Of a stretch of DNA of 64,000 nucleotides, positions 1 to 64,000 are shown one piece after another. A program made the position numbers and the translations under genes. Position 1 is the stretch's first letter. The number at the start of each line of letters is the position of its first letter. The notes below the pieces were generated by a model, which did no database searches, had not been told where the DNA came from, and was given only the letters and a program-made list of their open reading frames with translations. This DNA comes from Russula earlei (Eukaryota; Basidiomycota; Agaricomycetes; Russulales; Russulaceae), in NCBI GenBank assembly GCA_025769875.1, contig JAGFNK010000008.1, positions 248,001 through 312,000 on the forward strand. Direction: 5' to 3'.

Positions 1-2374
1 GTGGAAGCGACGAGGGCGAGATGTCTTGGGATATCGAGAAAATGCCTGTCGTTCGGGATCAGTTCTTTCTGAAGCTCCGGCATCACAAGCTTCCTTTCAT
101 CGAGAACTCTGATGGCACGGTTCCGGTTGCGTGCTTCTGATGATAGTTGGGAGGGTTCCTCTGGACGTGGTGTGGATACTACGAGGATATAATCCAGCAT
201 CTCTTGTAACTTTTCCTCCATGAAGCACTTGACACCACGCATAAAATCTTCTTTATGGACAGTCTGTAGAAATCCCGTCAGCCACAACATAGTGAAACGA
301 CCACATCGAACACACCGTATTCAAATTAGCGAGACTCTGTATCACCTTTGCTATCAACGTGAGGCTTCGTTGGACGGGAAGATCAGGAAGACCTGAAGCA
401 CTGTCCTCAACCTAATATCCTTCCCTAGCATCGAAACATACCAGAGCACAGGCCAAAAAGATGTGGATGAAGGATAGCCGGCACAATGAACCGAAGAAAA
501 CAGAACGCCGAGACGCTCTGCCGTGGTAACTCGCTGTTGGCGTCAGCGTTGGGGCACTTGGAGTAGCGCCTCTCCACCAACTGCCGAATATATCTGAACA
601 ATTCGCGCATCTCACTAGCTCACTGTGAGGCAAAGGCAACATTCGCGGGAAAGAATGTAACCCACTCGGGACACTGCTGCCGCACAGAATATATCTGCTC
701 CCAGATTTCTCCACACCAAAAGACGAGGAGATCTACGTTGCGCTCGACATCCTTCGGTCCTTTGGCATTCCGAAGGGGGTCAACCTCGATGGACACGCCA
801 TCGAGGCATATCCGACGGATGGTGACACCGACGCTGGCCTCGAGGAAGCTCTTCCCGTACCATCCTATCAACGATTCGATGGTTTTGGTCAGGGCTGTAT
901 TTCCTCGAAACAAAGTGTGGTGCGCTGATCATCCGTGAGCCGCCAAGAGGAGGGCGTCAAAGATATCGTTAACTCACAACTCGTCCCATCAACCTCGCGG
1001 TCCGCCAATTCATAGACATTGGGAAGCAGAGTGTCCTGGGCAATAGCTATAAGGATTAGTGGGCTGGAGGCTTCTCGTATCTTGAGCTCGGCATCGAGGT
1101 CGGTCATCCAGTCCAGATAATTTCGTTGGTCGAGCGCCTACCGTGAATCCAAGTGAGTTAGCTGAGACCCTTGAAGGCGTCAGTACGTACATCTATGACT
1201 TTAGAATACTTGGAATAAGGTAACACGACCTCTCTGGGCCATCAATTCAGCGCTTCAACAAGAGCAAACGCAGAGGAATAAAGAATAAAACTGACTCATC
1301 GACTCTAAGTTTCAATCTCAATTGGCCAACTTGGGTGTATGTGGCCGTGGTGCCACTGATTAGCACAGGGAACCAACCCTCTACATGCTCTCCTCGCCGG
1401 AAGTTTGCCAAGGTGATATAGACGGTACCGATAACGAACGGCTTCTGCAGTCTCTTCTCACGCCAAACGACGATTGCCAACTTTTCGAATGGGGGTAGAT
1501 CCGAGAGTAGAAAGGTCTCATGCCAGTCGGGTGAGCCCATGCTCTTCTTGACCACGGTTCGGCCGGAGAGCACGCTATTGAAGTAAACTTCGCAGAAGAG
1601 ATCCAAGTCCACCGCATCCACGTCACCACGCCCTTCTTGATCGCCCATCGTGCCAGAGCTAAAAGTAGAGTCGTGGGTGCGAGGGACTCCGATGTTGCGC
1701 CCCTGAATGCAAGTCAGTTCAACTTGTCTCCACATCCTGTACGTCCCTCCCAAGTGCGCGCGCGACCTGCCGTAGACTTCAGGAGTCGCGTACGACCGAA
1801 GTAGAGTCGTCCATGTATTCATAGCCTCCGTAGAAGGGAAGGCAAAGTAAAGCGGCTCTGTGCTGTGAGTCGCACTCCATCGCTGGTTTCTGAATAGTAT
1901 GTCGTTGTCAACACACAACCGTTACGCGTGGTTTGCATGGACGTCTCACGCGGAGCAGTGTATTCCTAGGCAGTCCTTTCGGAAGAACAGAGACTGGTCC
2001 GCGGGACGGATATCAGTGTGGAGAAGTAGGTGGAGGTGCACGGATTGGAACAAGATTGTTTCCTACGCGACAGCAATGAGTCCACAGGCCGCAGAGAGAC
2101 CGTGGTTGACCGACCTCGAGGTATACTTTCAACACGCATCCTTCCTCTTCCTCTGTTATACGGCATGTGGCCTGTCTCCATTGATCACCAGTGGCCGGTC
2201 GACTGGCTAAGCTGAGCCAGCTTGTCTTCTCTATTGTATACGATACATGAACGTCGAACCGGCACGTGAAAGCTTCGCGCATTGCGTACCTTTAACCTTT
2301 CGTTGGTTATCCTCGCCCAAGATGGACAAGGGCCTCGAAGATTCTCTCTTCTCGGGCTTCTTCCGCGGGTTGGG
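1..2374 (-). CDS. Ras GTPase-activating protein with PH, C2 and RasGAP domains (3' part outside the window)
   Basis: Spliced minus-strand reading gives a split PH domain (about 2230-1770), a C2 domain (about 1700-1290; DLFCEVYFNSVLSGRTVVKK, then WHETFLLSDLPPF) and a RasGAP domain (about 1240 to the left edge). The RasGAP part shows the arginine-finger block TLFRGN across an intron near 915 and the family signature FCFLRFIVPAIL near 480. Proteins of this type speed GTP hydrolysis by Ras-family GTPases at the plasma membrane; PH and C2 domains usually recruit them to lipids. The order resembles fungal Bud2/Gap proteins. In-frame introns lie near 2300, 2115, 1950, 1195 and 1000. The start is unresolved: coding can be followed up to about 2374 with no in-frame ATG, so an upstream exon is expected. 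The C-terminus lies outside the window. Family is confident; orthology to a named yeast protein is inference. Confidence 0.85.
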
Positions 2375-2955
2375 CTGGTTCGTGAACAACAGATGGGGCG
2401 GTGTATTGTGACAGAATGTGTGAGGAATACCTTTCGCAAAGCAGCAGCGGCCTGATTTGAAATATACACCTCGATAGGGAAAAAAAATTCTCGTGGGTCT
2501 GCAGTGCGCCCTTGCTGCGCATGGATCCTGTTCTCTAGCATGGGATAGTGCTCTGTGCGAGGTAGGGTTGTGTTCCCATGGGGGATTGAGAGAGAGCCAC
2601 GGGCGCAACCCAAAAGCATATAACGTAATGATCCCTCGATCTCACTCTAAAGACATCAATTAGGGAACCCTTAGAGAGAGTAACATCTAGCGTTACAAGA
2701 AATGATTATCTGTCACAGAACCTGGTGAAGGAATAGAACGAATGAATAGGTTCTCAGAGACAGCCGTCCCGAATGATTAATCTTGTAAGTATAGGCCAAC
2801 CCATGGTGGTATATGAAGTAGAGGATAAAAATTGAAGCGGGGTAATACCCACTGACGAACCGTACACTCCTCCCCACGGTCTTTTTGTCTATGTGGATCC
2901 TCCTCAATCTGTCTTGAACCTGTGGTCAACGACATCAGTTAGAAGTGGGTCAGAA

Positions 2956-4162
2956 TTAAACAACGAAATGGACAAACCCGTTTCCATTTGCAATTGCGTG
3001 TCCGTTCGTAACTGGCTTCTTGCCGCGAGCTGGCTTCTTGTATGTATCGATGTAGAACTTGATGAAGAGCAGAAGATAGCTCGAGAGTAACGCGCAACCA
3101 AAGACAGCGGCCGACTCGGTTCCATGACAGCTGCCAAGTTTCGGCATCCGAGGCCAGTAGGTGGCGGCAAAATAAGAGTAGGCTGAGGAAGTCCACATTA
3201 AGTGGATAGATAGGATGTCAAAGATGTCTTGCTTACTTCCGAAGTAGACAAGATGCAGGTCGATGATGAACTGAGCAATCTGCATAGTAGTCAAGTACTT
3301 CTTCCACTGAGAATTCAACTGAGCGTCATTATCTGCCCAAAGGTGGATGACTTTAAGCTACTGACCCATATCTTGGCGCCACCCGCGGTCGCATAATAGT
3401 AGTAGTCTGTGTGGTAGGATAGTAAAGGATATCGTGGGTTAAGTGAAGAGGTCCACTTACACATCAGGACATGAACGGCCAAGTTCTGCGTGATGACAGC
3501 CCAAGACTATCAAGAATGGAAATTAGACGAGAAAATTGAGCGCGTAGGGTACGTGATTACAATGCTTGTTTTTCCGTTGAGCTGGGTGTAGCAAAGAAAG
3601 GCTGTTGCAGAGTGGTGGTACACATGCAGGAAGGCTAGATAAAAGACATCAATACGCGTAAAGCCCCGATCAACATGGTAACACCGACCTAGGGGCTTTT
3701 TCTTCAGTGCAAGGAAAACTGTGTCGAGCAGCTCGATGTATTTGATATAATAATTGATAATATAATACAGTTCCATACGCTGTAGGTCACATAGTTTGGT
3801 TGTCAGAACTTGGGGAAGGAACGGTCGCTGACCTCAGTCCATGCACCGCCGTTGCACAGGGCATAGAAAACCCCATGTCGCCAGTAGATGGGTATAATTT
3901 CTTCAAGCATGAGCGCGAGAAGAATAGCACTACCAGAGCTGAGAATAGCATTGTGGACTTGGAAGAGGAAAGTGAGCTTTTGAGGTTGACGTGTCTTCAT
4001 GATCTCGCGAATGCCGAAAATGGTGGCGAGGTAGCCAGCAAGGATGCTGAGAACGACTGGCTGGGTTGAAATAGGAGTGGCGCCACGAACATAATGTGTG
4101 TAATGGTAAGGGATTTGAGGAAGGGGGACATATTTGAGGATGAAATCCGCGAGAGGGGCCAT
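2956..4162 (-). CDS. Fatty acid elongase, ELO family (3-keto-acyl-CoA synthase)
   Basis: A polytopic ER membrane protein of the ELO family, which condenses malonyl-CoA with long acyl-CoA during very-long-chain fatty acid and sphingolipid synthesis. The catalytic histidine box [10 protein letters not shown] (HxxHH) is near 3630, preceded by the [15 protein letters not shown] block; a second conserved block is [16 protein letters not shown] near 3270. Several hydrophobic segments are spread over the exons. The tail is short and polar ([11 protein letters not shown]), close to a typical Lys-rich ER retention end. Introns near 3800, 3640, 3510 and 3370 restore one frame. ATG 4162 ([15 protein letters not shown]) is chosen because ELO proteins begin about this far before the first membrane segment; an in-frame ATG at 4342 would add 60 poorly conserved residues. 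Whether it makes C24 or C26 chains cannot be told. Confidence 0.9.
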
Positions 4163-5116
4163 GGCGAGAAGAGAAGGAAATGTGTTGGATACAGAGGAAA
4201 GAGAGTGAGACCCACCACCGCGTCCGTATCCGCCCCAAAGTGGGCGGAATTTTAATTTTTGCACACGCGCCTTCTCGTCTTTACCTCGACTACTGCTGCT
4301 GATGTGAGCGATCGTTTCCTCGCCACCCCCGTCTCTCTTCATTGTGAAGCCATTTATCGTTCAGGAGGGCATGCCGCTGTTCCGTCATGTCATTTGTCCT
4401 TTGAATACGCCAGGTATTTCCGATACTCGTAGACACCCTTCCCATGAGGTGGTTCAGGTGCTCTCCCAGGCGGCAACCTGCGTTCCGAAGCATCGAGTCC
4501 TTCCCCGAATAAAAATCATTTGTCGTCTAATTCGAATCGACCGAATTTTTTTTTTTTCCCTCTGAGGAATAGCACAGGCCTCAGTGTCAGCAGATTCTCC
4601 GGTTCTCAGGAAAGTCCGACTCGTGATGAACCCGAACAGGAAATTAACGAAGACTGAAATGAATGCTATGCCAGCAGGACTTTGTTCCAGCCGGAGCCTC
4701 TCACACATACAGAGCTCATCCATGGTCATGTGTGGTAAACTCAAATGGTACTACCCCTTGCAATAAGATTCGTGGCTGAGAAACACGCGGGACGGAAGTC
4801 TGTTGGTTTAACTCATGGCGAAATTCTAAATTTCAATTTCGTGACCTACTGTTTTATCTACCTGATGGAAGCATGGTTTCAGTGTTCACAGCCAGACTAT
4901 TCCAGGACATCCACATGACAACACCCATCACAGAACCACCCCCGCATTTTGACCCGCTCTCACACAGGAAAAGTTATCGCTGCTTCTGCGCATAATGTCC
5001 ATCCCCACTCTAGGTAATAACAAGAGCCGGCCCGTCTTGCAACTCCACCAATAAAACTCGTTCGCTATTCCGACGGCCTCAGTAACCCCGACCGTGAGCC
5101 AGAGTTTATCTGAAAC
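4163..5116. other. Intergenic stretch without a supported gene
   Basis: This interval lies between the elongase start and the end of the next minus-strand candidate. Short open frames on both strands have no recognisable domain or consistent splice pattern. A T run near 4548-4558 is the only low-complexity element. Confidence 0.5.
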
Positions 5117-6066
5117 TCACCGAACTCCGATCTGCATCTTGGTAAAGGTATCCTCTGCTGAAAGTTGAACTGCGTTCTTCTCCAGACGTGAGTGCCGAGC
5201 ACAAATCAGGCACAATGGCGAATTGGACGGCATGAGCTTGTACGAAGCCCTGACCTAAATTCAGACAAACGTTTGAGTCGTGTGCTGTAACCCTCATCTT
5301 ATTGTGTGCGTACGCCAGATTCACGCAAAGAGTTGACTAGGTCGTGAATGAAGTGTAGAGATCGAGACCGCAGAGTGTAAAGGTCATGTAGGTCAATGCC
5401 TGTCACATCCGTCTCAGTATCTGTGTGATGATATAATATCGAACGCGATTCCATACAGATCTCGGATGATGGAGACCACGTTGGGACCGTACAGTAGAGT
5501 CTCACAGAACCCTCATGAGTCGAAGTAAGTAGTCTACACCCAATATTAGGATGTAAAAAAGCAATGGAAACCATCGCATACGTACTCTGTGATGGGCTTC
5601 AAAGCGTCATGGACGTTGCCCAGCTGTCAGGAGCAGAACAGAAGAATAAGTCACGCGACCATTCGAAGATATACTTCGAACCTCGTTCACGCTGAGAGCG
5701 ACTTTGAGAGCGTCCGCGGGACTGGTCACCGGCTGCGAGGGAAGCGATAACATCGGTAGGGGTGAGAGGGGGATAGATCTGAGAACGAAGGTATGTATAG
5801 TGGCGGCAAATATCCCTCGACAGCTGGATAAATACGGTTGCACACGGCGGACACGAGGAGACCAGTCCACGCAGGCCGAGGTAGACCATTTGACAGGTCT
5901 TTAACGGCAGTTGGGCGGCTCGTGGTTCCAGACGTTTCCCCGTTGAGGTGCAAAATTGATGAACGTAAAGTGAGTAACCGGATCTTGACAGGGTCGACGC
6001 CACGTGGGTGATCAACTGATTTACGTAATCACGGAGGCGTGCGCCACGAGTTGCGCACCCCGTCAT
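5117..6066 (-). CDS. Unrecognised multi-exon gene, divergent from VPS13
   Basis: No single long frame, but the last exons chain cleanly on the minus strand. An exon ending ADALKVALSVNE (near 5675) is followed by 5623-5586 (LGNVHDALKPIT), 5500-5314 (contains SRSLHFIHDLVNSLRESG) and 5254-5117 (contains YKLMPSNSPLCLICARHSR, then a stop). All three introns have GT-AG ends and the phases match (0, 2, 0). The last exon carries a CxxC pair that might bind zinc. The 5' exons (6066 to about 5750) are open in more than one frame and were not resolved; ATG 6066 is a possible start, 72 bases from the divergent VPS13 start. I do not recognise the family. The exon logic supports a real gene; boundaries upstream of 5700 are uncertain. 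Confidence 0.5.
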
Positions 6067-6138
6067 GACGTACGTCCACCGGGCTTTCCCACTCCCACCG
6101 ATAACCGAACCGAGGCTTGGCCGTCACACTGGCTAGCC

Positions 6139-9100
6139 ATGTCGCGATGGTTCACCAACCCTCTGAAGGAACTCCTGGGATTTGTTCGTGTTCATTCCTC
6201 GTCTATTCTCTCCGTTCTTATCCAGCGCTCAGGTATTCAGTCGCTTCCTCGCCCCATATGTTGAAAATCTGGACATGGGTCTGGTCAACCTTGGGATTGT
6301 CCAGGGTGAGTCTATGTCGCTTCGAGGAATGTAAGCTCATAACGTTGCATGCGGATAAGGTCAAGTGACATTGGGAAAACTTCGTATCAAGAAGGGTGTT
6401 TTGGACGCATTTCGGTTACCCATTGATGTCTCAGAAGGTGTGCATCATCACCATCTTCCTGAAGCATTGCCAATCTAGAAGAGCAGGCCATCTGGGAAAG
6501 TTTTCTTTGTCCTTACATTGGCTTAACCTTGGAAACCAGCCCGTGCAAGTTTTGATCGAAGACGTTTATCTCCTTGTCGTTCCGCGTAAGGAGGATGACC
6601 AGGATCCAAGGGAACTCGAACGCCGCATTCAGGAAGTAAAACAACAACGTCTTCAAAATGCTGAGGCCCTTCAAATGCGAACGGCTGGGGTCCAAGGCAT
6701 GAGTTTGTGCTTGTCCGAGATCCCAACCAACCTATAGCATTTAAGGTACCGATGGTGGCGATCAAAGTCAAGGCTTAATTGCGTCATTCCTCGCAAAGCT
6801 ACTAAACAACATCCAAGTGACCGTTAAGAACGTGCACATCCGGTACGAAGATAACATCAGCGTTCCTGGCGTAGGTCTACGAGCATCAAATGTAATATGA
6901 TAAGCAGAGGTTGACTATTAGCTATGCTAGCATCCGTTCGCAGTGGGTGTTACACTGTCCAGCTTTTTGGCCATTTCAGTCGATGAGAACTGGGTACCTG
7001 CCTTCATTGAGGGGAGCAGCAAGACAGTGCACAAAGTGAGTCGACTTATTGCTCCTTTATCACCTCTTTCAACGCCATCGCAGTTAGCAAAGTTGGAATT
7101 TCTAGCTGTATATTTCGATACCGACGCTCAGAGTATGGCTGGACTGTCTTACGAAACCGCCATGGATCGTTTCTCCTCTATGGTTCCGTACTTCCTTTGA
7201 ACTTGATGCCGAAGTCATGACAATTGTTCAGATTGCGCGAGAAGGGGCGCCGAAAGATCACCAATTTATCCTGAAGCCAGTTTCTGGAGAAGGGCGGGTG
7301 GGACAGATTTGTATCGTGAAATTGCGGTTTCACTCAACGGGCGTGATAGGTCGTATTACGGCAAAGCGCAAGTAAAGATGCCCCTCGATTCGATATTCGG
7401 CTCCTCCTTTCCGAAATTGGAGTCCTTCTCGACGATCATCAGTTCAGGGACACAATTTCCTTACTGGAGACCATCCATATGTTGAGACGAAGATCGCGGG
7501 TACGCGCTTTCATGAAATCGCCTCTTGTCGTGGCATTAAGCTGTAATGATGTAGTACGCGAAATATCGACGCCCAGAAAAACTCGGAGAAAGTCGGCCAC
7601 GCGCACTTTTCATTTTTGCGGGGAACGCCATTCTAGATAGTATTCGTGAACGCAGGCGCAGGTGGACGTGGGCCTTTTTCGCTGAGCGCCGTGATGATCG
7701 TCGTCGTTATGTCGAGATCTTCAAGAAGAAGCAGCTGAATATCCCTGTAAATGAGGTACCTCTTCGTCCTCGATCTTAGATTTGGTACTGACCTGATATC
7801 AGGAATTGTCGGAACTCGAGGCCCTTGAAGAAAAACTTTCATACGAAGACATTCGGTTTTACAGATCCATCTCGCGCTCGGAACTTAGAAAGGATGGCGC
7901 TCTGCAGAAGCAGGTTGAGGAAGAGAAGAACAATCAGGTGAAACAGACCTCTGGTTGGTCAAGCTGGCTTCCAACGTGGGGTTCTTCGAGCCTAGCTCAA
8001 CCTGCGCAGCCCTCCCAAGAGTCACCGTTCAGCAATATGACTGAACAACAACGGAAAGAGTTGTATGAAGTTGTTGACTACGATGAGAAGGCGGCTCTCG
8101 CCGAGTCATTCGAGCTCCCGAAAGATGCCCTCAAGACTCGCATTCAAGCAGAGCTCAAGAGGGGCTCATTCGCTTTGAAGACGGACCCGCATGGCATTGC
8201 GGGGGAAATCATCTCCGTGATCTTTGACAAATTTCAGGCGACTGCCGTTCAACGCCCTGACAACTTGGAGGTTTCGACCTCACTTGGGGGGGTTAGCGTG
8301 TATGACGGCACAGCAAGGGATACGTTGTTCTCCCAGATAGTCCATGTCAAGCAGGACTCGCCCACGTTCGGCATCACCACTGAACGTGACCCAAACGACC
8401 CTTTTTTCTATCTGAGGTTCGAGAAGAATCCACTTGACGAGCGAGCTGACACTGCGCTTGCGATTCGGATGAGGCCCATGGAAATCGTGTATCATAGGGC
8501 GTATGTGGAGGCCATTTATAAATTCTTCAAGCCCCCAGCAGATCGGCTCGAATCTGTGGAAGCCTTGCTTGTGGGTGTGATGGCACCTGTTATAAGCTTA
8601 ACGTCACTGATCTTTATTGACAGATCGCGGCAGGCGGGGCCATTGAGGGTTTGCGCAAGGAAACCCGAGCTGGCCTCGAGTATGCATTGCAAACTCACAA
8701 AACTATTGACCTGCAAGTGGACATGAACGCACCAGTCATCATCATACCCGAGAGGTAAACCCATTCACGAACATCTGGTCCACCGTTCTCTGAAACCTTG
8801 CAGCATCACCACACCCAAATGTACATACCTGGTCATCGACGCGGGTCACATTTCGATCGAAAGTGATCTTGCAAGTAAAGAGGCAATACGCCAGATTCGT
8901 CTCAAACGGGCGCAACAGTATACAGATGACGATTATGCGAGGCTCGAATCTCTTATGTACGATAAGCTGGGCCTCAAGCTCGAGGATGCGCAGGTTGAGG
9001 AGCTTTCTTTTACATTATACTACTCCGCTCACATTCGTCGTAGTTCATCCTGGGAGGTGATCTGCAATCTTGCAAAAATGCACTAAATTCGCGCAATGAT

Positions 9101-12100
9101 TCATCCCTTCATCTGATCGAGCGAATCAACATCGACTTGCTAGTCCAGACTTCCATTGTGCCAAGTGTTGCCAATCTGGCTCGCTTCAAAATCTCAGGGA
9201 AATTGCCTACTTTGCAGCTGAATTTCTCTGACTCGAAGTACAAATCGATCCTTCGTCTTCTCGACGTCACTATTCCAAAATTCAACAATGGAGATCACTC
9301 TGCCATTGAATCCACGGCGATCATACCATCTGGATATCAGTTATCGGCTGGACTCTTTGATCTCCCTCATACAGAGTATAATGTTCACGACGAAGACGAC
9401 GAAGACGACGAAGACGTGAAAAATGATCAACCCATAGATGAAAGGAATCGAGAGGTGTGCAGATACTTGTGTGCCTCCGATAAATACTTATCATATCGAC
9501 AACCCATCTCACCAGGGTCAGGTGTTCAAGCAGAGAATGTTTGAACTTTCGTTCCAAGTAACCACCCTACGTGCATCTTTATACAAGTCTCGAAGTCTGA
9601 CGGAGAAGCCCCTTGGTCATGTTTCTTTCGACAACTTCTCTTTGCTTCTTCTACTCACGCAACATGATATGAAGATTGCAGTCCGTCTTGGGTCAGCACT
9701 TCCCTGGCCACTGCGATTTTCAGCTTACAACCTCGTAGATCCCTTTCCATGGAAGTCGCAGAGCCTGGTTTCGAACCCCTTCAACTTTTCTCTTCTGTCA
9801 ACGGGTCCACGGGGGGAAACGACCTCCTTCGTGTGGACTACACGCGTGTTCAGAGCGATTCTCCAGAGTATCTGTCAAATTATGAAGGATACGACCAGAT
9901 CATCTGTGTGGATGTATCTACTGTCATATTCCGTGCGGCTCCGGAGCCCCTCGTAACCTTGTACGACCTCCTCATGACTACGTTCGTTCCGTCTTCACCT
10001 CCTGGCGACACACTGTCTCCCGCGCAAAGCTCGTCGGCTGTTGCTCGGCCCGCACCGGAACCGTCATCACGGCCTGGTAAGCTTCGTCTATTGGTAAGGC
10101 TTGCTAGCGTCCAAGGTAGAGATTTTGTACACTTTATGAATGATGAACACTCTAACCTATACCACAGTCACGCTGACGAACGCGGGTGCCCGTATCGCAA
10201 CACTGTCGCTATCGACCGCGGACGCGTCGGTCATACTTAGCAACACTATGAATGTGCATGTACGACTGGGGAACTTATCACTCAGCGACGATTCTAGGAC
10301 AGAAACGGCGTCACCCGCTTTCAAGAAGCTGATGTTCATTGAAGGTGACCACCTTGCTGAGCTCAAATACTTGACGTTCGACCCCCAAGATCCCGAGACC
10401 AATAAAGGGATTCACTCTTTCGTCTCTCTCACAGCCGCGTCTGTGACATTCCACTACCTAGAGCGGCCTTTGCATGACATCTACGTCTTTTTCATGAAGC
10501 TAGCTAGGCTTAAAGGCTTGTATGATGCTGCCACTGAAGTTGCTGTCCAACGTGCCTCTGAAATTGAGCGCATGGGATTCTCTATCTCTGTAAAGACTCC
10601 CATCGTTGTTTTCCCCTCGAATCCGTCTTTGTCTCATGACTCGCTTAAAATGCGTCTCGGGGAGATCACGGCCAGCAACGACTACCGCGATGGCATACCT
10701 ACAACAGACGCTAGCCTCCGCGGCATGCAACTTGTCTCTACGATATTCTATGATGGACAGCCATCCACGCTGAAGATGATCGATGATATAGCAATAGACA
10801 CAGAGATTATTCAATCCGGTGGTTCCATTAGCAACCCTCGACCGGAAACCGAGGTGAACCTGCTTACGAGGCAGTAAAGTGCACCGTTCTGACTAAGCCA
10901 TCTCAATAGATGAACGTCAAAGTATCTGACGTCAAGCTTGCCTTGACAGAGGTTCAATATGGGATGCTCATCGCCCTTTCTCGATCAATTTCACTCATCT
11001 TTGCAGGCGCTCCTCTGGAGGGCGCTGCTCAGGCGCAGACACCAACTACGATTCAACGAGATGTTGTGCGATTTTACGACAAGGACCACAATAAATCAGC
11101 AGTGGACTCGCACCCCGAGCTCGATGGACAGCCGGGCAGCACTTACCCTCGAACTACTTTGGATCTTGTCTTGACCATAGCCACCGTTAAACTCCACCTT
11201 TATGGCCGCCAGGCGACGTCAGAGTCGACCCTGAAAGAACATGGCATCGCCAGATTTGCCCTGAGCGGTAATAGCGTACGAGTGAAGATGCTGTCTGATG
11301 GTGCCATGGAGGCTCAGGTCGTGCTCAAGTCGTTTACGATGAGTAATACCATCCCTGGTCCCTCCAAGTTTCGTGAGATCATACCTGCGGCTCAGCATGA
11401 CAGAAATCAATTCATGCTTCTCTACACCTTGTCAGGCGGTTCTGAACGCTCTTCCCTTGCTGTTTTTACAGTGGACTCGCCTCAAATCCTTTTCTCTCTT
11501 TCCCCGGTCCTTTCACTTATGGAATTCTTCATGAGTGCATTCGGTACATCTAACTCCGTAGTTGACCGCGCAATCGAAGCATCCGAAAGCTCAGAGGAGG
11601 CCAAGGCAAACACCCCTGCCGCTGAGCAAGCACCTGTCCAGTTCAGAATTGACCTACATGATGTGTCAATTAGTGTACTCGAGGATGACCTGGACCCCGA
11701 TTCTCAGGCTATACGCTTGACAGTTGTCCAAATATCTCTTTCTCAACAGGCACGTTTCCTGCCATCTGTTCCTGCAGAACTACTCGGCTCACTGTTTGCT
11801 TCAGGGTATTCTTGCGCTCAATATGACTCGAGCTGGAATGGCATTGCTGCGCATGGGAAGACCAGAAGATGCTCGAATCTTAGATGAAGTAGACCTCGCA
11901 CTCACCTTGGACAGCCGGACAAAGTCGTCGCATCAAATGACCAACATCGACATCTCTCTCAAACCCATCGTTCTCCGTGCATCGTATCGTGACATCATGC
12001 TCATCCTGAGAATCGTCGACAAGGCCATGGAGGCTTACGAAAGACAGACGAACGCCCTTTCCGGATCTAAGTCAACCCGCCCCGCTTTGGCTTCGGCAGC

Positions 12101-15100
12101 AGGTGCGCGTCGAGTTTCTGGAGGATCCGCTCAAAGCACAAGATTACGTCCAAGCCAATCAAATGACCCATCGTCTGGCACAGCCCATGTAGTGTTATCA
12201 AAAGAGCAGGTCCGTAGAGAGGACATCGTGTCTGGGGATGAATTGACGAGCCCCCCCCCCCCCCCCGTCTCAGCTCAAGGCTTCCTTTGATGGGTTCCGC
12301 TTAATCTTGATTGGTGACTTGCACGAACAGCCATTGCTGCACCTCATCATCAAGTCATTCGTCTTAAGTCTCAATGATTGGTCAGGAGAGGTACGCCCAC
12401 ATTCACAGCATTCTTTCTCCCAGGCTTGACCATTGAAAGTTACGGGCAAAAACTACCGTCTCGACATCGATCACTTACTGGAATTTGACAAATTCGCACT
12501 GGGAGCCGCGTACGTACGCTCTTACTCCGTTATTGAGCTATCTCATTATTGCGCTTTCAGTGATCGACCCTTGGATTTTCACTGCATCAGTACGTCCCAG
12601 CGTCCTGGTTTACAATTTGTGGGACAACGACCGTTTAGGTATCCCGAGAACTCCCTTCGTACGCGCTTATGGCCAAGGTGACTTCAAATGAACGTCTGAA
12701 TGTGAACCTGAGCACCGCATTCATTGAACTCTCCCTCGAAACTCTTAACTCTCTCAGTCGGGAAAGTGAACATGTCCTTCAGAAAGCTAGAGGTATTCGT
12801 GCTCCATACCGTATCCGTAATCTCACAGGAACCACACTCCGAGTGTGGTCCGATGGAGGACGTGCTTCCCGCTCGACAAGAGCAAATGCTACCACGATCA
12901 ACGATGGCGAAACAATCGACTGGCGGTTCGACGATTGGAGGACAATGCGTGAAGTAAGCTCTCGCATTCACCAACGAGCTATTGTTAATGCGACTTTCAA
13001 GCATGCCCCCTCTGGTGATAGCAGTATCACTGTGCAGTTCCCCGACCAAGCATGGGAGATTCTTGGCGCAGTCCCGGTAGACAGGGAAGGAGAATACTCC
13101 TTTGTCCTGCGTCCGAAAACAGAAAAGTGCTACACTCGGATACTCTGTCAAGTCAAGGTAGAGGCGAGCACCAAGATCGTTACTCTCAGATCGACCTACA
13201 GAGTTCATAATCGGACATTATATCCTCTCGAGATCGCTATTGGTGAGGGTGGAGATGGCACTAGCAGTAGCGGTGTCGTCGTTGTCAAGCTAGGTATGAC
13301 ATACCCTACCTCCCCTAGAGCTGTAATCTCATTTGAAGCACAGCACCGGGTCAGGATTACTCTCTACCTCTTGTCAAAGTCGGGAAGTGTAAGCTCAAGG
13401 TGCAGCCCGATCGTAAGTAAAATCAGCTCTCAGCGGGAATCTGTTCTGATGAGAATTTCAGAGGGCTTTGGCTATAAATGGTCCATCCCAAAATCATTAG
13501 AAGACCTTGTAGACGCGCAGGCGGGATCCCACTCTTTGACTATTCATTGTGATCACAAAGATCCTTTAGAGGCCGCGTTCCGATTCCATGCTTTCGTTAA
13601 AACGGATGCTACTGGTCCGCCTGCAAGCTGGCGGTAAGTACGATCCTTCGATTTCTGGCTTCCCAACTCATCTCCACCAATTTCAGGAGGTATCCTAAGA
13701 TGGACCTTGATCTCATGGCACCCATACAGCTCGAGAATCTGTTGCCGTACAACCTGCAGTACAGAATATATGACAAAGACACTGATCAGAACTGGAGGAG
13801 TTACCTTCGCGCCGGGGGTATCATGCCAATACATTCCGTTGAGCTCAGTCACTTGGTTTTACTTAACATCGAAATCGACGACACAGGTCTGTAATATTTC
13901 GGGGAAAGATGTGTAAAGCTCATTACGCCTTTGGTAGCGTTCAAAGCTAGCGACTTCAGTATCATCAATACGGACGGCAACTCTGACTTGAATATTGAGA
14001 ATCGGTTGGCGCTGGAGGATTCTCGTGGCCGCAAACTTGATTTGAAACTTTGTTATATGCACGTGTTATTCTTTGTTTTTGCCAATTGGTCTCTATGCAA
14101 GCCTAATGTCTGCCCAGTCGACCTCCCGATGCAGGTGGTGCGGTCAAGGTCCAGATTTATTCGCCCTACGTGATCGTCAATAAAACAGGCCTTCCGTTCT
14201 CCGTGAAGTCCGTGCGATCTCATAGAGCTGGTAATCCACAAAGCGTCGCAGGAGAAACGCCGTCAGGTAAAAAATGCGCTGACTCTTCGGGAGATGGAAT
14301 CTGACTGATACCCCGCTCATTGATAGATACGACACCGTTCCGTATGTTAATTGGTCGGCATTATTTTGTGACTCTTCTTGATCATACATGAGTAGTTTTG
14401 AGCCATGCCACCAGCAGTGGTAACGAATTTGTCTTCTCAATCGGGCAATCATCGTGGTCAAAGGTGGTCGATCCGACCCGTCGTTCCTTCCGATTAGTAC
14501 TTACAGGCTATCTTGGCAGGCTGTAAGCTTTGAAGCCCCAACCGCTGATACGGCCCTCGCGATATCCTCAAAAAGCCAGAAACTGGAAGAGATCCATGTA
14601 GGACTGTCCTGGACGGAGAGTTCGGGCAAGTATAAGTTGACAAAAGTCATAACACTTGCTCCGCGATTCTTGGTGAAGAATAACTTGTCCGAGCCAATTT
14701 GCTTACGGGAGCATTCAGTCGTTCCACAATCCGTGCTGGAACCAGGGGAGCGAGTCCCTCTATACACCTTACGAACAAAGGACAAGTTGCTCACAGTGGC
14801 TTTTCCCGGCATGAATAATCAATGGTGAGCTATCAGTTATTCGTAGAAGTGCTGGCAATAAATTCCTGGCTAGGTCTCCTCCAATCAGTATTGAGGACAT
14901 AGGATCCGTCCATTTCAGATTAAGGCGACCGGGCGATGGGGTAAGAACGCATCTCATCCGCGCGGATGTCAAGATGGACGGAGCTACGATCTTTGTCTCC
15001 CTCAATCTTTCGGACGACAGTTGGCCGTTCTTAATCGAGAATGATAGTAGCTATGCTGTGTCTTTTTGCCAAACGGTTTGTCACGAGGCAACAGCTTTGG

Positions 15101-17903
15101 GCTGGAGAACTCATTGTCATGCAGGGCGCCATTCAAACTAATGTTGACTCGGCCAAGTTGTATCCAACTTACCAATTGTCACAGTATACGTCCTGCCCAT
15201 ATGCATGGGATTTCCCAGCAGCCAGGGTGAAGGAATTGCTCTTGACTGTTAACGGCTCCAGTCGTTCGGTGGATTTCCTCGAGATTGGGGATCTTGTGCC
15301 TTTCAAATTCAAGGTCAGTGAGAAACACTCGTAATTTTCTGTTCCATAATGATAGCTACGTAGAGTAACGGGGTCATAAGCGCGATCTCGATTGACGTTC
15401 GAGCATCAGGTCATAAGCAAGTCCTGCGACTATCTAACTATGATGTGGAAACTAGCCTTTATCGCCCCAAACCACGTTCTTCCAGCTCCAGTGTACATGT
15501 CGATAGCATTTCTAGCGGTACCGAAGCATTTGAGGTGATCACCGAGGATGATCAACCAAATGTCTCGCTTGAAGTGGTCCTAGAAGGCATCGGCACATCA
15601 CTTGTTAATCGTCGGGTTGTAGAGGTGGTCTACATATCTTTGGAGAAGTTGAAGCTTGACTACACCGCCAGCCCTGTTTCACAGTCTGTCATTTTGTCGT
15701 GTGGAACAGTTCAGATCGACAACCAATTGCACGACGCCACTTTCCCCGTGGTCATGCAACCAACCCCTATTCCCAGTTCAGCTAGCAACGTAGCAGCCTT
15801 ACCAACTGTACAATTGTCACTGATATGGTTGAATGACCAAGGTGGATCTATCGCAAACGTCACTTCCTTCCTTCCTGATATTACGTTCCGCAGAGCACGG
15901 CGTACTGTTCGTCAAGTACTGCTCAATCTTGCTGCAGGCTTTGACAATCCAAGCGGACGAGGACTTCCTTTATGCAGTATACGAACTAAGTAAAATTCGT
16001 GGCGCCTCCTGGGAGGACGAGCAGCAACAGTAAGGCTGATCATCGTTGTCGCGCACCCGTAGACGACTTATCCCCATTAGTATCCTCATCGCGCAGCCTG
16101 TTGAGATTTTAGAGCCAGAAGACATACCCAGTGAACGAGACTTGTATTTCGAGGTTCTGGAGCTTCAACCGATCAGTTTGTCGCTATCCTTTGAGCGCAC
16201 AGATCGCCTGAGCGGGGAGAAGTAGGTGCCACCGAGATCTCGCTTCCACAACCAGATTCAGGGATTTCTTCACAGACTGGAACTTCGGAACCCTCTGGCA
16301 GTCGTAGTGAATGCTTTGACGATGGCAGTGGGAAATGTCAAGGATGCACCTCTACGAATGAATGCCCTTGCCATTACGGACATGCGTTTGACCGCCGTTG
16401 ACCTTCAAACCCGAATCATGTATCACTATCGGCAGGACGTTCTGAGGCAGCTGTACCGCATCCTTGGCTCTGCAGACTTTATCGGAAATCCGGTTGGGTT
16501 GTTTACTAACGTTAGCTCTGGTGTTGCGGACATTTTCTATGAGCCATTCCATGGCGCTGTCATGCGTCATGATATCGGTGTCGGAATCGCGAAGGTGCGT
16601 TTGTCTTAATTGGGGCTCTATCTCGCTCACGTTAGACGAAATCAGGGGGCCGCAAGTTTTTTCAAGAAGACTGTATTTGGCCTTTCTGACAGCGTAACAA
16701 AAGTCACCAGCAGCATTGGTAAAGGTAGGTGATGAGATTCTGTCACATCTAGATGTAAATGATAGGTTGTCAGGTTTATCTGCTGCAACACTCGATTCCG
16801 AGTACCAGAAGCAACGACGCTTGAACCAAAGGCGTAATAAACCCCGCCATGCTATGTGAGGAGCTTGCATTGACCTAGCCATGTTTGCCGACCGATAGAC
16901 CTTAACAGATACGGCGTCACCGCAGGCGCAGAAGCCTTTGCAAGCAGTATTGCTAGTGGTGTGGAAGGCGTAGTTGTGAGCTTCTTTGGCCCTGTTGTTC
17001 TCAAGTTCCCAACTTAATTCTTGTGGTAGATGAAGCCAATCGAAGGTGCTGAGTCTGAAGGAGCTCTTGGCTTTTTCAAAGGCGTCGGAAAGGGGTTGGT
17101 TGGGTGAGTGATATATGATGAAAGTGTGACGGACTGCATGACATTTACCATTTCCATCAAGCGCTATCACCAAACCTGCGGTCGGGTTCTTCGATCTTGC
17201 CTCTAATCTGTCTGAAGGTGCACCAACGTTGATCCTATGTGGCCCTGCGCTTCTTGTACGTTGCTTACACTGTCACCTCTCGGCAGGCGTTCGCAACACT
17301 ACAACCGTTTTCGACCATCCCGCCAGGGAACGTGTGAGACTGGTGAGTTACCGCTGTTAGACCGCCGACCATCTATCTTACAAATCACAGCCCCGACATG
17401 TTCCCCCTGATGGGGTGTTGGTGGTAAGTAACTCCCCCAAAAATGTACATGACTGGGATTGGCGGTTAAGTGCGACGACCTCCAGCCGTTCTCTGAGCGC
17501 TCTGCTATCGGGCAGTATTGGCTAAAGGACCTTGAAAATGGCGCGTGCCGAGAAGAGATTTATGTGGCACACATCAGTATGCCGCCTCCTTTCCCCCGCT
17601 CTACTTACTTAGCTCCGCTTATATCAAACAACAGATCTTCCTGGCGGAGATGGTGTTGCTCTGCTGACCGTCGATCGCATGCTCGTGTTTGGCACCAAGA
17701 AGCTTCGTCTGAACTGGGATATATCGCTGATGCAAGTGCAGCGTGTGAACAATGAGGATCGCGGGATCCGGTTTGTACACAAAGCTGGCAAGGACCAGGA
17801 CAGATATCTCATTCTAGAAGACAAGTCGTCCCAAGCATGGTTTTATGAGCAGATCGCTGGAGTTGTCAAGTCTTTCAACGCACGGAAAAGGATGGACTCT
17901 TGA
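6139..17903 (+). CDS. VPS13: VPS13, bridge-like lipid transfer protein
   Basis: A very large spliced gene, by inference about 3,000 residues. The N-terminal chorein motif is clear: MSRWFTNPLKELL, then after an intron FLAPYVENLDMGLVNLGIVQ and, near 6500-6590, GHLGKFSLSLHW and VQVLIEDVYLLVVP. Later blocks include VKNVHIRYEDN (6820), DIRLLLSEIGVLLDDHQFRD (7396-7455), the RRRRWTWAFFAERRDDRRRY region (7650-7710), an SHR-BD/VAB-like segment with IVVNKTGLPFSVKSV (14175) and PRFLVKNNLSEPICLREHS (14660), and a C-terminal PH-like end (17650-17903). VPS13 proteins form a hydrophobic groove that moves phospholipids between membranes at contact sites. Start 6139 is chosen because it puts the conserved N-terminus at residue 1. 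Apparent frame breaks, for example 7300-7570 and 12251, are explained by introns, so the gene looks intact. Confidence 0.93.
12210..12273 (+). other. VPS13: VPS13 intron with a 16-C pyrimidine tract
   Basis: Coding before the tract (VVLSKEQ) and after it (LKASFDGFRLILIGDLHEQ) are in different frames when read through. Removing 12210-12273 (donor gtccgt, branch-like ttgac at 12243-12247, 16 C at 12251-12266, acceptor gtctcag) restores the VPS13 reading in phase 0. The pyrimidine tract is pure C instead of T-rich. Confidence 0.75.
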
Positions 17904-18233
17904 TATTCGCCATGTAACGACTCCACAGACAGATTACTTATTTAGAATGTAAATGCCTGACACCCGCAGGCGGCATGATAAGAATGTGATTTGCATAGAG
18001 TATGTGAGATGGTTTCGAAGGCGGGTGATGCAGCAAACCAGATGCCACCGCATAAACCTATGGATTGGGTAGATATAGTCCGTGGGCGGCGGTGCGATGA
18101 TAGACTGAACGAAAAGACAAAAGAAAAGAAAACATAGAATGAGTGATAAATAGAACCGAACGGCTTGAAAAAGCGGGAGAATCGAATAAAGAATAAATCT
18201 TAATAAAGAGCGGAGGAGCTCCAAGGTCCGCGG

Positions 18234-21200
18234 CTACCGTGAGGTGATAGTACTCCCGTGACTGGAGACAACGGTGTCGTCGCTGAACGTTGGGCTTGGG
18301 TGAACCACGGCGGTTAGCACGCTCGAAACGCGTTCTCGCACGATGCCCGGCTCGAGGGTGCCCCGAATCTGTTTGTCCTCGGTGCGGGGTAAGGCATCGC
18401 CGGCAGGCCCTAGACGGTGATCGAAGTCGCTGTGGAGGCTGTCGCGAGGGCTGGGTGTGGAGGAATACGCACTCTGGAAGTCCGTGTCCGAGTCGTCCGT
18501 CGTTCCCGTCAGCGCGGGGGTGAGCGCCGGAGTGGGCGGCACGGGCGTCTCGGGCGTCTCGGGCTGGTCGGTGCCAGTGCCAGCAGCTTCGGGGATCGGC
18601 GCGTCGCGCGAGGCAGTTGGTACCGGTACCGGGGGAGGATCGGCATCATCTCTCTTGTCGTTGTTCTTGCTGGGAGCTTCTGCCCGCGTCGGCGTCCTGG
18701 CCCCTTCCACCTTGGGGGAAGTTTGACCGCGAGCGGTGTCGATCGAGTCCGGATGGGAGACATTGGTTCTGCTGGATGTGACGGTGTCGCCCCGTTTCCT
18801 GGGGCCCTTCACCCTCATAGCCACACCCGAGGCTTTGCGAGAGCGAGGACGGGATAGAACCCTTCGTCCCTCCGTCGTTTCACTCTCGCTCGAAGGGCTG
18901 GACGGGGCCTTCCACTGCCTCTCACGGTCTGCTGCAAGCGCGCTCTCCAACTACGTCGCGTAATCATCAGTGCGCGAGTCGTTAGCGAGTGTTCAATGGG
19001 GGCTCTGACCTTTTGCTGGATTTGCAGCACCTTTTGGGCAATCCTGTCGCTGCGCTCAGAGATACCTTCGTCTACAGCCGTCATCCCATCATGCTGTCCG
19101 TCGGCATCTGATGCCGAAAACCGTTTCTTCTTCGTGGGCGATGGAGGCGCCTCATCCTCCTCCTCTATCACATCCTCCTTCGCGAGCTCGAGTTTCACCT
19201 GCGCTTCCTCCCTCAACATATCAGCTGCATCCACCAGTGTGCTCTCAGTACCAAATGAGCGAAGTTGCTTTCGCATGCCGGCATCACTTGCGCGGCGCGA
19301 ACGCGATGTCCGGCTATTGGGACGCGAAAGGCGACTAGATGGGCGAGAGGAGGCGCGGGATGCAGGCCGTGAGTCGTACTCATCCGAATCGTCGATGTCG
19401 ACAGCCATAGATGCAAGGGCTTTTTCGATCTGGGCCTCGACTTCAGCAACCATTTCTGCACGCTCTTGTTCCATGATCTCCATGGTTTCACGCATCTTCT
19501 GCAGTTCGATGAGAGCTTCTCTGTGAGCAGCTTCTGTTTCTTTGAGCTCTGACACACAAATTAGTCCGTATGCATGGCACACACAAGCGAATCTTACGAT
19601 TCTGTAGCTTCGTCTTCTCGACGGTGGTCATCGTGACCAAGCCGCTCAGCCTCTTTGTTTCCCGCTGCTCCTTGTTGATCTTCGAACGTAGCTCGTTTGC
19701 CTCCAAGCTAAGCTTCTCAGCGTATTGCTCAAAGGTGACAAATTTGTCCCTCCACAGATCACTTTCCGTCATCAAAAAGTTGAGCCTTCGCGACAGCCTC
19801 CCAATTTTTGTCTCCAGGTCATCACGAGCATCGACAAATGCAGTAGCCCGTTTGCGAATGGACAGCTGCACAAGCTGTTCCGCGGCAGAGAGCTGTGGGG
19901 GACGTTTTACCACACCTAAGGAGGATATACGCTTGAACAGTGAAGGTTTCTTCATCTTGTCCTGAAGAACTGCGTCGAACGCCTGGATGATTCGCGTTGA
20001 ATGCCACCAACTGGGCGGTTTGATGGTATCCGCAACGACGGTGGAAGATCCGCCACGCTTAGCTTGGATCTTGCAAAGGGGACGGAAGCGACCCGCCGGG
20101 AAAGCCTCCTTGAACTCGCTATGGTAATTCGTAACTATGATATCCCGATCACTTAGAGTACCCATACCTTGGGACAGAATGATCTGGATGATAATGCGAA
20201 TCGAAAGCTGAGAGAAGTCTCTGCCGGTACTTCTCGCGTTGCTGTTTAATTGATACGACGCCAGATGGGGGATAAACGCAAACCCTGCAACAGGCGCATT
20301 AAGATACATGAGTGTGCAGATGAAAACATTCACACACAAGTAGTTGATATCACTATAAGATGAGGCGATGAATACGCGTTGTAGATACACCTGATGACGA
20401 ACTCACAGATCACAAATGCACACCTCGGAAGGTGGTCGTACACTGTACCGGGCTTCAGTGGCGAGGCCCAGAATCCAAGGACCGGGATCATCAATATAAA
20501 TCTTGGCATCGCGAGAATGGACAGCTTGCAACGCAACGCCATTCCAGCCACGGAGTTCGACCAGATACTTGATCGTTGACACGGCGATCTATAATACCAG
20601 AGCAAGTTGATGAAAAGTAAACCATAAGAACCAAAACGTACCCCGAGCATTGCAGGATAACGAGAGAAGAGGAGGATTCTCCCTGTCGGTGCCAGCGCAA
20701 TCTTTCGCCTTGTGAGCACATCGGCAAACGAATTGGTTTATGTACGTACCTCACAGATAGTCAGGATATTATCAATGTTCAGGGCCTTGAATAACGGCCA
20801 CATCGTGAAATTGATGTCGACAAGCCCGCGGCCGAAGTCCAAGCCACCTGGGAATCGAGCAATGACCTCAAGGCTGGTGTCTGGTCCACTTGTACTGGCG
20901 GCATCGGACTTGGCTGTGGCGGAGGCGTCCAGCTTAATAAGGTCACCAGCGCGGGGAGCAGGATGCGAGAGAATCTTCGAGATTTGGAGGGTGTGGGATT
21001 GCACATCCTTGGAAAAGCGAGCCCAAGAGAGAGTCAAATAGTCACGCATGAGGTCGTAGATGGGATGCCGAGATACGAGGGCTGGAAAGTCACATTCAAT
21101 GATAAATCGAAACCACGGGAAGCATACGTACTCAGGGCGTAAGGAAGCCAGAACACGGCATCACCGGGGAGGAATAGGGTGCTTTCGCCAGGATTATGAC

Positions 21201-22613
21201 TGTGTCCGACGCTCCCCACATCGTAGTCACTTTCGCTGATGCCACCGTCAGTCTCAGCATCCATATCTGTTTCACCATCTGTGACACCACCACCGCTGAC
21301 CCATGGCCCGCGCCCACTGCGCTTGTGATTGCGACGGGCTTGGATCGTGGGATCCTGGGCTTCCGCTCGAAGGCCCTTGAGGCGCGCAGCGACGAGGCTC
21401 TGGGCTGACTCTTTGCGAGAACGACCAGCCTCGAGTGTGCGTCTGATAGCGGCACTACGCTCAGCATCTGCATGAGACCAGACCGTGAGACAGACGCCGT
21501 GATAAGTGATAGTGCTGCCAGGTGCATCTGGTGAATTGCCGTTACCAGCCTGTCCAAGCTGGTCGATACCGGAAGTAGAACCTGAAGCAGGGGGGAAGAG
21601 ACTTGGAGGGCCGAGAACTGAAGAAGACGGGCGTGCCTGCGAGAAGGGATCGTGATACGGGAAGAGAGAAGTAACATTTGATAAGGGACGATCGGAGGGC
21701 GACGCAGATAAGACGGAGGTACGCAAGAGGCCGGTGGAAGAAGGAGGGGCCAGAGGAGTGGAAGGAGTGGGAAGAGTAAATGAGAAGGTATGGACAGTAG
21801 AAGCTGGCTGAAGAGTTGAGGCTATGATCTCAACCTCGCGGGTGAACGATAACTGAAAGATAGAGATGAGAGAACTTGCAGCTATCAACAAACAGGGCTT
21901 GCCTTAAGTGCCTTGGAGAGCATCTTTCCGACATCCTGCCTGGTGAGAGCACCCGCACCCTTGAGGATTTCAGTGTCGCCTTTTACTTTCCTCTTCTTCT
22001 TCCCGCCACCGGCGCCAGGACTAACAGTACTGCCAAGGACCTCTGCGCGCCACCAACGGCCGACGGCACCCTCAGAGTGGGTAAGACCGATGACAGAATC
22101 TGGATCAGCGAGGGTCCATGTATGCGGGGCCTTGGGCAGACCGGATACGACGTAGAGGGAAGTGAGAGGGAGAGTTGGGGTGAACGTTTGAATAGAGGGA
22201 ACTTCACGAGCTGAGCGAGTGGACACTAGGGAAGTCCTAGCCGCTGCGGGGATTGGTTCCATCGAGCGACGATGCTGAACGCCGAGCACGCGAGAGGCCT
22301 TGTCTGAACGGACGAGCTGATGACCAACAGGGGAAAGAGCGGTTACGGAGATGTAATCAAGCTCGTCGGCAAGGTCAAGATCACCCGTATCGTCCTTGGT
22401 GTCGACGGCGGTGGAAGATTTGTGTGCTTCAGAACTAAGAGCTAATCGCGAGGGACGTGTGAGAGAGGACTGGGGGTGGATCACGGTTGGGGGAGAAAGA
22501 GTTCTCGAGATGGGGGAATTGACGAGAGCCCCGTTTACCGTAGTTGCCGGTAACGGCACGCCGCTGCGTGATATCCCCGTTGATGCAGATGTCTCGACTC
22601 GACGGCTCTGCAT
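18234..22613 (-). CDS. DENN-domain protein, probable Rab GTPase exchange factor
   Basis: A split DENN module: upstream strand segment near 22100 (LYVVSGLPKAPHTWTLADPD) and 21900-21030, then the central DENN core PLFKALNIDNILTICE (20800), IALAPTGRILLFSRYPAMLG (20700) and IKYLVELRGWNGVALQAVHS (20560), where YLVELRGWNG is diagnostic. DENN proteins activate Rab GTPases in membrane traffic. A long coiled coil follows (19900-19400; LETKIGRLSRRLNFLMTES, EQERAEMVAEVEAQIEKALA), then a Ser/Arg/Pro-rich tail with many SRPSSRxSRP repeats and a Pro/Thr-rich end. Introns near 21860, 21100, 20740, 20600, 20400 and 19570 keep the frame. The start is ATG 22613 (MQSRRVETS). The gene converges on VPS13 with 330 bases between stops. 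Its cognate Rab cannot be named. Confidence 0.85.
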
Positions 22614-25600
22614 GATCACCCGCGGAAAGAGTAACAAAAACGAGCGTCACTCTCGAGGAGAGAGGAAAGGAAGGGGGCAAAAGGGGAAAAGACAGTGAGA
22701 ACCGAAAAGGTGTTGGTTTACTTTTCGTTCGGCTTCAGGGCATTCATGACGGCAAGAGAAAGCTTTGACAAGCTCGGCCTTTCAAAATCAACTTCGATCG
22801 ACCATTTCACTCTCACCCCAGTGTCACCGTTCGATGACGGCCCTCACGCTGGGTGTCAAACGGGTGTGTTCAAGCAAAGTTGAGTGACTTGCGCACGCTC
22901 ACACCAGAGCGGCGGCAACCATTTCGCGACGCGTCGCGTGAGCCAAACTCCTGGCCTTCGCTTATTTCACCAACCGTCCAACCTCATCCCACCACCTCAT
23001 CCCACCTCCATATCCCCTGCCCTCGTTAATCTCTCACACACAGGGGAGGAAGGAACGACCTCATGACTTTTCCATTTCTCCCACAAACGCGCTCCCTAAC
23101 TCAGTATCTCACGCGCTTATACGGACGGACCGCCGTTTGACGTACCGAAATCTATTGCACCGCATAGACCCCACTGAGCTATCGGTCAGCGGTTGTTGCC
23201 AGGTAACCTAACAGTCGGGTACCTTTTCACACAGACAGACAACTACTCGTCTCTCGCTCAGGAGGCGAAACCCCTCGCGGCCCGTCCTCGTTACCGAGCT
23301 CTGCGGTCCCAGTTCCATCTGGCCATGTGCGCTTGGGACATCTCCGTCCCCCTGCATCGACCTTTGTGCAACATATCTAGCATGATAATGCGTCTGAGGT
23401 GATTTACCAAAATTCAACCTTCCAGAAGCCCATTCGAGAAGAAGGTAGGTCTAAGACGGCCTTATCATATCACGGAAACAGTCGAACTCAAGGAAGCTAC
23501 TAACTCTATTTGGACGCCAAACACGGCACAGAGGTTAACAATTTGCGTAATCCCACACCCAGCTTCCGGGTATCGACTACACCGATCCATGGCGTTCCAT
23601 TTGTACCTGTGGCATTCATTGCCCCTACTGCCACTGTGAGCCCTCGTGATGCCCGCTTTCCCGTGTAAACTCAATACGAATACGAGACCCGTCCGTAGTC
23701 CGTACGAACAGTCCAACTCCTCAAATTTTGTCAGTGCTAAGGAGTTGAGACGTTCCCGAGGCTAATTCGCACCAATCGACGGGATACCGGCTACAAGGCG
23801 GAACGATCGCCGTGCCTGGTTCCTCTGCAGTTGACGGGTCACTTCAACGTGCTAGCAACTCCTTTTGAATCATGCCCTCACAAGCCGCCTGGTGCATGAG
23901 TACGACCCAACGCAAAAGAACTCACACCCAATCATGTGCAGCCCTGCGATCTCGAACAGCGGTAGAATAGATTAGGGGGCCGTCTGAAAATGCCGTGTCT
24001 GACATCTCTCTAATATTTGATAGATGCGGTCACTGAAGCCGCGGAATAGCAAGCTCAACGCCTGGATATTCAAACGAATGGAAATAAAATATGAATCTGT
24101 GATTTGCATCTGTCCACGTGAAAGCAATCATTGGGACAGTCTCATCCTGGTCCCAGACGACCGAAAATTACGTGGGATCAGATTGCGCTTCTCTGCGCTA
24201 CCACGGGAATACTATGCAATGATATCACGACCGCGGGTGTACGATGTCCGGTGAGTCTAAACATCACACGCGAGCATCACACGCGAGCTAGGCTTGTACA
24301 ATAGAAACAAACCAGCCTTCGTTTCGTCTGTGCCTTTGCGACGGGCTACTTGCATTGTTAGCTCCCCACTACAGTACAAGAATTCAGCTCGTTGGAGGAA
24401 TTCCTTCATTGTTCAGTAGTGTCGTCGCGTCGTTAGTTAACTCCACCTCCACAGGCAGGCTCATGTGATCCTGACACCGAGCTATGCACCCCCCAAAAAA
24501 AGGTATTGAATCGGCTGTAAGATTGTAATTTAAGCCACCTCGCAACCTGTAATATCAACATGGAGAATAGTACACGCACGTCGTGGAATAACATTGTAGT
24601 GACGGATCCCACACATTTGGTCCTGATTCAGGCTGTAATGCGAAAGCAAAAAGAAATCAGAACACGACGCACGGTACTCACGAAGGGAGGAATGCCGGCA
24701 GTGGGATCTTCCTTGTCGGTAAGCGTAAGGAATATCGACAAATGAGCCCTCTCAATATATATATATCAGGTCTATATATCAGAAATTACGGGTCTTCATG
24801 CCGACGTCGGCAAGATTAAACCCGCGGAAAGCTTTCGATGGGGATACAAGTTATGGGGTAGACGGAATCTCATGTCAGAGAGGACGAGAGCAAGGGAGGT
24901 AGATTGCCTTCATCACCCACACCGACAGGATCGGACGTGTAGACAATGGCCTCTCTTATCGACTACCGAGGGACTCCAAGACGAATGGACTGGATTGTTC
25001 TCGGTATCGTGGTAACGTGCTCATCCAACGTAACCATGAAACCAGGGACCGGAAATTACATCTCGGCGGAAGAACATTACCACCAGTGGGTTCAGACGCG
25101 TCAAGCATGCAGGTTGTGCGGGCATCGCTTCTTAACGAATCCGTGAGTTTATGGCCTTCAGGCTTCGACATCCTTTCAAACGGCGCGAGACGCGCCAGTA
25201 CCAGTACTAGTGTTGGCCTATTGTGAGTTAGCCAAGTGATATTCTGAGTCGATCCTTTGTGAATCGCATATCTGCTTGCCAGTTGATGGCGAATGGTAGA
25301 TGAAACTGTGCAGGCATATATTCAAGAAGGTGATCAAGATTTCGAAGACAGCGAGGAAGAAGAGGCCAAGGAGTAAGCCCCGAAACCGACGAGGGAGGAT
25401 ATGACGGGCACGAAAGTGGGAAGGAACCTGTTCTATGCGGAGACCGGGCGAGGGAGGGCTTGGGCCATCAAGGGCGGGAGGATGGAAGGGGGGAATTGAA
25501 CACTCATCCCGTTATGCGTTGCGATGACAGTTCTCAAATGGGGTAAGCGCTAGTCCAGCATGGTCGGTCGACGTGAGCAACCATCGAAGGCCTCTAAAGA

Positions 25601-25945
25601 TGATGGCCCATTGATGGGTCGGTCCTCCACACGCGAACGTCGACTGTGTGAGAGGAACTCTACAGGAGTAACGACAAGAGTAGGGGCCCGCGTATCGGGC
25701 AAGCAAAGCGTGTTCTTATAGCATCTGAGTTGATGCCTCGCCTTTTCCCAAGGCGCAGTCACGACAACGTTGAATGGAACCTTCCGCATGCTCTGCTACA
25801 GTTACCCCCAACGTTGCTTGCAGTGGGAGCTGATCTGCTGTATTGATACAAGCGGAATCGTCACAAGAAAAAGACATCAATGCCGTCACCACCGCGTGTG
25901 TGTGGCTTGTTGAGCATGTGAATGGAGGGGTTGCCTCGAGGGCCC
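22614..25945. other. Gene-poor block of 3.3 kb
   Basis: Between the DENN gene start and the Nudix gene end I find only short open frames on either strand (none over about 90 codons) without domains or coherent splicing. It holds the promoter of the DENN gene at its left end, a 13-base tandem repeat at 24262, an AT dinucleotide stretch near 24756-24782, and a short acidic frame ending EDSEEEEAKE near 25375 that is too small to call. Degraded mobile DNA is possible but not shown. Confidence 0.5.
24262..24287. repeat. Perfect tandem repeat, 13 bases x 2
   Basis: The unit catcacacgcgag occurs twice head to tail (24262-24274 and 24275-24287) inside the gene-poor block. No function is suggested. 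Confidence 0.85.
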
Positions 25946-26674
25946 TTATGATGAGTTGTACACATTGACGGAAGATTTGGCCCTATTATAACTTCTACGA
26001 AAGCATTGAACTAGAGTCAACACGATACTTCTCGGCACACCTCGAAACTTCCAATTACGTCCTCTCTGGCCACTCCTTCCACGCCCTATCGAAGGCTGGC
26101 TCTGCTTCTGCTCCTCCCTTGTTTCAGGATAAGTCGCCCTAACGAGCTCGACGGCCGCCTCGATAAGCTCACGATCCGTCCCAAACGTAGTGCGCTTGAG
26201 CGCCTCGTCAACGCCATAAAACGCACTCTCAAACCTCTCGTTGGCGGTCTGCGTGCCGTCGACCTTGTCCGCGCCGGTGCGCACGGTGACGAACCACCAG
26301 ATGACTTTGACGGGCGCGTCGTCGGGCCGGCGCAGCGTGAGCATGAACGGCTCCTTCTCGCATCGGCGCACGAGCGAGGGCACTGCCGGCGTTTGTTGGC
26401 CCGCCACGGTCGCGACCGTGGTCATGTCCAGCGGGAGCAGCCTACAAGGGTACCCCGTCTCCTCGTATGTCTCCCGCGCCGCGGCCTCGGCCACGTCCTC
26501 TCCGCGGTCCTTGTGGCCTTTGGGCAGCACCCACTCATCACGTCCGTCACGCGCAGTGCGGTGTAGAAGGCAGATTTCGAGCGGCGCGAGTGTGGATTGG
26601 ATCAGGATAGACCCGCCGCAGGCGGCAAAGTTGGACGCTGAGAATTGCTCTGTGGGATATCTGCGCTCCGCCAT
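25946..26674 (-). CDS. Nudix hydrolase
   Basis: An intronless-looking protein of 242 residues starting at ATG 26674 (MAERRYPTEQFSASNFAACG). The Nudix box is complete around residues 53-75: GHKDRGEDVAEAAARETYEE followed by TGY, matching G-x5-E-x7-RE-x2-EE-x-G, with Thr where a hydrophobic residue is usual after RE. The region before it (GGSILIQSTLAPLEICLLHR, then WVLPKGHKDRG) resembles fungal Nudix proteins near the diadenosine/diphosphoinositol polyphosphate group, which remove nucleoside-diphosphate-linked or inositol pyrophosphates; the substrate is inference. The C-terminal 45 residues are basic and low in complexity (SQPSIGRGRSGQRGRNW) and may include read-through past an unrecognised intron. 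It is the only clear gene between the DENN gene and the CHAT pseudogene. Confidence 0.85.
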   Translation of the reverse strand: MAERRYPTEQFSASNFAACGGSILIQSTLAPLEICLLHRTARDGRDEWVLPKGHKDRGEDVAEAAARETYEETGYPCRLLPLDMTTVATVAGQQTPAVPSLVRRCEKEPFMLTLRRPDDAPVKVIWWFVTVRTGADKVDGTQTANERFESAFYGVDEALKRTTFGTDRELIEAAVELVRATYPETREEQKQSQPSIGRGRSGQRGRNWKFRGVPRSIVLTLVQCFRRSYNRAKSSVNVYNSS

Positions 26675-26888
26675 GGTCTCCTCTTTTCGTTTCTCACACT
26701 AGGGGGTTGTGCGAACGGTGGCGGATGGAGGTGGGTTATGAAAGCGAGAAGAAGGCATGGGGAAGGACAACATTAAAATATCCAAGTCCAAGGACAAGGA
26801 ATGTGTGTATTCGTGACGGTCCGTTAGACCGAATCAAGTTTTCGGCTCACATTCAGCTCCACCCCCTCCATTTCGGGACGCGATCAGG

Positions 26889-28728
26889 ATGGTCAACATC
26901 GTTGCGCCTACCTTACCATGCGATCTTACCAACACGGCGGACGTTGAACCAGCGATCGGATATTATCGACTTGTCCTCGCTTCTTACCACCCAACTAGTT
27001 CAACGGCAACTTTTGCTGGCTGGAGCCTAGCAGAGGTCCTTGGCATGGCCTTTTCGCACACCAATAAAACCGACTACCTCGACGAATCAATTTCTTAGCC
27101 CTCTATAGCTCGGCCAGAGTACCACTTGGTGCAAGTCGTATACTTGATCTCGTGTCTTTGCATCCGTTTCGACCTGCTCCATCACTTAGATGAAGCCATG
27201 CAGCTATTCCATGTGACAGCCAAACATAAAAGTGCGAATGTCCAACGCCAGTTCCAGATTTCGTCTGAGTGGGCGGAGCTTGCACACATGCACGGACACC
27301 ACCGTGCCATGTCATCGATGCAAGACTCTCTTACATTCACACCAACGCTTGATACGCAACATTTCCAACTTGTTTTCATGCGCCGTCATTACAAAGTGCC
27401 GTTGGGCTATGCATCATATCACATCCATGCAGGTCGACTCCTCGAGGCCATCGAAATATTTGAACAAGGAAAAGCCCTACTTTGGTCCGAGATGCGTGGC
27501 CTTCGTACCTCAGTTGATCAAATTCGCGCAGCCAACTCGCATCTGGCGGATAAATCGTGGCAATCAATAGGAACCTTGTTGTTAATAAGCGATGGTCGGT
27601 GGAAATGATGAAGGTATGACCTTGAAGGGATGGACGGAATTGGATATCTCCTGTTCAAGCAATGGATCGTCGTGACAATCTTATATCTCTGAGGCGATCC
27701 CTTCCAGGATTTGAGTCTTTCATGAAGACACCTTCCTCACTTTGGCTGCTTTGCATGGGCCCATAATCATCATCAATCATTCCAAATGGCGTTCTGACAT
27801 CATCATTCTTCGCCACAATTTCCCCCCTTCCCTTATCACCGCCACCAGCGATTTTTACCACTGTGCAATAGAATTCAGGGATCGGCTCATGACGTGCTGA
27901 ATCGAGCATGGTCTCGACTCAAAGCAATACGAACGTATCCTATGCTCCATACTTGGCGGCCTTTATGATCTCGTCGGCCGGCCAGTTATCGAGAGGCTCC
28001 GGACACTGAATGCACCTGAACAATCCAGAGTTTGGTGGTGTCCTTTGTCTGTGTTTTGTTTGCGCCCCTGCACGCGATGGGTCCAATTCCATCAGATGAT
28101 GGTCTCAAGCGGTATTTCTTCGACCTATACATTCCCTATACCCCCACACTATCTGGACTCATCGAATCGCGAGATTTCACTTTCCTCATTGCCAGAGACT
28201 TTTGCTATACAACAACTCAATACGAAGGTAACAGCACTTATGTCAAGCGAGGCAACACCTTCGGCCGTGATGGAGAGCCTCCGAGACCATCAATTCTCGC
28301 ATCTTGTGTGCCATGGAAGGCTAGAAGATGGGAAGCCATTTGAAGCTTCCTTCCAACTTCACGATGGCAATCGTCTTACACTAATTGACCTCATTCGATC
28401 CCAATTTCCTACTGCCGAGTTTGCATTCCTCTCAGCTTGTCATACCGCACAGATGACAGAGGGAAGCATTGCTGATGAGGCACTGCACCTTACGGCGGCG
28501 ATGCAATGCTGTGGATTTCGAAGTGTAGTCGGGACAATGTGGGGGATGGCCGATGCTGATGGACCAGATCTGGTTGAAACCTTCCACAGGTCGATGTTCT
28601 CGAACAAACAAGCAGGGAAACCATATCACGAGAGATCTGCAAGGGCCCTCCGGGATGCAGTGCGACGATTAAGAAAGAATCAGGTTCCTTTAGAGCGATG
28701 GGTGAACTTTGTCCATTATGATGCATGA
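26889..28728 (+). pseudogene. Decayed TPR-CHAT protein gene
   Basis: The order of blocks is that of the basidiomycete TPR-CHAT family: TPR-like segments (TDYLDESIS near 27085; LDEAMQLFHVTAKHKSAN at 27187), a linker with EIFEQGKALLWSEMRGLRT (27460), the pre-CHAT region (GPIIIINHSKWRSDIIILRH near 27760; VWWCP near 28040; FAPLHAMGPIPSDDGLKRYF at 28060) and an intact-looking CHAT end with the His of HLVCHGRLE (28300) and Cys of FAFLSACHTAQM (28425), the caspase-like dyad. It is broken: an in-frame TGA follows RDRLMTC (about 27897), the frame changes between 28040 and 28070 and again near 28170, part of the pre-CHAT region is missing, and the usual long TPR N-terminus is absent. The stop is at 28728. 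Introns could explain some shifts but not the stop and the missing segment together. Confidence 0.75.
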
Positions 28729-30169
28729 TTCGCGATTGTCTGTCAGTGGGTCACGTTTGTCTTGCTGAAGTGGCGACACTCACTACTGCAATCCTAGGGG
28801 AACGTCGGCCGACCAACATGTATGACTTAAGGAAGGGCTACTCAGGCAGCGCACAAGCGGTGCGCGGTATTCACCTTCTCTTGAACTCGAAGTTGACCTT
28901 CTCACTGGCGACCAGTGTTTCGAATCTCTCTCTCTCTCGCAATCACCCGCACGCTTTACCTCTTCGCGTGTACCCGCTACAACGTTTATAACCCTCCCAC
29001 TTCGCCCCATTCCTGTCTTATTCCTATCTTAGACTCTTTACTGCGGTGTCACTGATGAACGCGTCTGTGATCTCCGAGCTCTTTCAAACGAAACCATTAG
29101 AAGGCTCAGATCCACATCAGTAACGTCGCTTTCCCCCCACGAAGCACGTGCGTGCTGATCAACGCTCAATGTGCCAGATATGTGTTACTCCTGCTCTCAA
29201 GGAGCCTCCTAGTTTCTCGAACCAATCTCTTGTCAATTCAGATTTACGCTTCTGCATCAGCGGCTCATCGTCACATCCAGACTCCGCGATCCGCTCGATG
29301 GGTCGTTCGTTCTTGTCGGGAACGGTCCCGCTACTTGAGAGGAAGGATGGATCGGAGGATCGGAGGAGCATCCAAGCGTATTGAGGACATGGGATGCACG
29401 AGTCTGGATGATGACAACCCAGTGTTATCACGTAGCAGGACGTTATTATATTGCATGGCCGGAGTGCGGAGTATATTGGCAGAAGTTAAATGTGAATGTA
29501 TGCCGAAATGAAGGCAAGTCCGATCACTACCGTCTAGGTGGTAGGATACGTATTGGCCGCCGACTTGTGAGTAACCACCAACACGGTTGTCGCTGTGGAT
29601 CACCCGTGAGTGCAAGCGAATGTCCTTGTTTGGTATATGACTTCTGAGCGATATGAGCACTGTAGTAGGCTGTTCAAGCCCTCCTATGGCATTGTAGTTT
29701 AGATCAAGCTAAGCCTGAAGGATCATATGCCAGCGGTGACATATGCAACCGTTTCGAAAGAGACCATCAGGGTAGGGTTCTGATATGGAGCACTGCAAGC
29801 AACAGGCAAGAGTAAGGACACGGAAAGTGTATTTTTTTTTCAGGAATCGATGGGCGCGTGATGTGTGGGAGGACGATCAATCCGAACAAACGAGCCCTAC
29901 GTCTCGCTAAACTGCCCCAGAACCGTCCAGAACCGTCATCAAGGTCCGTTGCCCTGAGAGTTCGAGTTGTTGTACGGAAAAGGCATTTTAGTAAGACGGG
30001 CGACTAAAAGAGTGTACTGTCAAACGTACGCACAGCCTACGTACGACTAGATATAGGATGGATATATATACAGGATGGCTATATACACTTAGTGTCTATG
30101 ATATATCGAGGCAACGTCATAAATCGTCTGGTCATGATGGGGTATTAGAGATGCACAGCATGTCAAGCC
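28729..30169. other. Intergenic stretch of 1.4 kb without a supported gene
   Basis: Open frames here (for example 29148-29640, both strands) have no recognisable motif. A TA-rich stretch near 30040-30110 and a short direct repeat (agaaccgtcc near 29921-29940) were seen. The right end probably holds the 3' UTR of the NIPA gene. Confidence 0.45.
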
Positions 30170-32062
30170 CTAAGATCCCTCTCTCCTCCCTCCAACAATA
30201 AGACCCCTCAGCCACTTCCATCGTCCCCGTGCCAGGCCAGTCCTCTCATTCTCTCCAGCCCCAGCTTCCTGAACGTCCCGGCCAACCGCAACCCCAGGCC
30301 CAGACAGAACACCGTCGCTCACGATCCGCCGCGTGCGCACACGTCTGATGGCATCGTCCCACGAGGTCCCTACAGTTTGTCCGCTGACGCCCCTGCGCCT
30401 ATCGCGCGGAAGAAGCACAAACCCTGGACTTGCGGGTGACAGCCCAATCGAGAACACCGGGGCAGGCACAGAAGAGGGCGGGGAAGAGACAGGCATTGTG
30501 CCGCCGTACGAGACTTGTCCGGAGTGAAGGGGGTGCGTGCGTCGGCGTGGGCTCAAAGGCGAATGAGGGGGGGATAACGTCGCGGTTTCCGAGCGAGACC
30601 GGATGTGCTCGTGCTCGAGCGTTTGCGGACGTGGAGGGGGGGCCGGAGAGGGGTTGAACGCCGGAAGGGAACCCTCATCGGTGGCGGCCCCATCTTCGGT
30701 AAGCGAGGAGGCCTCAACGTCGTTCTCGCAGGACCATGGACCGACGTTGACTGCTTGAAGACTGACCGCCCAGACGCCACCAAGAAGGACGATGATGCCC
30801 ACAGTGACGAGGAGGAAGATGGGAAGCGGGTAAGAGTGAAACCTGGTCAAAATAGACGAGGCCATTCACAATTGAGGAGATATTATAAAAACAGAACGCC
30901 ACTATGAGAAAAAAAACTTTAGCCCAACAGAAATCGCGGGAAAGTGACACTCACATGGGCACACGATGGTGGGGTCGGCGAGTTTGAGGGCCTTGTGCAG
31001 ATACCAGAGCTGAAGAAGTGCGAACACAACAAGGCCAAGGACGAGCATCCAAGCCTGCCATTGCCAGAACTGATTGTTTCCGTGGATGCTGATGAGTAGG
31101 AGCTCCACACCCGCCTTGGCAAAGACAAGGCACATCCCAGACAGGATGCCAGAAGTGGACGCGTAGGATATTGAAAGAAGGAGGGCCATGGGCGAGGGCG
31201 GGACATTCTTCTGCAAGGTAGAACTTGTAACGGAAACGGTGGATGCTGCTGAGGACGCCGGCGCGCGTTTACGGTCGAGCAGCGGCGTACGCTCGGTGGT
31301 CAAGTCGGTGACGGAGTCGGTGCGGATCAAAAGGGGTGATGGCGGTCTCGATGGAAGCCGGCGGGAGTATGAGTACTCGGCAAGATGCGTCTAGATGATA
31401 GTCGGTCAATGATATTTGTCGCGTAATATCGCATATTGCTGCTGCTTACAATCGCTAGGCAAACGAGGACCGCGAATCCTAGTAGGATGAAATACGCTAC
31501 GAATGCTGGGCGACAAAAGAGGACGAGTAGGTCTTCGATCGAGTGGTTGGGTTCTGGCACTATGCCGAATATTGCGATGAGGACAGCACCTCCCGCGATG
31601 AGGAAGGTGCCGAGGATCATCCAGAGGGAAAACACATCGCCAAGGATGAAAAAGGCAAAGAAGGCGTTCCACAGGAGGGAAACGGCCCCGAGAGGGGCAA
31701 GGATAACGACCGGAAGGGAGGCAATTTGAAACACCGAGCCGAGGATGTTGGAGGAGATGAAGATGACTGGAGATGATCGGTCAGATGGTGATACGGACGC
31801 AGGGTCAGAGACGTACGGAATCCAAGTAACCATAGCCTGAGTGTGTATGCGTGAGCGATGAGCATTAATCGTAGATCGGACGAGGGAACACTCACGGGCG
31901 ACGGTGCTCCACGCGTTGGAGGTGGTCCGGGAGGGCTTGGTTGAGGACATGGCTCTTGCGTTGTATTGTGAGACCTAGGCTCTGTACGCAAGAAGCAAGA
32001 AGGCCGACGACGATACCGGCCGCAATAGATATGCCGCCATCGCTGGCGGAGAGGGCGTGCAT
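30170..32062 (-). CDS. NIPA-family magnesium transporter-like membrane protein
   Basis: Exon 1 from ATG 32062 reads MHALSASDGGISIAAGIVVG then LLASCVQSLGLTIQRKSHVL, the N-terminal helix and basic loop of NIPA proteins. Further blocks: SLPVVILAPLGAVSLLWNAF (31710), then FSLWMILGTFLIAGGAVLIA, MALLLSISYASTSGILSGMC (31190), and NISSIVNGLVYFDQVSLL near 30880. About nine hydrophobic segments match the family (DUF803/EamA-like). NIPA proteins are membrane carriers linked to Mg2+ in animals; the fungal substrate is not established. The C-terminal 180 residues form a cytosolic, Pro/Ser/Arg-rich tail unlike the short animal tail. Introns occur near 31905, 31800, 31390 and 30930. The start is 145 bases from the divergent start of the next gene, so the promoter is shared. 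Confidence 0.88.
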
Positions 32063-32206
32063 GAGAGAGCAGAATGTGTGTTTGAACGGGCGTTTTGGGT
32101 GTGTAACGACCCCCAGCCACGTTTTGTTCTCTTTTCGTCACCAGCGCTCACCGCTCACCACTGGCTGTGCCGCTGCCTACGGATCCCATTTTCGTTTCGA
32201 CAGCTC

Positions 32207-34280
32207 ATGTACTCTGAAAAGCTTCTGCGCAAGTTACTCGCGTGCCCGTTTGGTCCCTACCTCGAGGAGACCGTTCTCAGCGACAGATGCAAGTTCACGC
32301 CGACGCGGCCTCTGTCGCTCGAGGACTTTCAAATGGCATACAACGACGAACCGATGGGGTAAGTGTGGCCGCTCACTCCGCAGAAATCCTCAAAGGGGCA
32401 AGCTCTGACAGCAGAACACAGCTTCGATCGCACAGAGTTTGACAGCGATTCCACTCCGTTGAATGTGGCACATCTGCCACCAATTCCACCGGGCTCCCGT
32501 GTCCTGTTTCGCGGCGTTCTCTCGGTCCATGCCCTCTCCCATCTCTCAGACAAGGGTCTTTCATATCTCAACAATGACTTTCAGCAGCGGATCACAAGAT
32601 CCGCTGTAAACGGGGTGCTCGGCGCCCGGGGCCTCGCTTCCGCGGACTTGGAGTCGACTTTTGCTCTGAGGGCTGAAGCAAAAGGATGTCCCCGAGGCTG
32701 AAAAATACAACATAAGGGTACTTGTCCAGGGCTATATGCACTTGACCGCAAGCTTCATGAGATGTAAGTTCATAATGCATTCATTCGGTTGACTGCGAAA
32801 CTTTATCTGATGCCTTCGCAATTTGCAGCTGATCTTGCTCCTGATGGATTGATTTTCCACTCTGCAAATGCTGCCAAGAACAAGTAAGTTTTGTGTTTAA
32901 GCTTTTTGATTTTGGTGTTGAGTGGGAATAGGTTTCGTGTCTATCAGATCATTTCGATGGACATTGAAACATACAGTCTATCCAGAAGCTTTCTCTTTCG
33001 ACATCACACCCTAAGGGTCATGAGAGACATTCTGAACAACCAGGGTGCTAGAGTCTCTGCACAGAGATGCACTCCTCAATGGTTCATTGACCAATACCTT
33101 CACCACTATGCTTACCCATCTCATAGCAGATGGCAGCGAATCAACTATTTGGAAGGGGCAGCAAGTTCTGATGATGACTCAAGCCATTATCAGATTCCTG
33201 ATGATCACCCCCCTGATGCTCAAACCCACAGGCCAAGACATCTTCGCAGGGTTCATAAGAATGAGGTTTGGAGTATCTTTGTGTCTCACTCTGAGTGGAT
33301 TATGTCTCTTGTGGAGAAGCACAAGGACCTTAAGAGCAAGGTGAACACCCAGTCATGGAGGATCTTTCTTATGCAGGTCCCACAACTCAGAAAGGGGGCA
33401 ATATTAGATGAAGACACAAATGGAAGGTGGGGCCTCAAGGATGACTACAATGAGACTGGGAACACAGTCACAGGGAATGCCTCATCTTTACCTCTTCCTG
33501 TGCCTAAGGTGGATTCCTCATCAAGGAGTTATAAGAAGAAGAAAAAGTCATCCTTCAAAGTATGAGGTTTTTCCTGCCAATTCTATCAACATTCATTTAT
33601 TTTTTAGGTTGTTGTCCCAGTCATGCAAACTCATTCAATACCTCCTTCCCAGGGCACTATCACTGCCCCTAAGGCTGAAGATCAGCTTGATAATATCTAT
33701 GACTCTGACTTTACACAGGGGTCTCCATCTCCAACCTCTTACCATGCCACCACCACTTCTTGGCCTAAAAGCTCTGATACTGCTTGTGCACCTGCCCTTG
33801 ACCCCTCACTTTATGCCCTTCTCCCACCTGAGCTTTTTGTTGCCCCCTTACTTCCAACTGACATGCTTTGGCAATGCACTATAGGGGGAATATGCTCATA
33901 TGTGATCGACATGTGCTCCCCTTCAGCTGACAACCTCAAGATCATTAATGCAGTTTTCCCTCAAGAATTCACTCAATTCCTTGAAAAGGGATGGAAGGGC
34001 AATGATGAGCAAGTATACATGATGTTCTATGAAATGGTGGATGCACACTACAAGGATCATCTAAAGGAGTTGGACATCAAGCATGTTGTGCGAGATGGTG
34101 ATGCCGTAAGTCATTCCACTTGTGTGCGCTAAGTCTGCTGAACTATGTATGACCCAGAGCACCTTTGAATGGATCCACCCTCAGCATCATAGGCCATGGC
34201 CGCCGCAGAAATGGAAGCTGATGAGGGCGTCCAGACAGCAATCAAGAGTCAAGCAGGAATCGCGATCACCGGATATTTGA
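32207..34280 (+). CDS. Seven-exon gene of unknown function with CpG-poor middle exons
   Basis: I could chain seven exons with matching phases: 32207-32358, 32422-32605, 32685-32763, 32829-32883, 32932-33559, 33608-34105 and 34158-34280, giving 1,719 bases (572 residues). All introns have GT-AG ends and mostly strong donors (gtaagt, gtaaac, gtatga). The protein starts MYSEKLLRKLLACPFGPYLE, passes LVQGYMHLTASFMRSDLAPD and VYQIISMDIETYSLSRSFLF, has a Lys run (SYKKKKKSSFK) at the exon 5 end, and finishes in a basic tail (KWKLMRASRQQSRVKQE). I recognise no domain; there is no signal peptide or membrane segment. Exons 4-6 nearly lack CpG while exons 1-2 are CpG-rich, so the gene may join old and foreign or formerly methylated DNA. 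It converges on HSP104. Confidence 0.65.
32764..34130. other. CpG-depleted segment
   Basis: Exon 6 (498 bases, 33608-34105) holds only two CpG dinucleotides by my count, while exon 1 of the same gene (152 bases, 32207-32358) holds about sixteen. Introns inside the segment are also poor in CpG. CpG returns abruptly around 34190. TpG and CpA are abundant, as expected from deamination of methylated C. Confidence 0.8.
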
Positions 34281-34469
34281 TCTTCGCTTCGTGCCATGGC
34301 CATCACATCACCCTGGCGTTGGTGCGCACTTCTTACGCCCGGTTCGAATCCATCGGTCATCGTGCGGAGATCATAAATGATGGGTTTATATCTTGTCGTA
34401 CACTACAGTGTTCACGTCGCTACTCTAGTCCTACAAAGACAGTGCCTCGCCGCTCGTCAAAGTCGTTCG

Positions 34470-37400
34470 TTAGTCCATCTCCTCGATGTGAAGATCGTCA
34501 TCGTCATCGTCGCCGCCATAGTCTACGTCCATACCGTCGACTTCATCTCCCGCGTGATTCGCAAAGATGTGCAGCCGGTTGCGAGGGCCGTCAAAACCGA
34601 CGCGGACGGTCTCTCCATCCCGTACACGGTCGGCGAGGAGCATGACGGACAGGGGATTGAGCAGGTCCGTCTGAATCGCCCTGTTCAGCGGACGCGCTCC
34701 GTAGGCGGGCGAATAGCCGCGCGCCGCGAGATAGCTTTTCGCCTCGTCGTCGACCTGAAGGGCCACCTTGCGCTCGGAGAGGCGGTCCTGCACCTCTTTA
34801 AGGCGCAGGTCAACGATGTGCAAGATATTCCTTTGAGAAAGCGTGCGCTGAGCGTACGTTCGTCAGCAACGGCGTCGCACATCAAGCCACGACAGATGCC
34901 ACTCACGAAGATGATGATCTCGTCGACGCGGTTGATGAACTCGGGCGGGAAGTGGGCTTGAATGGCGTTCAGCACGAGCTGCCTTGTTTGGGGTCGCACG
35001 GGCCCTTCGCCCATGTCGTTCAGATAGGCCGCGCCGAGGTTGCTCGTCATCACGATCACGGTGTTGCGGAAGTCGACGACCCGACCCTGGCCATCGGTGA
35101 GGCGACCGTCGTCCAGAACCTGGAGGAACAGCGTGACGAATTCGCGCGACGCCTTCTCGATCTCGTCGATGAGAACGATGCAGTACGGTTTGCGCCGGAC
35201 GTATTCCGTCAACTGTCCGCCAGAGTCGTGCCCGACATAGCCAGGGGGCGCGCCGATGAGTCGTGAGATAGAGTGTTTCTCCGAGTATTCCGAGCCATCA
35301 ATGCGGATCATGGCATCCGGGGAATCGAAGAGGAGTGTTGCGAGCTGCGACGGTCGTGAATGAGAAGATTTTCGAACAGTGGGGCGCATTGATGCTTACC
35401 GTTTTGCTTAGAAGGGTCTTGCCCGTGCCAGAAGGGCCAGCCATCAGGAAGCTGGCAATCGGCCTTTGGGCATTCCCTAGGCCGCTACGCGACAAGCGAA
35501 TTGCGTTGGCAACTGCCTTCACGGCCTCGGGTTGGCCCACTACGCTTTCTGATAAGATTTTCTCCATGCGTAGCAACTTCTCCTTCTCTGTGGACATCAG
35601 ACGAGTGACGGGGATCGACGTCCAACGAGCCACGATCTCGGAAATTTGCTCCGGGGTGACAATGTCAGCACCTCCGAGACTTGCCTTTTCATCTTCCGCC
35701 TGCTTTGTGGTGAGAGATTCCAGGCGGTGCTGCAGGTCTGGCAGGGCATAGTATCGAAGGTCTGAAGCCGTACCCAGGTCATACCTGAAAAGCCAAATCG
35801 GTGGACATCATGGCAAAGTTGGAGCGGGTGACGTCGTACCTTCTCTCCGCCTCATCGGCTTTTGCTTTTAATTCGTCGATCCTCTTTCGAATCCTATTGA
35901 CCTCGTCGCCGCGGGACTTCTCGTTCTCGTACGCAGCGACGAGGGGAGCGAGTCTCTCGCCCACTTCTGCAATGGCCTTGCGGGCTACGTGCAGTCGCTC
36001 TTTTGAAGCCTCGTCCTTTTCGCGCTCAAGAGCATGGATCTCTACCTCGAGCTCGAGCTTCCGGCGTTGGAGTTTATCGATCTCTTCCGGAGCAGTTTCG
36101 CGGGTCACGCGGACGCTACGTGAAACGGTCACTGATGTGGCGTCAAACGTCCAAAAAGAAAGACATACCTCGCACACGCCTCGTCTACCAAGTCGATGGC
36201 GGAGTCGGGGAGCCGTCGGGCGGTGAGATAACGATGCGCCAACGTGGCCGCCGCGATGAGGGCGCCGTCGAGGATCCGCACGCCGTGATGAACTTCGTAC
36301 TTTTCGCGAATGCCGCGGAGGATGCTGATGGTCTCGGGGACGGTGGGCTCGTTGACCAACACCTGAGCGAACCGACGCTCCAGTGCGGCGTCGGTCTCGA
36401 TGTACTTGCGGTATTCTGCCAGAGTCGTCGCGCCGATGCAGCGCAGCTTTCCGCGAGCCAGGAGCGGCTTGAACAGGTTGGCGGCGTCCATGCCGCCGCC
36501 TTCGGATCCGCGGCCGGCCATGATGAGGTGGAGCTCGTCGATGAAGAGGATGACGCCGGGACCGCCGTCGGCGGCGGCCTTCTCCACTTCGTTCAAGACG
36601 GATTTGATGCGCTCCTCGTATTCGCCTTTGTACTTGGCGCCAGCCATGAGCGCGCCCATGTCGAGGGAGAAGACGCGAGCAATGAGGGAAGCAGGGACGT
36701 CGCGGTTGACGATGCGCTGCGCGAGTCCCTCGGCGATGGAGGTCTTGCCGACGCCTGGTTCGCCGATGAGAACGGGGTTGTTCTTTGTCCTTTAGAGGGG
36801 GACGGGGGGAAGTCAGAAGACGAAAGGAAGGATGCGGTGAAACGCGAGCTTTGCGGCACATACCTTCTGCAGAGGATACGAACGACGCGACGGATCTCGT
36901 TGTCGCGTCCGATCACGGGGTCGATCTTGCCTTCCTCGGCGAGCGCGGTGAGGTCGATCGCGTACTTGCCGAGGGCATCAAACCCTTGCTCGGCAGAACG
37001 ACTCTCGATCCTCCTGTTGCCACGAATTTGTTGGATTGCCGTAATGAGCGCGGCCTCTGTGAGGTCGGCTTCTTTCAGCACGGGGGCAATGGAAGGCGCC
37101 TTGATGAGCGCAGTGAGAATGTGATCCTGCGCGACATACGAGTCGTGCATCGTCTTTTGTAAATTCTGGGCTTCACGCAGCACGCGCGACGTCTCCGACG
37201 CCAAAGAGACGTCATCTGGGGGTGGCGATTGGGAAGGAAGGCGGACAACGACGCGCTGCAGCGCGCGTTTCACGGGGGTCTGCCAGCGGCGTTATTGAGC
37301 GCGGGACGATCCGAATAATAAGTAAGTACTCACGACTTCACCTCCTGCCTTCTGTATCACGGATGCAAAGAGGGGTATCTGAGCCTGCGCCGTGCTTCCG

Positions 37401-37629
37401 AGGTCAGCTGGATCATGGCCAGCGCCTTCGTTCAAGAGTACGAAGCCAAGGTGCGCAGGGTAAACTGCGGTGTGTACGTAAAGGCAACCGGATGAGCGCT
37501 CGGTGTCAATGTGGGATGGGAGAGCAGACAGACGTTACCTTGTGGATTGGCGTGGTCCTTTGCAAGCTGAACGGCGGCTTGCACGGTTGCCTGCGCCTTG
37601 TCTGTGAACAGTTCGAGGTCGATTGCCAT
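34470..37629 (-). CDS. HSP104: Hsp104, ClpB-type protein disaggregase
   Basis: A ring-forming AAA+ ATPase that pulls proteins out of aggregates with Hsp70. Start ATG 37629 ([20 protein letters not shown]). Visible order: Clp N domain; first AAA domain with Walker [10 protein letters not shown] (36770) and Walker [10 protein letters not shown] (36550), pore loop [11 protein letters not shown] (36640); coiled-coil M domain (36100-35850; [19 protein letters not shown]); second AAA domain with Walker A GPSGTGKT (35430), pore loop [10 protein letters not shown] (35240), Walker [10 protein letters not shown] (35170) and [11 protein letters not shown] (34920). The tail is acidic and ends [13 protein letters not shown], as in yeast Hsp104 (cytosolic) rather than the mitochondrial Hsp78. 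Introns near 37540, 37310, 36850, 36170, 35800, 35370 and 34880 keep the frame. A heat-shock element lies about 140 bases upstream of the start. Confidence 0.96.
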
Positions 37630-37769
37630 CGTATTCTGGATTGATGGAAGGTGCCCGTCCAAGGTGCGGCTCCTCATTTTTATATCCTGCATCCTGTGAA
37701 CGAGAACAGTCCTGAAGCCCCTAGCAGCCACTTCTCACTTTCCTTTTTTGGTGTACACCTTCTCGCACA

Positions 37770-37782
37770 TTCCCGAAACTTC
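37770..37782. promoter_or_regulatory. Heat-shock element between HSP104 and NDUFS6
   Basis: Three inverted pentamer units in perfect register, TTC-cc-GAA-ac-TTC, match the Hsf1 consensus nTTCnnGAAnnTTCn. The site is 141 bases upstream of the HSP104 ATG and 71 bases upstream of the NDUFS6 ATG. Regulation of HSP104 by it is expected from the family; any effect on NDUFS6 is open. Confidence 0.75.
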
Positions 37783-37852
37783 CCACGCTCTTAGCCTGCT
37801 TGGGCTGCTCGTGGTGGCCGCCGAGCAACGACAAACGAAAAACGACAAAGGG

Positions 37853-38575
37853 ATGCTTTCGACCCGTCTCGCAGCAGCGCGTCTGCTGCGCCCAGCCATC
37901 GCCCGCCTTTCGTCCTCCACCACCTCATCTGCTGCGACTTCCACCGCCTCTTCGTCAGGGGTGCCAACAGAGGCCAAGCCCATCCCCGCCGTCGTCCCGC
38001 AGTCTCCGAACCGCGCCGCGACGTGGTCGACGAGCCAGCGCCCGCGCCCGGCAGGTCAGTCGGGCCCGCGCTTCGAGCAGACCGTTATGGAACTACAACC
38101 GAACCCCCTCAGCGCGATGGAGCTCATCGCCAACGAGCCCGTCCGCCTTGTCCACGGTCGCAAGGCCGTCTGTGACGGTGGTAAGCATGCTGCCCCCCCC
38201 CTTTTTTTTTTACGAGCCAAACCCTCCGAAGTGGAAAAGCGTTCTGATTCTTCCTTCCTTCCTCGGGGTTTGTCTTGAAGGCATTGGACCACTCGGCCAT
38301 CCCAAGATCTACATCAATTTGGTACGGTCCCTTTTCTGTTCAAAGCCGAACGCTTAGGATAGGGATGCTCACACTTTCTCGGCAGGACAAGCGCGGCCCT
38401 CATTCATGCGGGTAAGTCGACGTACGTTTGACCGCTTTGCCAAAACTGACGCAGGCTTCCCAAATGCAGTTATTGGTCCGTTTGTATTTCCCTTGTGGTT
38501 TCTTCCCTTTTACTCACCGTATGTGACAGCGGCCTCCGTTTCGAGCAGGCTCCCCATCACGGGCACGATCACTAG
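37853..38575 (+). CDS. NDUFS6: NADH dehydrogenase Fe-S protein 6-like zinc subunit of complex I
   Basis: A small mitochondrial complex I subunit (NDUFS6/NUMM, zf-CHCC) needed for a late step of assembly of the peripheral arm. Exons 37853-38180, 38281-38321, 38386-38411, 38470-38475 and 38530-38575 total 447 bases, 148 residues. The N-terminus (MLSTRLAAARLLRPAIARLS) is an Arg/Ala/Ser-rich presequence. The zinc site is exact only in the spliced form: C-x8-H-x14-C-x2-C, read from VCDGGIGPLGHPKIYINL, then DKRGPHSCGYCGLRFEQ, with a His-rich end (APHHGHDH). The last cysteine codon is split between a six-base exon and the final exon. ATG 37853 is the first in the presequence frame with a plausible leader. 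It is transcribed away from HSP104 with 223 bases between the starts. Confidence 0.92.
38470..38475 (+). other. NDUFS6: Six-base microexon of NDUFS6
   Basis: Sequence TTATTG flanked by acceptor aaatgcag and donor gtccgt. The upstream intron (38412-38469) has a CTGAC branch-like site; the downstream intron is 38476-38529. It supplies the Tyr codon and part of Gly and Cys codons of CGYC. Skipping it keeps the frame but loses the second Cys of the CxxC pair. Confidence 0.85.
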
Positions 38576-39185
38576 GCACGTAGAATGTACTTAATACCCG
38601 TAAAGAAGCATGTGGTACGGTTTGCAGTACGACTTCATTAAGCTTCATTCTCATCGCTGGCATCGAATCATCCATGCCAGAAGTTGCAGGCATTCGTCTG
38701 CTATTCGCGCACAACGATCGAAGATTAACTGTTTTTTTCTCTCTCGATGCACCCGACTGCACCTGCCGCCGGAGGACCTAAGAATACATGGTCTACTAAC
38801 ACTAGCTCGTAGCCAGGCAAAAGTACTATGCAGATATAAAGTACTGCTAATAAAAACCTGCCGGCAAGAGTGCATCTTGAACGAACGAAGGGAGGATTAG
38901 CGCAAGAATAAGGATGCGAGCAAAATAATGAACAAAAGGCAGATTTACGAGAACAGGAGCGAGGACGAGGAGAGACTGGAATGAGCGTGACTTGGATGAA
39001 AATGCGGCTGGATGAGCTTGTGAGTGTGTGGTGTAGATTCCTGGGATAAGATGGCAGCAAGGTCGTTCTCATAGGATAGGGAGCGCGCGTAGTATAAATA
39101 GATGGTGGATGAGCGTATGCGATGAATGGGCTGAAGGGACAAACAACAGTGCAGGTGATCAATAAAACAACAAGCGTGGAAAAAA

Positions 39186-42100
39186 TCAACAAAATTCCTC
39201 GTCCGGGGTCGAAAACGATATGGGCGAAAGAGGTGCGTGTTCCCTGTTGGCAACCGCATCAAGACGAGAAAAGGGTGGCAAGGCAGGCGTCGAAGGCGAG
39301 CGCTTCAAAGACAGCTTCAGTGATGGACGCGACGGCTATGAGAACCAAGCAAGGTAAGCCGCACGCTCCCCACATGCCAGCCGAAAATAACTTACAACTT
39401 TGAAAATCGGGTTGATAGCCGACTTTGGCGCAGTCAAGCCGGGACTAGGAGAAAGTCCATCCACACGCCCGCCGTACGGTAATTCGTCTGTTGGCGACGG
39501 GACCGAGAGATGCGAAAGTCTTGACTGCGGCAGGCTCTCATCAGCGCTATCTTGGTGTAAGGTTCGCCATGATCCTGCAGGCGACAGGCTAAGAGTGTGA
39601 AATGGGGGCGGAGATCCAAGATCAGAAAGGGAGCTTGAGCCTATCGATGCTTGGTGATGGCCAACAGAAACAGACGGATCAGATGCGCCTGAGATGGAAA
39701 AACTGTCAAATTGGCCAAGTGGAGACGATGAGCATGTTTCGCGAATGGAGCTGAATAGGGTGGCATGGGTGCGTAAGGAAGGGCCAGGATCGCTGTCGTT
39801 TGTCGCAAAAGATATCACAGACATCGCGGGACCGTTTTGAAGGTCAGAGGACGACATTGAGTGGTCGTCATCGAACTCGCGCTTGCGCGCCTTTGCCACT
39901 CGTTCGTATGGCCCCAAACCCGGCCCAGCGTTCCCGTGAGCGGGGCGATCGCGGATAGGTCCTCCGCCGTTATACAGTTTATTGTGCTCTGCCGAAACGA
40001 TAAAGCGTGACGTGTCTTGGGGATTGACCAAGTGCGCATGGGATTGCCACTTCCACTCGAGTTCCTGCTTCGTTTGCGCCTCCATAATGATCTGGTTGCG
40101 ATTCTGCATAACGGCCCGGGATTGGTCTTGTTGCGCCTTTTTCCTCTGAGCGCGCCGTTGCATTTCTGCCTCCCGTACCATACGTGCCGCCTCTTTCTTT
40201 ATCTTCTTGGGATCCTTCGGTGGAGGAACCGCGGCGATAGAAGATGGAACTTCTGGTAACGAACGACTATCCGTGCTTGAGGACTGCGATCGTTTAAGAG
40301 ATGGCGTATTGCTCTGGTTTTGCAATGCGTTCAGTGATTCGTCCACAGAAGGCAAGTGATTCTTGTCGCCGTTGCCGAACATGCCACCAAGTCCAGGCCA
40401 CCTCTGCTTTCGGAGCGGCAGAGACGGTGTTTTATGCAACTTCGAAGCAGATGCTGACACGTCATGGGGAACGCCGTTATGCACCGCATCAGGTTCATCA
40501 GGGAGCCGCGGCGGGAATTCTTGAACCATAGGAGATGTAGCGGTGTCCATGGGCCGAGTAGGGAGAGCGACTTCCTCGGGAATATCTCCATTGCGGGGAC
40601 GTCTGCATGCTGTCCCAGTCACTTTGCACGTTTGGCGAAGGTTCTGCGCTTGGGTACGATGAGGCAGATGACTCTGTTGTTATGTGTGGTAACGGGAGCG
40701 GATAATGAGGCTTAGGGCAAGCAAGATTCGCATATTGGGGGTCTGCCGAGTCATATGGAGGGAACAAGGATCGTCGATGTGAAGATGATGATTCAAGAAT
40801 ACCAGCGAGCTGGGATGATAGGTGGGAGGGTGGCCGCTGGACGACACGAGGGGAGCTTGTGAATTGAGAAACGGGGGTAGAAAGGCCGGTAGAGTGGCCC
40901 GACAAGGAGGTAGAGACGGAGAGAGCGGGGGGGATGTGGCGAAACCTTTCTACGGCGTCGAGGAGGTAGGGATGCTCGAGACAATCGAGGCTTGTCAAAC
41001 GAGCGGCGGGGTCAAACTTGAGGAGGTCGGCGATGCACTCGATGAGCCTCGGAGGGACTGAGGGATCGAAGAGGGAAACGAAGTCTTTTGGCTGGATCTT
41101 GGAAGAGTGAGAAGGGTGACTAGGGGAACGTGGATGGCAAGCAACTAACCTTTTGGAATGTGAAGCCAAAGTTATCCCTGGCCATTTGCACACCTCCTGC
41201 CCATCTCCCGCCTCCGATCTGCTTCCCTCGTTCGTCCGAGTATGTCTCACAAGGATCACCAAGAACCTGAGTTATCAAGTAGAGCTGGTCAGCTTCCTTC
41301 TTTCCAGGGAACATGGGCCTCAGGTTGACGAGTTCGGCCATGATCGTGCCTAGAGCCCACATGTCGACCGGGTTTGAGTAGTCTCTGCTCTTAAGCAGAA
41401 CCTCTGGTGCGCGATACCATCGAGTCGAGACATATTCAGTGTACGGTGGTTTGCTCCGAGTCTCACGAGCTAGACCAAAATCGGCAAGCTTGACTAAGAC
41501 CTTGACGTCCTGCTCAGGAGGGGCGTCGGGTGACGCGGTCGGAGACAAGTTGGGGTATGAGTGGTGCCCGGTGGTTGTCACGAGGATGTTTTCCGGTTTC
41601 ATGTCGCGATGGAAGTAACCCGAAGCATGAATGTGATGTAAACCCTGGACGATCTGACGAAAGATGGAGGCGACGAGACCGCCAGCGAAAGGACGACGAC
41701 CGTGGCGAGACTTGATGAGCTGATATAGATGCCCCTCCATGGGTTCAAATACAAAGTAGAGCTCCTTGGTCTCCGGAAGAAGAAAAGAATCGTACAAGGG
41801 TATGATGTTCGGATGAGGGGGTATTACGAGTAATGCCTATTAATTTTTTTTTTTTGTTGGTTCGAACAAGCCGAAGCGCGCGGAAGGCAATTAGGCGATG
41901 AACGAGCCGAGTAATAGAGGACGGGCGCGCACCTCGAGTTCCTTGAGCTTTCTGCACTCTTCCCAGCCGCCTTCCCACTTTTTTTTCATGCGCTTGACGG
42001 CGACGAGACGCATATTCGGTATATTCGCATACTCTGGTCTGTGACCGACGACGGATTGCATCGCGGACATGGGTGTATTGGGGGGTAGGGGCCCATGCCA

Positions 42101-42372
42101 ATCGCAGAGCCAGACCGTACCAAAGGAGCCATCTCCGAACGCCTTGATGGGGGTAAAGGAACGTACCGAAGCTGTGAGAAGGGAGGTAAGGGTTGATGGA
42201 GAGAACAAGGCGAAATGGGAGACGGTCACGGACAGCTCTGTGCGCTCCCATATCGCGCGCCTGTGGGGGTGATGTGGAAGGCGGGGATTGCGACGGCGGT
42301 GAAGGGCTCCTTCGGTGCGGGGACGTTGGTTGGACGATGAGCATGGCCTTGTTGGACATGTTGTTGGGACAT
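39186..42372 (-). CDS. CRK1: Crk1/Ime2-like protein kinase (RCK/MAK family)
   Basis: A Ser/Thr kinase of the Ime2-MAK-ICK group. The Gly loop is [15 protein letters not shown] (42140), the ATP lysine is in [20 protein letters not shown] (41990), the catalytic loop [11 protein letters not shown] (41600), the DFG motif LADFGLARE (41480), and the activation loop [16 protein letters not shown] has the dual TEY site of Ustilago Crk1 and yeast Ime2. In smuts Crk1 links morphogenesis and nutrient signals; in yeast Ime2 drives meiosis. The non-kinase C-terminal half is long, Ser/Pro-rich, with a basic helix ([20 protein letters not shown]). The last exon, after an intron at about 39396-39347, reads [20 protein letters not shown] and ends at 39186. 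Start 42372 ([14 protein letters not shown]) is the first ATG after a low-complexity leader; an in-frame ATG further upstream cannot be excluded. Confidence 0.9.
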
Positions 42373-43238
42373 GATCTGAGTATGTTGCGCATTGCCCTGC
42401 TGTGCGATTTGAGGAGGAAGAGGAGGTAGAGCCAGAGCGAGGGAGGATGCTATAGGGGCATACGCACGGGAGGAGAGGGGGGGGGAGGGAGGGGAGGAGG
42501 TGGGGAAAAGGAAAGGGGGGACGATGACGGAGGAGGTTGGAGGAGAAATAATGGAAGGGAAGAAGGGAATGGATGGAAGAGACAAGGGCAAGAGGGAAGG
42601 GGGAAAAGGAAAAAGGAAGAGAAGGGAAGAGAGAAGGAGCGAGGCGCGAGTGAGCAGAACAGAACAGAGCCGCGCTCACTCAGTCGCCTAGATGGCCTGC
42701 CCCGCGGCAAGGTAAGTATATGCTGTCCATCTCGTGCGTCTGACCCCACTCTGATCCCAATTATCATTATTTTTTTTTTTGACCACCACCCACCGGTATT
42801 CACCTCATCTCAGATCTCCTTCCCTGCCATTCCCACTTGGGCGGTCACATGGTATGCTGGAATCCCATCTCCTCTCGCGCTAGAAGCCCTTGCATTCCCG
42901 GTCTAACCATCCTTCCGATCGCTCCGACGTCAACTTACTGATGCTCATTCCCTAATCCTCGCTCAAATTCCTGCTTCTCGCGCCGCGCTTACCCTCCGAC
43001 CTGCCTTTTCCGGTCGCCCTTCCCACGTATATGTCAGATCCTCCCCGATGCAGGCTCGACTGATCGCACACATTTAGTAACATACTTCCGTCGATTGGAT
43101 AATATATTTCCATTTCCCGCCATCCGCGTAGATCTGTCTCACGATTCGTTTCAAATACCCACCCAATGTCACCCAACGTGGCTTGCGCACTCCCCCCCAC
43201 AACGACGTCAATCCCTGCCCATTGGCACTAATTACTCG
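42373..43238. other. Purine-rich upstream region of CRK1 with a G-quadruplex motif
   Basis: From about 42410 to 42660 the plus strand is almost all purine (CT-rich on the CRK1 sense strand). At 42477-42505 four G runs (9, 3, 4 and 4 G) are separated by A, A and AGGAGGT, a formal G-quadruplex motif. A T run follows near 42770. No coding feature is supported up to the pyrophosphokinase stop at 43239. Confidence 0.6.
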
Positions 43239-44618
43239 TCAATACGGCACTTCATTGAAGAGCTTTGAAATGCTTTCTCCATAGTGACTCCGTCGAATCA
43301 CCTCGCCCAACACGGGTCCGATATCAATCACCTCGATCTTCTTGCACCTCTTCTGGTTTTCCTCTTGCGGCAACGTGTTGGTGACGATCAGCTTATCCAA
43401 TGCGCTATTCTCCACTGCCTCTAACGCGTTTCCACTCAAAATCCCGTGCGTCACCATTGCAAAAACCTTTTCTATCCCCGCTTCGGCTAGGTGGTGCGCT
43501 GCCAGGCATAGAGTCCCGCACGTATCCGCCATGTCGTCCACCAAGATCCCCACCTTGCCCTTGACTTGCCCGACGAGCACCATCCGTGATACCTCATTTG
43601 CCTTTTTCCGTTCCTTGTGAAATAGCGCAAAGTCGACCCCCAACCGGTCGGCCATTGAGGTAGCCCTACAACGGGTGCACACGATTTCCTTCCGCCCCCG
43701 TTGAATCCCTGCTACATAGCCACGCACCTTTTAGCACCACCTGCATCAGGAGAGACGATAACCAGGTTTGACAGGTCAAAATTCGACCGTATATAGAGTA
43801 TCAGAGATGGCTCCGCATAGAGCTGATGGAGCATATGCCGTCAGACCATCAACGGTATGAGGCGTGCTCCAATCTAAAGACACCAACTTACGCTGCGGCG
43901 CCTCATGATCAGCCACTAAATACGTATTCACATAATTCAACTCACTTGTCAACCGGAACATCGAAGAAACCTTGGATCTGCGATGCGTGTAAATCCATCG
44001 TCTTCCATTCACGGATAGTCATTTCCCGGTCAACAGCAATATCAAAACCAATATCGACAAAACACAGCGTTCAACGATGACTCCTCGGTGTAAAAACGAG
44101 CCTACTCACGATGACGTGATCGCAGCCCGATTTCTGCAGCATGTTTGCCACCAATTTCGCCGTGATCGGTGCACGACTTTTGTCTTTTTTGTCCTGCCGT
44201 GCGTAAGGGAAGAGTGGCACGACTGCGGTGATCCGCTTCGCGCTAGCGATTTTGCAGGCGTGGATCATAATGCAAAGCTCCATCAAGGCCGTATTGATTG
44301 CCCCGCAACCCGTGTTGATGATGTACACGTCGTCCTCGCGCACCGATTCCGCGATGCGAACGTTGGTCTCGCCAATGCCGCTCTGCATCACCTCTGCGCG
44401 CGCGACATGTATCCCAAGCCTGGGGAAAACCTCAGCCAGCCAAACAGAGGGAACGATGCACGATCTTTCTACCGTCTGCAGATAATCGCCGCCAGCTGTG
44501 GGTGACTCGTGCCTTCCCACGAGGACGATGATGTCGATGTCCGTCATAAGCTGACTTGGAACCGTCACCGCGGGAGGGACGCACCAGTGAATATTCGAAT
44601 CCCGCTACCATTCAGCAT
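43239..44618 (-). CDS. PRS: Ribose-phosphate pyrophosphokinase (PRPP synthetase)
   Basis: Makes PRPP from ribose 5-phosphate and ATP for purine, pyrimidine, His and Trp synthesis. Spliced reading: exon 1 44618-44585 ([12 protein letters not shown]), exon 2 44512-44473 ([13 protein letters not shown]), exon 3 44419-44110 (ends [16 protein letters not shown]), exon 4 44001-43946 ([18 protein letters not shown]), a one-base exon at 43892, exon 6 from 43822 ([18 protein letters not shown], then [14 protein letters not shown]), and a last exon ending [12 protein letters not shown]. The ATP/Mg loop [16 protein letters not shown] and the PRPP loop [15 protein letters not shown] are intact. Phrases such as [18 protein letters not shown] place it with the catalytic Prs2/3/4 type rather than the long Prs1/5 type. 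A nearer ATG at 44547 is in the wrong frame. The gene looks intact if the one-base exon is real. Confidence 0.93.
43892..43892 (-). other. PRS: Candidate one-nucleotide exon of the pyrophosphokinase gene
   Basis: Minus strand: exon 4 ends GACAA at 43946, then gtgagt...ctgat...gccgcag (53 bases), a single C, then gtaagt...ctgac...ccatcag (69 bases), then CTCTATGCG. AA + C makes AAC, the conserved Asn of VDNLYAEP. Treating 43945-43823 as one intron gives the wrong frame and a stop within ten codons. Confidence 0.72.
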
Positions 44619-47600
44619 TTTTGACGCACGCGTCAGAAGGAGCTCCGTGAGCTGATTAAAAGGAACGACGGGAGAGAGCAGGACTAGGCTAGGTAAAGCG
44701 TTATGTGAGTGAGTGCGGGCACGCTAGGTGACGCACCCGATAACAGGGGGTTCGGCCCACGCACCTTGTTTTTTTTTTTTTTCCTTCCTTTGTCGCGCCA
44801 CAACTGTCCACTTTTGGAACGGTTTTGGATCTAAAGTATGTTTTGCATTTTGGCGCAAAGTTCCGAATCTTTATCGGGAAAGATGTCAAGCGATACCGGA
44901 CGGGCGGTCCCTCGGGGCCGAATCTGGGTGTCGTTACCAACCGACCGCGCCGCGGGTGGGATCGATCACCCGCCTGGGCGCAACTCGGTCTAGTCGGTCT
45001 TCCTCAACTCGACCCTCCTACCAAGTGAGGTGGAAGTTCCGTGGAACTAGTGGATGACTGACTTCGGCTCTCGGTTATCAGCTGCTGCCTTTCCTAACTT
45101 GTTCGGTTGCAGCGCTGTTGCCAGTTGCCACTACCGCCGAGAAATGACCGTACCGCACGCATATCAGCGAGGAATGAGGCTCGCCAAAAACTCTAACCTG
45201 GTTAGGAGCGCGGGTTTCATACATCTGTCATCGACTTGGCACTTTTGACAAGTCCAGATGAAAAACGCTGTATTGTGGCACCGCGCCTCGAAACCACCCA
45301 ATTACGAGGGTTCTAATGCGAGTGGGTCTAGACGTGCTGCCATTTTGACATTTTGATTTGAAAAACATTATTTATTTCATTTTCATCATGGTTCATACTG
45401 CAGCCTAGCCTCGTGTATTTCCATTCTTTTCCGAAAGTGCCGTCAATCGATGCTGCGTTCGCACACACACGCCATCCGGCCCGGCACACCCCCCGATTCC
45501 AATTCCAGGAATGAGAACCGCAAGCGGCAAGCGAACACTGTCTCTGTTTCTGGTCGAGAGCGCGCGCGGGCTGAGTGGACAAAACAGATCGCATCGCCGA
45601 TCATCCGAATATCTGTTTCGTTTTTGATTGATCAACATCATATAACGGTCGCACGTTCCGGTCAGTCGAGATACGCCGTGCTCCTCTCCCATCGTTCATT
45701 CCACGCATATCTATCACAACGCAAACATTTTCATTGTGGGTTTAAATAGCTGAAGATGAGTGCTGCTGAGGACCGGGAGCGAGCATCATGAACGACCCGT
45801 ATATCGAAGGCGCAAGACGATTGTTCGGTGGCTCGCTGTTTACCGATGGTGGCACCCAAACCCAACAAACTCCCTGACTGACGCATCTGCTTTCCCTCCC
45901 ACCCTTTCCTGTGGTCTGTGGATCATCATCTCACTCACATCGGGGTACACCGCCAGCTGGTGACGCAATTGGAGTGCCCCCGTGATATTACAAACCGGCG
46001 ATGCGTTTGCGCCCGTCAATAAACGGGTACGTAAGCGGCGCCTTTCTCGCTTACCGCCTGACCTTCCCCCGAAGACCCCCCCCCCAATCCCAATTGGAAC
46101 CCCACGCCGTTCCGAACGAATGAAACGAAAAGCGAAACGAACGTCGAGTATGTAACTTAGAAGCGAAGTCACTTTTTTTTTTTTTTTTTTGCGCTGCAAC
46201 CCCGATATGGTACGTGGATATACCGCGACCCTGCACGGGGCGATGGGGCGTCGAGGCTTCGACTTTCCTTCCGACCCCATCGAAGTCATTTGAGTTGGGT
46301 TGGAGGCAGGCAGGCAAGGAAGCGCCAGGCGTTCTCGGGGCGTTCTGATCGCTGTGCATGCAAGCCAAAACAAAACAAACAGAGAGACAAACAGCGCACA
46401 CACACACCTCAGAACTCGCGGCTGCCGTCCCCGATCCCGTCGCACTCGCCAACCGCCACGCCACGCCACGCCACGCCGGCAGGCAGGCAGGTTTCTCGGG
46501 GGCCCCAAGGGTCGGTATGGACCGCCAACCAAACTCTGTCTCTGACGCCGTCCAACCCCAATCCAATCCAAACAACCCTCGATTCGATCGAGGTTTTTTT
46601 TTTTTTGAAAAACGAAGAACAAAAACCGTGCAAATGGCGACCACTTCTTTTTCTTTTTCCTCTTTCCCCTGTCGTCGTTGTCCCATCTTGTTGTTCTTCT
46701 TATTGTTGTTTGTCACTTATTTGTTTGTTCCGGGGCCCGCTTCCACAAGCGCCCAAAGAAACGAGAAGTGGCTCGGCTGGCTGTGGCTTGGAAGCTACGC
46801 CCCAACCCGACCAACCCCCAGTTCACCCGAGGTCAGTCCATACCACGCTAGGATCCACCACTACTCTAACCGTAACCCTTCCCTTCTCCCTCCCTAGCGA
46901 ACGCGGACACCTGCATGCGCTGCCCGCACTCATATGGTTACCGGTAATTCACAACCCACAAACCCTACCTACCCTACATGTATGGGCGCAAAAACAAAGT
47001 TGGCTCCTGCTCCCGCACCTCTCCTCTCCCCCCTCCCCCCGTCCAGCCTTCATTTACTCCCCCCCTCCATCCAACCATTCCTACGCGGGCCCGTGGCAGG
47101 TATGTCCTCTTGACACGTTCTATGGCGCGTTTACCCGCGGGGGGCGATGATGTGTCGGCCCATGCCGTCATGCTTCGATTCCGCACGTCCGCGCCACACG
47201 CCGTAGCGCGCTTGCGCTTTCCTTGTTTTTTTTTTGTCCCTGCGTAATATAATCGTCGTTCGTGAGAAGCACCTGCCGTAAGGGTGCTCGTCCTGGGTCT
47301 GGACATCTCAACGCAGACAAGGCGTCGTCCGACTGGACTGGGTTGGCTTGCCGAGGTTTCCGGCCCCGCCGCTTGTTCTTTTTTTTTTCTTTTTTCCCCC
47401 TAGCAGCTAGTAGCTTTGTTGTTTTCCTTTGCTGGGGTATGTGTCCTCTTGACTCGCTCGCATAGGAAGGAGCCGAGACCATTACCCTCCGACTGTCCTG
47501 AGTCACTCTCGTGGGATCATGGTTGCGGCGTTGGGATGACATTCTCCCCGCCTGGGCAATTTGATTGTGTACAGTAGGAACATCAATCGAAATGATATCT

Positions 47601-48301
47601 GCGTAAGCTTCATTCAAGTCCTTGATCACACTCTAGCGAGAAGCATGTTTCCTGCCTACAACCATACCGAGTCCGCTTTGAGCGAGTTTATTTAGGCAGC
47701 AGCGAAAATCTCGCGTTGGCATGATGCACGTTGCGCATCAAATTGCTGTTCCTGTCAGCGTTACCAACTGTCGGATGGTGCGTTAATCAACTAGAACATT
47801 CCAGAAAGCAGACAAGCACTACGCTACAGAACTACATAACTGCGATAATCAGGAGCGATGTTGTATAGGAGACGACCAAAACGGATGAGAGGCCTAAGCC
47901 GGGAATGATGAGGGAAATTCCTCAACAGCAAATAATAAAGAATGCTGTTGTCACCCTTAAAAAGATGTCGCGATGAATGAAAACAAAAAATGGGCGTAGC
48001 AGTAGGACGGGAGGTGCCCGGGCACTATCAGGTTTCAGGAAACGAAGGCTGTGAAAGATAACGACCACGAAGAAACGTTGTGGAGTGGTGGGACGAACAG
48101 CGGGAAGAGATGGAGGGAAGGGGGCCAACACCGGGCAAGGTAAAGGGAACAGAATAACTTCAATATGGGGGGGGGGGATGCGTACGATCTGGGGTGAACA
48201 GAGTTTACTACTATGTTACAGTCTGCGGCGATCGTCCATATAAGAATAGGAATGAACAGCGCCAGCACACCTTAGAGTTGTGAGGTATAACAATGTCGGG
48301 C
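44619..48301. other. Gene-poor block of 3.7 kb rich in T/A homopolymers
   Basis: Between the pyrophosphokinase start and the DCP2 stop, several frames stay open (45840-47150 on both strands) but their products are low-complexity (KKKKK, FFFF, PPPP), shift across T runs, and lack domains. T runs of about 9-18 bases occur near 44768, 46173-46190 (18 T), 46594, 47225 and 47381. A minus-strand frame near 47630-47520 (IKDLNEAYADIISIDVP) reads like protein but could not be joined to other exons. Both flanking genes are on the minus strand, so the right part may hold the DCP2 3' UTR and the left part the pyrophosphokinase promoter. Confidence 0.5.
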
Positions 48302-50820
48302 TCACTGGCTGGGGCCACCGTTCAAGATACTCAACAACTGGGAATTCTGAGGGTTCGTAATTGAGTGGGGGAACCGAAAACTGGATGAAACTCCGGGTGG
48401 GGAAGGAAGACCTTGCGCAGCAGCAGTTCCAAAGGTAGCTTGAGAAGGAAGGACATGTAACGGTGGAGGTGGACCCCTGCCAACTACAGGCGGGTGAGGG
48501 CCAGTTCGAAATATCGGCGCACCTGCCACGACAGGGGAAGTAGAGGGAAAGCTAGGGCTATTATTATAGGACATTGGAGGGATTGGAGGCCGTTGGAGAC
48601 CCGGTGTAGAAGGATAGGAAGTCCCTGAGAGAGCACCGAGTAGCTGAGCCTGGTTCATACTCCCTCGAGTATTGAATGGACGTGGAGGATGATTTGGCAC
48701 TGGGCGGAAGGAATTGCTGGTCCGCGGGCGCACAGTGAAGGCATTATCTAGAGATGATGGATTAAAAGATCCTGTCTGAGGTACGGATGGTAGGTAGGGT
48801 CCATGGGTATTGGAGTACATTGGCGATAAGTTAGTGAGGTTATGAGACATCACAGTATCAGGGGTGAGGGGTGTATGGATGGCAGTAGAGGATGCTTCGT
48901 GTGGTGGTGACGGTGGTTGCGTTACAGGACGCATTGGTGGGGCCAGAGTCATCCGGGATGATTCGTCGGCTACAGCTTCGAGCAGGGCGAGCTGCCTCAG
49001 TCGTTTGCCATTCATAGGGATACCAGCAGGACGAGCCAAATATGGTGAAAGATCGGCTGAAACCATAGACGATCGTCCTGAGTGGGTGGGCGACTTGGCA
49101 CCTGATGGCCGCGAAGTGACAACCGCCGGGGTGATAGTGGACTGGCTTGGCAGATGTGGAGATGATACATGCGACGCGGGCGACGAGGTATTGAGGCGGC
49201 TTGGGTCGTTTGAAAGAACAGACATGCTCGATCGCTTAGCAGGCTTGGAAGTCGTGTGGGAGTGGGCCACCGCGGCTGACTCTCCTATTAGAGCCGCGCC
49301 GCTTGTGAGCACGTTACGCGTTTGAGGAACTCCATGTGACGTTGGCGCATCTCCTACAGCTGCAGGGAGTACTGAAGGGGGGTGAAGCCCTGCACCTGCG
49401 GGAGGAACACCATCCAAATTTCCATCACCAGTTGCATTTGCATTAGCGGATAGGGTCAAACCACTGAGAAGACGAGCAAAATGAGAATCGACCGCTTTGC
49501 TGTCCAAACCATTGGTTTGTGTTGTTTGTGCAACATCAAAACGGGTGGCGACTGCCTCACTATACAAAGGCGAAGGTGTCTGGGGATCCCCATTGTCGGC
49601 AGATGAAGTCTGGGAGCTGGACTCTTGAGCAGTCGTATCCAGGTGGGTGGTGGGACATTCCATGGCTGAAGTGTCGCTCTCATCGGGGAACTCTTGTTTG
49701 TGCCGAACGTCCTTAGTTCGTTGTGTCCGTCGAGGCGGCTTTCGAGGTTTGTGTTCATTGATGAAGGCCTTCAGTGGGCTAAATGGGCCGTCAACATAGG
49801 CAGTCGCAATAAGGAAGGGAACGCACCCAATAAACGGAGAAATGAGATAGAATCTACCCGGGGCGGCCTTGTTCCGTTTCCATGTAGGCAGATCAACAAG
49901 TCTGAACCACTCAATTTTCTGCGCGAAAAGAGTTTGTTCGGAATATCAACGTGACAGACGTTTACTTACGCTGATTTCCTTGCGTGTTTTAGTTTCAAAA
50001 GGGAAGTCTTCGGGAATTCCAGGAACAACAAAAAGTGAAATCTGTTGCTCCCTGATTTCCATCTCAATCACGTTTTCCAGGTTAATCTTTCCGTTGAGAT
50101 TGTAACCCGTTTCTTCTGCAACCTTGACAAAATATTACGACAAGGTCCCAGGCGGTATGAGGGTGGCATACCTCACGCGCAGCACACTCATGAGAAGGTT
50201 CATTCTGGTTGATCTTCCCTTTTGGGAAACCCCATCCCGAAGAAGACTTCCATCCTTTCACGAGCACCACCTGAATCACGTCGAGTAAGATGATGCCTCA
50301 CGGAAGTACAACGTGAATTTGACCTTATCCCAGGTGTCGTTCAGCATGATTGCGCCGCAGACGGGTACTCGGGTCTTGTATCGCATGAAATGGTCGAATG
50401 CTCCGTCATGATCGCCTCTCCATCGCTCAAGGAGAGGACATGCTTGGAAAAACATCTCGGAGAACTTTTTCAAGGGTAGTGACGGAAATTTGGGGTTTTC
50501 TTCACGTATGAAATCTTCATAGTACCAATGTCTAAAATGAAAGCGAACGATGAACTCAGAGAGTAAGCATGGTATGAGCTGGAGTCATACGCTTGTTCAA
50601 CTTGGAAGCATATCCTCTCCAAAGAAGCTAATTCATTATCCGGAAGATTGAGGATAAAACGACTGGAAACAGTTTGACCACAAGCAAGTGAGCGCTACAT
50701 CAAAACCCACCTGGAGAGATCATCGAGGACTTCGTCGATAGTGGAGTATTTGTAAGGGTTTGGTGGGTGTGTGTGTAAATTGGGGGACAGTTCTGGAGAC
50801 GAGGAAGAAGAAGAGGCCAT
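48302..50820 (-). CDS. DCP2: mRNA-decapping enzyme Dcp2
   Basis: Removes the 7-methylguanosine cap in cytoplasmic mRNA decay (P-bodies), with Dcp1 and Edc proteins. ATG 50820 starts MASSSSSSPELSPNLHTHPP; the helical Dcp1-binding domain follows (STIDEVLDDLSRRFILNLP, then LERICFQVEQAHWYYEDFIR). The Nudix domain has GWGFPKGKINQNEP and, across a short intron near 50170-50125, CAAREVAEETGYNLNG, an exact Nudix box with catalytic Glu residues. Box B-like KIEWFRLVDLPTWKR lies near 49900. The C-terminal 450 residues are disordered, Ser/Pro-rich, with short leucine motifs FARLLSGLTL, AQLLGALSG and SQLLSILNG near the end. Introns also lie near 50700, 50560, 50300 and 49970. The stop at 48302 immediately follows a possible donor (gtgagc), so one more C-terminal exon is possible. 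Confidence 0.93.
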
Positions 50821-51007
50821 TGTTAGGAGGGAGAAGGGAGGAGAAGGAGAACAAGAGAGTTAGGTAGATCGTGGGGCGCTGAAGCTTGCGGCGACGTCTT
50901 GGGCTTCACTTTGCTTTACTGCGATGGCTACAAACACTGGTAAACCTCCATTCGGCTATTCCCGGATTAGAGCACGTGTGCATACATTCACTTATGAGTG
51001 CATACAA

Positions 51008-54000
51008 TCAATGGAAGCCCATTCGCCTCGCATACTCTCGCTCCTCCTCCTGCTTCAACCCATCTGGGCCCGACCAGTTAGCAGAGCTAGTACGTGCTCG
51101 GAACCGACTCGTCCTCGTCCTGAATATATCCTCCATCCGTAGGGGACGCACGGGTCCAAAGATATCATCTGGGTTGACCCTGCTCTGAGACTCGAGAGCA
51201 GCACGCAACTCAGGTGACTGCGTCCATTCGGGCGCGTTGGCCTTTCGTTGACCACCCTCGTCTTCTGAGTCCGAGTACTCGCTATTGGGTTCTGGTAACT
51301 CGATCATCTCACTCGCGATTGGTGGCTCAGCATTGAGCCGTTGCGGATGTGCGTGTGCGGCCACCGACTCGGCCAGTACTTTTCCTTTGCCTTTAGCTGA
51401 GGCAGCAGGTTTGATAAAGGGCTTCTCGCCTGGTGGAGCTTTGATGTTCGTAGCTTGGTTAAGCGATGTGGTAGACGGCTGCTTTGTCATGGTTGTTGCC
51501 TTCGATCCCGAGATCTGTCCGGGCTTTGTGATACGGGTTACCGGTGCATCCTTTTTCTCCTTCGACGGTGGCTTGACTTTCGGAACTTCGACATTAACCT
51601 TTCTCTTTCTCGTATTTTCGTCTTCGGCAGGCTATCACAAACCCTCGATTAGTGCTGCCCTTGTATACATGCCCTCAAACCGACCTTTGACTCTGCTCGA
51701 GCAAGCGGACGTTTACCCGTGTTCTCCTTCTTTCGGCGTTCGGCATCTTCTCTTGCCTTTCTTTCCTCTTCATCGGCCCTAGCCTTCTCTTCCTCCACCT
51801 TCTTTTGAAGCACTGCCTGCCGTCTCGCCTCCATCTCTTTGAGACGGGCTGCTTTGCGATCTAGTTCATCTTGCTGCTGGGTTCCGATGAGAATCAATGA
51901 CAGAATCAAGGAGCCAGGTGGGTATAAGATCACCTTCTTTGCAACTGCAGCTGCTAACTGAATGCTCTTAGGCGCTTCCACTTTGTTCTTCTTGCTAACT
52001 CCAAGCATACTGCTGACTAGTTTAGTCGCGTGTCCAAAAAATCCCACGGGTTGCGACGGCTCGTCGGTGGAGGATGTGAGAGAAAGCTGACTTATTTTCC
52101 CTTCAGAGTTGGCCTGCGTCATTTCTCAGTCACTGTACAGCGAGGCGGGAGTACCCGTTTCTTACCGTTGCTAGACTCACGGTCGGCTTTTCGTTGTCTA
52201 AACTAACCTTCTCCATATCGTCGTCAACATCCATGTCTTGATCCGATTCCTCAACAATGTGTGGTCCATGGCTTCGCGATGGGGCATCGATCGCATCCTC
52301 AGTCGGGTCTTGTCGTGTACTTTTATTCCCATCGGATGGCTCCGTGCTCCACGTCATGCTGTCCTCCACTGCAGCGACACCAGTAAATGGCGTCCACAAC
52401 TGGTTGGTTGCTGCGAATTTGTCATCTATACGCCAACTGTCGTCATCATCGATATCTGCGAGACGCTCCTTCTCCTCAACGACGGGTTGCGATTCCTGCG
52501 AAGTTATCTGGGTGTCCTGGCTACGTGTTACCCATGCAGGCACGTCGGTTTGGGACTCGAACACTTTGTCAGAGAACAAGCTTGACTGTGTTGATTGTGC
52601 TGAGAGAAGAACGCGTGGCGGAGACTTTGTAAATTTTGTCGGTTGCAGGCCCAAACCAAACGGTGCACCGAGAGAGTAACCTGGAAGCTCAGAAGGATGC
52701 CCTTGCGGGACATTGGCGCCGCAGTTGGCAAGTAAACGTTCAGTGTTCTTAGGGGGTGGAGGGACGAAGACTGGAGGGGGTTTGTTGAACACAGGGCCAC
52801 CAGGAACAAAGAAGGCAGTCTTCTTCGTAGCAGGGGGGGAATCTGGCGGCGTCGTGGAGATGGTGGTTCCGTTAGATGTGCGACTAGTTGCATTGCTCCT
52901 GTCGGATTTAGGAACAAGATCAGAAACACTGAGGCGCTTGGTCTCCTCGCAGACGGGCGGAGCCATTGTCGGCACAGCCGCTAGCCGAGACGACTTCGGT
53001 GAGGTAGATGCGCTGATAATTGCAGTAGACCCTGCCTCCCGAATTGGACCGGGAACAGACAGAGAGGAGCGAGGCGTATGTGGCCGGGGTAGAGTATCGT
53101 TGACAACCTGGTCTACCTTGATGTCAATTGGGGATGGCTCTTGTGCGACGACCTCCGTGAGGTTGGCCGCAAGAGGCTTGCCTGTCCGCGCGCGAAGGGT
53201 TTCGATAGCCTTTTTCAAAGGCGCCATCATATCGGTCTCTGAATGGTCCGTCTGCGATTCCGTGACGTCTGCGGAATTTGCAGCGCTAATATTAGCCGCT
53301 GGTGATTGGAGTGCTAAAGCGACTAAAGGTTGTGGATCAAGGTGATCCGACGTCTCGGTAGTGCCTGCGCACGTCTTTAGTATCTTGGCTCTTGGCTCCT
53401 CGCCGTTGTCACTATCATGGGATAGGCTATTGGGAATGTCGCCACTTTTGCGTTTCAAACTGCCTGACGAGGCCACGAGACTAGCAGGAGCGACGCTTGC
53501 GCGTTTGTTCGTCACTTCCATTGCTTTCGCCTCACGAACCTTGGCAAGCCACGAGGTATGGTTTACTGTCAGACCGGTGCCAGGCGTGGTCGCTAGACTG
53601 GGTTCAAGAGAGGACTCGCGAGGGATCCGCATAGACTTGCGCAAAGGAGACGGCGCGGCAAGGCTGGGAAATTGTGATAAACTGGGATTTCGACGGACGC
53701 CAAGCGCAGACGTGTCTTCTTCTTTCAGAGGAACACTCATATCCACGAACGTGGATAACATCGACGAAGCTGCTGATTGCATAGGTTGTGGGACGTCTGC
53801 GGTCTTCTGAATGGATGGAGAGTCTGAATGGCCGGCTTGGGGAGGCGGATTAATAACATAGTCCCTGGGTTCGATCGTAGTTGTAAGGGGGGGAGGCGCC
53901 GACAATCTGAGATCAGCGGATTGAAAAACATCTTTCTCGTCTGATAGGTCTTTAGATGTGGTGTGGGCGGCAATCGCCTGTCGGACCTTCTGGGGAGAAG

Positions 54001-54248
54001 CGCGTTTTCTTCCTGGAGTCTTGACGAGGTCGACAAAGGAGCTTGACTCGAGTCAGAAAAGCGACTGGAAATGGTACGATGGCTTACTCCTGCTTCGCTG
54101 CCGCCCATATATTATCAAGATACTCCTCGAGAAACAGAAACCCTTGAGACTGGACTTGATCCTCGAAGAATTGTCTCCCTGGATCGTTTGTCATGGCATC
54201 TTTTATAGAGCAAGTCCATCGTAGGATCCCGGATGTCTGAGAGGCCAT
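51008..54248 (-). CDS. INCENP: INCENP, chromosomal passenger complex scaffold (Sli15/Pic1)
   Basis: Scaffold that anchors and activates Aurora B (Ipl1/Ark1) at centromeres and the spindle midzone. Start ATG 54248 (MASQTSGILRWTCSIKDAMT) leads into the conserved N-terminal helix GRQFFEDQVQSQGFLFLEEY, which pairs with survivin and borealin. A long Ser/Pro-rich disordered region follows (53905-52130), then a charged single-helix segment (51880-51730; LKEMEARRQAVLQKKVEEEK). The C-terminal IN-box is unmistakable: PEWTQSPELRAALESQSRVN, then DDIFGPVRPLRMEDIFRTRT and SSANWSGPDG with the TSS motif that Aurora phosphorylates, ending EYARRMGFH. Introns near 54090, 53930, 52150, 51930-51860, 51700 and 51640 preserve the reading. 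Its stop is 187 bases upstream of the DCP2 start on the same strand. The start faces REC8 across 296 bases. Confidence 0.94.
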
Positions 54249-54335
54249 CGTTGGTGTGTGTTGGAGTATTGGGTTGCTCGAAAATTCGAACCAGGTCGCG
54301 TTTTATCACGTGATCGTGCTATTAAACCCATTGAG

Positions 54336-54498
54336 GGTAACATTAAGGGGGACCACCGATCGTCACCGACAAGCACACTTTGGCGTAAAATCGAAACTGA
54401 CCGAGTCGTGTGCTCCTTCCGAGGTAACATTAAGGGGGACTACCATCATCAAGCAGCACACTTTGGCGTAATATCGAAACTGACCGACTCGTGTGCTC
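54336..54498. repeat. Tandem imperfect repeat in the INCENP-REC8 promoter
   Basis: Two units, 54336-54415 and 54423-54498, both begin ggtaacattaagggggac and share gcacactttggcgtaa and tcgaaactgaccga followed by tcgtgtgctc. They differ by a 4-base length change and a few substitutions. They lie between divergent starts at 54248 and 54545. A CACGTG site is at 54307-54312. Confidence 0.9.
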
Positions 54499-54544
54499 AG
54501 ATAAAATCCCTCCTACACCATGACCGCTAACTCACGTTTCCCTC

Positions 54545-57500
54545 ATGTTCTTTACCTCTGAGCTTCTCTCTCGACGCGACAGTGGCTTTGGTCTCCTTTG
54601 GTAACACATCCCTACCCTTTGTGAACTTGCTCCCTGTGCTTAATGCAATTCGGAGGCTCGCTGCTACTCTTGGAGCCAGATCTTCATTCAGAAAACTACC
54701 AAAGCGTGATGTCTTGGGTGCAGATATCATCCAGCTCTGCGGCCTTATCACCGAACCCTCTGAACCTCTTGCCCTGCGCCTTTCCAGTAACTTGATGGTA
54801 GGAGTTGCTCGGTAGGTCTTGTCTGCGTATGTTTCGCAGCCAGAGACAAGCACATTGTGTAGAGTTTATAAAGGCAAGTATGTCCACCCTCGGCGCCCAT
54901 GAATGGGCTGAACTACGGTTCAGTCAAGCATGACATATTCCTTGGCGATGTCAATGCTTGTTTTGTCTCCCTTAAAAGGGCCGTTCGAGATCTACACGCC
55001 TTGTCTGCGCCTTCGTCCAATTTGCAGATGGGCCAGCCGGTCGTCAGGTATGTGTCATGCCTTGCCAAGTCTATGTGTGCATATATGCCATGCCAGGCCG
55101 GATGCTGTCACTGTGCAACTAGATCCTGCAATGTCATTGGGTCTCAACCTGGATGATTTTCTAGGCGTAAGTGATATCAAGGACAGAACGTTCCGACCAT
55201 AAATGACATCACATTATCTCGCTAGGACTGGCAGGACATTTTGGATGCACAGGGTCGAGTCCTTTCCATTTTGTGACTATGAGAATGGCGTTGACGCTCA
55301 CGACAGAAGAGGACGACACCGATGACGAATATGGGAGACCACGGAAAAAATCAAAATCCCAGAATAAACCTCCGCCTCAGACTGAGGTCGGAAGGGCAAC
55401 TAAGCACACCCTGGACGAGAATTTGGAGCAAATGATGTCGGGTTCTTTCGACGTGTCATTTTTAAGTGGTACCGATGGAGAGCAGCAGCACTTTGGCATG
55501 GACACTGGATTCGACTTCGGGGATAGTGGAGACTTTGGTTTCGATGATATTGGCGATGAGCTCGCGAAGGAGCTCGGGGAAGGTTGGGCTGGTCTTCCGG
55601 TCCAATCGAAGTCCGTTTTTTCTTCCCAGTGATGACGGAAAGTTCACGTTGCCATGCAGGCATTCTGTGGGGGAGGAACAACAATTCCCCATCGACCGTG
55701 ACCAGGCCGACATGAACGTAGATATCTCTCAAGACAGAGACTTCGCTTTCACTGGACCGACGCGGCACTCCCCTGGTTCTTCTGTCTTGGGTAAAATTCG
55801 GACCGCTCAGCAATCTCCTACTAAAAAGAGGGTGGGTCACTTTCGAGGCATGCCACCAATCACGGCTCACACTCACACAGAACTTCGACGTAATGGCTGC
55901 TCGTGCGTAAGTCAATGTGGGATGTTGTGGGCTGCTCACCATGGCACAGATACGTTGCCACACTCCCCTAGTCTCCAACCCCAGATAATGCGTTCGCCCA
56001 CTCCCCCATGGGCCATGGGCATGGAAGTTGCCGACCCCAGAAGTCTTGTAGTTGACGAAGCCAGAGAGAAATCTGTTCCCATGGGCAAAGCCCAGTCGGC
56101 ACCAAGAAAATCCAAGCGTATTCGGCTTCAGTTTGATAGGAGGATCGAACTTACAGACGAAGAGCTGAAGGTATCAGTGCCTCTGCCATACTCGCTGGGC
56201 CCTGTGATTCATTGTTCATGCAAGGCCGCGCGGGCCCAATATGTTGAAGGTCAGGAGTGTCTCCGCCGCGAGATTGAGGAGAGGAAGCTTGAGAAAGAAG
56301 GCGCTCGTCTTATTTCTGAAATGCTGTACGGCGTTCCGCCCATTTGTAAGTCAGAACATATCAAAAGCGTGCCATACACTTCCACTGATGCTACGTAGTA
56401 AAAGCACCAGGCCTTGTGGACTTCTGGATGGATAACTTCAAAGTTCTGATCGGAGCACGATCCGGCGGCTTGGATATCGAAACAACTGGTGAATGGTGAT
56501 TTTTGCCGCATATGACTCGACTGATGTAACGTGAGGTATACTACCAATTAAACGTCCCCGACCGGTGAAGTCGCCGGCACAAATAGCAGAAGAATTGTTC
56601 GAGACAGAGAATATCTACGAAACCCATGACGTGAATGTGGGGATGATCAATAATTTGGGTGCGGAGGTGTGTTTCGTGCTTCCTTTCCGCTGACGGACGA
56701 TGGCTTCAGAGGGATATGAAGGACCCAGAGAGTTCGATACCACGCGCCAGAGATCGTCAGAGGTATGATATTTGGGTGAATCCTCCCACACTTCACATCT
56801 CAACTCTTGTCCAGGAACCCGGGCAAGCCCGCCATGCTTCTATCGGATCTGTCCCCACAGGAAGCGCCTTCAATCTGGGAAGGAACCTTGAGATTGGGTC
56901 GGGCTCTCAGAAGAGTTCCCTATTTCCTTGGGACAATGCTCGGTTAAGTTCCTCCGTCGCTGCTGTACCATTCGACATGGGTAGCGAAAGATTCAGTATA
57001 GGGAACGACGATATCCGCCTGAAAGATGCGTCTGTTGGGCGGTCTAGTGGACGTGAGGGTTCACTTATACTGAGCCAAGGGAACAGTGGGCCAGGTACTT
57101 TCGGGTTCTCCCCCAGAACGTTTGGCAAGATGGGGCCACATATTGATGATACCTTCGAGTTTGATGGTAAGGATCCGATAGCTCTAGCGTAAAACTTGCT
57201 CATATTTTAATCACAGTTCCAGGAGGAAGTGCCATGCAAGGAGACCAGCCTGGCATGGAATCCGATTTAGTGACTCTTGAACGCAATTCTTTCAATTTCC
57301 TGGAGTAAGACAACAGACAAAAAGTCAGCGACATGTTGATCATTGCGATGTCAGGTACGTGAAGATGCAACTCCAGACCGTTCGGCGACCATCAGAAGGC
57401 CTGTCCTTCGAAAGAATAGCACCTCGGGAAACGAGCACACCGCATGTAGCTGCAGCTGCATTTTATCACTGTCTTGGTGAGCTCATGACCTTGTGTCGAC

Positions 57501-57607
57501 ATTATTGGGGAGAAGTTGAGAGGCCGCCATTAGTACTCGCCACCAAAGGAGTGATGCGCGTCAATCAGGTAGGAACGTACGGGGAGATTATGATCAAGCT
57601 CACATAA
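54545..57607 (+). CDS. REC8: Rec8-type kleisin, meiotic cohesin subunit
   Basis: Start ATG 54545 (MFFTSELLSRRDSGFGLLW) is spliced to LAATLGARSSFRKLPKRDVL and LALRLSSNLMVGVAR, the N-terminal kleisin domain that binds Smc3; the WLAAxLG and LRLSxxLMVGVxRVY patterns are typical. An acidic and basic middle follows (EEDDTDDEYGRPRKKSKSQN; FDFGDSGDFGFDDIGDELAK), then KSKRIRLQFDRRIELTDEEL. The C-terminal winged helix that binds Smc1 is present at 57180-57607: ESDLVTLERNSFNFLEYVKM, then TPHVAAAAFYHCL, and VLATKGVMRVNQVGTYGEIM. The acidic stretch and RecA-like absence fit Rec8 more than Scc1, but a mitotic role cannot be excluded by sequence alone. About ten short introns are needed. It is divergent from INCENP, and the pair is functionally coherent. 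Confidence 0.88.
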
Positions 57608-57821
57608 GAAGGCGGAGTGATGTGTTATATCTATGCGTGTACTGGTACAAAATTCCGATTGAGTCGTCGTTGATGAAACGTCCGCACCGGTCGCGAAATC
57701 AGAGGCCGTGTGAAACATCTCTTGTCTTTAATGGGTCGGCCCACCATAAATACTGCTCGCCTCAGGGCTCTGTCGGTCGCCCTTCCGACAGTTCTATTTT
57801 CCATACCACTTTCTCAGACAG

Positions 57822-58771
<950 letters not shown>

Positions 58772-59273
58772 TCGACTCGACAATGACGCATTCACACTGA
58801 GAGCTGCTGGAAAATGTATTTTTTGTCTTTGGTTGTGCCACTTGCTAGATAGAGTATTGTAATACACATTGCGTTGTGACCTGATGGCGAAGTGGCTGTG
58901 CGCTGAGCAACTGCGGAGCGCCGGCCTAAAGTGGGATAGCGCCAATGCGGTGTCAACGAGACAGCGACGGACGCCGAGCTACTCCACGGTATGGTATGGT
59001 ATGAACCCTGGGTCTCCTCCACCCTCGCCTCGCTAGAATGTTCCCGTCCCCGCGCTCACGGTCGCCACACAACTCTGACGAAATTCGTAGGTAATTAATA
59101 TACGACGTCCCTTCCGTCCCGGTCCCTCAACCCCTTTTGATTCACCCCTCTTTTTTTTAAATTTTTTTTTTTCGTCCTCTAGGTTGTTCCCCTTCATTAC
59201 CCACCCTCCCTTAAACTCTCACGACAATCGTACCCCGCGGCTTGAACGACCCTCCTCGCCGAGCATACGCTTG
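58772..59273. other. Intergenic stretch with a T-rich tract before the first transferase copy
   Basis: Holds the IDI1 3' end and the promoter and leader of the next gene. Runs of T near 59151-59172 and a CT-rich leader up to 59240 are the only features seen. Confidence 0.5.
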
Positions 59274-61488
59274 ATGAGCCCCGAAAACCTGCCGAGCCCC
59301 GCCTCGCAGCCCAATCACGGTCGGTCGTTCCGCCGCTTGAGGGTTTCGCTTCGCGCGCATGGCCCCATTCGAACTGGCCTTTTCGTCCTCTCGACCATCG
59401 TCATCTCCTTGATCGTTTTCGCGTCGTTCTTATCACCGACCGACTCGCTTTGGCGTAGACCCTCAGACTGGTACGGTCTGCTACAAAAGGGACCCTTCGT
59501 CTCAAACCCAAAATACCCATACCCTCCGACTCCTCCGCATGCACCCACACCCGCCATTCCAACTGGGGCGTCCCGTCCATCCCCGTCCCCGTCCCCGTCT
59601 CCACCATCCGATATCCTCACCCTCGAACAGATCAGGGACATTGTGACCCCAACGAAGGGTTTCTTTTCTCGCGACTTTAGCCTTGGCCTTGGTTGGAATA
59701 ACGTCAGTCTACGCGTTGTCCGGTTGGGGGCCGAACTAAAAAGTCCTCGTTGACAGATGAGGTATATCCTCGATGCTGCCGTCCTTCAAGCGGAACTACT
59801 CAATCGCACATTGGTTGTACCCTCCTTTGTCTATGCACGCGCCTGCGAGTACAACATGTATGTGTCCTTCTTTTACTTATCGTGGGCCTTCCACAGCTCC
59901 TCATTGTTAAATGCAGCACGGTTTGCGCGGACTATGCGACGATGGTCAACAAGAACGATGCCATAGGCTGGGAGGAGTGGCGAAAGCTTCCCTACGAGCA
60001 GCAAATGGGGTTCCGGATCCCAATCTCGATCATGCTCGACCTTCCTCTTCTTCGTCAAAAGTATCCCGTGATCACCGCCTCAGAATACCTCCGCCTACAC
60101 GGTCAAGACCCAGAAAGCGAATCGAGCAGTGGTTTTTGGCCCCGTGAACAATATATCGCTCGTCCCAACGTTTTCCAGTCAAACAAGACAAGGACGCCAA
60201 CACAGTTCATCATCGAGAATCACTGGTACGATCCCTCGGGCACCCATCGCGTAGACTACATTCCCCAGGAAATGAAGGATCGGGGGAAATGGGGACGCCA
60301 CCCCGGAACAAAAATCGGAGAGACTGCTGGGTCTTTTGCTCCTGAAGAGCCAACAGACGTCTCCAATCGTCTGACAAGTGCCCTGCCTGATGGTAAATTC
60401 ATTATGGACTGGGATACCGCCAAGACTGCCTTGAGAGCGGCCGGGCTTGGAACCGAGGTGGATCTCAATAATGATGACGTCGTGGAAAGGACACTAAATA
60501 TACACGGGTGGGAAGTTTTGCGTTCATTCCAGAGCGTGTGGGTACCTTCATCTCTCTTACATGTTTATCGTACTGATTTTCTCCCCTCTTTTCCCCCAGT
60601 ATTGGAATGGATTATGCGAAAACTATCGTTAATCCTATCAACGAAGTCGTGCATCGTTCGACGATACGAGGCTTCAAAGATGATTATCATCATGTGGATG
60701 CCGACGTCGTCATACTCGCTGGAGAGACTCATCTCTTTCGCAAACCAGTAAGCCGCTTCGATCTTATATGACTGATATTAATTCAATATCCCGTTCTGAA
60801 GGGGGCGATGCGGTTTACAGTGGAGTCTTCACGTGCCAAATATGCGAGCATGGTTGTGCATTCGCTTGGCTCTCCACCGAAGGTCACTGCTCTTGCTAAG
60901 GTTCTAGCTGCCCGCATTCGCAAAATAAATGGTGGCCGATTATGGATGGGAGCGCATATGCGACGAGGAGACTGTGAGTACTTTCATTCCCTCCATTAGA
61001 GGAAATTACAGCTCACCATCCTCCGACATGCCATAGTCGCTCGTCTCGGTTGGGTGATGGAACAGAACCCCGAAGCTCATATACGACGGGTGAAGGATCG
61101 CCTGCAGGCTGGCCGCACGGTACTAGCACGTCTGAGCAATCTAGCAACGTACGACGTCGAAGGCGCCAAGCCAGACATGGAGCAACTGAAGCTGCACCCA
61201 CCACTGCCAGATGACAAGTTTTTTGTCGCAACGGACGAGCGAGACCCGGAGGCACTTAGGGTGATCTCGGAGGCCGGCGCGATCTTCCTCTCGGAGTTAC
61301 TCACGATAGAAGACAGACGTTCTTTTGGGTGGCCGTTGATGATCACGGATGTGCGGGCGCTTGTCGAGCAGGCGTTGCTAGTACGCAGCGCGTTCTTCTA
61401 TGGCCACGGGATGAGCTCGTTATCCGGTGTGATCATCAACATGCGTGCTGCGCGAGGCGCAGATCCGCGCACGATGCTTCTGGATTGA
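59274..61488 (+). CDS. Type II membrane protein resembling GDP-fucose O-fucosyltransferases, copy 1
   Basis: ATG 59274 (MSPENLPSPASQPNHGRSFR) gives a short basic cytosolic head, one membrane anchor (residues about 34-54, TGLFVLSTIVISLIVFASF), a Pro/Ser/Thr-rich stem (PSPSPSPSPPS) and a lumenal catalytic-type domain: the layout of Golgi glycosyltransferases. Motifs fitting the O-fucosyltransferase fold are the N-terminal GLGWNN and AVLQAELLNRTLVVPSFVYA (59780), and GRLWMGAHMRRGD spliced to FARLGW (60950-61045), comparable to the HxRxxD peptide that holds GDP-fucose. The C-terminal DDKFFVATDERDPEAL and GVIINMRAAR are also typical. An earlier in-frame TTG at 59184 is not used as a start. Introns lie near 59703-59756, 59857-59916, 60540-60598, 60750-60800 and 60975-61035. 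Donor and acceptor are inferred; fucose as substrate is not proven. A second copy follows downstream. Confidence 0.75.
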
Positions 61489-63049
61489 TTCGTCGTATTA
61501 TCGCATAAATTATCTGATCTTTTCGACAGGCCATTCAAGTGATGAGCCTACGGGCCACTAGAGGCACGGATATTCTCACTTTCCTTCACTTCCGTATATC
61601 CGATTTCCCTGTATATCTGCCTATTTTTTTGGGATACCCACACCCACACTAGCGTGATAGATGCATGCCCCCATTAAATTGTTAATTGTACAGATCGATT
61701 ACATGCCTTGCTGTTGGTGGAGCCAATCGGAACGAGAATCTATGGTCGGTGATTCGACCCACTTGTCCTCGGACGGTCGTCATGTCGAAGACTTGCTCAG
61801 GAAGGAAAGACACGTCTCTCTACAATAGTCACTAGACTAACTGTCCATTGCATTGGGCCCACTAAGGATGCAACATATACACCACGCCTGACAGTACTTG
61901 ACGAGGAGTGACCTCCGTGTAATAGAACTTGACCTGAGAAGCTGTGCTAGGAACATAGACAAGTAGAAGTGGAATGAACACATCAAGTTAGGAACTTAAA
62001 TAACTCATCACCTGTCAGTGATCTGCATGCTAGGCTTGTATTTTGACAGCTTCACACTGGACAAAGCATGTCGATCAGGTGGGGTCTGTAGTTCTAAAAT
62101 CCACAAAAAAAAAAACGGGCCGGAAGTCAGGCTTGACTTCGACTTCATACATATGACGTTCATAACTCATACTTACGAAGGAAATGTGAGCAAAATATCA
62201 TCGCGCCGCAGGTCTGACCAATGCACGTTCCTGAACAGATCAACTTTGCATTGTGGCCATTTTTGTTTACTCATCGTGCGGGCCAATTGAATGGAGATAC
62301 CGTTCAAGGCCGCTCTACGCTTCCGATTGAAACAGCCCGTACGGCAATCACAGCATGTGCCAGCCTGCCCGGGCCCTCATGCCGTGTTGTCTGGTCGCAA
62401 TATACGACGACATAGTTTGACGGACGCCAAGTCACCTCTGGCGTGCTAGGTAGCACCGTGACCGTGGGTACCCCCCGAACACTCTCCACCGCACGAAGAT
62501 AATGATTTGAATGCTCACCCGCTGCCAGAGCTCTAAACAAGATAAGCACCGATGAAACTTCCTGCGCTGGCGATGTCAAGGTGTGCCCCGTCGTGGGAGA
62601 TGCTCAGATTCGATTCGAGATAGTCTGTCCTTCCATAAGGCGAGGTGAAGGTCAGTGAGTTGCTTCCGACGGTCCAATGAGGACGACAGTGCATCATCCA
62701 CTCGCTGGTGTCAAAATCGATTCACTATCGAGTCAAGGGGGTCAGCCGTGCAGTGGGCGAGCGGTTGCTGTCTACTTATGGTGGGATTACATCAGTGCCA
62801 GCCAGTCATCAGTGAAGACCGCGGAACTTCGACCTCGGATAAGGCTGTCCCCGCGATCACGGTTGCTATACAATGTGGACTGCGCTCAAACGTCGACGCA
62901 TAAGGATTATCCTTCTCGGTCTCCTGGTTCCCCTCCCACCAAGTTCCTTTTATTTGTTATGTACTAGGTCCCCATCATAATATACACACCCTTAACCCCC
63001 TCCTCACGATAATCCTATCCTGCAGCTTGACCTGCCAACCTTACTGGGC
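61489..63049. other. Spacer between the two transferase copies, with a minus-strand coding-like segment
   Basis: No plus-strand gene is supported. On the minus strand, about 62670-62220, pieces read like protein: YGRTDYLESNLSISHDGAHL, VTWRPSNYVVVYCDQTTRHE, then MSKQKWPQCKVDLFRNVHWS with a donor gtaagt following. I could not chain them with consistent phases or recognise a domain, so this may be a diverged gene or a remnant. The rest (61489-62010, 62700-63000) shows nothing. Confidence 0.35.
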
Positions 63050-64000
63050 ATGTTCTCGATGAGCTCCGAACGTCTGCCGAACCCTGCCTCGCGGCGCACT
63101 CACGGCCGTTCGTCCCGCCGCTTGAAAGCCTTTCTTCACCCAAACGGCTCTCTTCGGACTGGCCTTTACATCTGCGCCTTCCTCTTCACCTGCTTGATTT
63201 TCTATGCGACGTTCTTGTCACCGGACGGCTCTCTGTGGCGTAGACCTTCAGATTGGCGTCTCCCTCAACACGAATCCGTCGTCTCGATTTCTTCAAGCTT
63301 GAACCACCCAACTCCCTCGACGCCTCTTCACGCACCCACACCCATTATTCCAACAGAGGCATCCCCGTCGTCGCCCTCGCCACCATCTGATCTCCTCACC
63401 CTCGAACAGATTAGGGACACGGTGGCTCCAACGCGTGGCTTCTTTTCCCGCGACTATAGCCTCGGCCTCGGTTGGAACAACGTCAGTTGTGCGATCTTCG
63501 GCTTGAACTGAACTGAGAGCGCTCGTTTCCAGATGCGGTATATCATCGAAGCTGCCGTCCTTCAAGCGGAACTACTCAATCGCACATTGGTTATACCTTC
63601 CTTTGTCTATGCACGCGCCTGCGAGTACAACCTGTACGTAATTCCTCTACTTGTCGTGGATTTTCTGCAGCTCCTCGTTGTCACATGCAGCACGGTTTGC
63701 GCGGACTATGCGACGATGGTCAACAAGAACGATGCCATAGGCTGGGAGGAGTGGCGAAAGCTTCCCTACGAGCAACAGATGGCATTCCGGATCCCAATCT
63801 CGATCATGCTCGACCTTCCTCGTCTGCGTCAAAGGTATCCCGTGATCACCGCTTCAGAATACCTCCGCCTACACGGTCAAGACCCATCAAGCGAATCGAG
63901 CAATGGTTTTTGGCTCCGTGAACAATATATCGCTCATCCCAACGTTTTCCAGTCAAACAAGACAAAGACGCCAACACAGTTCATCATCGAGAATCGTTGG
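63050..64000 (+). CDS. O-fucosyltransferase-like type II membrane protein, copy 2 (cut by the window end)
   Basis: A tandem paralogue of the gene at 59274. Start ATG 63050 (MFSMSSERLPNPASRRTHGR); the second ATG at 63059 aligns with the start of copy 1. Same plan: basic head, one membrane anchor (TGLYICAFLFTCLIFYATFL), Pro/Ser stem, then GLGWNN and AVLQAELLNRTLVIPSFVYA. The two introns seen (63482-63532 and about 63634-63690) sit at the same places as in copy 1. Exon 1 has diverged clearly, but exon 3 (from 63691) is nearly identical to exon 3 of copy 1 (from 59917), at about 95% by eye over 310 bases. The frame is open to the window edge. The HxRxxD-type motif lies outside the window. Confidence 0.78.

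What the first reader, a model, noticed from the sequence alone, without database searches (positions are those of the whole stretch)
43823..43945. A single-nucleotide exon in the PRPP synthetase gene
Exon 4 ends phase 2 (AA) and the next exon starts at a codon boundary (CTC TAT). One 123-base intron would break the frame. Inside it there are two complete intron signatures back to back: gtgagt, ctgat, gccgcag (53 bases), one C at 43892, then gtaagt, ctgac, ccatcag (69 bases). Using the C gives AAC, the Asn of the conserved VDNLYAEP motif. An alternative acceptor ten bases upstream (exon gcgccgcagc) is also in frame but would put the branch site about six bases from the acceptor and replace the conserved Asn with KRRS. 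One-base exons are hardly known; a plant case (Arabidopsis APC11) has been described.
Basis: partly seen in the sequence, partly recalled or inferred. Interest (0 to 1): 0.9.

Follow-up and report, generated by a model that had tools for sequence, protein, structure and literature searches.

The report
One-nucleotide exon in mushroom PRPP synthetase
A basic metabolic gene of the mushroom Russula earlei appears to carry an exon of a single DNA letter between two ordinary introns, and mushroom relatives seem to share it although most of their database gene models examined get it wrong.

Summary
On the minus strand of a Russula earlei contig, the PRPP synthetase gene reads GACAA|gtgagt…gccgcag (53 nt)|C|gtaagt…ccatcag (69 nt)|CTCTAT. 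Among 35 open in-frame GT-AG paths enumerated, only the one using the single C at 43892 gives the conserved VDNLYAEP. The NCBI model differs from the window's translation only by dropping Val-Asp-Asn here. In the 120 best-scoring homologues, 6 of 56 genome-derived models keep VDN; of 64 short-contig, cDNA-like proteins, 63 read VDN and one VDS. Model errors carry the flanking signals: 23 of 23 K-X-L insertions are W, C or Y, as a GTRNGT donor requires, and four models read N-V-S, the translation of (AA)C|GTAAGT. So the exon is probably shared across Agaricomycetes orders; similar defects in Tremellomycetes and Cystobasidium models hint at an older origin. One-nucleotide exons are known: plant APC11 and VPS55 (conserved in land plants, also misannotated) and Fusarium CYP621A. 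This is a new member of that kind, in a basidiomycete housekeeping gene. No RNA of this species and no relative's DNA could be examined.

The parts
43239..44618 (-). PRPP synthetase (phosphoribosyl pyrophosphokinase) gene, start codon to stop codon, seven exons, 320 aa
   Evidence: CDS 963 nt, translation equals P0001 (Russula earlei) with VDN restored
44585..44618 (-). exon 1 (34 nt)
44473..44512 (-). exon 2 (40 nt)
44110..44419 (-). exon 3 (310 nt)
43946..44001 (-). exon 4 (56 nt), ends GTT GAC AA, phase 2
43893..43945 (-). intron 4 (53 nt): gtgagt, ctgat, gccgcag
43892..43892 (-). exon 5: a single C (G on the + strand), third base of the AAC codon for Asn147 (aligned with human PRPS1 Asn144)
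43823..43891 (-). intron 5 (69 nt): gtaagt, ctgac, ccatcag
43728..43822 (-). exon 6 (95 nt), starts CTC TAT
43239..43665 (-). exon 7 (427 nt), ends at TGA
43892..43901 (-). rejected alternative: 10-nt exon GCGCCGCAGC (DKRRSLYAEP)
43952..43953 (-). GT of the poor upstream donor gttgac implied by the NCBI model (drops Val-Asp-Asn)

Best explanation
The PRPP synthetase gene contains an exon of one nucleotide, C at 43892 on the minus strand, probably constitutive. It is flanked by two ordinary short GT-AG introns and completes the AAC codon of Asn147 in the VDNLYAEP motif. Shown: the sequence, the frame, the uniqueness of this path among the canonical ones enumerated, and the protein product in relatives. 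Inferred: the two introns are recognised by intron definition and removed one after the other, because an acceptor AG and a donor GT one base apart can hardly both be occupied at once. Either order works. Removing intron 4 first leaves ACAAC|gtaagt, a recursive-splicing-like intermediate; removing intron 5 first leaves gcag|CCTCTAT. The consensus gtaagt would make up for the lack of exon bases pairing with U1. The arrangement is probably shared across many orders of Agaricomycetes and perhaps older, and annotation pipelines fail on it because they do not accept one-base exons.
For: Frame and sequence. Only 1 of 35 enumerated in-frame canonical paths gives VDNLYAEP. In the 120 listed homologues, 63 of 64 short-contig proteins read VDN[LY/LF] and 1 reads VDS, against 6 of 56 genome-derived models with VDN intact; over all three searches the short-contig count is 89 of 90. 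Elsewhere in the protein only three of the 56 models have internal indels. 43 of the 64 short-contig proteins come from contigs too short to hold the 963-nt CDS plus six 45-nt introns, so they look like cDNA. Error signatures: among the 120 fungal genome models of the three searches, 23 carry a K-X-L insertion and X is W, C or Y in 23 of 23, the only sense readings of T-R-N, as retention of GTRN from a GTRNGT donor after AA predicts. N-V-S in four models (P0034, P0056, P0117, P0138) is the translation of (AA)C|GTNAGY; the window's own intron-5 retention also reads VDNVS. The paralogue in the same genome reads GTT GAC AAC ATC TAC uninterrupted. Control: 1 of 306 decoy introns has such a tandem, and it is this site.
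Against: No RNA from Russula earlei was available, and no genomic DNA of any relative could be fetched: one pattern scanned in viral and in prokaryote contigs found 0, and metagenome scans were capped at zero. Six of 56 genome models have VDN (two of these clusters, P0008 and P0043, also hold lgn sequences), so some species may have lost an intron, or their annotators handled it. The 21 'K for N' models are explained only by guess, and five others (P0063, P0064, P0068, P0072, P0116) do not fit the two main signatures. That short contigs are cDNA is inferred from their length. One short-contig protein has Ser, not Asn. Species and sequences are not independent.
Confidence: 0.93

Rival explanations
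1. The annotated NCBI model is right: the upstream donor gttgac at 43953 is used, and the enzyme lacks Val-Asp-Asn.
For: It is in frame, it is the deposited model for this gene (P0001), and 10 of 56 genome models share it.
Against: None of the 64 short-contig proteins lacks these three residues. gttgac is a poor donor beside gtgagt 8 bases downstream. Asn144 of human PRPS1, the aligned residue, is listed with Ser132 and Tyr146 among allosteric-site residues strictly conserved in eukaryotes (PMC5395218, passage seen).
Confidence: 0.02
2. A 10-nt exon GCGCCGCAGC is used, giving DKRRSLYAEP.
For: In frame with canonical GT-AG ends and the same strong donors.
Against: Intron of only 44 nt with the branch A 7 nt from the junction; no KRRS insertion in any of the 64 short-contig or 56 genome proteins. 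It may occur as a minor isoform.
Confidence: 0.02
3. Assembly error: one base is missing at an exon edge and there is a single ordinary 123-nt intron.
For: One missing base would restore the frame; the site has one match in the assembly, so no second haplotype confirms it.
Against: Models of separately sequenced genomes in several orders fail at the same codon. An error would not create YAG-C-GTAAGT with two branch-like sites inside.
Confidence: 0.02
4. A nested twin intron (stwintron): one intron inside a splice element of another, the whole 123 nt removed in two steps leaving no exon base.
For: Two sets of splice signals back to back in a fungus; stwintrons are known in fungi (starts of abstracts in the listing).
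Against: Removing all 123 nt breaks the frame with a stop at codon 154; no donor or acceptor is split.
Confidence: 0.01

Closest known systems
Plant APC11 single-nucleotide exon (PMC4674806: abstract, introduction and Discussion seen; PMC8831610: passages seen)
   Same: One-base exon between two introns; frame depends on it; missing from reference annotations; present in most land plants; sequential removal by intron definition suggested by the 2015 authors.
   Different: Plant, other gene. There splicing was shown by RNA work; here RNA of the species is lacking.
Plant VPS55 1-nt microexon (PMC8831610, passages seen)
   Same: One-base exon conserved from non-vascular to flowering plants, missed by annotations, with a conserved GTRAGT donor, as here (gtaagt).
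   Different: Plant gene; in some plants alternative transcripts with and without the base are reported; no such data here.
Fusarium CYP621A single-nucleotide exon (PMC12940212, 2026; parts 1 and 2 of 3 of the text seen)
   Same: Fungal nuclear gene; one base completing a codon in a conserved motif; deposited models wrong at that place, its authors suspecting that gene models cannot show a one-base exon.
   Different: P450 subfamily of Fusarium (Ascomycota) with base G and 18 SRA reads. Here a basidiomycete housekeeping enzyme with base C, apparently spread over several orders. That paper calls itself the first for a fungal gene.
Mitochondrial one-base exons: placozoan cox1 (PMC5436844, passages) and fungal rnl between two group II introns (PMC12308204, passages)
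   Same: One-base exon; the cox1 case is a C that keeps a conserved residue.
   Different: Organelle genes, not the nuclear spliceosome.
Stwintrons (PMC12403724, PMC6616335; starts of abstracts in the listing)
   Same: Two fungal introns at one place removed in consecutive reactions.
   Different: In stwintrons one intron splits a splice element of the other; here one coding base stays between two complete introns.

Membership tests
Single-nucleotide exon (APC11, VPS55, CYP621A kind) | Exactly one base between an acceptor AG and a donor GT | tested here: met
   gccgcag|C|gtaagt at 43899-43886, minus strand
Single-nucleotide exon (APC11, VPS55, CYP621A kind) | Both flanking introns have canonical donor, branch-like site and acceptor, and usual length | tested here: met
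   53 nt gtgagt/ctgat/cag and 69 nt gtaagt/ctgac/cag; the other introns of the gene are 72, 53, 108 and 62 nt; no genome-wide intron set was built
Single-nucleotide exon (APC11, VPS55, CYP621A kind) | Frame and conserved motif need that base | tested here: met
   1 of 35 enumerated in-frame canonical paths gives VDNLYAEP; skipping gives a stop at codon 154
Single-nucleotide exon (APC11, VPS55, CYP621A kind) | The base is present in mature mRNA of this species | not testable with these tools
   No RNA of Russula earlei held; in relatives 63 of 64 short-contig proteins have Asn, which is indirect
Single-nucleotide exon (APC11, VPS55, CYP621A kind) | Same arrangement in orthologous genes | tested here: inconclusive
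   Relatives' DNA not available; errors in their models imply it (W/C/Y 23 of 23; N-V-S in four models)
Stwintron | Internal intron splits a splice element of an external intron | tested here: not met
   Both introns have complete elements; removal of all 123 nt shifts the frame
PRPP synthetase family (human PRPS1/2-like) | Full-length homology including the VDNLYAEP motif | tested here: met
   E about 3e-130 to Ribose-phosphate pyrophosphokinase 1 chains over residues 6-319

The most novel reading that the evidence does not exclude
The one-nucleotide exon is inherited from an early basidiomycete: the same VDN defect appears in six Tremellomycete models and one Cystobasidium (Pucciniomycotina) model. 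It has lasted because splicing it is a control point: skipping the base, or keeping either intron, gives an early stop, so the enzyme that feeds nucleotide synthesis could be turned down by unproductive splicing.
Probability: 0.2. Interest if true: 0.87.

Novelty: new member of a known kind. Interest (0 to 1): 0.7.

Why it matters
In the papers opened here, nuclear one-base exons are reported for plant APC11 and VPS55 and for a Fusarium P450 subfamily. This one sits in a housekeeping enzyme of mushrooms, appears to be shared over several orders, and is misread in 50 of the 56 genome-derived models listed. If confirmed, fungi as well as land plants keep one-base exons over long times. It gives tractable mushrooms (Coprinopsis, Schizophyllum) as systems for testing how the spliceosome handles an acceptor and a donor one base apart, and predicts that others hide behind recurrent motif defects in annotated genomes. 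It also means that many database sequences of this enzyme lack or alter the residue that corresponds to human Asn144.

Tried and rejected
Looked for relatives' DNA with the degenerate pattern TTYGAYGTNCCNGTNGAYAAGTRNGT: 0 in viral contigs and 0 in genome contigs. Looked for a second haplotype of the locus: one match only, itself, whereas the paralogue has two copies, on C168 and C509, 98.4% identical over 3,449 bases. A family search hoping for fungal control genomes gave 14 prokaryotes only. A synthetic query meant to reach outgroup fungi returned mostly Agaricomycetes by name; of its 22 new proteins two are animal ones, left out of the counts, 16 are genome models and four short-contig. The third protein search was deliberately biased towards models lacking VDN, so it shows presence in outgroups, not rates; of its 72 new proteins P0143 (fish) and P0144 (unnamed, sequence not of this type) were left out, 48 are genome models (P0174 only as an nr record) and 22 short-contig. 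The second CAGCGTAAGT in the window (49973-49964, minus) reads as an ordinary exon end followed by one intron. Two papers on Cryptococcus annotation hold the word microexon only for an aligner setting (passages). Considered and rejected: stwintron, non-canonical single intron (it would give Lys, not the Asn seen in relatives), pseudogene (the gene is otherwise intact).

Full report
WHAT IS THERE. The window is part of contig C8 (positions 248001-312000) of a 66.6-Mb assembly. C8 is 334,533 bases long, the same length as the contig behind P0001, the Russula earlei phosphoribosyl pyrophosphokinase, so the source is almost certainly that Russula earlei assembly (Russulales, Agaricomycetes). The gene lies on the minus strand at 44618-43239. 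I built it from the sequence: exons of 34, 40, 310, 56, 1, 95 and 427 nt, introns of 72, 53, 108, 53, 69 and 62 nt. The CDS is 963 nt and its 320-aa translation is identical to P0001 with the three residues VDN put back. The deposited model is therefore the same gene with a difference at this place: it reads FFDVP-LYAEP, which implies the poor upstream donor gttgac at 43953.

THE FRAME. Exon 4 ends GTT GAC AA and the next long exon starts CTC TAT GCG. Taking out all 123 nt shifts the frame and gives a stop at codon 154; keeping intron 4 or intron 5 gives stops at codons 148 and 153. I enumerated GT-AG paths with one or two introns of at least 40 nt across the region (exon 4 to 25 nt into exon 6). 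Of 35 that keep the frame open, 1 gives VDNLYAEP: intron 4, the single C at 43892, intron 5. Both introns have strong donors (gtgagt, gtaagt), a CTRAY-like branch site with its A 16 and 18 nt before the junction, and cag acceptors. The 10-nt alternative needs a 44-nt intron with the branch A 7 nt from the junction.

IS IT MORE THAN CHANCE? The ten-base motif alone is not rare (3 found, 2.46 expected in the window). In place it is: among 306 stretches of 100-150 nt starting GTRNGT and ending YAG in the window, 1 contains YAG-Y-GTRNGT with at least 45 nt on each side, and that one is this site; with GTRAGT it is 1 of 90. The other CAGCGTAAGT in the window reads as an ordinary exon end.

RELATIVES. 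The first protein search scored 8000 candidates and lists the 120 best. I split these by source into 56 genome-derived models (an ncbi record) and 64 proteins known only from short contigs (jgi or lgn). After QGFFD, the short-contig proteins read VPVDNLY (42), VPVDNLF (21) or VPVDSLY (1). The genome models read VDN intact in 6 of 56; K for N in 21; VDN missing in 10; K plus one extra residue in 11; N-V-S insertions in 3; five are other. Away from this site only three of the 56 genome models have internal indels. The Fisher test gives 8e-26, but the sequences are related and clustered, so the number only says the contrast is large. Two of the six intact clusters (P0008, P0043) also hold lgn sequences. 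Over the three searches 89 of 90 short-contig proteins have VDN intact. That the short contigs are cDNA is inferred: the longest contig behind 43 of the 64 is under 1,233 nt, too short for the 963-nt CDS and six 45-nt introns. The nearest of them, P0003 (cluster of 72 member sequences), is 93% identical to the Russula compacta and Lactarius sanguifluus models and reads VDNLYAEP, while those two genome models read VDKWLYAEP and PLYAEP.

THE ERRORS SHOW THE SIGNALS. If the real donor after GACAA is GTRNGT and a program moves to the GT four bases on, it keeps GTRN and reads AAG TRN CTC, that is K-X-L with X limited to W, C, Y or a stop. Over the 120 fungal genome models of the three searches 23 have K-X-L, and X is W in 14, Y in 5 and C in 4, 23 of 23 (not independent events, but spread over several orders by the names given, orders recalled). 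In Russula earlei the same shift would read AAG TGA, a stop, which may explain why its model took another donor. N-V-S in P0034 (Rhizopogon, Boletales), P0056 (Tricholomella), P0117 (Lyophyllum, Agaricales) and P0138 (Phanerochaete, Polyporales) is AAY GTN AGY, the translation of the one-base exon followed by its donor; the window gives the same V-D-N-V-S when intron 5 is kept. These are indirect views of relatives' DNA, which I could not fetch. The K-for-N models and the five others are not explained this way.

HOW OLD. The hybrid query added 16 genome models, 0 of 16 with VDN intact. The third search used the VDN-less region as a probe and is biased on purpose: 38 of its 48 new fungal genome models lack VDN, 7 have K for N, 3 have K-X-L. 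Those lacking VDN include Cantharellales (P0165), Auriculariales (P0171), Hysterangiales (P0176), Hymenochaetales (P0153), six Tremellomycetes (Cryptococcus and Kwoniella: P0174, P0175, P0177-P0180) and Cystobasidium (P0186, Pucciniomycotina) (lineage looked up for one Kwoniella, recalled for the other five). No rate can be drawn from it. Sharing across Agaricomycetes orders is well supported though indirect; an origin at the base of Basidiomycota is a lead.

FUNCTION OF THE RESIDUE. Asn147 aligns with Asn144 of the PRPS1 chains in the PDB. A paper on the Mycobacterium smegmatis enzyme names Ser132, Asn144 and Tyr146 among residues of the human allosteric site strictly conserved in eukaryotes (PMC5395218, passage seen). 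The paralogue in this genome encodes GTT GAC AAC ATC TAC without interruption.

MECHANISM. Inferred: the two introns are taken out one after the other by intron definition, since U1 and the acceptor-binding factors can hardly sit one base apart at the same time. The authors of the Arabidopsis case suggest removal one after another too (PMC4674806, Discussion seen). In plant VPS55 the donor after the one-base exon is a conserved GTRAGT (PMC8831610, passage); here it is gtaagt. A control role through skipping is possible: the skipped form has a stop at codon 154, before the last junction. It is untested.

KNOWN OR NEW. Fourteen papers hold 'single-nucleotide exon' and five hold a spelling variant; of these I opened six, as parts or passages. 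They report plant APC11 and VPS55, Fusarium CYP621A, placozoan cox1 and a fungal mitochondrial rnl case. Searches for microexon with basidiomycete and intron (6 papers), tiny exon with Cryptococcus (0), micro-exon with fungi and phosphoribosyl (0) and microexons or micro-exons with mushroom or Agaricomycetes (any two of four terms: 2,099 papers, 15 listed) showed no report of this gene. The library holds open-licence papers only. It is a new member of a known kind. The plant cases show that deep conservation and systematic misannotation are not unique to it; a basidiomycete housekeeping gene is, as far as these searches go, new.

Noticed in passing
43239-44618 (-): The deposited Russula earlei protein (P0001) lacks Val-Asp-Asn, and 50 of the 56 genome-derived orthologue models are altered at the same codons: a recurrent database annotation error.
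   Followed up: yes
49964-49973 (-): A second CAGCGTAAGT lies at what reads as an ordinary exon end of a gene that looks like a Nudix/decapping-type protein (name recalled, not searched).
   Followed up: partly
L004, L005 (contigs C168 and C509): A second PRPP synthetase gene (64% identical over 157 aa) is present as two copies 98.4% identical over 3,449 bases, perhaps two haplotypes, while the C8 gene has one match in the assembly.
   Followed up: partly
P0064, P0068, P0072: Macrolepiota and Leucocoprinus models carry odd readings (VDNLYYSLY, RGYYSLY, FGYSLY) at the same place that I could not translate back into a clear splice pattern; the site may differ in that group.
   Followed up: no
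P0014: One short-contig protein reads VDSLYAEP instead of VDN; sequencing error, natural variant or another base at the codon cannot be told apart.
   Followed up: no
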